The notes under the pieces are model-generated. The model was not told the DNA's origin and did not search any database. It saw nothing but the letters and a program-made list of their open reading frames with translations. Positions 1-47,701 of a stretch of 47,701 bases of DNA are shown piece by piece. The DNA is from an uncultured Bacilli bacterium (lineage in GTDB: Bacteria; Bacillota_I; Bacilli_A; RF39; UBA660). A program made the translations under genes and the position numbers. Numbering within the stretch: position 1 is the stretch's first letter; each line of letters starts with the position of its first letter. The DNA lies in contig CALVUN010000006.1 of assembly GCA_944363595.1 (NCBI GenBank), positions 1 through 47,701 of the forward strand, written 5' to 3'.

Positions 1-419
1 CCTCCCGATAGTTGACTAGGATAAAAATCTTTTTTATCCTTTAAATCGATTGATTCAAGTAAAGAAATAGCTTTCTTCTTAGCTTCCTCATCACTCATTA
101 TCTTAAGTTTCGTTGGAGCCAAAATCATATTTTCTAAAACCGTCAAATGAGGAAACAAATTAAATTGCTGGAAAACCATTCCCATTTTCATTCTAATTTT
201 ATTAATATCAACTCTACTATCACTAAGATCTCTTCCCTCAAATAAAACTTTTCCTTTATTAGGTTTTTCAATATAATTAAGACATCTAAGTAAAGTCGAT
301 TTTCCACATCCAGATGGACCAATAATAACTAACCTTTCCCCTTCTTCAACTGTCAAACTAATATTTTTTAAAACCAAATTTTTACCAAAAGATTTAGAAA
401 TATTCTTAGCCTCTAACAT
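1..419 (-). CDS. Amino-acid ABC transporter ATP-binding protein (partial, C-terminus outside window)
   Basis: This is the N-terminal 139 codons of a GlnQ/HisP-type ATPase that would energise uptake of a polar amino acid together with the two genes upstream. It begins MLEAKNISKSFGKN and shows a Walker A motif GPSGCGKST and a Q-loop in MGMVFQQFNLFPHLTV. The window edge cuts it exactly in the signature motif (PSQLSGG). The ATG at 419 overlaps the end of the permease gene by 7 nt, so the two are translationally coupled. Walker B and the H-loop are not visible because the gene runs off the left edge. The family call is firm; the substrate is not determined by sequence. Confidence 0.93.
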   Translation of the reverse strand, partial: MLEAKNISKSFGKNLVLKNISLTVEEGERLVIIGPSGCGKSTLLRCLNYIEKPNKGKVLFEGRDLSDSRVDINKIRMKMGMVFQQFNLFPHLTVLENMILAPTKLKIMSDEEAKKKAISLLESIDLKDKKDFYPSQLSG

Positions 420-1096
420 TCCTTACCAAGCTTCCTTTCCATTAATCCCACTAATTTTGATAACCCTAATGTCATTATCAAATAAATAAGCGCAACGATG
501 ATAAGTGGGAAAAAATAATCATAAGTTCTAGAAGCAATAATATCTGATGCCTTTGTTAATTCAATAATGCCAATATAAGCTCCTACTGATGTCTCCTTAA
601 GTAAAGTAATAAATTCATTACCTAATGCTGGCAAAATATTTTTAATCGCTTGTGGTAAAATAATATACCTCATTGTTTTACTGTAAGAAAGGCCTAAAGA
701 ATAACCAGCTTCCATCTGACCCTTATCGATTGACTCAATTCCTGCTCTAATAATTTCTGCAACATAAGCTCCCGAATTAATACCAAAAGCAAGAACTCCA
801 ACTAGGACAATACTAATGTCGACACTTTTAAAAATAACATAATAAATAATCATAAGCTGTAAAACAACTGGTGTTCCTCTAATAACATTAACATATATTT
901 TACCTAACATATTAAGTAATTTAAGCTTACCACTATTATCGTGATAATTTCTAACAATTGCTACTAATACACCAATAACTATTCCTAAAATAACCGCAAA
1001 AAAAGCAATAATAATTGTATTAAGTAAGCCTTCTAAAATATACATATAACGATTATCATAAATAACTGTATTATAAAAACTTTCCCATATACCCAT
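413..1096 (-). CDS. Polar amino-acid ABC transporter permease (HisM/GlnP family)
   Basis: This 227-residue inner-membrane permease has about five hydrophobic segments and the family EAA-loop region (MEAGYSLGLSYSKTMRYIILPQAIKNILPALGN-like, around residues 128-160), which docks on the ATPase. Its length is normal for the family. ATG at 1096 is preceded by a GGAG Shine-Dalgarno. It lies 13 nt downstream of the binding-protein gene and overlaps the ATPase gene, forming a three-gene operon read leftwards. The usual ligands of such systems are Gln, Glu, His, Arg or cystine; nothing visible discriminates between them. Confidence 0.93.
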   Translation of the reverse strand: MGIWESFYNTVIYDNRYMYILEGLLNTIIIAFFAVILGIVIGVLVAIVRNYHDNSGKLKLLNMLGKIYVNVIRGTPVVLQLMIIYYVIFKSVDISIVLVGVLAFGINSGAYVAEIIRAGIESIDKGQMEAGYSLGLSYSKTMRYIILPQAIKNILPALGNEFITLLKETSVGAYIGIIELTKASDIIASRTYDYFFPLIIVALIYLIMTLGLSKLVGLMERKLGKEC

Positions 1097-1109
1097 ATTA
1101 CTACTACTC

Positions 1110-1829
1110 CTATTCTGTTGTATGATTAATCATAAATTCCTCAATTTTTCCTTCATTTTGCAGTCTTGTTAAAACATCATTAATTGTATTAAGTAATTCT
1201 GTATTACCTTTTTTAACGACCATTCCATAAGAATCCGTAAATAATTCTTCATCCAAAATAACTAAACCATCATTAGTCTTAAGAATTTCTTGTGCTGGCA
1301 ACTCATCCATGACAATTAAATCTACTTTTGCTGACTTAAGATCCTGAACTGCTGCCAAATATTTCTTTTGTCTAACTATTTCAGCATTAGGATAATTTTC
1401 TGTCACATACATATCACCTGTACTTCCAAGTTGAACAGCAATTTTTTGATTACTAATCTTATCGATATCATCAATACTGCTTCCCTCTCTTACTACAACA
1501 ACTTGCTTTGAAGTTGCATAATTAATTGTAAAATCAATTTGCTTAGCTCTTTCTTCATCATAACTAATTCCAGCTGCACCAAAATCAGCTTTACCACTAT
1601 TAACTTCATTAATAATTGAATCAAAAGCTACATCTTTAATAACTAATTCTTTTCCCATTTCTTTAGCTATTTCTTTAGCAATATCAACATCAACTCCAAC
1701 AATTTCACCATCCTCATAATATTCATAAGGTGCAAAACCTGCTTCTGTTACCATAACAAGCTCATTTTCATTTTTACCACAGCTTGTACACAAAAATAAA
1801 ACTAAAACTAATAAAAATAATTTCTTCAT
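1110..1829 (-). CDS. Amino-acid ABC transporter substrate-binding lipoprotein (SBP_bac_3)
   Basis: This 239-residue protein captures amino acids outside the membrane. Residues 1-17 form a signal peptide ending FLCTSC, a slightly non-canonical lipobox (Cys instead of Leu at -3), so lipid attachment at Cys17 is likely. The mature part has the family opening GFAPYEYYEDGEIVGVDVDIAKEIAKEMG and the D-F-G-A-A-G-I-S-Y strand typical of SBP_bac_3. It is the first gene of the operon with the permease and ATPase. A TATAAT box lies directly upstream (1853-1858, minus strand). The ligand is unassigned. Confidence 0.93.
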   Translation of the reverse strand: MKKLFLLVLVLFLCTSCGKNENELVMVTEAGFAPYEYYEDGEIVGVDVDIAKEIAKEMGKELVIKDVAFDSIINEVNSGKADFGAAGISYDEERAKQIDFTINYATSKQVVVVREGSSIDDIDKISNQKIAVQLGSTGDMYVTENYPNAEIVRQKKYLAAVQDLKSAKVDLIVMDELPAQEILKTNDGLVILDEELFTDSYGMVVKKGNTELLNTINDVLTRLQNEGKIEEFMINHTTE

Positions 1830-1852
1830 ACTACACCTACCTTACTAACATA

Positions 1853-1880
1853 ATTATAACACCAAAAGAAAAAAAAACAA
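1853..1880 (-). promoter_or_regulatory. Likely promoter of the amino-acid ABC operon
   Basis: On the minus strand a perfect TATAAT (plus 1853-1858) is preceded, after about 16 nt, by TTGTTT in a T-rich stretch. It lies about 25 bases before the binding-protein ATG. The -10 is clear; the -35 is weak. Confidence 0.5.
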
Positions 1881-1894
1881 CTCCTAAAAATTTA

Positions 1895-1942
1895 AATCAA
1901 GATAAAAGAAAAAGCTATTAACAAATCATTATTGTTAATAGC
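1895..1942 (-). terminator. Rho-independent terminator of the surface-protein gene
   Basis: An 11-bp perfect stem (GCTATTAACAA at 1914-1924 with TTGTTAATAGC at 1932-1942, 7-nt loop) is followed on the minus strand by a T-rich tail (A-rich 1895-1913 on the plus strand). It sits 17 bases after the stop of the surface-protein gene. Confidence 0.8.
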
Positions 1943-1958
1943 CCAAAATTAATTACTA

Positions 1959-2894
1959 CTAATTATTAACTTTTTTTCTTAATTTCATTGCTACAACTAT
2001 AAAAGCAATTGAACCCATAGCTACTAAAGCAATTGAACTATAAATACCATCAAAAGTATTAGGATTAGTAACTTCTTCTGGTTCTGTAGGTTCTGTCACC
2101 GGAGGTGTTGTTGTTCCTGGATCGGTAGGTTCTTCAATTGTTTTAAGTTCATAACCATAAGCAAAAGTATTATCTTGATTAGCAGTTACAACATTAGCAC
2201 TTACTGATTGATATTCTTTACTACTAGCAGCACTTACTGTCATAGTATTAACACCACTGATAATCTTTTCCATAGCTATATCATAATCAGTATATAAAGC
2301 ACCATTTTTATTAAGTGTAAATACTACATCATTGCTAACATTAGTACCCGTTGTACCATAAATAACAAATTTTGAAAAAACATTAGTCGTACCTGTTCCT
2401 GTGTAATAACCTTTACTTCTAAGTTCTACAGCACCATTTACATTAATTGTACCATTATTAATTATAGTACCTGTTTCTGTACTTGGAATAATAACTGTAC
2501 CATCGATAGTAAAAATATCATCTTCATTTAACACTAAAGAGAAACCTTCAATATTTTGTTGTTGTGCAACTGTACCTAAAGCATCAGGCACTTTAATAAA
2601 GAAATTCTCTCCTTCGTTTAAAGTAACATCTCCATCGATTGTCATTAAAATTCTTTTCGCACCAGTTGATTCATCTAAAGAAAAAGTAACACTACCATCA
2701 TTAATCGTAAATGCTCCATTTTCTCCAATATAAACATCTCCTGCAACTGTTAAAGTATCATCTTTAGTTATTGGTGTAGAACCTGCAATAAGCGTTAAGA
2801 AATCAGCATCTGTATATTCTTTAGCGCTTACATTTTCCATACCACATAAACCAACCATCAAGACACCAAATGTTAAACACATTTTCTTAAACAT
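1959..2894 (-). CDS. Secreted cell-surface protein with NPxTxD-type C-terminal sorting signal
   Basis: The start chosen is ATG 2894 (MFKKMCLTFG), preceded by AAAGGAG at good spacing; an in-frame longer reading would precede the signal peptide with a basic tail. A signal peptide ends near NVSAKEYT. The body is rich in short beta-strand repeats (SVTFSL..., GTVIIPSTETGTIINNGTINVNGAV) of the kind seen in adhesin-like stalk domains, followed by a Pro/Thr/Glu linker (EPTDPGTTTPPVTEPTEPEE). The C-terminus has NPNTFD, then a hydrophobic segment and a positive tail (KLRKKVNN), which is the architecture of sortase substrates. No enzymatic domain is recognised. It is probably wall-anchored. Confidence 0.8.
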   Translation of the reverse strand: MFKKMCLTFGVLMVGLCGMENVSAKEYTDADFLTLIAGSTPITKDDTLTVAGDVYIGENGAFTINDGSVTFSLDESTGAKRILMTIDGDVTLNEGENFFIKVPDALGTVAQQQNIEGFSLVLNEDDIFTIDGTVIIPSTETGTIINNGTINVNGAVELRSKGYYTGTGTTNVFSKFVIYGTTGTNVSNDVVFTLNKNGALYTDYDIAMEKIISGVNTMTVSAASSKEYQSVSANVVTANQDNTFAYGYELKTIEEPTDPGTTTPPVTEPTEPEEVTNPNTFDGIYSSIALVAMGSIAFIVVAMKLRKKVNN

Positions 2895-2955
2895 ATCATC
2901 CATTCTCCTTTCTATCATCATTATATAACAATATTTTAAATAACACAATAAATTA

Positions 2956-2984
2956 TTGACAATTTATCAAAACTAAATTACAAA
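2956..2984 (+). promoter_or_regulatory. Likely promoter of the interrupted NMT1-type ABC operon
   Basis: A perfect -35 TTGACA (2956-2961) and a weaker -10 TACAAA (2979-2984) are separated by 17 bp. This would give a leader of roughly 97 nt before the binding-protein ATG. Confidence 0.5.
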
Positions 2985-2990
2985 GCACAA

Positions 2991-3087
2991 TCTAAATTTA
3001 AAATAAATTGTAAACTAAGTGTCTACCCATGACCATTAACACTTTTAAAAACGACGAATATAATAAATTGTATGAAAAGGAGGAAAT
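2991..3087 (+). promoter_or_regulatory. Structured leader upstream of the NMT1-type binding protein (possible riboswitch)
   Basis: The predicted leader contains a 6-bp stem AAGTGT (3017-3022) / ACACTT (3039-3044). It encloses a C/A-rich loop (CTACCCATGACCATTA) and is followed by an A-rich stretch and GACGA. Such compact pyrimidine-rich hairpin leaders occur in small purine-sensing and related riboswitches, and NMT1-type transporter genes are known hosts of the xanthine (NMT1) motif. I cannot match a consensus by eye, so this is only a candidate. The gene's SD (AAGGAGG) follows at 3077-3083. Confidence 0.25.
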
Positions 3088-3521
3088 ATGAAAAAAACTA
3101 TCATAGGTATTATTACCTTAGTTGTCATTTTAGGTATAGCTATCTTTGCTATTTTTAAAGATGACTCTAAAGCCAAATTACAAAAAATCACTTTAGCAGA
3201 AGTAACCCATAGTATCTTTTATGCCCCACAATATGCCGCTATTAGTGAAGGATACTTTGAAGATGAAGGTCTTGAAATTGAATTAGTCTTAACACCAGGT
3301 GCCGATGCCGTTATGGCAGCCGTACTATCAGGTGATGTTGACATTGGTTTCTCTGGAACTGAAGCAACCATCTACGTCTATAATGGTGGCGAAAAAGATT
3401 ACGTCCAAACATTCGCTGGTTTAACACAAAAAGATGGGTCATTCTTAGTATCGAGAGAACCATATGAAAACTTTACCCTTGAAGACTTAAAAGGAAAGTA
3501 TGTCATTGGTGGAAGAAAAGG
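3088..3521 (+). pseudogene. ABC transporter substrate-binding protein, NMT1/SsuA-ThiY-like: 5' part, interrupted by element 1
   Basis: These are the first 144 codons plus two bases of a 332-residue binding protein; the rest lies at 6647-7211. It has an N-terminal membrane anchor or signal (MKKTIIGIITLVVILGIAIF) without a lipobox Cys. The NMT1-family start follows: TLAEVTHSIFYAPQYAAISEGYFEDEGLEIEL, GADAVMAAVLSGDVDIGFSG and IYVYNGGEKDYVQTFAGLTQ. The coding frame continues only nine bases into element 1 before a stop at 3532-3534. Family members bind thiamine precursors, sulfonates or nitrate-like ligands; this subgroup is often called ThiY-like, but the ligand here is unproven. Joining 3521 to 6647 gives an uninterrupted frame through GGRKGGMPEM, a conserved stretch of the family. 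Confidence 0.88.
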
Positions 3522-3541
3522 ACATCGGATGTAAAACTTAT
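3520..3541. other. attL of element 1
   Basis: The left junction is the host GG dinucleotide (3520-3521) followed by the arm ACATCGGATGTAAAACTTAT (3522-3541). That arm is inverted at the right end with 17 of 20 matches. GG is the only base pair run shared by both junctions that restores the host frame, so it is the inferred crossover dinucleotide. Confidence 0.75.
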
Positions 3542-3554
3542 AACATTTTTTTAA

Positions 3555-3579
3555 ACTAAAAGAAACCTTATTAGGCTTC
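3555..3579 (-). terminator. Terminator of the HipA-like kinase gene
   Basis: A 7-bp stem (GAAGCCT/AGGTTTC on the minus strand, one G-T pair; plus 3562-3579) is followed by TTTTAGTTT. The kinase stop codon lies inside the stem-loop. Confidence 0.5.
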
Positions 3580-4761
3580 TTCAATTATTTTCTTTAATCT
3601 ATTTATTTGTCTATTTAAAAGAACACATAATCTATATATTCTTTTATCAGATATTTTAGTAATACTTTGATACTTATGTAATAACTTATCAAATTCTTCA
3701 GGTATATCAGATAGTTTTTCTACATCTATTCTTTTAATATTATGAACTACTTTAATAATTTCATCAAATGGTTTTACCTCGTAAAAAAATCTTCCATGTC
3801 CTGATATGATTACTTCTTCTTCATCATAATATGGAATATTTAAAGCCATACCATTATCAAATATAGGAGTAACATCTAACCATTTTAGAGTATTAACATC
3901 TCTTATAATACCAAAGTTATTTAAGTGTCTATCTTCATTCATGATAAGAAAATCTAAAATATACATATTTTCTACTTTTTCTCTAGCATTAAAAATATCG
4001 TTTTTCTCAAGACATTTAATATATTCTTCATAATCTTCTTCACTATCATATCTTTTCATATCATTTCTTATTTGATAGGCTGTAATAAGTTCTGTATCTT
4101 TAGTTATAAAACAAGGACATTTAGATACTACGGTATCTTTATAAACATCTAAAGTATAAGGAACATGATTAAAACCTAATCTATCACATATCATAGATGC
4201 TAAAACTTCATTGAATGGTTGTAATATTTCATTTTTATAACCACCTTTTAATAGGTATCTTGTACCATCTTCAATAATCCATGCTTTTTTTAACATACCA
4301 TCAGTGGTATTATTAGGTGTTATAAGAGAAGTTTCTTTTTTTACTATCTTACTATTAAGTGAAAGTGAGGCTTCTAAAAACTCAGCATAATCAAAATCAT
4401 TATCAAAAAAATTAATATCATCATACTTTATATTACTGTTAAAGGGTTTTAACCAATATTGATCCGATAAAGATAAACCGAAAGCTTTATCTAATAATTC
4501 AGTTGGAGCACTTATATCTAGACGATGTAATAATAAATCTAATTTGTCTCTCCAAGAAGGAATACCTCTTCCTCTAAACCACTCCGACAAATTTGTTCTA
4601 AAAAATGTATCATTTATATCATCTTTAATATAAAAACTCTTTAAAATATAGGGAGCATAATCAATATTCTTAACTTCTATAATTCTATCAAAAAATTTAG
4701 AAACTGTATTATATTCTGCAACTAATACTTCTGTATTTTTATTCATTAAAATACATTTCAT
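3571..4761 (-). CDS. HipA-like serine/threonine kinase domain protein (element 1 cargo)
   Basis: This 396-residue protein starts at ATG 4761, preceded by AAGGTG. A first third without recognised domain is followed by a kinase-like core. There is a TDGMLKKAW loop near residue 155, and a beta-strand lysine in RYLLKGG (residue 172) likely binds ATP. NEDRHLNNFG (about 275-284) holds the catalytic Asp and metal-binding Asn, and TPIFDNGMAL (about 298-307) is the DFG-like metal Asp. These match the HipA C-terminal kinase fold, in which toxins phosphorylate a tRNA synthetase or other protein. No HipB-like antitoxin with an HTH domain is adjacent, so a classic HipBA module is not evident. It sits 60 bp downstream of the recombinase and may be co-transcribed. 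Role in the element (regulation, maintenance or defence) is unknown. Confidence 0.75.
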   Translation of the reverse strand: MKCILMNKNTEVLVAEYNTVSKFFDRIIEVKNIDYAPYILKSFYIKDDINDTFFRTNLSEWFRGRGIPSWRDKLDLLLHRLDISAPTELLDKAFGLSLSDQYWLKPFNSNIKYDDINFFDNDFDYAEFLEASLSLNSKIVKKETSLITPNNTTDGMLKKAWIIEDGTRYLLKGGYKNEILQPFNEVLASMICDRLGFNHVPYTLDVYKDTVVSKCPCFITKDTELITAYQIRNDMKRYDSEEDYEEYIKCLEKNDIFNAREKVENMYILDFLIMNEDRHLNNFGIIRDVNTLKWLDVTPIFDNGMALNIPYYDEEEVIISGHGRFFYEVKPFDEIIKVVHNIKRIDVEKLSDIPEEFDKLLHKYQSITKISDKRIYRLCVLLNRQINRLKKIIEEA

Positions 4762-4821
4762 AACCACACCTTCTTCCTAATGTAATATGTATTATTATAC
4801 CATATTTGCCTATATTTTTCA

Positions 4822-6384
4822 TTAATATAGTTTGAATTTATAGTGGATTTCTATAGTTTTATCTTCACTTATAAGTATCTTATCAATTAGATTTACTAAT
4901 AAATTTCTACTTGGCTTTTCAAAAAATAAATATTCGTTTATCTTTTTTAATATTTCACCCTTTTCATTATTATCATTTACCAAATCAATATTTTTAAGTT
5001 CATCTTCTAATTCTTTTTTTCTACTTTTCAACTGTTCTATCTCATCTTTATATTTGCTAGTTAAACGTTTAAACATTGCCATATCAATATTACCATTTAA
5101 CCTATCTTCATATATTTTATCTATATATGAGTTATTAGTTCTAATTTTATTATCTAATATATTGATTTCCTTTTGTTTTTTTATTTTTATATTATTTTTC
5201 TTTCTTACCTCTTCTAACTTATAAAAAAATAAACTACTATCTACATACTCCTTACACATTTTTTTAATTTCTTCTAACACAAGGTTTTCCAATTTTTTAT
5301 AATTACAACTGTGTGGAGTACATAAACCATATTTAGAATGAGATATATAGTAAGTACAACAACAGTAATATCTTTTACCATCACTACTTTTATTTATCCC
5401 TATTGCGTGTCCACATTCTTTACATACCATAAAGCCAGAAAGTAATTGAATATTATTACCAGTAGGTTTATTTTTGTTTTTTTTTAACAATTCCCCTACT
5501 GTATCAAATATTTTTTTATCAATTATTGCCTCATGAGTATTTTCTGTAATTATCCACTCATCTTTAGATGTTCTAATTTCTTTTTTTGACTTATAATTTA
5601 ACTTTTTTCTTCTACCTTGAGTTAAATTTCCAATATAAGTTTCATTAGTAAGCATTTCTTCAATAGTTCTAGGGCACCATAAACCATAAGCTGTAGATTT
5701 CATACCTCTATTAAGATTTGCATAAACACTTGGAGTAGGAATATGCTCATCAGAGAATATATTAGCAATTTGTCTTGGACTTTTACCCTCAATTACTAAA
5801 TTAAACATTCGCTCAATAATAGGTCTAATTTCCTCATCAACAATAATTTTATATTTATCATTAGGATCTTTTTTATAGCCATATACTGCTTTCCAACCCA
5901 AAAACTGTCCCTGTTCTTTTTTTGATCTCACGACTTTTCTAATTTTTTTAGATGTATCTTTTAAATAGTAATCATTAAACATTAATTTAAATTGTAAAAA
6001 CTCTAAACCTGGTGTTTCATGTAATGTATCAATATCATCATTTATAGCAATATATCTTATACCTCGTTCAGGAAATATTCTCTCTATATATTCCCCCATT
6101 GAAATATAATCCCTACCCATACGAGATAAATCTTTGGTAATTATAGTATTAACTTTACCACTATCAATATCTGCCATTAGTCTTTTCCAAGAAGGTCTAT
6201 CAAAATTAGAACCAGTAAAACCATCATCGACATACTCATCAATATATTGTAATTTTTCTTTTGTTTTCTCTAAGAATAAATGTAATAAATCTCTTTGATT
6301 TGTAATACTCTCACTTTCCATATTATCGCCATCTTCACGAGATAACCTAATATAAAGAGCAACATTAAATGTCTTACCATTCAT
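4822..6384 (-). CDS. Large serine recombinase (site-specific integrase of element 1)
   Basis: This is a 520-residue DNA recombinase. The N-terminal resolvase domain has the nucleophile Ser15 in ALYIRLSRED and the active-site arginines in TKDLSRMGRD (88, 91). A recombinase domain follows (YGYKKDPNDKYKIIVDEE, then THEAIID near residue 283). A zinc ribbon begins CKECG (321-325) with a CCC cluster at 341-343, and a long coiled-coil region lies near 375-480. All motifs look intact, so the enzyme is probably active. It would cut and rejoin attP with attB in the NMT1-type gene; excision normally needs an extra directionality factor. ATG 6384 has GGAG upstream. It is unlike the other recombinase in this window beyond shared family motifs. 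Confidence 0.95.
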   Translation of the reverse strand: MNGKTFNVALYIRLSREDGDNMESESITNQRDLLHLFLEKTKEKLQYIDEYVDDGFTGSNFDRPSWKRLMADIDSGKVNTIITKDLSRMGRDYISMGEYIERIFPERGIRYIAINDDIDTLHETPGLEFLQFKLMFNDYYLKDTSKKIRKVVRSKKEQGQFLGWKAVYGYKKDPNDKYKIIVDEEIRPIIERMFNLVIEGKSPRQIANIFSDEHIPTPSVYANLNRGMKSTAYGLWCPRTIEEMLTNETYIGNLTQGRRKKLNYKSKKEIRTSKDEWIITENTHEAIIDKKIFDTVGELLKKNKNKPTGNNIQLLSGFMVCKECGHAIGINKSSDGKRYYCCCTYYISHSKYGLCTPHSCNYKKLENLVLEEIKKMCKEYVDSSLFFYKLEEVRKKNNIKIKKQKEINILDNKIRTNNSYIDKIYEDRLNGNIDMAMFKRLTSKYKDEIEQLKSRKKELEDELKNIDLVNDNNEKGEILKKINEYLFFEKPSRNLLVNLIDKILISEDKTIEIHYKFKLY

Positions 6385-6419
6385 CTTTTAACTCCATTTC
6401 ATAATAAATAAAAAACATC

Positions 6420-6524
6420 TTATTTTTTAAAAGAAGTAATATCCAAGCAATAATCAATCAAAAAAAACTCAATAATATCTTGAAGAGTTTTACCTTTTTC
6501 ATTAAAGACATTAACAATTTTCAT
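6420..6524 (-). CDS. 34-residue ORF preceding the element 1 recombinase
   Basis: A short ORF begins MKIVNVFNEKGKTLQDIIEF and ends SFKK. It has GGGTGG 4 bases before the ATG and lies 35 bp upstream of the recombinase on the same strand. It weakly resembles the small TnpW-like ORFs that accompany clostridial serine-recombinase elements. The second element has a similarly placed 42-residue ORF sharing the opening IVN and a following L..II pattern. A role as directionality factor is possible but unsupported. Confidence 0.45.
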   Translation of the reverse strand: MKIVNVFNEKGKTLQDIIEFFLIDYCLDITSFKK

Positions 6525-6624
6525 AGAACCACCCAATTAAATTTATGATTTAATTAAAATTTATAATACTAAGAATTAAAATAAAACTATTTAATTACCA
6601 TAAATATCCCAAAAAAATTACATT

Positions 6625-6646
6625 ATAAGTTTTGTATCCGATGGGG
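6625..6646. other. attR of element 1
   Basis: Arm ATAAGTTTTGTATCCGATGG (6625-6644) is followed by the core GG (6645-6646) and then host sequence TGGTATGCCC. The arm is the imperfect inverted copy of 3522-3541. Confidence 0.75.
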
Positions 6647-7211
6647 TGGTATGCCCGAAATGACTTTTGAATGGGCACTTAGAGAAAATAATATTGACCC
6701 CAATAAAGATTTAACTATCGATACATCCATTGATTTTGCCGCAATGCAAGGAGCATTCATTGGAGGAACAGGTGATTTTGTTACTTTGTTTGAACCTAAT
6801 GCTTTAGCTGTCGAACAAGCAGGATATGGTCATGTTGTTGCCTATATTGGCGATTTAGCGGGCGTTGTTCCATATACAGCATACAATGCCAGAAAAAGTT
6901 ATATTGAAAACAATCCCGAAATAATAGAAAAATTCACTAGAGCTGTTAATCGCGGTTTAGAATACGTTAAAAACAATGATGCCTTTACTATAGCCACTTC
7001 CATTGTTAACTTCTTTCCCGATACATCAATTGATGACTTAACCAAAATGATTGAAAGATATAAAGAAGGTGGAGCTTGGAAAGACAATATTACTATTAAT
7101 GAAGAAGAATGGAATCATATTCAAGACATTGTAATTGCCGCAGGAGAATTAGAAGAAAAAGTTCCATTCGAAGACTTAATTTATACTAAATACTTTAATG
7201 AATATGAATGA
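6647..7211 (+). pseudogene. ABC transporter substrate-binding protein, NMT1/SsuA-ThiY-like: 3' part
   Basis: This is the continuation of the binding protein begun at 3088, resuming at ...GGMPEMTFEWALRENNID. The segment includes SIDFAAMQGAFIGGTGDFVTLFEPNALAVEQAGYG and VVPYTAYNAR, typical of the second lobe of NMT1-like binding proteins. It ends with TGA at 7209-7211, overlapping the ATPase ATG (7198) by 14 nt. An internal ATG at 6651 could start a truncated product, but that would lack the first lobe and the signal sequence. There is no sign of decay in the reading frame: no stops or frameshifts in 188 codons. Confidence 0.88.
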
Positions 7212-7627
7212 TATCTTAAAAATAGAAAAGCTCCATAAAAAATATTATACAAAACAAGGTGAAATAACCGCAATTAAGGAAATATCTCTCAATATTAAAG
7301 AAGGAGAATTTGTATCCATTGTAGGACCATCAGGATGTGGAAAGTCAACTCTTCTATCTATATTATGCGGTTTAACAGAAAAAACAAATGGTCAAATAAC
7401 ATTCCCTAATCCAAATAAAAAAAAATTAGGATATATGCTCCAACAAGATTGTCTTTTTCCTTGGTTAACAATTCTAGATAACTGTCTTTTAGGACTAAAA
7501 GTAGAAAAAAAACTAACTAAAGAAAAAAAAGAACAAGTTATAAACCTGTTAACAACATATGGACTAAAAGATTTTATATATAAATATCCCAAAAGCTTAT
7601 CAGGAGGTATGCGTCAAAGAGTTGCTT
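7198..7627 (+). pseudogene. ABC transporter ATP-binding protein (SsuB/TauB-like): 5' part, interrupted by element 2
   Basis: This is the first part of a 252-residue ATPase; the remainder is at 19690-20018. Visible motifs are Walker A VGPSGCGKST, Q-loop GYMLQQDCLFPW and the signature LSGGMRQRVA. The frame meets TGA at 7627-7629, immediately after the insertion point. Missing from this piece are Walker B, the D-loop and the H-loop, all of which are present in the right-hand piece. Joining 7627 to 19690 restores RQRVALIRTLATNPDILLLDEAFSALD. Confidence 0.9.
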
Positions 7628-7644
7628 GAATATAATATAGACAC
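7614..7644. other. attL of element 2
   Basis: The 14-bp sequence TCAAAGAGTTGCTT (7614-7627) is repeated at the right end (19676-19689). It is followed by the arm GAATATAATATAGACAC (7628-7644), which is inverted at the right end with 13 of 17 matches. Confidence 0.8.
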
Positions 7645-7736
7645 AAAGTAATGATTAAGAAAAGTTGCTTATAACTTATAAAATAAGAAAAAAAAGTAAA
7701 ATATGTTGTTAGATAAAAGTAATTGATTTATTAAAT

Positions 7737-8092
7737 ATGTTTGATAATTTAAAGAATAAAAATAAGGCTAGACTTGCAATATATCTATTAGAAAATAAAA
7801 ACTTTGATATTAATTTTAATATTAAAGATAAAAATATAATTATTCTTTTAAAAGAAGTATTAAATAAATTAGATCCAAATTATAGTAAAACTATTGTTAA
7901 TTTTACTAAATATAAGAACTTATTATTTATTTCAGCCAAGTATTTAGAACTAAGTGAAAAAGAAAAGAAAAACTTTTCAATAATATCTTTAAAACTGATT
8001 TTAAGGATAACATTATCAATAAAGAGTTTAATAAACATCTATGTGTATATGATTATTGTTATGCCGTTTTAAATAAAAAAATAAAATCCTAG
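7737..8092 (+). pseudogene. Small hypothetical gene with a frameshift
   Basis: The frame begins MFDNLKNKNKARLAIYLL and runs to SIISLK near 7999. The original frame then turns into an unlikely hydrophobic tail. The neighbouring frame continues naturally as TDFKDNIINKEFNKHLCVYD and ends at a TAG (8090-8092) just before a terminator. The pattern fits loss of one base in an A-run. No family is recognised and no good ribosome-binding site precedes the ATG. It lies alone between attL and the terminator of element 2. Confidence 0.4.
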
Positions 8093-8127
8093 TAGTCTTT
8101 AATGACTATTAGGGTTATTTTTTTAGT
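8082..8127. terminator. Bidirectional rho-independent terminator
   Basis: A 10-bp stem (CCTAGTAGTC 8088-8097 / GACTATTAGG 8104-8113, one G-T pair) has T-runs on both strands. It separates the rightward small gene from the leftward broken gene. Confidence 0.75.
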
Positions 8128-9074
8128 CTGCTACTTTCCTGCATGCTTAAATCAAAATCATTAGGTATAATATCGCCAGCTGTATAGCCCATATCTCTTG
8201 CTTTTTTTTGAATCAAATCATACATTATATCTATTTCAAAAAAAGATATACCTTTGCTAGCAATAGTTCCTTATATTGCAATTCCGTATTCACTTGTCAT
8301 ATTAGGATTATCATAAGGATTCGTTCCATTAGTAATTGAAACATCAAATGCTTTTAATAATTGTTCAAAATTATGCAAATTATCTAATTTTGATTTCAAC
8401 TCTTCACCACTTAATTTTCCATCTCTTAATCCTTCAACATCACCGAAACTTGCTTTATTATTTAAAACATTTTCAAATGGTATTAAATAAATTCTATTTT
8501 TTCCATTACAAAAATTACTTGCTAATCTTTTTGCTCTAGCTAATGCTTCACTTCTTCTTTCCATTGGAAAATTATCAAATTGAGAGATTTGATAATCTAA
8601 AACTCTACAATAAAAGTCAGATTCGTTTTCGCCAACAATTGGTTGGATTGGCAAACTATGATTAGAGGAGCATTGAAAAACATCTTCTAAAATACCTGTG
8701 GAAAAAGTTTGCATACCATAATTAAATTCAGTAGTTCCTAAAAGTGTTGTATATAAAATTGATAAATGGTTATCTGAATAATTAATTGTTTTTCCAAAAC
8801 ATTAAGCGATATATTTTGCATCTTCAATATCTTGTGCAGAAAATTTTAAGTTTGATAAACCATTTGTATTAACTTAATTATTAAAATAACTACTCATTCC
8901 ACTTGCTAAAAAAGGCATTGATTATGATAAATTATATTTTTGTAATAACATAAGCATTTCATAATACTCATTTGATTCATATAATTGTTGTAATTGTGTG
9001 TTTAATTCCACTGCTTTGTTTGAAACTCTTAAAAATTTTGCAATAATTGTTTTTATATAATCCACATTAAACAT
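8115..9074 (-). pseudogene. Hypothetical 319-codon gene with four in-frame TAA codons
   Basis: One continuous frame runs from ATG 9074 (MFNVDYIKTIIAKFLRVSNK) to TAA at 8115-8117. It is interrupted only by TAA at 8922-8924, 8874-8876, 8802-8804 and 8271-8273, with no frameshift. Each TAA is one transition away from CAA, and Gln would fit each context (NLSxSMPF, FNNxVNTN, YIAxCFGK, GIAIxGTI). The longest open piece (8271-8714) includes ERRSEALARAKRLASNF. No family is recognised. The simplest reading is a decaying accessory gene of the left half of element 2. Confidence 0.55.
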
Positions 9075-9170
9075 ACTCCTAAATATTGATATACTTCATA
9101 TTTATTTAATACTATTAATAATTTTTTTATATTAACATGAAAAAGGGAATATTCTCTTTTAAACTTAACA

Positions 9171-10520
9171 TTATTTTATACTATATGTTCTAATTTCTTC
9201 ATTTTCCAATTTATTTAATGCAATCTTTTTATCACTAAATTCCCAATCAATTTGATAATCAGGTAGCAATTTGGATTTAATAGGGTTAATTCTTAGAATT
9301 AAAATAACTGCTTCAAATTTATTTAATAATTTTAAATCTTCAACAGTAATTAGTGGTTCAATTCCTTTTTCAGTTTGTTGATTTCCACATAGTTTAGATA
9401 TATCTTCTAGTGTTTCAGTATCGTTTGCTAATAAGTAAACAATATTTCCAAACACCATTTTTAATATTTCAGTTCCCTCTGCACCATAAGTATTTCTTAA
9501 TTCTAATATACTTCTTATAAAAATACTAAACTTAATATTAAAACTTCTTGCAAGTGTAAGCATATTATCGAAATCCTTAATAGGAATTAAGTTTTCAAAA
9601 TCATCAATTAAAACATTTAATCTACGAGTTTTATCATTAGTATATGTTGCAGCATAATAACATTCTTCAATTATTAAAGGAATTAATCTTCTAGAAGTTG
9701 ATTTGTTATTACTTATAATAAATAATGCAGTTTTATCTTTTTGGATATTTATCATATCAAAGTTAGATGAAGATAACATTTTTAATAATTTTTCTCTTGA
9801 TAAAAATAATCTCATATTTTGAATAAATAATGATAGAATACCACCTTTTGTTTCGTTTGGCGCTAATATAATATTGGAAAGATTAATATATGTAGGAGAA
9901 GTCTTATCATATTTTTTTACTTCTTCTGATAATTTATCAAATTCAGATACTAGATTTAATAAACTACTAATATTTACTTCTTCCTCTTTTGCATTGTCAA
10001 ATAGATATAGTGAAAGTCCTATAAATAAAGAGGTAGCAGAATTATTCCAAAATGGATCAAAGCTTGCATTAAATGTTTCCTTGCAACAAAAATAATAACC
10101 TACATTTTCTAGTAACTCTATTGCTTTATCTTTTTGACCATTTTTATATAATTCATAAGGTAAACTTAATGGATTATAATTATTACCAAGAGTAGGATTG
10201 TCTAAATTGATTACGATAGTATTGTATTTTTGCTTTTTTAATTCTCCTGATAAAATATCATAAATTTCTCCTTTTACATCATGAACGATAAATGACTCTT
10301 GTGCTTTAATTGCAAGTCTTAATTGTGGTAGTAATATTAATTGAGTCTTACCACTACCAGTTGAGCCGATAACCATTGTATGAGCTTCATCATCTTTAAT
10401 ATAAAGATTATTTTCATCATACATCATAGGTATTCCTGATTTTTTAATTTCAGAATCATAACTGATTTGGGTTAGTTTTGATTTCAATTCTTCAACTGTT
10501 GCCCATCTTGAATATGCCAT
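9171..10520 (-). CDS. TraG/VirD4-like type IV coupling protein
   Basis: This 449-residue ATPase of the VirD4/TraG class links a DNA-relaxase complex to a type IV secretion channel in conjugation. ATG 10520 is chosen because AAAGGAA lies 9 bases upstream; an in-frame GTG 9 bases earlier is too close to it. Features are the opening AYSRWATVEELK, a Walker A GSTGSGKTQ near residue 55, FIVHDVKGEIYDIL, and Walker B NVLIDDFENL, with Asp where Glu is more common. It is shorter than typical 550-600-residue coupling proteins and has no N-terminal membrane helices, so it may be a soluble TraG-like variant. No other conjugation gene remains nearby. Confidence 0.75.
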   Translation of the reverse strand: MAYSRWATVEELKSKLTQISYDSEIKKSGIPMMYDENNLYIKDDEAHTMVIGSTGSGKTQLILLPQLRLAIKAQESFIVHDVKGEIYDILSGELKKQKYNTIVINLDNPTLGNNYNPLSLPYELYKNGQKDKAIELLENVGYYFCCKETFNASFDPFWNNSATSLFIGLSLYLFDNAKEEEVNISSLLNLVSEFDKLSEEVKKYDKTSPTYINLSNIILAPNETKGGILSLFIQNMRLFLSREKLLKMLSSSNFDMINIQKDKTALFIISNNKSTSRRLIPLIIEECYYAATYTNDKTRRLNVLIDDFENLIPIKDFDNMLTLARSFNIKFSIFIRSILELRNTYGAEGTEILKMVFGNIVYLLANDTETLEDISKLCGNQQTEKGIEPLITVEDLKLLNKFEAVILILRINPIKSKLLPDYQIDWEFSDKKIALNKLENEEIRTYSIK

Positions 10521-10630
10521 GCATATCACTTCCTTTCAATAACATTATATCATCTACAATTTATTGCACTTAAACAAAAATGGCTTTTTATAAATATTCG
10601 TGATATAATATAAATTATGTGGGTGATAAT

Positions 10631-11095
10631 ATGTTTTCAAATGATTTAGTTTGTAATATAATTGAATACATAAACAATAATATAAATAAAGAAATTACCA
10701 TTGATGAATTGAGTATACTATTTTATTTCAACAAAACATATATAATGAAAAAATTTAAAAAAGAATTAAAAATATCTATACACGAATATATAAATATAAT
10801 GAGAATATATAATAGCTTGCCATATTTTAAGGATGATAATTATATTCTAAGTATCGCATTTAAAAACGGCTTTAATTCGTTAGAATACTTTTCTGAAATA
10901 TTCAAAAAAAATATGGGTGTTAGTCCAAAGGTTTATAAAAAATATTCAAATTATAAAAACATTACTGATGAAGAACAAGAAAAAATCCTAAATAATTTAT
11001 CTAGAATTATTAACATCAAAACAAGTGTTTTAAACTATTTAAATCATAGAAAACCTGTTGTTAGTAACTATGTTAAAAAATTTGAACTTAAATAA
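10631..11095 (+). CDS. AraC-family-like DNA-binding protein (HTH domains only)
   Basis: This protein of about 154 residues starts at ATG 10631 after GGGTGAT. It opens FSNDLVCNIIEYINNNINKEITIDELSILFYFNKTYIMKKFKKEL, the first AraC helix-turn-helix. The second follows: ILSIAFKNGFNSLEYFSEIFKKNMGVSPKVYKK. A Lys-rich tail follows. No ligand-binding domain is present, so it is a minimal regulator like SoxS or MarA in layout. It is divergent from the coupling protein, with a roughly 110-bp shared upstream region. Its targets are unknown. Confidence 0.8.
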   Translation: MFSNDLVCNIIEYINNNINKEITIDELSILFYFNKTYIMKKFKKELKISIHEYINIMRIYNSLPYFKDDNYILSIAFKNGFNSLEYFSEIFKKNMGVSPKVYKKYSNYKNITDEEQEKILNNLSRIINIKTSVLNYLNHRKPVVSNYVKKFELK

Positions 11096-11100
11096 TATTA

Positions 11101-11343
11101 TTATTCTTTGAAAATTACGTCAACATCTCTTGCTAGTTTAATTTCAACTACTTTTTCAAGATATGGAACAATATCAGTATCATAATTACAAATTGTATTT
11201 AATTGAAATATACTGAAATTATCAGAATTATTAGTATAATCATCATTTTCTTCGCCAGAGAAAAGCCTCCAACCACTATCAATTTCATTAGTATAGTTTT
11301 ATCTATACATATAACCAACTTTTTGTCCATCAATAGTAATTTG
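11101..11343 (-). pseudogene. DUF2185-like immunity protein remnant
   Basis: The frame encodes QITIDGQKVGYMYR, a TAA at 11299-11301, then TNEIDSGWRLFSGEENDDYTNN and a tail NFSIFQLNTICNYDTDIVPYLEK. This matches my memory of the DUF2185 (immunity protein) pattern: GYMYRE, DSGWRFFSGDE and the closing PYL. A TAG stops the frame on the upstream side (11344-11346). It is a fragment and probably non-functional. Confidence 0.5.
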
Positions 11344-11775
11344 CTATACAACCATTTTTAGAAGCAGGTATAAACGATTCTAAACCTATCTGTGCAACTT
11401 TAAATAGTACAGTTTCAAGTAATGCATCATTATTTATATTTCTAGTATTAATTTCATTTATAAGATTTGATAAAAACATTTGCATGCTTTTGAAAGTTAA
11501 AGTAAAGTATGAATGATTACTATTTTTTCTAACCCAACAAAATAATTATTATTGGTATTCTTTGCGACCATTCCATTCACCATTCAATGCATATCTTTTC
11601 GTATTGCTTCATATAATTTTGTTATTGTTTCAATTGTTTTTTTTAAATTCTTCAAGTGTTTTAGGATATGCTTTTGCATTTGAATTGAAACGTCTTTCAT
11701 GATTTGTTATGTTTTATTTATATATTTGTATCAGAACACAATCAAACCAAGAACTTATCAAATAAAAGAAAAAAA
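11344..11775 (-). pseudogene. Decayed coding sequence upstream of the DUF2185 remnant
   Basis: Minus-strand pieces are readable in alternating frames: NHERRFNSNAKAYPKTLEEFKK, then NSNHSYFTLTFKSMQMFLSNLINE, then LLETVLFKVAQIGLESFIPASKNG. Several frameshifts and stops separate them. I do not recognise the family. The stretch has protein-like composition but no open frame over 60 codons, so it is debris of the left half of element 2. Confidence 0.35.
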
Positions 11776-11808
11776 TATCTTAACTATGCTTGAACATAAT
11801 ATAGACAC
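11776..11808. other. Vestigial internal att site of element 2
   Basis: The right-end-like TCTTAACTAT (11778-11787) is joined to GCTT and the left-end-like arm GAACATAATATAGACAC (11792-11808). That arm matches the element's left end at 16 of 17 positions. Compared with the reconstructed att of the whole element, 12 bases (the ATTC and most of the left core) are missing, including the inferred crossover. Confidence 0.65.
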
Positions 11809-11820
11809 AAAATAGAAAAG

Positions 11821-12027
11821 TCATCTAATAACAATAAAACCCAAATCTTCTATTTTATCAATTACTTCATTAATAACCTTATCTTTTTTAACTTCAATAA
11901 CTAATTTCTTACTTTCAAAGGAAATATCATAACTAATTATCCCCTTAACTGTGGATAAAACATTCTTAATACGATTAATACATCCATCACAATGTATACC
12001 ATCTATCAACAATTCATATCTTTTCAT
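11821..12027 (-). CDS. copZ: Copper chaperone-like HMA protein
   Basis: This 68-residue heavy-metal-associated domain protein would carry Cu(I) in the cytosol to the partner ATPase. The metal-binding loop is GIHCDGC (Cys13, Cys16), with His in place of the usual Met or Thr before the first Cys. The start ATG overlaps the copper-ATPase stop as TAATG, so it is translationally coupled. It is the last gene of the operon and its TGA stop (11821-11823) lies only 13 bp from the vestigial att site. Confidence 0.8.
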   Translation of the reverse strand: MKRYELLIDGIHCDGCINRIKNVLSTVKGIISYDISFESKKLVIEVKKDKVINEVIDKIEDLGFIVIR

Positions 12028-14204
12028 TATTTCACTCTCCTTAACCTTAAAGAATTTAAGACCACTGTCAAACTACTTATTGTCATAGCAATACTACCAA
12101 ACATAGGACTCATATTGATTCCAAAACTACTAAAAAATCCCATAGCAATAGGTATCATACATATATTATAAAAGAAAGCCCAAAACATATTTTGCTTAAT
12201 TATTTTATAAGATTTCTTACTAATATATATTAAATCCAAAATATTACCCATATCATTATTCATAAGAATAACTTTAGCACTGTCCATAGCAACATCAGTT
12301 CCATCATTAACACTAACCCCAATTGTGGCATTAACCAAAGATGGTGCATCATTAATACCATCCCCAACCATAATAACCTTTTTACCATCATCGACTAAAG
12401 ACTTAATAAATTGAGCTTTCTCTTTAGGAATAACATCAGCCTTAACATTAGTAATCCCAAGTTCCTTTGCTACAATTAAAGCTGTCTTTTCATTATCACC
12501 TGTTAACATAATAACATCAATATTTTGTTTTGTAAACTTATTTATTACATTCTTCATATTCTTTCTAACAATATCTTTAACACCAAATAATCCAATAATA
12601 CTACTATTTTCCGCTATAAATATAATACTACAACCACTCTCTAACAAATTTTGATAATCATCATCATTAACATTACTAATTTTCAATTTCTTAAGCATTC
12701 TATCATTACCTAAATAATATTTATTACCACTAATTTCACCATAAATTCCCATTCCATCTAAATTCTTAAAATTAATAACATTTACTTTTTTCTTAATTTC
12801 AAAAGCACTACTAATAGGATGTGTTGATATTTTTTCAATATTAGCAACTAAATTAACAAGTTCACTATCCGTATATTTACTATAATTATATATTTTAAAC
12901 AATTTTAACTTACCATAAGTTAAAGTACCCGTTTTATCAAAAACAACCGTATCAATATTTCTAGCTTTTTCAATTACCTCACCATCTCGCAAAAATAAAC
13001 CTTTCTTAGCACAAATACCATTACTAACAACGACCACTAAAGGAACAGCCAGCCCAATAGCACAAGGACAAGCTACAACTAATACCGTAACCATATGAAT
13101 TAAAGAATCATTAAAATTAGTGCCCAATAATAAATGAACAATCAAAGTCAACACTGCAAGTAACAATATAATAGGTACAAAATATCCACTTATTTTATCC
13201 GCAAGTCTTTGAATTTTATTTTTCCCATTAGTGGCATTAACTACTAATTTTACTATCTCAGAAATAGTAGAATCCCGTCCTATTTTTTTAGCCTTATATT
13301 CAATATAACCATTATAACTAATTGAACCAGCAATTACTTTACTATCAATATCTTTTAAAACTGGTTCACTTTCTCCTGTAATAAAACTTTCATCAACATA
13401 AGATTTTCCCTTTACAACAATACCATCACAAGCTACTTTATCACCTGCTCTACATACTAAAACATCATCAATTTTAACTTCATCAATACCTATTTCTTTA
13501 ATTTCATTGCCATCCTTAAGCAATGCTTTCTGTGGTGTAATTTGTACCAATTGTTTAATTGCATCTTTAGTCTTATCCTTACTTATACTCTCAATATAGC
13601 GACCCAATTTAACAAAATAAATCACCATACAAGAAGCATCAAAATATAAATTATGTAAATAACTAATATCACCTAATAAAATATTAATATAACCATATAA
13701 ACTATATAAAAAGCTAAATGTAACACTAAATGTAACTAAAGTATCCATATTAGGCATTAAATGATATAAATTTTTAATTCCACTTTTAATTATATCTAAG
13801 CCATACCAAATAAACACCATAGTAACTATCAACATAAAAGAAGATAAAACAATAGGATTTTCATGATTAATCAAATATATACTAGGTAATCCTAACATAT
13901 ATCCCATCGATACATACATCAAAAAAATAATTAAAAGACCCAATAAAACTAATTTAACAATATCTTTACTATTAGTCTCACTATCCATTACCCCTTTAAA
14001 TTCCCCTAAACTATTAAATCCAGCATCTCTAACATATTTTTCAATATCTTTGATTTTAATACCATCATACAATACTGAAGCCGTACTTAAAACTAAATTA
14101 ACATTAGCCTCTTTAATACCCTTTTGCTTATTAAGATATTTTTCTAATCCCGATGAACAAGCACTACAAGTCATACCACCAATCTTTAAAGTAATTTTTT
14201 TCAT
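12027..14204 (-). CDS. copA: Copper-transporting P1B-1 ATPase
   Basis: This 725-residue membrane pump would export Cu(I). The N-terminal HMA domain has GGMTCSAC (Cys12, Cys15). It is followed by two extra helices (MA/MB), the actuator loop ITGESEPV, the transmembrane CPC in VACPCAIGLAVPL, the phosphorylation site DKTGTLT, the HP motif in STHPIS, and the hinge GDGINDAP. The last helices hold FYN and the MSP...SIAMTISS pattern, which are Cu(I)-type signatures. Start ATG 14204 has GGGAGT upstream. It follows the Zn/Cd-type ATPase by 6 bp and overlaps copZ. Confidence 0.92.
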   Translation of the reverse strand: MKKITLKIGGMTCSACSSGLEKYLNKQKGIKEANVNLVLSTASVLYDGIKIKDIEKYVRDAGFNSLGEFKGVMDSETNSKDIVKLVLLGLLIIFLMYVSMGYMLGLPSIYLINHENPIVLSSFMLIVTMVFIWYGLDIIKSGIKNLYHLMPNMDTLVTFSVTFSFLYSLYGYINILLGDISYLHNLYFDASCMVIYFVKLGRYIESISKDKTKDAIKQLVQITPQKALLKDGNEIKEIGIDEVKIDDVLVCRAGDKVACDGIVVKGKSYVDESFITGESEPVLKDIDSKVIAGSISYNGYIEYKAKKIGRDSTISEIVKLVVNATNGKNKIQRLADKISGYFVPIILLLAVLTLIVHLLLGTNFNDSLIHMVTVLVVACPCAIGLAVPLVVVVSNGICAKKGLFLRDGEVIEKARNIDTVVFDKTGTLTYGKLKLFKIYNYSKYTDSELVNLVANIEKISTHPISSAFEIKKKVNVINFKNLDGMGIYGEISGNKYYLGNDRMLKKLKISNVNDDDYQNLLESGCSIIFIAENSSIIGLFGVKDIVRKNMKNVINKFTKQNIDVIMLTGDNEKTALIVAKELGITNVKADVIPKEKAQFIKSLVDDGKKVIMVGDGINDAPSLVNATIGVSVNDGTDVAMDSAKVILMNNDMGNILDLIYISKKSYKIIKQNMFWAFFYNICMIPIAMGFFSSFGINMSPMFGSIAMTISSLTVVLNSLRLRRVK

Positions 14205-14210
14205 AATATT

Positions 14211-16064
14211 TTACTCCCTAACACCTAAAATTCTAAAAGCATTTAAAATAGCTATAACTGAAACCCCAACATCAGCAAAAACCGCAGCCCACATACTAGT
14301 AACCCCAATTGCACTCAATATTAAAACTAAAACTTTTACCACTATTGCAAAAACAATATTTTCTCTTACAATCATCATTGTTTTTCTAGATATATTAATA
14401 GCACTTGCAACCTTAGAAGGTTCATCAGTCATAATAACTATATCAGCAGCTTCAATCGCTGCATCACTACCTAATCCTCCCATAGCAATACCTATATCAG
14501 ATAAAGCCAAAACAGGAGCATCATTAATACCATCACCAATAAAGACCAATTTACCCTTTTCACTTTTTTGTTGCATAAACTTTTGAACTAAATTAACCTT
14601 ATCCTGTGGTAACAACTCCGCATAATATTCATTCAAATCTAATTTCTTAGCAACTTCCTTACTAATACTTTCTATATCACCAGTTAACATAATTATCTTT
14701 TTAACACCATTTTCTCTAAATAATTTAACAGCTAAAAAAGCATCATCCTTAATTTTATCTGCAATAACAATATTACCAGCATATTCACCATCTATTGCCA
14801 CATAAACAACCGTACCCATATCATTACACTCTTCATATTTAATCTTATATGCTTTCATTAATTTATCATTACCAACAAGAACATCTTTTTTAAAAACAGA
14901 TGCATAAATACCCTTACCAGATACTTCTTTAGTTTTAGTAATAACTTTATTATTAATATTTTTACCATAAGCATCCTTCAAAGATAAAGCAATAGGATGA
15001 TTAGAAAATTTTTCCGCATAAGCAGCATATTTTAATAAATCATCTTTACTATATTTATTAACATTAACCTTTTGTACCTTAAACACCCCTTCAGTTAAAG
15101 TACCCGTTTTATCACAAACAACAATTTCTGTTTCCGATAAAGCCTCTAAATAATTACTACCTTTTATCAAAACTCCATTTTTAGATGATGCTCCAATTCC
15201 TCCAAAAAAACTTAAAGGAATCGATATAACCAAAGCACAAGGACAAGATACAACTAAAAAAGATAAAGCACGATATATCCACTCACTAAAAGAAGTATTT
15301 TCTATTAATAAAGGAGGAATAAATGCCAAAAACAAAGCAATAATTACTACGATTGGAGTATAATATTTAGCAAATTTACTAATAAAATTCTCCGATTTTG
15401 CTTTTCTACTACTAGCATTTTCAACTAAATCTAAAATTTTACTAACAGTAGATTCACCAAATTCCTTTTTTACCCTAATTTTCAAAGTACCATCATTGTT
15501 AATACAACCACTTAATACCTCATCTAAAACTTTTACTCTTCTTGGTAGAGATTCACCCGTTAAAGCAACCGTATTTAACATTGCCACACCATCTACAACA
15601 ACACCATCCAAAGGAATTTTTTCTCCTGGCTTAACTAAAATAATATCATCAATACCAACTTCATCAGGTGAAACTTTAACTACTTCATCACCACGATAAA
15701 CATTAGCATAATCAGGACGAATATCCATAAGTTTAGCTACCGATTTCCTTGACTTATCAACAGCATAACTCTGAAACAATTCACCAACTTGATAAAATAA
15801 CATTACTGCAACAGCTTCCGTATATTCACTGATAAAAAAAGCTCCAACAGTAGCAATACTCATCAAAAAATTCTCATCAAATACTTTACCACGAATAATA
15901 TTTCTTATAGCTTTTAACATAATGTCATATCCAACAATTATATATGCAATCACATATAAAATAATATTAATTAAATTATTATCAAAATTAATTAACAAAA
16001 GCAATAAAACTAAAAAGAAAGATATAATAATTCTAATTAACTTATTAATCATCTTCTTATCCAC
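14211..16064 (-). CDS. cadA: Zn/Cd/Pb-transporting P1B-2 ATPase (CadA/ZntA type)
   Basis: This metal efflux pump of about 617 residues has all catalytic motifs: TGES in the actuator, CPC in VVSCPCALVISIPLS, DKTGTLT, the HP motif in SNHPIA, and GDGINDAP. Its last helices end with MWAAVFADVGVSVIAILNAFRIL, whose Asp is the zinc/cadmium-type signature. It has no N-terminal HMA domain; that domain is a separate upstream gene. The start is best read as GTG 16064 (VDKKMINKL), since AGGAGG sits 6 bases upstream, embedded in the last codons of the HMA gene, and the gap to that stop is one base. A longer in-frame ATG at 16088 would overlap that SD. Confidence 0.9.
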   Translation of the reverse strand: MDKKMINKLIRIIISFFLVLLLLLINFDNNLINIILYVIAYIIVGYDIMLKAIRNIIRGKVFDENFLMSIATVGAFFISEYTEAVAVMLFYQVGELFQSYAVDKSRKSVAKLMDIRPDYANVYRGDEVVKVSPDEVGIDDIILVKPGEKIPLDGVVVDGVAMLNTVALTGESLPRRVKVLDEVLSGCINNDGTLKIRVKKEFGESTVSKILDLVENASSRKAKSENFISKFAKYYTPIVVIIALFLAFIPPLLIENTSFSEWIYRALSFLVVSCPCALVISIPLSFFGGIGASSKNGVLIKGSNYLEALSETEIVVCDKTGTLTEGVFKVQKVNVNKYSKDDLLKYAAYAEKFSNHPIALSLKDAYGKNINNKVITKTKEVSGKGIYASVFKKDVLVGNDKLMKAYKIKYEECNDMGTVVYVAIDGEYAGNIVIADKIKDDAFLAVKLFRENGVKKIIMLTGDIESISKEVAKKLDLNEYYAELLPQDKVNLVQKFMQQKSEKGKLVFIGDGINDAPVLALSDIGIAMGGLGSDAAIEAADIVIMTDEPSKVASAINISRKTMMIVRENIVFAIVVKVLVLILSAIGVTSMWAAVFADVGVSVIAILNAFRILGVRE

Positions 16065-16065
16065 A

Positions 16066-16290
16066 CTATACCTCCTCAATAGTAACATCTGGTTCTTCTT
16101 TTTTTATTACTTTTTTAATACTTTCTAAAGCTATATTCTTATTCTCTTTATCACACTCAAAAATTAGTTTTCCCGTAATAAAACTAATACTTACATTATT
16201 AATAATATCTATTTTACTTAAAGAATTTTCTAATTCAATTGCACAATTAACACAATCTAATCCCTTAATATTACATTTAATTTTCTTCAC
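16066..16290 (-). CDS. Stand-alone HMA metal-binding protein, partner of the Zn/Cd ATPase
   Basis: This protein of about 74 residues has one HMA fold with GLDCVNC, the variant typical of the N-terminal domain of CadA pumps. The likely start is GTG 16290 (VKKIKCNIKG), one base after the regulator stop and 6 bases after GAGGTG. An in-frame GTG at 16299 overlaps the SD. An acidic end (EEPDVTIEEV) may add metal ligands. It probably acts as the detached metal-sensing or delivery domain of the downstream pump. Confidence 0.75.
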   Translation of the reverse strand: MKKIKCNIKGLDCVNCAIELENSLSKIDIINNVSISFITGKLIFECDKENKNIALESIKKVIKKEEPDVTIEEV

Positions 16291-16291
16291 A

Positions 16292-16657
16292 TTAAACACC
16301 TCTTTCTTTAATATGTTCTAAACCAATTTCAAATAATTTAAAAATATGATCATCATCTAAAGTATAATAAACTTCCTTACCACTTTTACGGCATCTAACA
16401 ATACCACTTCTCCTAAGTACCGCTAGTTGATGTGAAACAGAAGATTTAGTCATATTCAAAACATTAGACAAATCACATACACACATTTCCCTCTGATCAA
16501 GAGCAAATAATATGCGACACCTAGTAGTATCACCAATCAATTTAAACAAATCAGCAAGATGATTAAAAATATTTTCATTAGGCATTTTCCCCAACACATC
16601 ATAAACAGCATCTTCATGAATAATATTACAATCACAACTAAATTCATTACGAGCCAT
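16292..16657 (-). CDS. ArsR/SmtB-family metal-sensing repressor, CadC-like
   Basis: This 121-residue winged-helix repressor should release DNA on metal binding. The N-terminal SCDCNIIHEDAV provides Cys residues and REMCVCDLSNVL provides the Cys-x-Cys pair of the CadC alpha3N thiolate site (Cd, Pb, Bi). DDDHIFKLFEIGLEHIKE supplies the alpha5 Asp/His-Glu/His site of zinc sensors. The recognition helix is TKSSVSHQLAVLRRSG. It is the first gene of the pump operon and is preceded by a promoter whose spacer contains an inverted repeat, so autoregulation is very likely. Confidence 0.88.
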   Translation of the reverse strand: MARNEFSCDCNIIHEDAVYDVLGKMPNENIFNHLADLFKLIGDTTRCRILFALDQREMCVCDLSNVLNMTKSSVSHQLAVLRRSGIVRCRKSGKEVYYTLDDDHIFKLFEIGLEHIKERGV

Positions 16658-16710
16658 ATAAACACCTCCTTAAATATCTAAAACAATTGAACAACTACTC
16701 AACTATAAAC

Positions 16711-16740
16711 ATTATAATTGAAAAAGCATTCAATTGTCAA
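16711..16740 (-). promoter_or_regulatory. Promoter with embedded operator of the metal-efflux operon
   Basis: On the minus strand, TTGACA (plus 16735-16740) and TATAAT (plus 16711-16716) are 18 bp apart, both perfect consensus. The spacer is an inverted repeat AATTGAA-N6-TTCAATT (16716-16735). A second TTGA...TCAA repeat lies at 16687-16702. An operator lying between -35 and -10 is the usual arrangement for ArsR-family repressors. Confidence 0.8.
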
Positions 16741-16939
16741 TACCTATTTTAACTTTTATAATAAATATAATTGTAAATTATTACATCAGTTATTATATAC
16801 AAAGTTATTTACATTTTATAAAATAAACAATCATATAAATCAACAACTTATGTAAGTTTTAATTATTATAGTTTCAATAATTTTTACTACATTTTTTTAT
16901 TTTATTGTAATATATTTTAATAAAGAAAAGAGGTAACTT

Positions 16940-17068
16940 ATGCAATACAATATAGTTAATATTATAGATAAAAGCATATCTGAAAAACAATTAAAAAAAA
17001 TAATTAACCAAAAATTATACAAAATTATTACATTATTAGAATTTAATAATAATACACAAAATTATTAA
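16940..17068 (+). CDS. 42-residue ORF preceding the element 2 recombinase
   Basis: It begins MQYNIVNIIDKSISEKQLKK and ends NNTQNY, with AGAGGT upstream, and lies 17 bp before the recombinase. Its IVN opening and L..II spacing resemble the 34-residue ORF before the element 1 recombinase. The function is unknown. Position conservation in two unrelated-looking elements argues that it is a real gene. Confidence 0.45.
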   Translation: MQYNIVNIIDKSISEKQLKKIINQKLYKIITLLEFNNNTQNY

Positions 17069-17085
17069 TTATAGTGAGGTAATAT

Positions 17086-18684
17086 ATGAATAATAATGAA
17101 AAAAAATTAAAAGTAGGTATTTATTTAAGATTATCTAATGAAGATAAAGATAAAAACAATAAAAAAGATGATAGTGAATCTATCAAAAACCAAAGAAATA
17201 TGCTTATTCAATATATAAATAAATACCCTAATTTTATTTTAATAGATGAATATTGTGATGAAGATTTATCAGGCGCAGGAACATATCGACCTGAATTTGA
17301 AAGGTTAATAAAAGATTGTGAAAAACATAAACTAGACATTGTTTTATGTAAAAGTCAATCTAGATTTTCAAGAGATATGGAAATAGTAGAAAAATATATA
17401 AATAATAAATTTAAAGAATGGAATATAAGATTTATAAGTTTATCTGACAATGCTGACACTGAAATATTAGGAAATAAAAAATCAAGACAAATAAATGGAC
17501 TTGTCAATGAATGGTATTTAGAAGACGTTTCAAATAATATAAGAAGTGCTTTTAATTCCAAAATGAAACAAGGAGAATTAATATCACCATTTGCCCCCTT
17601 TGGTTATGAAATATCCCCAAATAATAATAATAAATTAATAGTAGATCCCATTGCCAAAGAAATTGTTAAAAAAATATATAATTTATATTTAACAGGTTTA
17701 GGATATACATCCATTGCCAAATATTTAAATAAATATCAAATCCCTTGCCCTTCTCTTTATAAATACCAAAAGGGCATTAAATTAAATATAAATAGTAATA
17801 AACCACGCGAAAAAATAAAATGGAATACTAACGCAATTAAAACAATTTTAACAAATGAAGTATATATAGGTAATTTAATCCAAGGAAAAAGAACCACTGT
17901 TAGTTATAAAAACCATAAAATTAAAATTAAAGATAAAAAAGATTGGATAAAAATTAAAAACACCCATGAAGCAATTATTGATGAAGAAACATTTAATAAA
18001 GTACAATTTACAATAAAACAAAGAACTAAGCCTAATAAAAAAACAGGTATAGTTCATTTTTTCTCTGGAAAAGCATATTGTCTAGAATGCAATCATTATA
18101 TGCGAAAAAAGAATTCTTCTAAACATGAATATTTAGTATGTTCTAATAATCGTGATGGATATAACGATTGTTTAAATAAAACTTCCATTAGATATGATGT
18201 ATTAGCAAATCTAGTATTAGGGGCAATAAATAATAAAATTGAAAAATTTTATGACGAAGAAGAATTAGAAAATTTAGATTCAAAAAAACTTGATAACAGA
18301 TTCAAGAAAAAAATTAAATCTTTAGTGGCTCTTAGAACTGATATTGAAAATAAAATATCTAAAACTAAAAATTATTTAAAAAATATTTATGAAGATAAAG
18401 TAAATGGTATTATTACACTAAAACAATTTAAAGATTTAATTACCAATTATAATAAAGACGAAGATAATTATAAAGATCAAATTAAATTAATAAATAATGA
18501 AATATCCCATTATAGAATGAAAGAAGAATCTGGGAAAAAAAATAAAGAAATATTCAAAAAATACCAAAAATTAGAAGAATTAAATAGAGTTGTTGTTGAT
18601 GAATTTATTGATAAAATTTATATTGGTAAATTAAACGAAGAAACAAATACTAGAGATATTCAAATTAAATGGAATTTTGAATAA
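17086..18684 (+). CDS. Large serine recombinase (site-specific integrase of element 2)
   Basis: This is a 532-residue integrase. The resolvase domain has nucleophile Ser17 in GIYLRLSNED and arginines in CKSQSRFSRD. A recombinase domain follows (APFGYEISPNNNNKLIVD, NAIKTILTNEVYIGNLIQGKR, THEAIIDEETFNKVQ), then a zinc ribbon starting YCLECNHYMRKK and a coiled-coil region. All parts appear intact. ATG 17086 follows GTGAGG. It likely recognises the inverted-arm att with central GT that flanks 7614-19689. It differs from the other recombinase along most of its length, as expected for integrases with different target sites. Confidence 0.95.
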   Translation: MNNNEKKLKVGIYLRLSNEDKDKNNKKDDSESIKNQRNMLIQYINKYPNFILIDEYCDEDLSGAGTYRPEFERLIKDCEKHKLDIVLCKSQSRFSRDMEIVEKYINNKFKEWNIRFISLSDNADTEILGNKKSRQINGLVNEWYLEDVSNNIRSAFNSKMKQGELISPFAPFGYEISPNNNNKLIVDPIAKEIVKKIYNLYLTGLGYTSIAKYLNKYQIPCPSLYKYQKGIKLNINSNKPREKIKWNTNAIKTILTNEVYIGNLIQGKRTTVSYKNHKIKIKDKKDWIKIKNTHEAIIDEETFNKVQFTIKQRTKPNKKTGIVHFFSGKAYCLECNHYMRKKNSSKHEYLVCSNNRDGYNDCLNKTSIRYDVLANLVLGAINNKIEKFYDEEELENLDSKKLDNRFKKKIKSLVALRTDIENKISKTKNYLKNIYEDKVNGIITLKQFKDLITNYNKDEDNYKDQIKLINNEISHYRMKEESGKKNKEIFKKYQKLEELNRVVVDEFIDKIYIGKLNEETNTRDIQIKWNFE

Positions 18685-18716
18685 ATTTCAAAAGAAAAAA
18701 AGAAATTGAAATTTTT
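18683..18716 (+). terminator. Possible terminator after the element 2 recombinase
   Basis: AAATTTC (18683-18689) pairs with GAAATTT (18708-18714) across an A-rich loop, followed by T's. The stem is AT-only and weak. Confidence 0.35.
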
Positions 18717-18804
18717 TGCAGAATAATATAAGTGAGAAGTTATATACATCTATAACCTTTTGCTTAATACATATTAAAAATAAACAGTAAAGGACGGTGA
18801 AAAA

Positions 18805-19621
18805 ATGAATCAAGATAAAATAATAAAATATTCAATAATGAAACTATAAGAACTGTGTGGGATAAAGAAAAAAAGTATTATATAAGTATTATTGATCTTA
18901 TTGGTGTATTAGCAGAAAGCGATAACCCAAGAAAATATTGGTCAGTTATGAAAACCAGATTAAAAAAAGAAGAAAACGAGTTGGCTACAATTTGTAGTCA
19001 ACTGAAATTAAAAGTTTCTGATGGAAAATATTATAATACTAATGTATGTGATATTGAGGGTATGTTTAGAATAATTCAATCAATTCCTAGCAAAAATGCT
19101 GAACCTATTAAACAATGATTAGCTAGTCTTGGTAAAGAAAAAATTGATGAAGTATTTGATCCTCCATTAACAATGCAAAGAGCAATAGATACATATCGTG
19201 CTAAAGATTATGATGAAACTTGGATTGCTAAAAGAATTAAAGGCATTCAAGAAAGGAAAAAACTAACTGATGTTTGGAAATATGGTGGCATTGAAAGTAA
19301 TTTAGAGTATACAATGCTTACGAACAAAATAAATAAAAGTTGGTCTAGATTTACGGCTAAGCAATATAAACAATATAAAGAATTAAGAAAAGAATCTTTA
19401 AGAGATAATATGACTGATATAGAAATAGCACTTACTGATTTAGGAGAACTTACTACTCGTAATATTGCTTTATCAGAACATCATGAAAGATTTAAAGAAA
19501 ACCTTAAAGTTACTCAAAGAGGTGGACAAGTTGCAAATGATGCAAGAAAATCATATGAACAACAAACTAAAAGCCTGCTATGTCAAATCAAAATGCACTT
19601 AATTATCAATACATAGAATAA
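18805..19621 (+). pseudogene. Bro-N/DinD-like phage antirepressor, disrupted
   Basis: Pieces spell a Bro-N-type antirepressor: NETIRTVWDKEKKYYISIIDLIGVLAES, then KYWSVMKTRLKKE, FRIIQSIPSKNAEPIKQ, LASLGKEKIDEVFDP, and KELRKESLRDNMTDIEIALTDLGE. Three lesions are visible. A frameshift lies near 18822, just after MNQDKI. A TGA at 19116-19118 stands where the family has Trp. A second frameshift near 19575 comes before the natural ending NALNYQYIE. Such proteins are frequent prophage and ICE passengers. Normal length is about 270 residues. Confidence 0.75.
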
Positions 19622-19660
19622 AAATAATAATAACTCTAAAATATTAAAAAATAATAAAAA

Positions 19661-19689
19661 GTGTCTTAACCATATTCAAAGAGTTGCTT
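19661..19689. other. attR of element 2
   Basis: Arm GTGTCTTAACCATATTC (19661-19677) overlaps the second copy of the 14-bp repeat TCAAAGAGTTGCTT (19676-19689). When the element ends are joined, the two arms flank 12 bp whose central dinucleotide is GT. Confidence 0.8.
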
Positions 19690-20018
19690 TAATCAGAACA
19701 CTAGCTACTAATCCAGATATACTTCTTTTAGATGAAGCATTTTCAGCTTTGGATTATCAAACAAGACTTGCCGTTTCTGATGATGTCTACCGAATCATCA
19801 AAAAAGAAAATAAAACCACAATTATGATAACTCATGATATAAGTGAAGCCATATCAATGGCAGATCGCATTATAATATTATCTCATCGACCTTCCACCAT
19901 TAAAAAAGAATTAAAAATAGAACTTACAAATAAAAGTACACCTATTGAAAACCGAAAATGCAAAGAATTCCCTAAATACTATGAAGAAATATGGAAGGAG
20001 ATAGATTACCATGCTTAG
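19690..20018 (+). pseudogene. ABC transporter ATP-binding protein (SsuB/TauB-like): 3' part
   Basis: This is the continuation of the ATPase started at 7198. It includes Walker B ILLLDEAFSALD with the D-loop and the H-loop ITHDISEAISMADRI. The frame is clean to TAG at 20016-20018, and the permease ATG lies inside the last codons (20011). With the left part it gives a 252-residue protein, a normal length for this class. The reading frame in the separated halves shows no secondary mutation. Confidence 0.9.
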
Positions 20019-20802
20019 TCATGACTATCAAATTTACTTAAAAAAACAAAAATTAAATAAACTATATATTAAACTAACTCAAATAGTTATTCTAATAAGT
20101 TTCTTAATAATATGGGAATTATTAGCGCACTATGAAATAATAAATACATTTATCTCATCATCTCCAAGTAGAATAATAAAAACTATATATGAATTATACC
20201 AAAGTAACAATCTCTTTCATCATATATGGGTAACCATCTATGAAACAATAATAAGTTTTGGTATAGGGACAATATTAGGTACGCTTATTGCAATCATTCT
20301 ATGGTGGAACAAATTCCTATATAAAGTTTGTGATCCTTACCTAACAATAATTAATAGTTTACCAAAAGTAGCATTAGGCCCCATCATTATCATTTGGGTA
20401 GGAGCAAATATTAACTCCATTATTGTAATGGCACTATTAATTTCAGTCATTGTAACAATCATTACTGTTTACAATGGTTTTGAAGAAACTGATCAAAACA
20501 AAATTAATCTCTTAAAATCGTTTAAAGCAACAAAATATCAAATTCTAAAATTAGTAGTTTTACCTAGCAGCTATAGTACTATCATAAGCAGTCTAAAAAT
20601 AAATGTTAGCATGTCATTAATTGGAGTTATCATGGGAGAATTTCTCGTTTCCAAAGAAGGAATTGGTTACTTAATAATGTATGGTTCTCAAGTATTCAAC
20701 TTAGATCTTGTCATGGGAGGTATAATTATTCTTATGATTGTATCATATCTAATGTATCTATTAGTTATGTATTTAGAAAAAATACTAATCAAAAACGATT
20801 AG
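20011..20802 (+). CDS. ABC transporter permease, NMT1/SsuC-ThiX-like
   Basis: This 263-residue inner-membrane permease has about six hydrophobic helices and the family core TIYETIISFGIGTILGTLIAIIL, INSLPKVALGPIIIIWVG and the cytosolic EAA-type loop LLKSFKATKYQILKLVVLPSSYSTI. It is the third gene of the interrupted operon and is itself intact. GGAG lies 10 bases before ATG 20011. In the current arrangement its natural promoter is 17 kb away, so expression would have to come from within element 2 or after excision. Confidence 0.9.
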   Translation: MLSHDYQIYLKKQKLNKLYIKLTQIVILISFLIIWELLAHYEIINTFISSSPSRIIKTIYELYQSNNLFHHIWVTIYETIISFGIGTILGTLIAIILWWNKFLYKVCDPYLTIINSLPKVALGPIIIIWVGANINSIIVMALLISVIVTIITVYNGFEETDQNKINLLKSFKATKYQILKLVVLPSSYSTIISSLKINVSMSLIGVIMGEFLVSKEGIGYLIMYGSQVFNLDLVMGGIIILMIVSYLMYLLVMYLEKILIKND

Positions 20803-20812
20803 TATTTTACTT
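20781..20812 (+). terminator. Terminator of the ABC operon
   Basis: A perfect 10-bp stem AATACTAATC (20781-20790) / GATTAGTATT (20797-20806) encloses the permease stop and is followed by TTACTTTAC. The insertion sequence starts 13 bases later. Confidence 0.65.
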
Positions 20813-20820
20813 TACACATA

Positions 20821-21990
20821 TTAAGGTTCTTGCACAAAAGTTATGGGATAATTATTTCGTTCTAGATATATCAAATATTTTAAGAAGAAATATTTGTCAT
20901 CAGGATAACCATATGCTTGTCTTCTTACAGTCTTGATTTTGTTATTCATGACTTCTATTTTACTAGTAGATATGTTATATCTAGCATGAGTAATAATACC
21001 ATACATATGGTTTTCTAATAATTTAGTAAACCATAAGAAATGTTTGTTAACATTCTCTCTACCCATATCTATTATTTCATTTATTTCTTTTTTCATTTCA
21101 TCTTCATCGGTTATAGAATATGCATTATTTAATTTTTCTTTAATTAAATCAGCCGTAAAAAGTAATTTGTTTTCATTAAGAATTTAATTATACTTATCTA
21201 CTTTACCACCTTTTCTTTTAACATCTTGTTTCTTAAATAACTCACTACCTTTATCAATTACTTTACCTTCTTCAGCTTCTTTATCTTGCTTTATTAATGT
21301 TTCTTTTGATGCTGTCAAAATATATTTACTTCTTTTTAATGACTTAGCCTCTTTTTCTTTCCCTTCTTCAATTAATCTTTTTTGTTCATCTTTTCTAATT
21401 GCATCTATTACTTTCTCGTTATAGTTTTTAACTATATGAAAATGGTCAAATACAATAGAAATATCAGTACATTTTTCTCTGAAAGCTTCTTCAAAATCAG
21501 AGTTCATATCACAAGCAACTACTTTTACGTTAGCCATATATGAAAGTCAAACATGTTCTATAAATTCATAAACCAATTGCTTTTTTCCATCTTGAATCCA
21601 TAATACATGACCAGTTTCTAAATCTATTATATGAGTATCATATTTATATCCATTATGCAATTTAAATTCATCAAGTCCTAAATAGGTTGCCTGTCTTTCT
21701 AGTTTTATAATTTTACCATCAACAACATATTTCTCTCTTTATCAATTTCTTTTACAATATTTCTATTTAGACCGGTTATTTCAGCTACTTCTTTGTTAGT
21801 ATAATGTCCTATTGATAATAAATCTTTAGTATAATTATATAGTTCATTTGTAATGAAATGTTTATTATTTTTAAAACTTATATTTTGCATACATGTAGAA
21901 CAATAAAATTGTGTATGTTCAAAACAAACACATGTTAAATTTCCTCCAAAACATTTTTTTCTACTTCTACTTTTACTTCAACCTCTGCTT
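20821..21990 (-). pseudogene. ISL3-family transposase, broken
   Basis: Read leftwards, an N-terminal zinc-finger-like stretch (CVCFEHTQFYCSTC) and an HTH (NKEVAEITGLNRNIVKEI) are followed by a frameshift near 21715. The DDE part then includes YLGLDEF and VKVVACDMNSDFEEAF...DHFHIVKNYNEKV. The C-terminal signature is THARYNISTSKIE...NNKIKTVRRQAYGYPDDKYFFLK. There is a TGA at 21547-21549 and a TAA at 21184-21186. At least three lesions make it inactive. The N-terminal boundary is approximate. Confidence 0.8.
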
Positions 21991-22193
21991 CTATTCTTTT
22001 ATTCATATCTATTTTCTTATGAGAAAATAAGAAAATTATAATTTTCTTTAAAAATTGAATTAACATTTCTAGTTTTTGTGATATAATCATATTAACAACT
22101 TCCTTTACTATTTTATTCTAATTATGGTTTACGAAGTTGTTTTCTTTTTGTCTATAGGTTATTTAAAATTCCCACAACTTTAGTGCAAGAACC
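20825..22193 (-). mobile_element. ISL3-family insertion sequence, degenerate
   Basis: Terminal inverted repeats of 24 bp (20825-20848 and 22170-22193) agree at 22 positions, beginning GGTTCTTGCAC and ending GGGA. The 1,369-bp length is right for ISL3. The transposase inside is broken. No clear 8-bp target duplication is visible next to the ends, which suggests age or a flanking rearrangement. Confidence 0.85.
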
Positions 22194-22207
22194 AAATTAA
22201 TACAAAA

Positions 22208-22233
22208 AAAGATACCTATTTCTAAGTATCTTT
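22208..22233 (-). terminator. Terminator of the AlbA_2-domain gene
   Basis: An 8-bp stem (AAAGATAC 22208-22215 / GTATCTTT 22226-22233) is followed on the minus strand by a T7 run. Confidence 0.7.
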
Positions 22234-22246
22234 AGTTCTATAAATA

Positions 22247-22289
22247 TTCTGCAAATCTCTGCGAAAAGTTCTGCAAATCTCTGCGAAAA
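22247..22289. repeat. Two tandem copies of a 21-bp unit
   Basis: TTCTGCAAATCTCTGCGAAA(A) occurs at 22247-22267 and again at 22269-22289, one base apart. It sits between the gene's stop codon and its terminator. Confidence 0.85.
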
Positions 22290-23966
22290 TTATTTTTTTA
22301 AAATCCATATAGGTTTTGAATCAGAACCTATATTTTCAATTCTATTTTCTTTTTTCAGCATTGTTAACAAATAACGAACTCTGTTATTTTTATTTTTTTC
22401 TGTCATATTTACAGGTAATTTTGGATATATTAATTTATTAATATCATCTCTATTTGCTTTTTCAAATTTTTCTATATAAGTTATAATATAATCCTTATAA
22501 TATGAGTTGTCTAATCCTTTATTATCTATATACTCATCTTTTTTATTAGTTATTTTAGCTATATCTGATGATATATAAATATTAGGATATCTTCCTTCTA
22601 TTAAATTATCTTTTCTTAAATAATCACTTTGTTCTTTTGTTATTTCATATCCTTTTTGAATTCTATCTAAAAGCATTACTTTTTCAATGTCTAAATTGGT
22701 TTTTTCAAATAATATTTTACTATATTTTTCATCTATTATTTTTCCATATAAAGTCACTTTCACTCTATTATCAACGCTTAAGTCATAATCAGGCATCGGA
22801 AAAAACTTTCTTTTTTGAATATCATAAACTCTTCTTATCCCACTTCCAACAGTATCAATCATATTTAAATTTACCATTGCATTTGCCAAAAATTGATTTT
22901 TATAATATGGTGATGAAAAACCATCTTTTAAAACATTTTCAACTGTTTCAGGAATAAAATTTCCCTCATTAGTAATGATTAATTTATCTTTATATTCCAT
23001 AACATTAATATTTCCATGAAGTCTATAATCTTGATGAACAATACAATTATTAATTAACTCGCGTAAAATGTAATTATCGTATTGATCTACTTCATTTGGA
23101 AATAAAGTATTTTCATTAACCATATATCTATATCTTAAATTTCTAATTTTTGATTTTAATTTTTCTACATTTACAATAAAAGGAATACCAAAATGTTCAT
23201 AATCAACAACATTTATTTCGTCATATAATTTCCATGTCATTTTAGGATTATATCCATTCATTAAATAATCATCTTCATTTTTCCCTAAAAGTAGCATACA
23301 AGCCATAGTAATTTTACCATTTAAAGTAAGTTTTACTTTATTTAAAAAATCTATATCGGATATGTTATCAATTTCATTTGCTATTTCTTTTCCTTCATAT
23401 TTTTTCTTAAATTGTTCACGTGCTAATTTGATTGCTTCTTTATCAATATTATCAATTGTTGCTTCATAAATTATTTGTCTAGACCAATCATAATTTGCAG
23501 TTGCTTTTATTTGTTCTATTTTATTTGATGCAAGTGGCATAAGAGATTCCCCGGCTCTACCGTAGGCAAAACCTTTCCAATTAATAGGAACTCCAGATGC
23601 TGCAGGCACTTGAAACATAATAACTCTTTTGTCGTCCTTGTAAATTGAATATATTTCAATAAAAGTTATATTATCTGTTGTATTATCAGCTATTTGTTTT
23701 TTGATTTTATTAAAATTATTATCATATAAAAAATTTGTATCTATTAAATCATGTGTTTTATTATCAACACCAAAAATAATCCAAGAATATTGCTTATTCT
23801 TTAAATTAGCTTCATTTCCAAGTGCTGAAAAATATTTACCCAATAAATCTATATCAAAATCATTTTTAGCACGTTTAAATTCTACACATTCATTTTCTTC
23901 ATTTGCTAATAATTCATCTAATATATCTAACAATTCGTCATTATTTTTATACAAATAGATCACCAA
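22290..23966 (-). CDS. Schlafen-type AlbA_2 domain plus ATPase-like protein
   Basis: This protein of about 558 residues has an N-terminal AlbA_2 domain (ENECVEFKRAKNDFDIDLLGKYFSALGNEANL...WIIFGVDN) that binds nucleic acid in related proteins. A second module resembles the HATPase_c_4 fold of RecG-like regulators (ILRELINNCIVHQDYRLHGNINVMEYKDKLIITNEGNF, then TVGSGIRRVYDIQKRKFFPMPDY). A winged-helix-like tail follows (residues about 480-558). The start is uncertain: TTG 23966, GTG 23963 or TTG 23954 are the options, as no ATG is near. It stands alone in an accessory stretch beside the IS. Relatives occur in defence islands and as transcription regulators; which applies here is unknown. Confidence 0.75.
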   Translation of the reverse strand: MVIYLYKNNDELLDILDELLANEENECVEFKRAKNDFDIDLLGKYFSALGNEANLKNKQYSWIIFGVDNKTHDLIDTNFLYDNNFNKIKKQIADNTTDNITFIEIYSIYKDDKRVIMFQVPAASGVPINWKGFAYGRAGESLMPLASNKIEQIKATANYDWSRQIIYEATIDNIDKEAIKLAREQFKKKYEGKEIANEIDNISDIDFLNKVKLTLNGKITMACMLLLGKNEDDYLMNGYNPKMTWKLYDEINVVDYEHFGIPFIVNVEKLKSKIRNLRYRYMVNENTLFPNEVDQYDNYILRELINNCIVHQDYRLHGNINVMEYKDKLIITNEGNFIPETVENVLKDGFSSPYYKNQFLANAMVNLNMIDTVGSGIRRVYDIQKRKFFPMPDYDLSVDNRVKVTLYGKIIDEKYSKILFEKTNLDIEKVMLLDRIQKGYEITKEQSDYLRKDNLIEGRYPNIYISSDIAKITNKKDEYIDNKGLDNSYYKDYIITYIEKFEKANRDDINKLIYPKLPVNMTEKNKNNRVRYLLTMLKKENRIENIGSDSKPIWILKK

Positions 23967-24161
23967 CTTTCTAATAATATTTTACCATAAATAATTACTA
24001 TTAATGTCTAAATTTTACATAATTATAAAATTATTTCTAATATATTATTATCTTTATCATATTTTTTCACCCCTTACAATTTAGGATTGAGCAAAATTAA
24101 TTAGAAAAAAAATCATTTCTATGATAAAATAGTATTATCATAAAAATTAGAAGGTGACCAC

Positions 24162-24779
24162 ATGAAAAGTTATATCATAATCATTATTGGCAACATATTA
24201 TTAACAAGTGCTTATGCATTTTTAACAGTCCCAAATGACATTATCGATGGAGGAATAACCAGTACTTCTCTTTTATTATCAAATATTTTTAAATTAGACA
24301 TAGCATATATAACAACCACAATTACCATTCTACTTTTAATATTTGGCCTAATAACCCTAGGTAAACATTTTTTTATCAAATCAATATTTAGTAGTCTATG
24401 TTATATATTATTTTTTAATACTTTTCACTTAACAGGTTTCACTATAACTATCAATCCCTTTTTATGTATAATTATTGCTAGTATTCTTATTGGCATAGGC
24501 CATTACCTATGCTTAAGTCAAAATACAACAACCGTAGGATATGACGTAATAGCAATCTATTTACACAAAAAGAAAAAATATAATCCAGCAATTACCTTAC
24601 GTATTATAGGTACATTAATACTATTTCTAGGAATAACCATTTTTGGAATTGAAACATTTTTATATGGTATTATATTTATTACTATTGAAACACAAGTTAT
24701 CTACCTTCTAAGTGAATATAACTTTCTAAAAATAAAAAGAAAAAGGAGTCATATATGGAAAAATATACTGTCAAAATAG
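24162..24779 (+). CDS. YitT-family integral membrane protein
   Basis: This 205-residue protein has about five to six hydrophobic segments and the family hallmarks FLTVPNDIIDGGITSTSLLLSNIF and CLSQNTTTVGYDVIAIYLHKK. It lacks the C-terminal soluble DUF2179 domain of longer YitT proteins. ATG 24162 has AGAAGGTGA upstream. It overlaps the following pseudouridine synthase by 25 nt. Function is unknown. Confidence 0.8.
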   Translation: MKSYIIIIIGNILLTSAYAFLTVPNDIIDGGITSTSLLLSNIFKLDIAYITTTITILLLIFGLITLGKHFFIKSIFSSLCYILFFNTFHLTGFTITINPFLCIIIASILIGIGHYLCLSQNTTTVGYDVIAIYLHKKKKYNPAITLRIIGTLILFLGITIFGIETFLYGIIFITIETQVIYLLSEYNFLKIKRKRSHIWKNILSK

Positions 24780-25597
24780 AAGAAGAATTATTACCATTTC
24801 TAAGAAAAACACTAACTAACAAATCAAAAAATAATATTAAAACTCTATTAAGTAAAAGATTAATTCTAGTTGATAATCAAATCATAACCAAATATAATTA
24901 TCCCCTAAAGGTAGGACAAGTTATCACTATAAAAAAAGCAATTATTGAAAATCATATTAACTTAGATATAATTTATGAAGATAAAAATATCATTGTAATA
25001 AATAAACCAACAAATCTTCTTACAATATCAACAGATAAAGAAAAAGAGAAAACATTATATCGAGAAGTATCCAATTACTTAAAAAAACAAAAACAAAAAG
25101 TATTTATTATCCATCGTTTAGATAAAGATACATCTGGCGTTATAATGTTTGCCAAAAATCAAACTATTCAACAAAAATATCAAAAAAATTGGAATAAAAT
25201 TGCAATAACAAGAGAATATATAGCTATTGTAGAAGGTATTACCCAAAAGAAAGAACACCTTGTATCATATTTAAAACAAAATAAAAATTTAGAAGTTTAT
25301 ATTTCTCATAACAAAGAAGGTTTAATAGCAATTACTGACTATGAACAAATTAAACATAATACCAAATATTCTCTTTTAAAAATTCAAATACATACAGGTA
25401 GACGCAACCAAATACGCTTACAACTTAAATCTATTAATCATCCCATTATTGGAGACAAAAAATACCAAGCCAAAACAAATCCTATTAATAGACTAGGTTT
25501 ACATGCACATATTTTAAAAATAAAAGATCCCATTACAAATAAAATATTAACCTTTGAAGCACCAATTCCAAACGAATTTAAAACTATTTTTAAATAA
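24755..25597 (+). CDS. RluA-family rRNA/tRNA pseudouridine synthase with S4 domain
   Basis: This 280-residue enzyme would isomerise specific uridines to pseudouridine in RNA. An N-terminal S4-like domain (FLRKTLTNKSKNNIKTLLSKRLILVDNQ) is followed by the catalytic domain with HRLDKDTSGVIMFAKN (Asp nucleophile) and TGRRNQIRLQL. ATG 24755 follows AAAAGGAG inside the YitT gene. The target site cannot be deduced. Confidence 0.9.
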   Translation: MEKYTVKIEEELLPFLRKTLTNKSKNNIKTLLSKRLILVDNQIITKYNYPLKVGQVITIKKAIIENHINLDIIYEDKNIIVINKPTNLLTISTDKEKEKTLYREVSNYLKKQKQKVFIIHRLDKDTSGVIMFAKNQTIQQKYQKNWNKIAITREYIAIVEGITQKKEHLVSYLKQNKNLEVYISHNKEGLIAITDYEQIKHNTKYSLLKIQIHTGRRNQIRLQLKSINHPIIGDKKYQAKTNPINRLGLHAHILKIKDPITNKILTFEAPIPNEFKTIFK

Positions 25598-25600
25598 TTT

Positions 25601-25648
25601 AAAAACTGTTACTTTATTTCTATCAAAGAAAAATAAGTAACAGTTTTT
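25601..25648. terminator. Bidirectional terminator between rluA-like and AAA+ genes
   Basis: A perfect 14-bp stem AAAAACTGTTACTT (25601-25614) / AAGTAACAGTTTTT (25635-25648) serves the convergent genes on both sides. Confidence 0.85.
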
Positions 25649-26561
25649 ATTCCAAATAATTATCTGGATTAACAACAACATGCTCACTTTCAAGTTCATC
25701 TTTAAAAATCTCTTTAAACCTAACTAACTCTTTCATAATAACATCAGGATATATTGCTTTACTAAATCGTATTGCATCATATATATTTTGAAATCCAACC
25801 GTCTTCCTATTTTCATAAATAGCATTCGAAAAAGCTTGTCGTAAAATTACCAATGCAATATCAGGATATCTAGATGAAACCTCATAAATTCTTTTATACT
25901 CACTTGTAATACTGACAATAAATTTCATAATATTCTCTTTAACAAATTCAGAATATGCTAATTTAACACCCGTCTGATATTCAATTTTAGGTAAAGTTTG
26001 CATTAAAATCTGCACACACATTTCCTCAGTAGGCTCTTCAACATCAATTCTTTCAAATCTTCTAACAAAAGCTTTATCTCTTAAAATGTATTTTTCATAT
26101 TCATAAGTAGTAGTCGCACCAATCATCTTAATACTACCACGACTAAGACCTTCTTTAAACATATTAGCCAAATCCAATGCACCCTGAGCATCATTACCTA
26201 TTAAAGTATGAATTTCATCGACAAATAAAATAACCTTATCCATATTCTTAAGTTCTTGTACTAATTTCAAAACTCTATTCTCACCATTATCATTACCTAT
26301 TAAAGCTGTAGTATTAACTCGATAAATAGAATATCCCTTAAGAACATCGGGAACATCATTCCTTTGAATCTTATAAGCAAGTCCCTCCACAATAGCGGTC
26401 TTACCAATACCAGGTTTACCAACCAAACAAGCAGATTTCTCTGGTGTTAACAAAACCAAAATAAGTTCCTTAATCTCTTTCTCTCTAGCTATTGCAGGAT
26501 TAGTTATATAAGTTTGCAAAGTCAAATTATCAGCATATCTAGCTAAAATTGAATCATTCAT
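25647..26561 (-). CDS. Single-module Clp-type AAA+ ATPase
   Basis: This 304-residue protein corresponds to the first ATPase module of ClpA/B/C. It has Walker A GKPGIGKT (48-55), Walker B VILFVDEIH (110-118), a GATTTYEYEKYILRDKAFVRRFERI arm with the arginine finger, and a C-terminal small domain. It lacks the Clp N-domain, M-domain and second module, so it is not a normal unfoldase. The start ATG 26561 follows AGGGTGAT. It is last in a leftward cluster with ftsY and ylxM. A partner protein probably supplies specificity. Confidence 0.8.
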   Translation of the reverse strand: MNDSILARYADNLTLQTYITNPAIAREKEIKELILVLLTPEKSACLVGKPGIGKTAIVEGLAYKIQRNDVPDVLKGYSIYRVNTTALIGNDNGENRVLKLVQELKNMDKVILFVDEIHTLIGNDAQGALDLANMFKEGLSRGSIKMIGATTTYEYEKYILRDKAFVRRFERIDVEEPTEEMCVQILMQTLPKIEYQTGVKLAYSEFVKENIMKFIVSITSEYKRIYEVSSRYPDIALVILRQAFSNAIYENRKTVGFQNIYDAIRFSKAIYPDVIMKELVRFKEIFKDELESEHVVVNPDNYLE

Positions 26562-26570
26562 TCTATCACC

Positions 26571-26756
26571 CTATTTTCCAATAATAACTGCGATTAAAAT
26601 CCACATACCTGCAGTTACAATTAAAGAACCAAGAAACGCAGCATCCGCAAAACCACCCCTTGTTCTCTTACGATAATCATAACAAATCTTAGCATTCTTA
26701 TATTTATCAACAGGTATCTCTCTATCCTCAATAATCACCTTTTCATCTTTTTCCAT
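26571..26756 (-). CDS. Small membrane protein
   Basis: This 61-residue protein has a charged N-terminal part (MEKDEKVIIEDREIPVDKYKN) and one C-terminal transmembrane helix (FLGSLIVTAGMWILIAVIIGK). GAGGTGAT precedes ATG 26756. It is 9 bp from both neighbours and therefore in the same transcript. Family is not recognised. Confidence 0.65.
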   Translation of the reverse strand: MEKDEKVIIEDREIPVDKYKNAKICYDYRKRTRGGFADAAFLGSLIVTAGMWILIAVIIGK

Positions 26757-26765
26757 AAAATCACC

Positions 26766-27062
26766 TCAAAAAAGTTTTTCTATTTTATCTCTTAAAGCAA
26801 CATCATCACATTCATCTAAAATCTTTTTAATCTTTTCTTCTTTAGCATAAAGATGTAAATTATCTTCATACCACAATAACTTTTTTTCAATATTTTTAAG
26901 CATCTTATGAATAGCATTGCGACTCACATCAATATTTTCACTTATTTCTGCTAAAGTCAAATTATCAAAGTAATAAGCTTCAAAACAACTTTTCTGTTTA
27001 TCACTAAGTAAACATCCATAATAATCGTATAAAATAATAATATAATTAATATCTTCCATCAT
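26766..27062 (-). CDS. ylxM: YlxM-like HTH regulator of the SRP system
   Basis: This 98-residue protein has the UPF0122/YlxM pattern: LYDYYGCLLSDKQKSCFEAYYFDNLTLAEISENIDVSRNAIHKMLKNIEKKL. This is a sigma-4-like helix-turn-helix often encoded with ftsY or ffh and thought to stimulate SRP GTPase or regulate its operon. It starts only a few bases after the preceding stop without a good SD, implying coupling. ffh itself is not in the window. Confidence 0.8.
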   Translation of the reverse strand: MMEDINYIIILYDYYGCLLSDKQKSCFEAYYFDNLTLAEISENIDVSRNAIHKMLKNIEKKLLWYEDNLHLYAKEEKIKKILDECDDVALRDKIEKLF

Positions 27063-27067
27063 AAAAA

Positions 27068-27610
27068 TTAACTAGTCTTAACAATTGTATATATAATAGC
27101 AAAAACAACGAAGATAACTCCTACAACAAATAAAGTATATACTTCTGTCTTCCTATTAGGACGATCAACTAAATGATAACAAATACAAAATAGTTCTAAA
27201 GCAAAACATATCATTGCAGCAGGTATAAAAATATAACTATTAATTGCGCCAAATAATAATGCTAAAAATACAATACCAACAACAATACAAACAATAATCT
27301 CAAATTGATTATTAGCTTTAGTTTTTTCTTGTTTAACATCTTTACTACGCTCTAAAACAACATCATCAGTAATAGGTTTCATCACAATAGTTTTTTCCTT
27401 AAATTTAGATTTCTTATCTAAAATAACCTTACCATCATCAATTATAACTCTTGGTTTCTTCTTAATAACTTTCTTAGGAGTCTCTTGTTTTACTGCCTTT
27501 TTTGTAGTAGTTTTCTTTACTGTCTTCTTACCAGTATCACTCCCTACATTCTTACTTCCTTTTTTTACAGTAGTACTCTTTTTAATACTTTTGTCTGTTT
27601 CTTTTACCAT
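27068..27610 (-). CDS. Lys/Thr-rich membrane protein of unknown function
   Basis: This protein of about 180 residues starts at ATG 27610 after AAAGGGTG. The first 100 residues are strongly basic, with KKTVKKTTTKKAVK-like repeats, and the rest holds about three transmembrane helices (IIVCIVVGIVFLALLF, FIPAAMICFALELFCI, LFVVGVIFVVFAIIYTI). It lies between ftsY and ylxM. The basic tail may contact ribosomes or acidic surfaces; this is only inference. Confidence 0.6.
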   Translation of the reverse strand: MVKETDKSIKKSTTVKKGSKNVGSDTGKKTVKKTTTKKAVKQETPKKVIKKKPRVIIDDGKVILDKKSKFKEKTIVMKPITDDVVLERSKDVKQEKTKANNQFEIIVCIVVGIVFLALLFGAINSYIFIPAAMICFALELFCICYHLVDRPNRKTEVYTLFVVGVIFVVFAIIYTIVKTS

Positions 27611-27624
27611 AATTTTCACCCTTT

Positions 27625-28590
27625 CTATAAATCCATAAACAAACCATAGATATATTTTTCTATATCAAACGTCTCTAAATCATCAATTTTTTCCCCTAGA
27701 CCAACAAATTTAACTGGAATACCAGCTTCCTCTTTAATAGCTAAAACAATACCACCTTTTGCCGTACCATCCAACTTAGTTAAAACAATACCCGTAATAT
27801 CAGTAATTTCTTTAAAAGATTTAGCTTGGGAAATACCATTTTGACCCGTAGTAGCATCAATTACCAATAAAGTTTCATGGGGAGCATCAGGTATAACCTT
27901 TTTAATAACTCGGTTCATCTTCTCAAGTTCTTTCATTAAATTAACTTTATTCTGAAGACGCCCAGCCGTATCAATTAAAACAACATCATAATTTTCATCG
28001 ACTGCTTTAGTAACTCCATCGAACACTACCGAAGCAGGATCCTTTGACGTCGAAGATAAAACCGTAACATCAATTCTCTTTCCCCATTCCTCAATTTGTT
28101 CAACTGCTCCTGCTCTAAAAGTATCAGCAGCCACTAAAAGTACTTTTTTTCCATCACTCTTAATTTTTGCAGCCATTTTACCAATTGTCGTTGTCTTACC
28201 AACACCATTAACCCCAACAAACAAAATTACCGTTGGACCATTAGTACTAAAATTAATTTTACTATTAATAACATTATTACCAACATACATAATAAAAAGT
28301 TCATCGACAATAATTTCTTTAAGCATACTAGCATCTGTAATCTTTTCTTTTTTTACTCTATCTTTTAATTTATCAACAAAGTTCATTACTGTATTAATAC
28401 CAATATCAGCCATAATTAAAATATTCTCAAGTTCTTCAAAATAATCATCATTAACAAACTTATATTTATTAGATAAATTATTAAGTTTAGAAATAAATTC
28501 TTTTCTTGTCTTTTTCAAACCTTCATCATACTTTTGAATTTCTTCAGGTTGTTTTTTAAAAACATTTTTAATTTTATCAAATAGTCCCAT
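27625..28590 (-). CDS. ftsY: Signal recognition particle receptor FtsY
   Basis: This 321-residue GTPase docks the SRP-ribosome complex at the membrane. It has the N and G domains with G1 GVNGVGKTTT, the DTFRAGAVEQ motif, DTAGRLQNKVNLM and TKLDGTAKGG. The acidic A domain is nearly absent, as in many Gram-positive and Mollicute homologues. ATG 28590 follows AGGAGG. It is first of the leftward five-gene cluster. Confidence 0.95.
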   Translation of the reverse strand: MGLFDKIKNVFKKQPEEIQKYDEGLKKTRKEFISKLNNLSNKYKFVNDDYFEELENILIMADIGINTVMNFVDKLKDRVKKEKITDASMLKEIIVDELFIMYVGNNVINSKINFSTNGPTVILFVGVNGVGKTTTIGKMAAKIKSDGKKVLLVAADTFRAGAVEQIEEWGKRIDVTVLSSTSKDPASVVFDGVTKAVDENYDVVLIDTAGRLQNKVNLMKELEKMNRVIKKVIPDAPHETLLVIDATTGQNGISQAKSFKEITDITGIVLTKLDGTAKGGIVLAIKEEAGIPVKFVGLGEKIDDLETFDIEKYIYGLFMDL

Positions 28591-28671
28591 ATAATCCTCC
28601 TGTATTTACAATATAATTATAGCACATTAAACAAAATAGATAAATATCTTTATCAAATATTGACATAAATT

Positions 28672-28718
28672 TTAAAAAAAACAAGATAACTACTTAGCTT
28701 CTTCCGTAGCTCTTGTTT
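28672..28718 (-). terminator. Terminator of rny
   Basis: AAACAAGA (28679-28686) pairs with TCTTGTTT (28711-28718), with the end of the rny coding region in the loop. T's follow on the minus strand. Confidence 0.5.
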
Positions 28719-30243
28719 CTCTAATAACAGTAACTTTTATTGTACCAGGATATTGCATTTCATTTTCAATTCTATCTTTAATATCTCTAGCTATCTTAAA
28801 TGATGTAATATCATCAACTTCATCAGGTTTAACAATAACTCTAAGTTCACGTCCCGCTTGAACAGCATAAGTCTTATCGACACCTTTAATATCATTACCT
28901 ATCTTTTCAAGTTGTTCTAAACGTTGAAAATAATTTTCTGATGAGTCGTTGCGCGCACCAGGTCTAGATGCCGAAATAGTATCAGCAATAGCTACCAAAG
29001 ATGCAATAACACTAGTAGGTTCAGTATCACCATGATGTGAAGCAATAGCGTTAATAACGACATCTGATTCACCATATTTTTTAGCTAAATCAACACCTAT
29101 TTGGACATGACTACCTTCCATTTCAAAGTCAATAGCCTTCCCGATATCATGAAGTAACCCTGCTCTTTTAGCTAAATTAATATTCTCTCCAAGCTCACCC
29201 GCTAGTAATCCAGCAATATTAGCAACTTCTATAGAATGAAGTAAAGCATTTTGACCATAACTACTTCTAAAATGTAATTTACCAATAATTTCAAGTAATT
29301 CAGGATCGATGCGTGATAAACCTAAAGAATACATTGCATCACGTCCATAATCCTTAATCTGTTGATTAACTTGATTACACATCTTATCATATACTTCTTC
29401 AATTCTTGCAGGATGAATTCTTCCATCCTTGATCAAACTATCCAAAGTAAGTTTAGCAATTTCCCTACGCAATGGATCAAAACTAGAAATAACAATAGCC
29501 TCCGGTGTATCATCAATAATAAGATCGACACCAGTAACAGACTCAATCGTCCTAACATTACGACCCTCTCTACCAATAATACGACCTTTCATCTCATCAT
29601 TAGGTAAACTAATTACAGAAACAGTCTGTTCATTAGTAACATCAGCAGCATACTTTTGCATACAACTAATAAGCATTGCTTTAGCCTTACCATCAACTTC
29701 AATTTTAGCATCAGCTTCCTGTTCTCTAATATATAAAGCAATCTCCTTAGCCATATCATCTTCAACCTTTTTCATAATTGTATCATGTGCTTGCTCTTTC
29801 GTATACCCCCCAATTTCTTCTAACAAATCTAATTGTTGTTTCTTAATTTCTTCCATTTTATCTTTTTCTTCTTGAATTTCTTTTTGTTTATTAACTAAAC
29901 CATTTTCTCTTTCCTCTAAAGAATTCTCCCTATTTTGCAAAGCAATATCACGACGATCAATATTACTCTCTCTTTGTAATAAACGCTCTTCAGAGTCCTT
30001 AATTTCACTTTTTTTCTCCTTAATTTCACGTTCCGTTTCAATTTTCAATCTATTAATTTCTTCTTTAGTTTCCAAAAGAGAATCCCTTTTTAACTTATCA
30101 GCTTCCTTTTTAGCCTTATCAATTACCGATTCCGCTTTTTTATCATCACTTTTACGTTTAATATGCAAAATAACAAAGAAAATAACAATTCCTGCTATAA
30201 ATCCAAGAATAAACATTAAAATGGAGAATAATAAATCACTCAT
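28690..30243 (-). CDS. rny: Ribonuclease Y
   Basis: This 517-residue membrane-anchored endoribonuclease starts mRNA turnover. It has an N-terminal helix ([21 protein letters not shown]), a long coiled coil with EEI/KE-rich heptads to about residue 150, a KH domain ([31 protein letters not shown]) and an HD domain with LLHDIGKA and ASHHGD. ATG 30243 follows GGAGG. Length is typical. Confidence 0.96.
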
Positions 30244-30302
30244 AATATACCTCCATTATCTATATAATTTATCAAAATAACTTAATCTAAACTATATATA
30301 TA

Positions 30303-30331
30303 ATTGTAACGATAAATTTAAAGATTGTCAA
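30303..30331 (-). promoter_or_regulatory. Promoter of rny
   Basis: On the minus strand, TTGACA (30326-30331) and TACAAT (30303-30308) have 17 bp between them, about 60 bases before the rny ATG. Confidence 0.7.
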
Positions 30332-30361
30332 GAAATTTAACAATAAGAACTATAAGGCCCA

Positions 30362-30398
30362 AAACAAAAAAAGTAGAATTAATAATATATCTACTTTT
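30362..30398 (-). terminator. Terminator of recA
   Basis: A 9-bp stem AAAAGTAGA (30369-30377) / TCTACTTTT (30390-30398) is followed by T's on the minus strand, directly after the recA stop. Confidence 0.75.
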
Positions 30399-31428
30399 CC
30401 AATTCCTTATTATCCTTTTTTTTATTTTTTTTCTTACCAATACCATAAAATTCTCTTACTTTATCCTCTATTTCCTGTGCTAATTCTGGTGTATTTTTAA
30501 GTAAAGCTTTAACATTTTCTCTACCTTGCCCAATCTTTTCACCATTATATGAATACCAAGCACCACTTTTTTCAATAATATTAGCGTCCGTTCCCAAATC
30601 AACAAGTTCGCCTTCATGAGAAACGCCCTCACCATACATAATATCGACAGAAGCCGTCTTAAATGGTGGAGCCACTTTATTTTTAACAACTTTAATATTA
30701 GTCTTATTACCAATAATATCCGTTCCTTGTTTAATTTGTTCACCACGTCTAATATCTAATCTAACAGAAGAATAATATTTAAGTGCCTTTCCTCCAGGTG
30801 TAGTCTCAGGATTACCAAACATAACCCCCACTTTTTCTCTTAACTGATTAATAAAAACTACAATAGTATTAGTCTTATTAACAGAACCAGATAATTTCCT
30901 TAATGCTTGGCTCATCAAACGAGCTTGAAGTCCAACATGAGAATCACCCATTTCACCATCGATCTCCGCTTGTGGAACTAAAGCCGCCACAGAATCAATA
31001 ACAATAATACTAATTGCTTCACTTTTAACAAGAGCATCACAAATTTCAAGTGCTTGTTCACCAGTATCCGGTTGTGATAACAAAAGCTCATCAATATTAA
31101 CACCTAAATGACTAGCATAAATAGGATCTAAAGAATGTTCAGCATCAATGAATGCCGCCCTACCACCTTCCTTTTGAACTGACGCAATAGCATGTAATGC
31201 AAATGTCGTCTTTCCTGAAGACTCAGGACCATATATTTCAATAATTCTACCTTTAGGATAACCACCAGCTCCTAAAGCTATATCTAAAGAAATAGACCCA
31301 CTAGGAACTACTTCAATATTAACATCCTCCTGTTCTCCCAATTTCATTATTGCCCCTTTACCAAATTGTTTTTCAATATCCGCAAGTACTTGGGATAACG
31401 CTTTATCTTTTTCAATAGTTTTACTCAT
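30391..31428 (-). CDS. recA: RecA recombinase
   Basis: This 345-residue DNA-dependent ATPase performs strand exchange. It has Walker [48 protein letters not shown] (loops L1/L2) and the C-terminal [14 protein letters not shown] tail. ATG 31428 follows GAGGAGG. A strong promoter precedes it and no obvious GAAC...GTTC SOS box is visible nearby. Confidence 0.97.
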
Positions 31429-31464
31429 TATAATTTATCCTCCTCTAATCTATTGCACAAATAA

Positions 31465-31493
31465 ATTATATAATACCCAAAATCATTTGTCAA
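31465..31493 (-). promoter_or_regulatory. Promoter of recA
   Basis: TTGACA (31488-31493) and TATAAT (31465-31470) are perfect on the minus strand, with a 17-bp spacer. Confidence 0.85.
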
Positions 31494-31632
31494 TAGTTTT
31501 TCGTACATTTGTTTGTAAAAATAATATCTTTTCCCCTTTATCTATATTATTCTAAGAAAAAAGCAAATTTCCTTTAATTAAAATAAAAATTTTCAACATT
31601 TCTGTTGAAAACCAATTAAAATATAATAAAAT

Positions 31633-32226
31633 TTATTTTTCCTTAAAATAAGGTTTAGCCATCATATAATACTTAATACCAGATACTACTGATAAAACTG
31701 CAGCAACTACTAATAAGAAATCAGAAACTCTAATATCAATAAGTTCAAATGGCAAATTATAAAACAAAGTAAGAGCAATACCAACCATCAAAGTAGCTGT
31801 CTTAACTTTTGCCACATAGATAGCGCCAACTGCCGAACTTTTACTACCAATAACCATCTTTAAAGAATCGACGATAATATCTCTAGCAATTATAACTACA
31901 GGAATAACAGGACTAATCAAGTTATTACAAGCAAGTATAATCAATAAAGGATTAGTAAGAAGTTTATCAGAAATAGCATCGATAGTTTTACCAAAATCTG
32001 TAACAATATTTTCTTTTCGAGCAATATAACCATCTAGAAAATCAGTAATAGAGGCAATAATAAAGATAACACCTGCAATAACATATCTAATATCGACAAC
32101 AACATTATTACCCACTAAAAAAGTAGGAACCTCAATACCTAATTGATAAAAAGGAAACAATAAAATAAACATAATAATAACTGATAAAACAATTCTACTC
32201 ATTGTTATCTTATTAGCTTTATTCAT
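31633..32226 (-). CDS. pgsA: CDP-diacylglycerol-glycerol-3-phosphate 3-phosphatidyltransferase
   Basis: This integral enzyme of about 197 residues catalyses the committed step of phosphatidylglycerol synthesis. It has the full CDP-alcohol motif D-x2-DG-x2-AR-x8-G-x3-D-x3-D in TDFLDGYIARKENIVTDFGKTIDAISD and several membrane helices. The start is ATG 32226 (MNKANKITMSRI), overlapping the upstream stop by 8 nt. GGAGG is at suitable distance. Longer in-frame starts lie inside the preceding gene. Confidence 0.92.
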   Translation of the reverse strand: MNKANKITMSRIVLSVIIMFILLFPFYQLGIEVPTFLVGNNVVVDIRYVIAGVIFIIASITDFLDGYIARKENIVTDFGKTIDAISDKLLTNPLLIILACNNLISPVIPVVIIARDIIVDSLKMVIGSKSSAVGAIYVAKVKTATLMVGIALTLFYNLPFELIDIRVSDFLLVVAAVLSVVSGIKYYMMAKPYFKEK

Positions 32227-32701
32227 AAACATTACCTCCAATAGCATAAGTAATATCATTACTACTAAAATCATCACTCTTAGTTAAAGTAGTAACCAAA
32301 AAATAAACAGCTACAACCAAAACAATAATAACAATAGCAATAATAATATATTTGACGAAGCCAAAGTTTTTATCTTTAAAACTAGTATAAGGTGAAACAA
32401 TAACTTTTTCATCCTTTTTATTTTTCTTAGCTTCTTCAATCGCATCGACAGGTATTTTTGAAGTATAATCAAATAAAAATTCATTAAACTTATCGACCAT
32501 CTGCTCACTATCCAATCCTAAATATTTAGAATAATCTCTTATCAAATATTTAAGAAACAAAACATCTTTAAAATCATCTTTTCTCCCAGCTTCTAAAGAA
32601 GCAATTTGACTTGGTCTAACCTTAAGATCAGTCGCGGCCTCATCTACCGAGACACCATTTTCTTCTCTTTTTTCCTTTAATCTTAAACCTATTTCATTCA
32701 T
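32219..32701 (-). CDS. RodZ-like helix-turn-helix membrane protein
   Basis: This 160-residue protein has an N-terminal HTH_25 domain (MNEIGLRLKEKREENGVSVDEAATDLKVRPSQIASLEAGR...LFLKYLIRDYSKYLGLD) and one transmembrane segment near residues 115-138. It lacks the long extracytoplasmic domain of RodZ. Its position before pgsA is common in Bacillota, and a role in cell-shape control is likely. AAAGGA precedes ATG 32701. Confidence 0.8.
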   Translation of the reverse strand: MNEIGLRLKEKREENGVSVDEAATDLKVRPSQIASLEAGRKDDFKDVLFLKYLIRDYSKYLGLDSEQMVDKFNEFLFDYTSKIPVDAIEEAKKNKKDEKVIVSPYTSFKDKNFGFVKYIIIAIVIIVLVVAVYFLVTTLTKSDDFSSNDITYAIGGNVYE

Positions 32702-32721
32702 ATAATCATTCCTTTATAAAA

Positions 32722-33076
32722 CAATAATAATCTTATAAGCCACGTTCTGTACCTAAAAAGGCGGCAAACATTTATCTATACCTAAGTATCTACTCGCAAA
32801 TTCATATTCTCCTTGAGTAGTTCCCCTACCAAAATTTGGGTTTCTCGCTTGTGGGGTTTACCCCGTTTCACTCTATTCATTTCTAAATAGCATCGTCACT
32901 GTGGCACTTTTACATTCAATTAATCATAGCAATAACCTTAGATTAATCAAAAGCCGTCAACTAAAAAGTTGCCTTAGGTTATTAATTCCCTAAGCACAAA
33001 CACTACTATCATCGCAGATAGTGCGAGCGTGGACTTTCCTCTACAAAAAATGCAGCGTTTGCCCAGATTATTGTTG
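32722..33076 (-). ncRNA. rnpB: RNase P RNA, type B
   Basis: The minus strand holds the catalytic RNA of tRNA 5' maturation. CR-I reads GAGGAAAGTCCACGCTCGC (plus 33023-33041). The CR-IV/V parts read GAGTGAAACGGGG and GGTAGGGGAACT, and the 3' part reads ACAGAACGTGGCTTATAAG. The P1 helix pairs ATAATCT near 33065-33075 with AGATTATTAT near 32723-32733. The 5' end overlaps the gpsB stop codon. Exact termini are approximate. Confidence 0.93.
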
Positions 33077-33394
33077 TTCTTTTCCTAAAATTATCTTCTC
33101 AAGTTGTGAAATACGTCGCAATAAATCAACATTAGTAATTTCCTTCTCACCATACTTAGCAGCCTCAATACTAGACTTCAAATTACGAATTTCCTGCTTA
33201 AGTTCATGATTCTCTTGAGTAAGAACTCTTCTTTCCTTTTCCAAAGCCTTAATAATATTATTAAATTCATTATAATCCCTTATAATAACATCTAAAAACT
33301 TATCAACTTCTTGAAGGCGATAACCACGAGCATCGATTTTAAAATCTTTCTCTAAAATATCCTGAATCGTCAAAGCAATTCTATCCTTATACAT
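33068..33394 (-). CDS. gpsB: GpsB/DivIVA-family cell-division protein
   Basis: This protein of about 108 residues starts at ATG 33394 (MYKDRIALTIQDILEKDFKIDARGYRLQEVDKFLDVIIRDYNEF), preceded by AGAGGTGAG. The N-terminal DivIVA-type lipid-binding motif and a coiled coil (ALEKERRVLTQENHELKQEIRNL) match GpsB, which balances septal and lateral wall growth through penicillin-binding proteins. A weak C-terminal helix follows. Two promoters lie upstream. Confidence 0.88.
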   Translation of the reverse strand: MYKDRIALTIQDILEKDFKIDARGYRLQEVDKFLDVIIRDYNEFNNIIKALEKERRVLTQENHELKQEIRNLKSSIEAAKYGEKEITNVDLLRRISQLEKIILGKEQQ

Positions 33395-33413
33395 CTTACT
33401 CACCTCTATTATT

Positions 33414-33442
33414 ATTTTAGAGGAAAAATCACTATTTGTCAA
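33414..33442 (-). promoter_or_regulatory. Proximal promoter of gpsB
   Basis: TTGACA (33437-33442) and TAAAAT (33414-33419) with a 17-bp spacer on the minus strand, about 20 bases before the ATG. Confidence 0.65.
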
Positions 33443-33479
33443 TTTAATTAATAAAATTTTAAAACCAAAAAGCACTCAT

Positions 33480-33508
33480 ATTTTAACACATAAAAATCCC
33501 CCTGTCAA
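33480..33508 (-). promoter_or_regulatory. Distal promoter of gpsB
   Basis: TTGACA (33503-33508) and TAAAAT (33480-33485) with a 17-bp spacer on the minus strand. The -35 lies within a GC-rich hairpin (CCCCTGT/ACAGGGG, 33499-33536), which may also act as a terminator of the upstream gene. Confidence 0.6.
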
Positions 33509-33564
33509 ATTACCATTTTATATAACCCCACAGGGGCCCAAAGAAATAAGATAAATTCCCATTA

Positions 33565-33597
33565 AAATAAAAAAAGTAATAAATAACAATATTACTT
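33565..33597 (-). terminator. Terminator of the uridine-kinase-like gene
   Basis: An 8-bp stem AAGTAATA (33574-33581) / TATTACTT (33590-33597) with T-run on the minus strand overlaps the stop codon. Confidence 0.7.
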
Positions 33598-35247
33598 TTC
33601 AAAATAACTATCACCAATAAATTCCCTAAGTAAAGATAAATTAGGAATATCCTCACTAGGAATTGGTAAAACATACTTAAATAAATCAAGTAATCTAATT
33701 GCTGTCAAATACTCAGGATCATCATCCTTAATTGAATATAATAAAGGTTCAGCATAAGGTTTCATTACTCCAAGTTCATAAGCTAAAGAAGAATTAAATA
33801 CAACATCAGCTTGATCTTGAAAAGGAAAAACATATTTCTCTTCACCCAATCTAACTGAAGACCAATTAGCTAAAGTTTTTGAAGGAGAATATCCCCTTGT
33901 TCTATTATCTCTAACCATTCTTCTAATTAATCTAATATCTGTCATACTTATCCTATTATCATCATCAACATTTAAAAAAGCAAGAGGACTAATATATATC
34001 TTAAATTTCTTCTCATCATCAATATTCTTAAGTAAATCCGTATTCAAAGCATGTAATCCCTCGATTATCAAAATATCATTATCTTTCATTTCAATAGTCC
34101 GATTAAACACCTTTTTACCCGTGATAAAATCAAAAGTAGGCGTAACAACTTTAATACCTTTAAGTAACTTTTGCATTTGCGAATTAAACAATTTAATATC
34201 AATTGCTTTTAAACTCTCAAAATCAGGTTTACCATCTTCTCCCAAAGGCGTATCCTCTCTCTCCAAAAAATAATCATCCAAAGACAAATGATAAGGATTA
34301 ATACCTAAAGTCTTCAAATACAAATAAAGTTTCTTTGAAGTAGTTGTCTTTCCTGATGAAGAAGGTCCAGACATCAAAACAATTTTAATTTTATTCTTAT
34401 TTAAAGCAATCTTTTCTGCAATACTTAATAACTTATAATTCTGAATAATTTCTGATAACTGAACAATTTCTCCAGCATTATTATTAATAATGGCCTCATT
34501 AAGTTCTCCTAAATTACTAATATTAAGTAAATCTCCCCATTCATTATATTCCTCTAAAGAATTAAAATACTTCTCATGATGTGTATACTTAACAACTTTA
34601 CCATTATCATAAATAGAAGGAAAACGTAAAACAATCCCTTTACCATCAATTAAAGTTAAATCAAAATATTTAAAAATACTACTATCATTAGGCAAATCAC
34701 CAATTACATAATCATATACCCCATCAAAGCGATATAAAGTAACAAAATTAGAAGTATTATAAAATAAAGTCTTAACTTTATCATCCCTTTTAATTTTCTT
34801 AAAATAATTAATCGCTTCAACCCTAGAAGTCTCAATCCTATCAAAAGAAAGAACCTTTTTAACCTTATCTTTCATTAAAGACTTAATATTATTAACATCA
34901 TCCTGATTAATTTTTTTAGAAATAGCACAAAAAACACCACGATCAATTGAATACTTAACTTTAACTCGAACTTTATTACCTAAAACTTCATTAACACAAA
35001 CTTTAAACAAAAAAAGTAAACCCTTTTCATAAATCTTATTACCCTGTTTAGTATTAATATCATAAAGTACCAAGTTACCATTTTTAACAATCGCATCATC
35101 ATAACCAATCATTTGATTATTAAACATTCCCGCGATAATATCAAAATTAATTTTATCACGTATATCATCAATAATATCTCTAAATTTAATACCCTTAATA
35201 TATTCTTTCTTTTTACCATTTTCAAAAGTAACAATAACTGTATCCAT
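33592..35247 (-). CDS. TGS/editing-like domain fused to uridine kinase-type nucleoside kinase
   Basis: This protein of about 551 residues has an N-terminal ThrRS-like TGS region (VIVTFENGKKKEYIKGIKFRDIID), a middle region resembling the synthetase editing domain (YTHHEKYFNSLEEYNEW), and a C-terminal P-loop kinase (LMSGPSSSGKTTTSKKL, LDDYFLER, IIEGLHALN, IRRMVRDNRTRGYSPSKTL). The family is widespread in Firmicutes and Thermotoga and is generally annotated as nucleoside kinase; the true substrate is not established. ATG 35247 is the third of three consecutive Met codons and has GAGGG upstream. Confidence 0.85.
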   Translation of the reverse strand: MDTVIVTFENGKKKEYIKGIKFRDIIDDIRDKINFDIIAGMFNNQMIGYDDAIVKNGNLVLYDINTKQGNKIYEKGLLFLFKVCVNEVLGNKVRVKVKYSIDRGVFCAISKKINQDDVNNIKSLMKDKVKKVLSFDRIETSRVEAINYFKKIKRDDKVKTLFYNTSNFVTLYRFDGVYDYVIGDLPNDSSIFKYFDLTLIDGKGIVLRFPSIYDNGKVVKYTHHEKYFNSLEEYNEWGDLLNISNLGELNEAIINNNAGEIVQLSEIIQNYKLLSIAEKIALNKNKIKIVLMSGPSSSGKTTTSKKLYLYLKTLGINPYHLSLDDYFLEREDTPLGEDGKPDFESLKAIDIKLFNSQMQKLLKGIKVVTPTFDFITGKKVFNRTIEMKDNDILIIEGLHALNTDLLKNIDDEKKFKIYISPLAFLNVDDDNRISMTDIRLIRRMVRDNRTRGYSPSKTLANWSSVRLGEEKYVFPFQDQADVVFNSSLAYELGVMKPYAEPLLYSIKDDDPEYLTAIRLLDLFKYVLPIPSEDIPNLSLLREFIGDSYFEK

Positions 35248-35383
35248 CATCATCCCTCTTTCTATTCAACATAATATATTATACTATATTTTTAAATTAA
35301 ATAAAACAATTTTAAAAAAAATGTCATCAAAATAAAAGAATAAAATATAAAACATATAACTAAAATAATAACAGGTGATAAAT

Positions 35384-35965
35384 ATGAACTTAGTTCCAAC
35401 AATAATTGAAAAATCCCATAGTGGAGAAAGAGCCTATGACATATATTCAAGACTCTTAAAAGACCGTATTATCATTTTAAATGGCGAAATAGATGATAAC
35501 AGTGCCAATATCATCGTTGCCCAATTATTATACTTAGATAGTCTAAATAATGACGACATAAGCCTATATATCAATTCACCAGGAGGAAGTATAACTGCTG
35601 GTATGGCTATCTATGACACCATGAATTTCATTAAAAGTGACGTATCGACAATATGTATTGGAATTGCCGCATCAATGGCCGCCTTCCTATTAGCAAGTGG
35701 AAGTAAAAACAAACGTTATAGTTTACCAAATTCCGAAATAATGATTCATCAACCACTAGGAGGAGCTAAAGGACAGGCAACTGAAATACAAATAGCGGCA
35801 GAAAGAATAATAAAATTAAAAAATAAATTAAATCGTATCCTATCCGAAAAAACCAAACAACCTCTAAATAAAATTAGTGATGATACTGAACGAGATAAAT
35901 TTATGGATAGTAAAGAAGCTCTTGAATACGGTTTAATAGATAAAATAATAACAAATAAAGAATAA
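35384..35965 (+). CDS. clpP: ATP-dependent Clp protease proteolytic subunit
   Basis: This serine protease of about 193 residues forms the Clp barrel. The start is ATG 35384 ([10 protein letters not shown]) after AGGTGAT; a GTG nine bases earlier is weaker. The catalytic Ser is in [14 protein letters not shown], His in MIHQPLGG, and Asp in the [11 protein letters not shown] region. Length is normal. No ClpC/ClpX is in the window; a single-module Clp ATPase lies at 25647-26561. Confidence 0.95.
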
Positions 35966-35995
35966 AAAACATATTCATTTTACGAATATGTTTTT
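35965..35995. terminator. Bidirectional terminator between clpP and the surface-protein pair
   Basis: A 12-bp stem AAAAACATATTC (35965-35976) / GAATATGTTTTT (35984-35995) with T-runs both ways. Confidence 0.85.
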
Positions 35996-35999
35996 CTAA

Positions 36000-37085
36000 T
36001 TACATTTCTTTATTCTTTTTATAATACTTATTAAAGTAATATACAGAATATCCTAAAGCACCAGCTCCAATAGCCCATACTATATAAATAGGAATATCAG
36101 AAGTCGTAGGGTTCTCTTTAATCTCTTCTTCGGCAGGTGTTGACACTAATCTATAATAACAATTAGATTTACCATCAGCACCATTAATCGTAACACTAGT
36201 ATTAGCATTACTAACTAATCTATAACTACCAATAGAGGCAGGACAAGCAATACTATAAGTCTTACCATCTTCATAATTGCTACCAATAAGCTTAGAACCT
36301 TGAATAGTCTCACCAGTATCTTGATCGTAATAATATTGTGTTATAGAAAATAATGGAACCTCTTCATCAGGAACAGTATAAGTTAAATAATATAAAGCAG
36401 GAGCAAATGCCCAATCAGCAGTAACATCATCATTAGTAGTAGCAGTTAGTGGAGTTTGCCATGCATCAATATTTGGTGTACTACTATCAGCATATCTTTG
36501 AATAGTAACACTTATTAATTTAGCACTACGATCAATATCAACTGTTGTTGAATCATCCACTTCAGGAAGAACTGAAGCATTAACTAAACCACTCAAACTA
36601 GCATTTGAAACATCTAATTGATCAGCTATTTCAAAATATCTTCCATTAGCAGTCCAACCACCATGTAATTGATAATGATAATTAGGATCATTATCAGGTG
36701 TATACACTCCTCTACCTTCAGTAGAAGTTAATGCTTTATAAGCTCCCTGATACATAGACCAAAATTTTCTAATATCCCATTCAGTAGTAGAATGACCACT
36801 ATCATCACCACCATTGACAAGTTCAACCCATCCTTGACCAGTAATAGTAGCATTACCAGGAATATCATAAGAGAAATCATTAGTAGTATGTGGATCATCA
36901 ACTATATACTCTATAAGTTTCTCCTGATTTATATCTTCTGTTATTGTAAATGCATCACTAAAAAAATAAAAATTAGTATATGTCTCTGCTGCTTTTACAT
37001 TATCAATTTTAACCATAAATGGCACAACCATTGCCAAAGTAGATAATAAAAGAACACTTGCCTTCTTACCTATATTCTTCTTCAT
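36000..37085 (-). CDS. Secreted surface protein A of a tandem pair, sorting signal NPTTSD
   Basis: This protein of about 361 residues starts at ATG 37085 (MKKNIGKKASVLL) preceded by AAAGGAAGG. After the signal peptide (ending near VKAAETYTN), the body shares TNFYFFSD, EWDIRKFWSMYQ, VNASVLPE and PALYYLTYTV with the gene at 37202. A MucBP-like unit follows (YYYDQDTGETIQGSKLIGSNYEDGKTYSIACP). The C-terminus is NPTTSD, a hydrophobic helix and YYKKNKEM. It is likely anchored by sortase or held by its helix, and probably interacts with host or diet glycans (inference). Confidence 0.8.
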   Translation of the reverse strand: MKKNIGKKASVLLLSTLAMVVPFMVKIDNVKAAETYTNFYFFSDAFTITEDINQEKLIEYIVDDPHTTNDFSYDIPGNATITGQGWVELVNGGDDSGHSTTEWDIRKFWSMYQGAYKALTSTEGRGVYTPDNDPNYHYQLHGGWTANGRYFEIADQLDVSNASLSGLVNASVLPEVDDSTTVDIDRSAKLISVTIQRYADSSTPNIDAWQTPLTATTNDDVTADWAFAPALYYLTYTVPDEEVPLFSITQYYYDQDTGETIQGSKLIGSNYEDGKTYSIACPASIGSYRLVSNANTSVTINGADGKSNCYYRLVSTPAEEEIKENPTTSDIPIYIVWAIGAGALGYSVYYFNKYYKKNKEM

Positions 37086-37201
37086 TTTTTCCTTCCTTTC
37101 CAGTACTCTGTACCCTTCTACTATATTCATAATATCACAACAATAAAAAAAATGCAATACAATTTGCATTTCTTTTTTAAATAATTTTTCACTTTCTAAA
37201 A

Positions 37202-38272
37202 TTAACTTCTTTTAGGTTTCTTAACAAATTTAACTAAATAGTAAATTGCAAAGATAAACGCACCAACACCAACTATAACGACAATACTCATAGGTAAATC
37301 CCATGTTTGAGGATTACTTACATTAGTCGTAGGATTAGATGGCGTTGTAGGAGTATTATCAGTAGGCACAATAGTAGGTAATTTATAAATACAATCAACA
37401 TCAACATCGCTACCATCAATTACTCCAGAAGCATTAGAACTTGTCTTACTTAAAGTATAGTTTTTACCATTAACACTTAATGACGTAGGACAAACAACAT
37501 TATAAGAAGATCCATCTCTTAAATTAGTAAAAAGTCCCATTACAGAATCTTGAATCTTATTACCATCTTCATCCTTAAAGTGTTCATTAACTTGATAAGT
37601 ATTTTCATTCTCTTCACATACTTCATATTGAATATAATATAAAGCAGGCATTACATAAGAAGTATTACCATTATCAAATGATAAAGGTTCACTTCCAACA
37701 TCATCACCATCTTCCGTATAAGTTCTACTAACACTACCTATTAAACCATTAGGATTAGTATCAACAGTACCAAAACTTATATAAGCAGTAGTACTAGTAG
37801 GTAAAACAGAAGCATTAACTAATTGATAATTAGTAAAACCAGTAATAATTACATGATTATTACTTTCAGGTTGTCCCTCTAAATACCAAGCATCATGACC
37901 TACAAAATAAACATCACCATCATTATAATAACCATCACTATCAGCTTGTAATTCCTTAAAATGAGACCAGAAATTACTTAAAGACCATTCAGAAGTATTC
38001 ATAGAAGAACCACTTCTAGTCAAACTAACTTGATCTTGACTAATAATTCTAGCATCTTCTGGAATAATACTAGCAAATTCTCTTGAAGTATGATTACGAG
38101 TATTACCAACCATTACCTTTTCATAATTATCAACACTAGCAATATCACTGAAGAAATAATAATTAGTATATGTTTTACAACTATCAGAAGCTTCAACCTT
38201 ACTATCATTAAAGATAAATGGTAAACTTAACAATAGTGAAAATAAAACAAGTCCAACAATTTTCTTTTTCAT
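37202..38272 (-). CDS. Secreted surface protein B of a tandem pair, sorting signal NPQTWD
   Basis: This 356-residue paralogue of the preceding entry has signal peptide MKKKIVGLVLFSLLLSLPFIF, then KTYTNYYFFSD, EWSLSNFWSHFKEL, VNASVLPT and PALYYIQYEV. A MucBP-like unit follows (EHFKDEDGNKIQDSVMGLFTNLRDGSSYNVVCP). It then has a Thr/Pro/Asn linker and NPQTWDLPMSIVVIVGVGAF with a KKPKRS tail. It lies upstream of protein A on the same strand with a 116-bp gap. Confidence 0.8.
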   Translation of the reverse strand: MKKKIVGLVLFSLLLSLPFIFNDSKVEASDSCKTYTNYYFFSDIASVDNYEKVMVGNTRNHTSREFASIIPEDARIISQDQVSLTRSGSSMNTSEWSLSNFWSHFKELQADSDGYYNDGDVYFVGHDAWYLEGQPESNNHVIITGFTNYQLVNASVLPTSTTAYISFGTVDTNPNGLIGSVSRTYTEDGDDVGSEPLSFDNGNTSYVMPALYYIQYEVCEENENTYQVNEHFKDEDGNKIQDSVMGLFTNLRDGSSYNVVCPTSLSVNGKNYTLSKTSSNASGVIDGSDVDVDCIYKLPTIVPTDNTPTTPSNPTTNVSNPQTWDLPMSIVVIVGVGAFIFAIYYLVKFVKKPKRS

Positions 38273-38342
38273 ATAAAACCCTCCCTTTCAAGATGCCATT
38301 ATAATATCACAAAATACAAACATTTGCAAGTATTTTTTAAAA

Positions 38343-38370
38343 TATCCAAAAAAAAGAACCAAAGTCCTTT
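38343..38370 (-). terminator. Terminator of the gat-aspS operon
   Basis: AAAGGAC/GTTCTTT stem (38353-38370, one G-T pair) is followed by an 8-base T-run on the minus strand and overlaps the aspS stop. Confidence 0.65.
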
Positions 38371-40112
38371 TATCTAATCTTTATATGAAGTTCTCTTAAT
38401 TGTTGTTCTGTTAATTCAGATGGACATCCCATCATACTATCGATCCCATTAGGGGCAATAGGAAATGCTTGTACTTCTCTTAAATTAGGTTCATCTTTAA
38501 GTAACATAATAATTCTATCAATACCAGGAGCCATTCCTGCATGAGGAGGTGCTCCATATTGAAAGGCTGTATATAAAGATCTAAATCTCGTCTTAACATC
38601 ATCTTCTGTATAACCCGCTAAAGAGAAAGCTTTCTTCATAATTTCAATATCATGATTACGTACAGCACCACTAGCCATTTCATTACCATTACATACAAAA
38701 TCATATTGAATCGCCGTAATTTCCTCTAAATTAGGATTATTAAGCCCTTCCATACCACCCTTAGGCATATTAAACGGATTATGCGTAAAAACATATCCAC
38801 CCATATCCTCATCATATTCATACATAGGAAAATCAGTAATAATACAAAATTCATATCTATTCTTATCAATAAGACCCATCTTATTACCCAAATAAGTTCT
38901 AATCATACCAGCATTTTTAGCACACTTATTACTATCCTTATCAGCAATAAAGAAAATAACACTATTATTTTTAACATCGCACTTATCAATAAGAACCTTT
39001 CGATCATCATCTGTTAAAAACTTATCAATAGGTCCCTTAAAAGAACCATCATCTAACATCGATAAATATCCAATACCGGGCATACCAATACTCTTAGCAT
39101 AATCAACAATATCATTAAACCAAGAATTAGAATTACTAGCAATACCATCTACCGTAATAGATCTAACTGTAACACCTCTAAAAGGCTTAAAATCACTATT
39201 AACAAAAACTTCACTAATATCTCTAATAACTAAAGGATTACGCAAATCAGGCTTATCAGTACCATATAATAACATAGAATCTTTATAAGTAATTCTTTTA
39301 AAAGGATAAGGGCTCACTTCCCTATCACTAAATTCCTTAAAAATATTATAAAAAATCTTTTCACCAACTGCAAAAACATCCTCTTCATTAGCAAAAGCCA
39401 TCTCAAAATCAAGTTGATAAAACTCTAAACTACGATCAGCTCTCGTATCCTCATCTCTAAAACAAGGAGCAATCTGATAATACTTATCAAATCCACTTGT
39501 CATAAGTAATTGTTTAAAAATCTGTGGTGCCTGAGGTAAAGCATAAAACTTACCATGATATTTTCTTGATGGAATAACAAAATCCCTAGCACCTTCAGGA
39601 GAAGATACCGTAATAATAGGGGTCTGTACTTCCGTAAAGCCCATTTCATCCATCATATTACGCATATATTTAAGTACTTTACTTCTAAGTACAATATTAT
39701 CATGTACCTTCTTATTTCTTAAATCAAGATAACGATATTTAAGACGAATATCCTCACTAACCTCATGTGAAGTCTTAACTTCAAAAGGAAGAACATTTAA
39801 AGCTTTACTTAAAACTTCAAGTTCACTTACAAGTATCTCTATTGTTCCCGTATCAATATTAGGATTATAATCATCTTCATCCCTTTTTCTAACTTTACCT
39901 ATAACTTTCAATACTGATTCTTTTGTCAAATGTAAAAACAAAGAAGAATCATTGCTAACAAGTTGTACTGTTCCTGTTTCATCTCTTAAATCAACAAAAA
40001 TAACTCCTCCATGATCACGAATATTCTCAACCCAACCAGATACCTTAATATCCTTACCAATATCCTTTTCACTAACTTTACCACAATAATTAGTTCTATA
40101 AAGATTATTCAT
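38370..40112 (-). CDS. aspS: Aspartyl-tRNA synthetase
   Basis: This 580-residue class II synthetase has an OB-fold anticodon domain (VSGWVENIRDHGGVIFVDLRDETG), motif 2 FRDEDTRADRSLEFYQLDFEMAF, the bacterial GAD insert, and motif 3 GAPPHAGMAPGIDRIIMLL. It charges tRNA-Asp and, because it sits behind gatCAB with a T-box, probably also mischarges tRNA-Asn. GGAGAGG precedes ATG 40112, 14 bp after gatB. Confidence 0.96.
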   Translation of the reverse strand: MNNLYRTNYCGKVSEKDIGKDIKVSGWVENIRDHGGVIFVDLRDETGTVQLVSNDSSLFLHLTKESVLKVIGKVRKRDEDDYNPNIDTGTIEILVSELEVLSKALNVLPFEVKTSHEVSEDIRLKYRYLDLRNKKVHDNIVLRSKVLKYMRNMMDEMGFTEVQTPIITVSSPEGARDFVIPSRKYHGKFYALPQAPQIFKQLLMTSGFDKYYQIAPCFRDEDTRADRSLEFYQLDFEMAFANEEDVFAVGEKIFYNIFKEFSDREVSPYPFKRITYKDSMLLYGTDKPDLRNPLVIRDISEVFVNSDFKPFRGVTVRSITVDGIASNSNSWFNDIVDYAKSIGMPGIGYLSMLDDGSFKGPIDKFLTDDDRKVLIDKCDVKNNSVIFFIADKDSNKCAKNAGMIRTYLGNKMGLIDKNRYEFCIITDFPMYEYDEDMGGYVFTHNPFNMPKGGMEGLNNPNLEEITAIQYDFVCNGNEMASGAVRNHDIEIMKKAFSLAGYTEDDVKTRFRSLYTAFQYGAPPHAGMAPGIDRIIMLLKDEPNLREVQAFPIAPNGIDSMMGCPSELTEQQLRELHIKIR

Positions 40113-40126
40113 ACCATTATCCTCTC

Positions 40127-41548
40127 CTATCTCTTATCCAATTCTTCTCTAAGTATCCTAGCGGTAGTACTAGGATTAGCTCTACCCTTTGTCTTCTTCA
40201 TAACCTGACCAACAAAATAATCAAAAACTTTCTTACCAGCTTTATAATCACCAATTAAATGACTATTCTCATCAATTACTTCTAAAACAATTACTCTAAT
40301 CTCACTATCATCACCAATTTGACTAATACCTAATTCATCGACCAACTTAACAGGATCCTTTTCTTCTTCTAAAGCCTTATATAAAACCTCTTTAGCCTGT
40401 TTAATAGATATCTTACCAGCATCCAATACCTTAATAAGTTCCATAAGCATTTTAGGAGTCAAATAAATCTTATCAATACCAATTTCAAACTTATTCAAAT
40501 GACCCATAATAATACTTACAATCCAATTAGCTAAAGTCTTAGGATTACCCCCCTCTTTAATACCATCTTCAAAATATTCCGCAATAGCCTTATCCTTAAC
40601 AAGTGTCGTCGCATCTTTTCTAGAAATACCATACTCATTCATATAAAGATTAATTCTCTCATACTGTAACATAGGAATTTCCCTTTTAATTTCCTCTAAC
40701 CACTCACTAGTAACTTTAACTGGAGGAATATTAGGCTCAACAAAATACTTATAATCGATCGCATCAACTTTTTGTCTCATCGAATAAGTCTTCTTATCCT
40801 CATCATCATATCTTCTTGTCTCTTGAATAACTTTACCACCAGATTCAAGTATCTCTGTCTGTCTCTTAATCTCATATTCAATAGCCTCTTTAACATTATT
40901 AAAAGAGTTAATATTTTTCATTTCAACCTTAGTACCAAGTTCCTTAGCATCTTCTTTCATTAAAGATATATTAACATCACATCTCATCTGTCCCTTATCA
41001 CTTCTAGCTTCACTAGTATCACAGTATAAAAACATACTTCTAAGTGTTTCCAAAAAAGCAATAGCCTCTTTCGCGGAATTCAAACAAGGCTCCGTAACAG
41101 TCTCCAAAAGAGGAATACCACTACGATTATAATCGATCAAAGAATAATTACCAAAATGATCCAAACTAGCTGTATCCTCTTCCAAATGCGTATCATGAAT
41201 CAAAACTTTCTTATCAACTCCATCTACATTAATCATAACATAACCATTAATTCCAACAGGCTTATGCATCTGTGTAATTTGATAACCCTTAGGTAAATCA
41301 GGATAAAAATAATTCTTTCTATCAAAAGTAATAATATCAGGTGTTTCACAGTTCAAAGCTAAAGCCATTTTTAAAGCTTTCTTAACAGCTTCCTTATTAA
41401 CAACAGGAAGAATACCAGGAAAACCTAAATCAACGGTAGCAACATTACTATTAGGTAAACTAGAATACTCATTTCTAGAACCAGAAAAATTCTTACTTAC
41501 TGTCTTAAGTTCACAATGCACTTCCAAACCAATAACAACTTTATACAT
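40127..41548 (-). CDS. gatB: Aspartyl/glutamyl-tRNA amidotransferase subunit B
   Basis: This protein of about 473 residues has the opening YKVVIGLEVHCELKT, the HDTHLEEDTASL region, RSGIPLLETVTEP and the YqeY-like C-terminus (QVMKKTKGRANPSTTARILREEL). It is the kinase-like and tRNA-binding subunit of GatCAB. ATG 41548 overlaps the gatA stop by 8 nt. Confidence 0.95.
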   Translation of the reverse strand: MYKVVIGLEVHCELKTVSKNFSGSRNEYSSLPNSNVATVDLGFPGILPVVNKEAVKKALKMALALNCETPDIITFDRKNYFYPDLPKGYQITQMHKPVGINGYVMINVDGVDKKVLIHDTHLEEDTASLDHFGNYSLIDYNRSGIPLLETVTEPCLNSAKEAIAFLETLRSMFLYCDTSEARSDKGQMRCDVNISLMKEDAKELGTKVEMKNINSFNNVKEAIEYEIKRQTEILESGGKVIQETRRYDDEDKKTYSMRQKVDAIDYKYFVEPNIPPVKVTSEWLEEIKREIPMLQYERINLYMNEYGISRKDATTLVKDKAIAEYFEDGIKEGGNPKTLANWIVSIIMGHLNKFEIGIDKIYLTPKMLMELIKVLDAGKISIKQAKEVLYKALEEEKDPVKLVDELGISQIGDDSEIRVIVLEVIDENSHLIGDYKAGKKVFDYFVGQVMKKTKGRANPSTTARILREELDKR

Positions 41549-43007
41549 CCTTTTCACCTACCTTAGCCACAATATTCTTATATCCCATCACACTTTCAAT
41601 CTTATTAGCCATATTCAAAACAACATCATCTTCCATTACTCTACCAGTAATATTAATACTAATAGGCATATCATTAACAAAACCACTAGGTAAAGAAATA
41701 CTAGGAAAGCCACCAAAATTACCAATAGCCAAATGATTTTCCAATATCAAATACCTATCAGATAACTGATCACTCTTAGTACCAAATAAAGGAGCAATAC
41801 CACCAGAAGAAGGCATAATAAGACCATCATATTCCTTAAATAAATCATTCATCTTATTAACAATCAATCTTCTAACTCTACCAGCATTCAAAAACAACTT
41901 CTCTTGATTTTCCTTTTGTAAAATATAACTACCCAAGATAAATCTTCTTTTAATAAGTTCCGAAAAACCCTGTGTTCTAGCATTAAACATAATATCATTA
42001 ATTGAACTACCTTCCGCTCTTGGACCAAACAAAATACCTGTTAAATTAGCATTATTAGAAGTAGCTTCAGCACAAGAAATAGTCATATAAGCAGGATAAA
42101 TAGCATTAAGAAGTTCTTTATCAAAAGAAACACCCTCTACTACAATACCTAAACTACGAATTTTATCCAAATTCTCATGAAATTTCTTTAAAGTTTCCAA
42201 TAATTCATCATCATTACTATCCTTATAATTTTCAATATCACAAGCTTCTTTTATATAAAATAACTTTCTTCCCTTAACATCATTATCAATTAAAGAAGCA
42301 TATACCTTACCATCATCTTCTAAACTAGTCATATCCTTCTCATCCTGTCCCTTTAAAACATCCGTAACATATGCTGCATCCCTTACACATCTAGTAAAAC
42401 AGCCAACATGATCCAAAGATGATGCAAAAGCAAATAAACCATATCTAGAAATACGACCATAAGTAGGTTTAAATCCCACAACGCCACCAAAAGCCGCAGG
42501 TTTTCTAATAGAATCACCCGTATCACTACCAATTGCAAAAGGCACAATACCAAGAGCAACAGCACAAGCACTACCAGCAGAACTACCCCCTATTAATCTA
42601 TCTTTATTCCAAGGATTTCTAACAACTCCCGTATGCCCAGTAGTACCAGTACCTCCCATTGCAAGTTCATCAAGTACTGTTTTTCCCATCAAAACAGCAC
42701 CACTTTCCTTTAATTTAGTATAAACAGTAGAATCAAATACAGGTACATAATCCTTTAAAATATTTGAAGATGCCGTCGTAAGAATACCCTTAGTAGAAAA
42801 ATTATCCTTTAAAGCATAAGGAATTCCCCTTAAAATACTCTTACCATCACTTTCCTCTTTCTTATCCATAATAGTAACAAAAGCATTATATTCATCCTGA
42901 TATTTATGAGCCATATCTAAAGAAGCATCAAATAAATCCTGACTACTAACCTCATTACTATCAAGTTTTTCTCTAATATCATCAATATTAAGTTTTAAAA
43001 TATCCAT
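41541..43007 (-). CDS. gatA: Aspartyl/glutamyl-tRNA amidotransferase subunit A
   Basis: This amidase of about 488 residues releases ammonia from Gln/Asn for amidation of Asp-tRNA-Asn or Glu-tRNA-Gln. It starts at ATG 43007 (MDILKLNIDD) after AGGTGGTGG. The catalytic Lys is in YALKDNF; the Ser pair is in GGSSAGSA and GSDTGDSIRKPAAF. The second motif has Asp where Gly is usual (TGDS rather than TGGS). I recall this variant from Mycoplasma-type enzymes, but cannot confirm it here. Confidence 0.95.
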   Translation of the reverse strand: MDILKLNIDDIREKLDSNEVSSQDLFDASLDMAHKYQDEYNAFVTIMDKKEESDGKSILRGIPYALKDNFSTKGILTTASSNILKDYVPVFDSTVYTKLKESGAVLMGKTVLDELAMGGTGTTGHTGVVRNPWNKDRLIGGSSAGSACAVALGIVPFAIGSDTGDSIRKPAAFGGVVGFKPTYGRISRYGLFAFASSLDHVGCFTRCVRDAAYVTDVLKGQDEKDMTSLEDDGKVYASLIDNDVKGRKLFYIKEACDIENYKDSNDDELLETLKKFHENLDKIRSLGIVVEGVSFDKELLNAIYPAYMTISCAEATSNNANLTGILFGPRAEGSSINDIMFNARTQGFSELIKRRFILGSYILQKENQEKLFLNAGRVRRLIVNKMNDLFKEYDGLIMPSSGGIAPLFGTKSDQLSDRYLILENHLAIGNFGGFPSISLPSGFVNDMPISINITGRVMEDDVVLNMANKIESVMGYKNIVAKVGEKDV

Positions 43008-43008
43008 C

Positions 43009-43299
43009 TTATTCCACCACCTTTGGTACTCTAACCTGATTTCTATCAACTTGCTTAGCATTAGCAAGAGCTTCTTCTGTTGTCAAAGTATTATTAATAA
43101 CATCCTCACGTAACTTAGCTTTATAAGTAACAAAAGGAAAAGTCATAGGTTCAACATCACTAATATTAGGAATCTTACCAATCAAATCCATTTGTTTTAA
43201 AATAACTTCAAACTCTTCTTGTAAAGTCTCATACTCACTATCTTCCATCCTAAACATAAGCTTAGAAGCATAATCCTCTAATTTCTCTTTACTAATCAT
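43009..43299 (-). CDS. gatC: Aspartyl/glutamyl-tRNA amidotransferase subunit C
   Basis: This 96-residue belt subunit that holds GatA to GatB begins MISKEKLEDYASKLMFRMEDSE and includes VEPMTFPF and LREDV. AAAGGAGG precedes ATG 43299. The stop is one base from the gatA start. Confidence 0.9.
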   Translation of the reverse strand: MISKEKLEDYASKLMFRMEDSEYETLQEEFEVILKQMDLIGKIPNISDVEPMTFPFVTYKAKLREDVINNTLTTEEALANAKQVDRNQVRVPKVVE

Positions 43300-43314
43300 C
43301 AATATTCCTCCTTT

Positions 43315-43556
43315 AAAATAAAAACAGTAACTCAAAATCCCCATAAAGGGACGAATTACTGTATATCCGCGGTACCACCCTATTTATTGTAAAAACAATC
43401 ACTCATAACCCATAACGTAGGTAACGCGGCTTAAACTACTATCATTTCATATAAGCAACTCCAAAGTGTTCTTCAAATAATCTTATTATCCTAGCTCTCA
43501 CCATACCTAGGTCGCTTTATAACAGTCATTATCCTACTCTCTTCTTCTCCGTCGAT
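43315..43556 (-). promoter_or_regulatory. T-box leader of the gat-aspS operon, Asn-type specifier
   Basis: The minus-strand leader contains the T-box sequence AGGGTGGTACCGCGG (plus 43367-43381), stem I parts AAAGCGACCTAGG and GGTGAGAGCTAGG, and a terminator. In the terminator, CAGTAA (43325-43330) pairs with TTACTG (43356-43361), followed by T's. Aligning with the glyQS leader places AAC (43470-43468) in the specifier position within GAAGAACAC, i.e. Asn. The same loop reads GAAC, overlapping a GAA (Glu) codon. Uncharged tRNA-Asn would allow read-through. Confidence 0.88.
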
Positions 43557-43562
43557 ATCAAG

Positions 43563-43591
43563 ATTATATATCAATTTAAAAAACAAGTCAA
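43563..43591 (-). promoter_or_regulatory. Promoter of the T-box/gat-aspS operon
   Basis: TTGACT (43586-43591) and TATAAT (43563-43568) with a 17-bp spacer on the minus strand, just ahead of the leader. Confidence 0.8.
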
Positions 43592-43747
43592 TACTTTTTC
43601 CCTATTATTATAAGCAAAAACAAGCAAAATATACAAGGTAATAATATTAACAATACTGGTAATAATATTAACATATAATTGTTCCATAACACAGAAAATT
43701 TTATAATTATGATATGCATAAAGCCATATATTCAAAGGAGTGATAAG

Positions 43748-44092
43748 ATGAGTATTGGTGAAAAAATCAAATATTTAAGAAAAGTAAAAGGAATATCTCA
43801 AGAAGAATTAGCACAAAAACTAAATATAAATCGTAACTTTCTATCTAGAATAGAAACCGAAAAATCAGAGCCAACTGCCACCATATTAAAACATATAGCA
43901 CAAATATTTAGTATAAGTATTGATTCCTTATTAGATATAAAAGAACAAGATATATCTATCGATGATAAAATAAAACAATTAACAAATAATATCAAATATC
44001 TACCAAATAAAGATTTAGACTTCTTAATAAGAATAACAACTATCATGAAAGAAGAATACGTAAAAAATAAAAATAATGGAACTGAGAAATAA
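43748..44092 (+). CDS. XRE-family HTH regulator
   Basis: This protein of about 114 residues starts at ATG 43748 (MSIGEKIKYLRKVKGISQEELAQKLNINRNFLSRIETEKSEPT) after AAAGGAGTGAT. It has one helix-turn-helix and a helical C-terminus. A terminator overlaps its stop. Its targets are unknown. Confidence 0.85.
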   Translation: MSIGEKIKYLRKVKGISQEELAQKLNINRNFLSRIETEKSEPTATILKHIAQIFSISIDSLLDIKEQDISIDDKIKQLTNNIKYLPNKDLDFLIRITTIMKEEYVKNKNNGTEK

Positions 44093-44108
44093 TATTTCTC
44101 ATTTTTTT
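44083..44108 (+). terminator. Terminator of the XRE gene
   Basis: TGAGAAA (44083-44089) / TTTCTCA (44095-44101) is followed by a seven-T run. Confidence 0.75.
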
Positions 44109-44120
44109 ATATACTATAAT

Positions 44121-44489
44121 ATGAATGAAGACCAAAAAGAAAAATTAAAACAAATAAATATAGATATTATTTTCTTTTTTCTTCTCATAGTAGTATCCAT
44201 AATATCATTTTATATCATTATTGAAAAGAAAAAAACAATATATAATATAAATAATCTAAATAAAAAACAACTAAATAAATTATTCAAATTCAATAGATAT
44301 CTAATTATCTTAATAGATCTATATTTTGTAATTAATGCCTACAAATCATTAATAAATTATATAAATAACGAAGAAGATATTGAGACCATAAAAGAACAAT
44401 TAATATTACTAATATCCAATACTATCTTATTACTAGGTTCTATACTATATATACCCCTAACTAATAGTGATTCCATAATAACAAGATAA
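44121..44489 (+). CDS. Small membrane protein of unknown function
   Basis: This protein of about 122 residues starts MNEDQKEKLKQINIDI and has three likely membrane segments (IIFFFLLIVVSIISFYII, YLIILIDLYFVINAY, LILLISNTILLLGSILYI). It has no recognised motif. The start is uncertain because no strong SD is visible and TATAAT lies immediately upstream. Confidence 0.5.
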   Translation: MNEDQKEKLKQINIDIIFFFLLIVVSIISFYIIIEKKKTIYNINNLNKKQLNKLFKFNRYLIILIDLYFVINAYKSLINYINNEEDIETIKEQLILLISNTILLLGSILYIPLTNSDSIITR

Positions 44490-44538
44490 TATTTTACTTA
44501 TTAAAATATAAATGATATAATTACAAAGAGGTGCAAAA

Positions 44539-45408
44539 ATGATAAATATAAGTAATAATTGGCAAGATTATGAATGCTTAGCCACTGGTGATGGAGAAAA
44601 ATTAGAAAGATATAAAAATATCATCTTAAATAGACCAGATCCCCAAATAATATGGCCTAAAACAAATAATAACATATGGAATAAAGAAGATGCCCACTAC
44701 TATAGAAGTAATAAAGGAGGAGGACATTGGGAATATAAAAAGAAAATACCCAATATGTGGCAAATAAACTATAAACATCTAACATTTAAAATAAGTCCAA
44801 CTAACTTCAAACATACAGGAATATTCCCTGAACAAGCAACTAATTGGGACTATATTATGGATAAAATAAAAGAATACAAAAAAGATCATGAAGAAGTAAG
44901 AATATTAAATCTATTTGCCTATACAGGATGTGCAACTATGGCTGCATCAAGTGCAGGAGCAACTGAAGTAGTCCATGTCGATGCGAGTAAAGGAATGACC
45001 GAATGGGCCAAAGAAAATATGCATTTATGTCATTTAGAAAATAATAAAATAAGATTTATAGTAGATGATGTAATCAAATTCCTAGAAAGAGAAAAAAGAA
45101 GAGGAAGAACATATCACGGAATAATAATGGATCCTCCTAGTTTTGGTCATGGGCCTAATAAAGAAGTATGGCGTTTAGAAGATAATATCCAAGAACTATT
45201 AATAAAAAGTAAAGAAGTATTAGATAAAGATTTCTCTTTCTTACTAATAAATTCCTATACAACAGGACTATCACCCATATCATTAAATAATATCCTATCA
45301 TTAATATTTCCAAATACCAAAATAGAAACAGGAGAAATTGGTTTACCCGTAACAGAAAATAACCTAATATTACCATGTGGTATCTATGGAAAAATTACCA
45401 AAAATTAA
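44539..45408 (+). CDS. SAM-dependent RNA methyltransferase (RlmI-like)
   Basis: This 289-residue class I methyltransferase has motif I ILNLFAYTGCATMAA, an acidic HVDAS for the SAM ribose, and the catalytic-region IIMDPPSFGHG. It lacks the N-terminal PUA domain of RlmI. GAGGTG precedes ATG 44539. It overlaps the next pseudouridine synthase and may modify the same RNA. Confidence 0.85.
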   Translation: MINISNNWQDYECLATGDGEKLERYKNIILNRPDPQIIWPKTNNNIWNKEDAHYYRSNKGGGHWEYKKKIPNMWQINYKHLTFKISPTNFKHTGIFPEQATNWDYIMDKIKEYKKDHEEVRILNLFAYTGCATMAASSAGATEVVHVDASKGMTEWAKENMHLCHLENNKIRFIVDDVIKFLEREKRRGRTYHGIIMDPPSFGHGPNKEVWRLEDNIQELLIKSKEVLDKDFSFLLINSYTTGLSPISLNNILSLIFPNTKIETGEIGLPVTENNLILPCGIYGKITKN

Positions 45409-46060
45409 TATAATATATGAAGATAACCATATCATAGTAGTAGAAAAACCAATAAATATCCCTGTACAAAAAGATAATAGTAAAGATATAGATTTATTAA
45501 CTATAATAAAACAATATCGTAAAGAAAAAGAAAATAAACAAGGAAATGTCTACTTAGGATTAGTACATCGATTAGATAGACCAGTCGGAGGAATAATGGT
45601 CTTTGCCAAAACATCAAAAGCAGCATCAAGACTATCTAAAGAAATACAAGAAAATAAATTTCATAAAACATATTATGCTGTTGTAAAAGGAATAACCAAA
45701 GATAAAGAAGAACTAAAAGATTACTTAATAAAAGATCATAAAACTAATATAACCCATATAACAAATAAAAAAGAAGGAAAATTAGCCCTTCTAAACTATG
45801 AAACAATAAAAACCAAAAATAACTTATCCCTAGTAAAAATAAATCTAATAACAGGAAGATCTCACCAAATAAGAGTACAATTCTCATCACGTAATCACCC
45901 CTTAGTAGGAGATCAAAAATATGATAAAAATCCCACACCCAATACCAATATAGCCTTATTTGCTCAAAGTATAACCTTTACCCATCCCACGACTAAAGAA
46001 CAACTAACATTCACATTAGATCTCCCCAATAAATACCCATTCAATATATTTAATCAATAA
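45386..46060 (+). CDS. RluA-family pseudouridine synthase without S4 domain
   Basis: This protein of about 224 residues starts at ATG 45386 (MEKLPKINIIYEDNHIIVVEKP) inside the end of the methyltransferase gene. Catalytic motif VHRLDRPVGGIMVFAKTSKAA and TGRSHQIRVQFSS are intact. It is distinct from the S4-containing enzyme at 24755. Confidence 0.88.
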   Translation: MEKLPKINIIYEDNHIIVVEKPINIPVQKDNSKDIDLLTIIKQYRKEKENKQGNVYLGLVHRLDRPVGGIMVFAKTSKAASRLSKEIQENKFHKTYYAVVKGITKDKEELKDYLIKDHKTNITHITNKKEGKLALLNYETIKTKNNLSLVKINLITGRSHQIRVQFSSRNHPLVGDQKYDKNPTPNTNIALFAQSITFTHPTTKEQLTFTLDLPNKYPFNIFNQ

Positions 46061-46090
46061 TCTAATTTTATACTTATCTATAATATAAAG

Positions 46091-46124
46091 AATATAGAAG
46101 ACCAACATCTTCTATATTTTTATT
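46091..46124. terminator. Bidirectional terminator
   Basis: An 11-bp stem AATATAGAAGA (46091-46101) / TCTTCTATATT (46108-46118) followed by T's; it serves two convergent genes. Confidence 0.8.
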
Positions 46125-46133
46125 TTATTCCTC

Positions 46134-47630
46134 TTAAATTCCAAGAGTGAATGGACTACTTGAACTGCCATCTCCTCCAGTTATCTTAACATCTGATTTT
46201 AGATATATGACCGGGCGAGAAGCGTAAGAATACGCAACGTGGTTGTAGTCGACATAGCCAGAGGTATACACAATAAAAACGCGATTCGAATAACCGGAGT
46301 AAGGCATAAGGGTCCATTGAGTTGAACCATTAAATAAATAATCATTGTTTTTACAATCACTATAACTTGAATCCTTCCAATTATATATTGCTGTTGCTAA
46401 ACAAGACGCTCTATTAGTAGTACTTCCTCCACTTGTGGCATATCCATAATCTGATGGATACATTAATCCTATTTTTCCTACCCAATATGTTGGTCTTCCA
46501 CTATATACTGTTGTTCCTCTTTCTCTTTCATAAAACATACTTGCTGTTACATCATTATAAGTTGATGAACCCCCTAAATTCCATACCGCATCCCCTATTA
46601 ATAACTGAGATTCAGAAGATAAAGTATTATAATAATCACCATTTAAGTAATTTTGTAATGAAGCAGTAGACCAGTTGTTAAAACCTTTACCATAACCAGC
46701 ATCGGGTGCCAAAAACATTACATAATAATCCTTACTTGATGCAGACATACCACTACTAGTACTTCCATCATCCCATAGATAACTACCTATTGACTCATCT
46801 CTTATTATCTTAAGTCTCTTTTCTGTTGGACCACCATTTGTTGTTGCTACATCAAATACCCCAATTATACGCCATAATTCATTATTAAATGATACATAAT
46901 TATTTGGATCAGCTCCCATATATCTTATATTACCATCTGGATCATCATTATTCATAGTATTAGGATTATCCACTAATAATGATTCTATATATCCACTAGC
47001 TGTAGGTACACTATTTTCCCCTGTATTACATACACAAAATAATTTCCATTCACCATTAACTTGTCTACTTTCACATTCATCAGTACATTCTACAGTAGAA
47101 GTACAACTATCATTACCAGCTTCTTCACTAGTTTGAAAACTAGTAATGGGTATCTCACCATCATTATAGATAATATCATCTACTCCTTGACTATCTGTAT
47201 AATATCCTGTTCTAACACCTATTTCTACGGTTATATCACTATCACTAGTATTCTTTATTACCATAGGTACTGTTTTACTAGTATTACTATCTAATGTCCC
47301 TTTAGCAAGCATGGTAAGATCATCTGATACTTGTGCTATTATTACTCCACTAGGTAAGTTACTAGGACTAATCATTTTATAATACATTCCATATGATATA
47401 GTACCACTCATATCATTCTCTACTACAGCATTAAATCTAAGTTTAGATCCTGCACTTACTTTAAGTTCTTGTGTACCATTAATTTTAAATTTATATGTCA
47501 TACTAGTATCTATATCTACCATATTAGTTTCTACACTAGATGTAAACATAGCATAAGTTCCATATATTGAAGCTCCTACTAAAGTTATTATTAGTAATAA
47601 TAATAAATAATATTTCTTTATAAATTTCAT
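46134..47630 (-). CDS. SipW/TasA-like secreted protein with DUF6273-like C-terminal domain
   Basis: This 498-residue protein starts at ATG 47630 after GGGAGGAAG. Signal-like N-terminus KKYYLLLLLIITLVGASIYGTYAMFTSSVETN resembles TasA/camelysin-type leaders. A Cys cluster (CTSTVECTDEC, FCVC) follows. From about residue 230 there is a domain with NNELWRIIGVF, WDDGSTSSGMSASS, NYLNGDYYNTLS, VGKIGLMYPSDYGYA and a tail RPVIYLKSDVKITGGDGSSSSPFTLGI, of the DUF6273 type found in gut Firmicutes surface proteins. A 108-bp stretch at 46209-46316 has aberrant composition (see separate entry). Confidence 0.82.
   Translation of the reverse strand: MKFIKKYYLLLLLIITLVGASIYGTYAMFTSSVETNMVDIDTSMTYKFKINGTQELKVSAGSKLRFNAVVENDMSGTISYGMYYKMISPSNLPSGVIIAQVSDDLTMLAKGTLDSNTSKTVPMVIKNTSDSDITVEIGVRTGYYTDSQGVDDIIYNDGEIPITSFQTSEEAGNDSCTSTVECTDECESRQVNGEWKLFCVCNTGENSVPTASGYIESLLVDNPNTMNNDDPDGNIRYMGADPNNYVSFNNELWRIIGVFDVATTNGGPTEKRLKIIRDESIGSYLWDDGSTSSGMSASSKDYYVMFLAPDAGYGKGFNNWSTASLQNYLNGDYYNTLSSESQLLIGDAVWNLGGSSTYNDVTASMFYERERGTTVYSGRPTYWVGKIGLMYPSDYGYATSGGSTTNRASCLATAIYNWKDSSYSDCKNNDYLFNGSTQWTLMPYSGYSNRVFIVYTSGYVDYNHVAYSYASRPVIYLKSDVKITGGDGSSSSPFTLGI
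46209..46316 (-). other. Putative hypervariable C-terminal cassette of the surface protein
   Basis: This region codes for WTLMPYSGYSNR... ending in SRPV, just before the conserved YLKSDVKI tail. By direct count its 36 codons hold 52 G/C of 108 bases (48%), 20 G/C third positions and no A-ending codon. The flanks are AT-rich and use many A-ending codons. Low A on the coding strand and a sharp border near the 3' end resemble a diversity-generating-retroelement variable region, but no reverse transcriptase or template repeat is in the window. Confidence 0.4.
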
Positions 47631-47701
47631 CACTAACTTCCTCCCTATTCTATAAATAGTAAAACATTACCTATATATATTTTCTTACAATATTAATATT
47701 A

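Follow-up and report, generated by a model that had tools for sequence, protein, structure and literature searches.

The window analysed here, a 47.7-kb stretch of DNA, is one contig (C6) of a genome assembly that comprises 83 contigs and is 91.6% complete. On its minus strand it carries a complete gene (46134..47633) for a protein of about 499 amino acids, described as a membrane-anchored surface protein on the basis of the open reading frame, Pfam, an AlphaFold2 model and fold searches. The housekeeping genes aspS, gatA, gatB and recA share the contig with this gene, the 3′ end of which faces a pseudouridine-synthase-like gene. Codons 440-475 (46209..46316, minus strand) form an island of 36 codons devoid of A-ending codons. 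Such codons account for 184 of the 500 codons of the gene, the second longest run lacking them spans 11 codons, and a run of 36 was reached in none of 20,000 shuffles of the gene. The GC content of the island is 0.481 compared with a median of 0.324 over the 108-nt windows of the gene, and it ties for the top rank among 108-nt windows across the whole 47.7 kb. An earlier note made from the letters of this DNA had described the stretch as a codon-usage island of 48% GC in an AT-rich gene, followed by a conserved RPVIYLKSD tail, and both descriptions were borne out. Its boundaries are off by no more than a few bases; the functional unit is slightly smaller and covers 46214-46308, so that the island consists of this unit plus a few flanking codons. 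The conserved C-terminal tail (RPVIYLKSDVKITGGDGSSSSPFTLGI, 46134..46213, minus strand) lies 3′ of the island and is near-identical in both target paralogues of the genome. Between the window gene and its paralogue on contig C23, mismatches amount to 5.6% from the end of the variable unit through the 3′ flank as against 24% within the unit.

At its N-terminus the protein has a hydrophobic helix, followed by a beta-sandwich (residues ~40-145); its C-terminal part (~212-499) is a DUF6273-like C-type-lectin domain. Pfam assigned DUF6273 with E=3e-6. In AlphaFold2 models built from 33-44 sequences, the C-terminal domain was confidently predicted with a pLDDT mostly above 95, and the variable part reached about 95 or more. 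The best solved match of the lectin domain was 9qa6 (Z 17.0, 2.9 Å over 202 residues), followed by the C-terminal domain of Legionella Lcl (Z 6.4, 4.3 Å, 115 aligned residues). Animal C-type lectins formed a long list of matches to the domain model that are individually modest (Z 4-6), and structurally similar viral models carry a DUF6273 annotation. Single Z values being modest, the assignment is based on the consistency of the list together with DUF6273: as modelled, the domain is a predicted C-type-lectin fold with the variable part in its C-terminal strands. The shared fold with 9qa6 extends over residues 209-499 of the window protein (46137-47009) and residues 32-304 of the solved structure, the N-terminal part of an IgA peptidase of Thomasclavelia ramosa.

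When the 3′ end of the gene was used to search the genome at the DNA level, the C23 paralogue (84%) and one further, short match at C8:1127-1224 were returned. The latter is non-coding, as no long reading frame covers it; its neighbours are a small ORF on one side and the cassette described below on the other. We refer to it as the template repeat (TR) and to the 95 nt of the gene that align to it (46214..46308, minus strand) as the variable region (VR). TR and VR are 81% identical, and their differences are adenine-specific. Twelve of 26 template adenines are changed in the VR but only 4 of the 69 other bases (p=1.6e-5). A single 12-nt block (CTCGTGTTTACG in the TR) holds all four of these non-A differences. 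Once this block is set aside, 12 of 25 adenines are changed as against 0 of 58 non-A positions (p=5e-8). Most of the changed adenines are at first codon positions (11 of the 15 there, against 1 of 11 at second positions), and the resulting codons include those for Tyr, Asp and His. A second VR, on the C23 paralogue, differs from the same TR at 10 of 28 adenines and at 7 of 70 other positions. The TR/VR match ends 3′ in a GC-rich stretch (GCTTCTCGCC, 46214..46223, minus strand) that is, by analogy, a candidate site for the initiation of homing. Right after CGCC the two sequences part in the alignment, the TR reading TTTAAG and the VR CGGTC.

Downstream of the TR, contig C8 carries an ORF of 135 amino acids with weak MutS_I similarity, an Avd-like gene and a reverse transcriptase (RT) gene, in this order. 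The RT (C8:2068-3111, 347 amino acids, PF00078) begins about 0.85 kb downstream of the TR and has an intact YVDD motif; its frame and that of the Avd-like gene are open. The Avd-like protein scored 40.4 bits against PF22296 (bAvd), for which the cut-off is 40, and matched the NCBIfam Avd model NF033474 with E=3e-8, below the strict cut-off. The top solved-structure match of the RT, above group II maturases, was 8ub7 ('Reverse transcriptase'), which we take to be the DGR RT of Bordetella phage. RTs of DGRs usually contain the motif [ILV]GxxxSQ; the C8 enzyme reads IGSVVNQ. The earlier note had stated that neither an RT nor a template lies in the window, and had suggested searching the genome for an RT and for a closely matching repeat whose differences lie mostly at A positions. 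Both are indeed absent from the 47.7 kb, and both are present in the same assembly, on C8.

The genome holds further elements of this kind. A second cassette, on C26, is self-contained with its target in cis (13/31 A versus 0/46 non-A positions changed); its RT motif, IGSMTNQ, shares the S to N exchange with the C8 enzyme. A third DGR-like RT (C51 3613-5373, L026; 586 amino acids; motif IGNMTSQ) carries a C-terminal MutS_I-like fusion and is preceded by an Avd-like ORF. For this RT, an A-tolerant aligner and screening for AAY and GC content found no TR matching the known targets. Proteins on C5 and C24 match parts of the target protein, and no VR/TR pair was found for them; a paralogue on C80 had no recognisable TR match.

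Taken together, the island is very probably the VR of a cellular DGR target that is served in trans, in an uncultured gut member of the Bacilli. According to DGR biology, the RNA of the TR would be reverse-transcribed with random bases incorporated opposite adenines. The mutagenised cDNA would then replace the VR at the 3′ end of the gene, starting from the GC-rich CGCC end, and would thereby randomise surface residues of the C-type-lectin domain on a membrane-anchored protein. Conversion of AAY codons into NNY can create neither stop codons nor A-ending codons and would account for the codon and GC signature of the island. The earlier proposal of adenine-directed retroelement diversification is thus supported by a TR with mismatches concentrated at adenines and by an RT/Avd cassette in the genome. 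The four non-A differences of the window VR, the seven of the C23 VR and the IGSVVNQ motif speak against it.

The alternative named in the earlier note, in which silent donor cassettes exchange the 3′ end of the gene by gene conversion, is disfavoured. Paralogues with near-identical tails do exist, on C23 and, as a truncated copy with another target tail, where C72 breaks off; conversion could spread such tails. However, the closest donor is a short non-coding repeat on C8 that lies beside an RT and an Avd gene and has flanks without homology to the gene, the differences concentrate at the adenines of this donor, and a search of the genome for a bank of partial gene copies found none. We therefore regard gene conversion as highly improbable.

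Comparison with relatives strengthens the assignment to a DGR. The only genome of the same genus examined (G001) has a matching layout of target, HTH ORF, small ORFs, TR, MutS_I-like ORF, Avd and RT. Its cis VR differs from the TR at 16 of 29 adenines and at none of the 62 other positions. A VR on C30, a different contig from that of the TR, is changed at 20/29 A versus 0/62 non-A positions (p=1.5e-13), and one on C2 at 14/29 versus 3/62. For three divergent VRs of this genome (C10, C15 and C54) a second TR was sought and not found. Across 81 relatives, with variation measured between paralogues and between species, mean entropy was 2.26 bits in the island (columns 440-475) compared with 1.16 bits upstream. 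The fraction of A at third codon positions was 0.11 in the island versus 0.38 upstream, and GC3 was 0.50 versus 0.20. These figures also bear on the idea that no dedicated mutator is involved and that the island is a recently acquired segment of foreign composition or the product of ordinary positive selection. The GC content of the island, well above that of the gene, would suit such an origin. The same signature nevertheless recurs at the same place in the 81 relatives with conserved flanks, and the A-only TR differences of three pairs (0/62, 0/62 and 0/46 non-A positions) are beyond drift or selection alone. The pairs of G001 and C26 thus refute this explanation, the probability of which is negligible.

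The genome collection contains over 560 stretches related to the target, the relatives coming from uncultured Bacilli and including some that are named as poultry gut genomes. bAvd was detected in 21 of 79 related genomes, every one of them within the family of the window genome; none was detected in the 31 genomes that belong to other families of the class. Near most of the retrieved Avd genes there are TR-like sequences with many in-frame AAY codons. The RNA 3′ of the TR shows conservation, with an invariant UAUACGUA motif (L153:972-1140, L157, L162, L033, L032 and L154). In a small alignment of six relatives, 22 of 36 consensus pairs were changed on both sides in a compensatory manner. A scan of two loci near TRs yielded no credible Rfam match. 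A structured trailing RNA 3′ of the TR has been described for DGRs (PMC8867640), and the conserved segment appears consistent with such an RNA.

In the genome of the same genus, the 3′ end of the cis target faces the HTH gene, which is followed by the TR. Contig C8 starts just beyond its HTH gene, and any cis target would be off the contig. Because the 3′ end of the window gene faces the pseudouridine-synthase-like gene and C8 begins past the HTH gene, the window target is almost certainly remote from the C8 cassette and would be diversified in trans, as judged from gene neighbourhoods at the ends of contigs that are unlinked in a genome that is not closed.

The C8 template itself bears the mutational signature. 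In a codon-by-codon alignment, codons 11 and 13 of the C8 TR read CTC and TTT, while AAY occupies both places in all seven other TRs compared; both adenines of each codon are changed and the pyrimidine is kept. A pattern search allowing up to three mismatches found the rewritten block nowhere else in the assembly than on C8 itself, and there is no evidence that it is a chimera of the TR with an assembled VR. It is conceivable, though less likely than not, that mutagenised cDNA homed back into its own TR and rewrote it. Alternatively, either chimeric assembly or drift may have produced the two codons. If template homing occurs, it would freeze particular residues and reshape what the retroelement can later diversify.

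A related sub-case of the DGR reading is that the system is a relic: the VR was written formerly and the C8 template has since decayed, or the VR is served by another TR that was not assembled. The lost adenines at the two codons and the clustering of the non-A mismatches there would agree with decay, and the incompleteness and fragmentation of the assembly with a missing TR. Yet the RT and Avd frames are open, YVDD is kept, 11 AAN codons are left in the TR, and the VR has no non-A mismatch outside the block, as recent writing would give. We consider a relic rather unlikely.

The mechanism of DGRs is already known; what is new is the link between the window target and its machine. VRs have been placed in DUF6273 domains of gut prophages, the fold of which was identified as C-lec (PMC11792537, PMC10743442). 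The DGR targets of Faecalibacterium prophages share with the window protein a C-terminal VR in DUF6273, the C-type-lectin fold and adenine-directed TR/VR pairs (PMC11792537), and the tentaclins of gut phages share a DUF6273-like C-lec fold and such pairs (PMC10743442). Unlike both, the window target has a cellular host, judging from the housekeeping genes on its contig, an N-terminal membrane helix and a remote TR and RT, and a tblastn search returned no phage record for it. Remote targets have been described in cyanobacteria, where one DGR serves VRs elsewhere in the genome near the 3′ ends of genes (PMC7517822), and, reportedly, in Treponema denticola, where one DGR likewise has VRs near the 3′ ends of distant genes (PMC4891356). 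The window target differs from these in its domain and its phylum. By their own account, Roux et al. (PMC8144416) could not detect remote targets in their metagenome survey. An orphan codon island has thus been tied to mutator machinery on another contig, in a class of targets to which a large survey calls its own method blind, and A-free codon runs at the 3′ ends of genes may serve as a sequence-only clue for finding remote targets. Besides this remoteness, the host group and the altered template are of interest. Surface proteins that resemble lectins and share this hypervariable tip occur widely in a family of uncultured gut Bacilli, and the apparently rewritten template makes the question of whether DGR templates are ever altered by the DGR mechanism itself testable.

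The DGR of Bordetella phage BPP-1 (Mtd, Avd, bRT; PMC3240598) resembles the present system in its TR, Avd, RT and 3′-end VR in a C-lec protein, as well as in the GC-rich VR end and possibly in a hairpin past the VR. In contrast to BPP-1, the target here is in trans, an additional MutS_I-like ORF is present and the RT motif is IGSVVNQ. The hairpin of the window (AATATAGAAGA-TGTTGG-TCTTCTATATT, 46091..46118) may be a terminator or a candidate target-site cruciform, such as has been shown directly past the VR in phage DGRs. It has 11 bp, is AT-rich and lies about 95-99 nt past the VR, whereas that of BPP-1 is GC-rich and lies within 4-34 bp. Similar hairpins follow some targets, not all, and occur elsewhere in the genome. 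The TAGAAG...CTTCTA form recurs in the window, on C23, C61 and C72, on C2, C3 and C10 of G001, and at L037, L039 and L044, and at several of these sites a second inverted repeat (CCTAGGGAAGTA...TACTTCTCTAGG) comes after it. The role of the hairpin as a universal target tag is unproven, as most targets are not followed by it and the copy on C61 has no target.

Elsewhere in the window, two large serine-recombinase-like proteins of about 520 and 532 amino acids (4822-6384 and 17086-18684) suggest integrated mobile elements in its left part. Two neighbouring and apparently related secreted proteins (36000-38272; 389 and 356 amino acids) with C-terminal membrane anchors are probable surface proteins.
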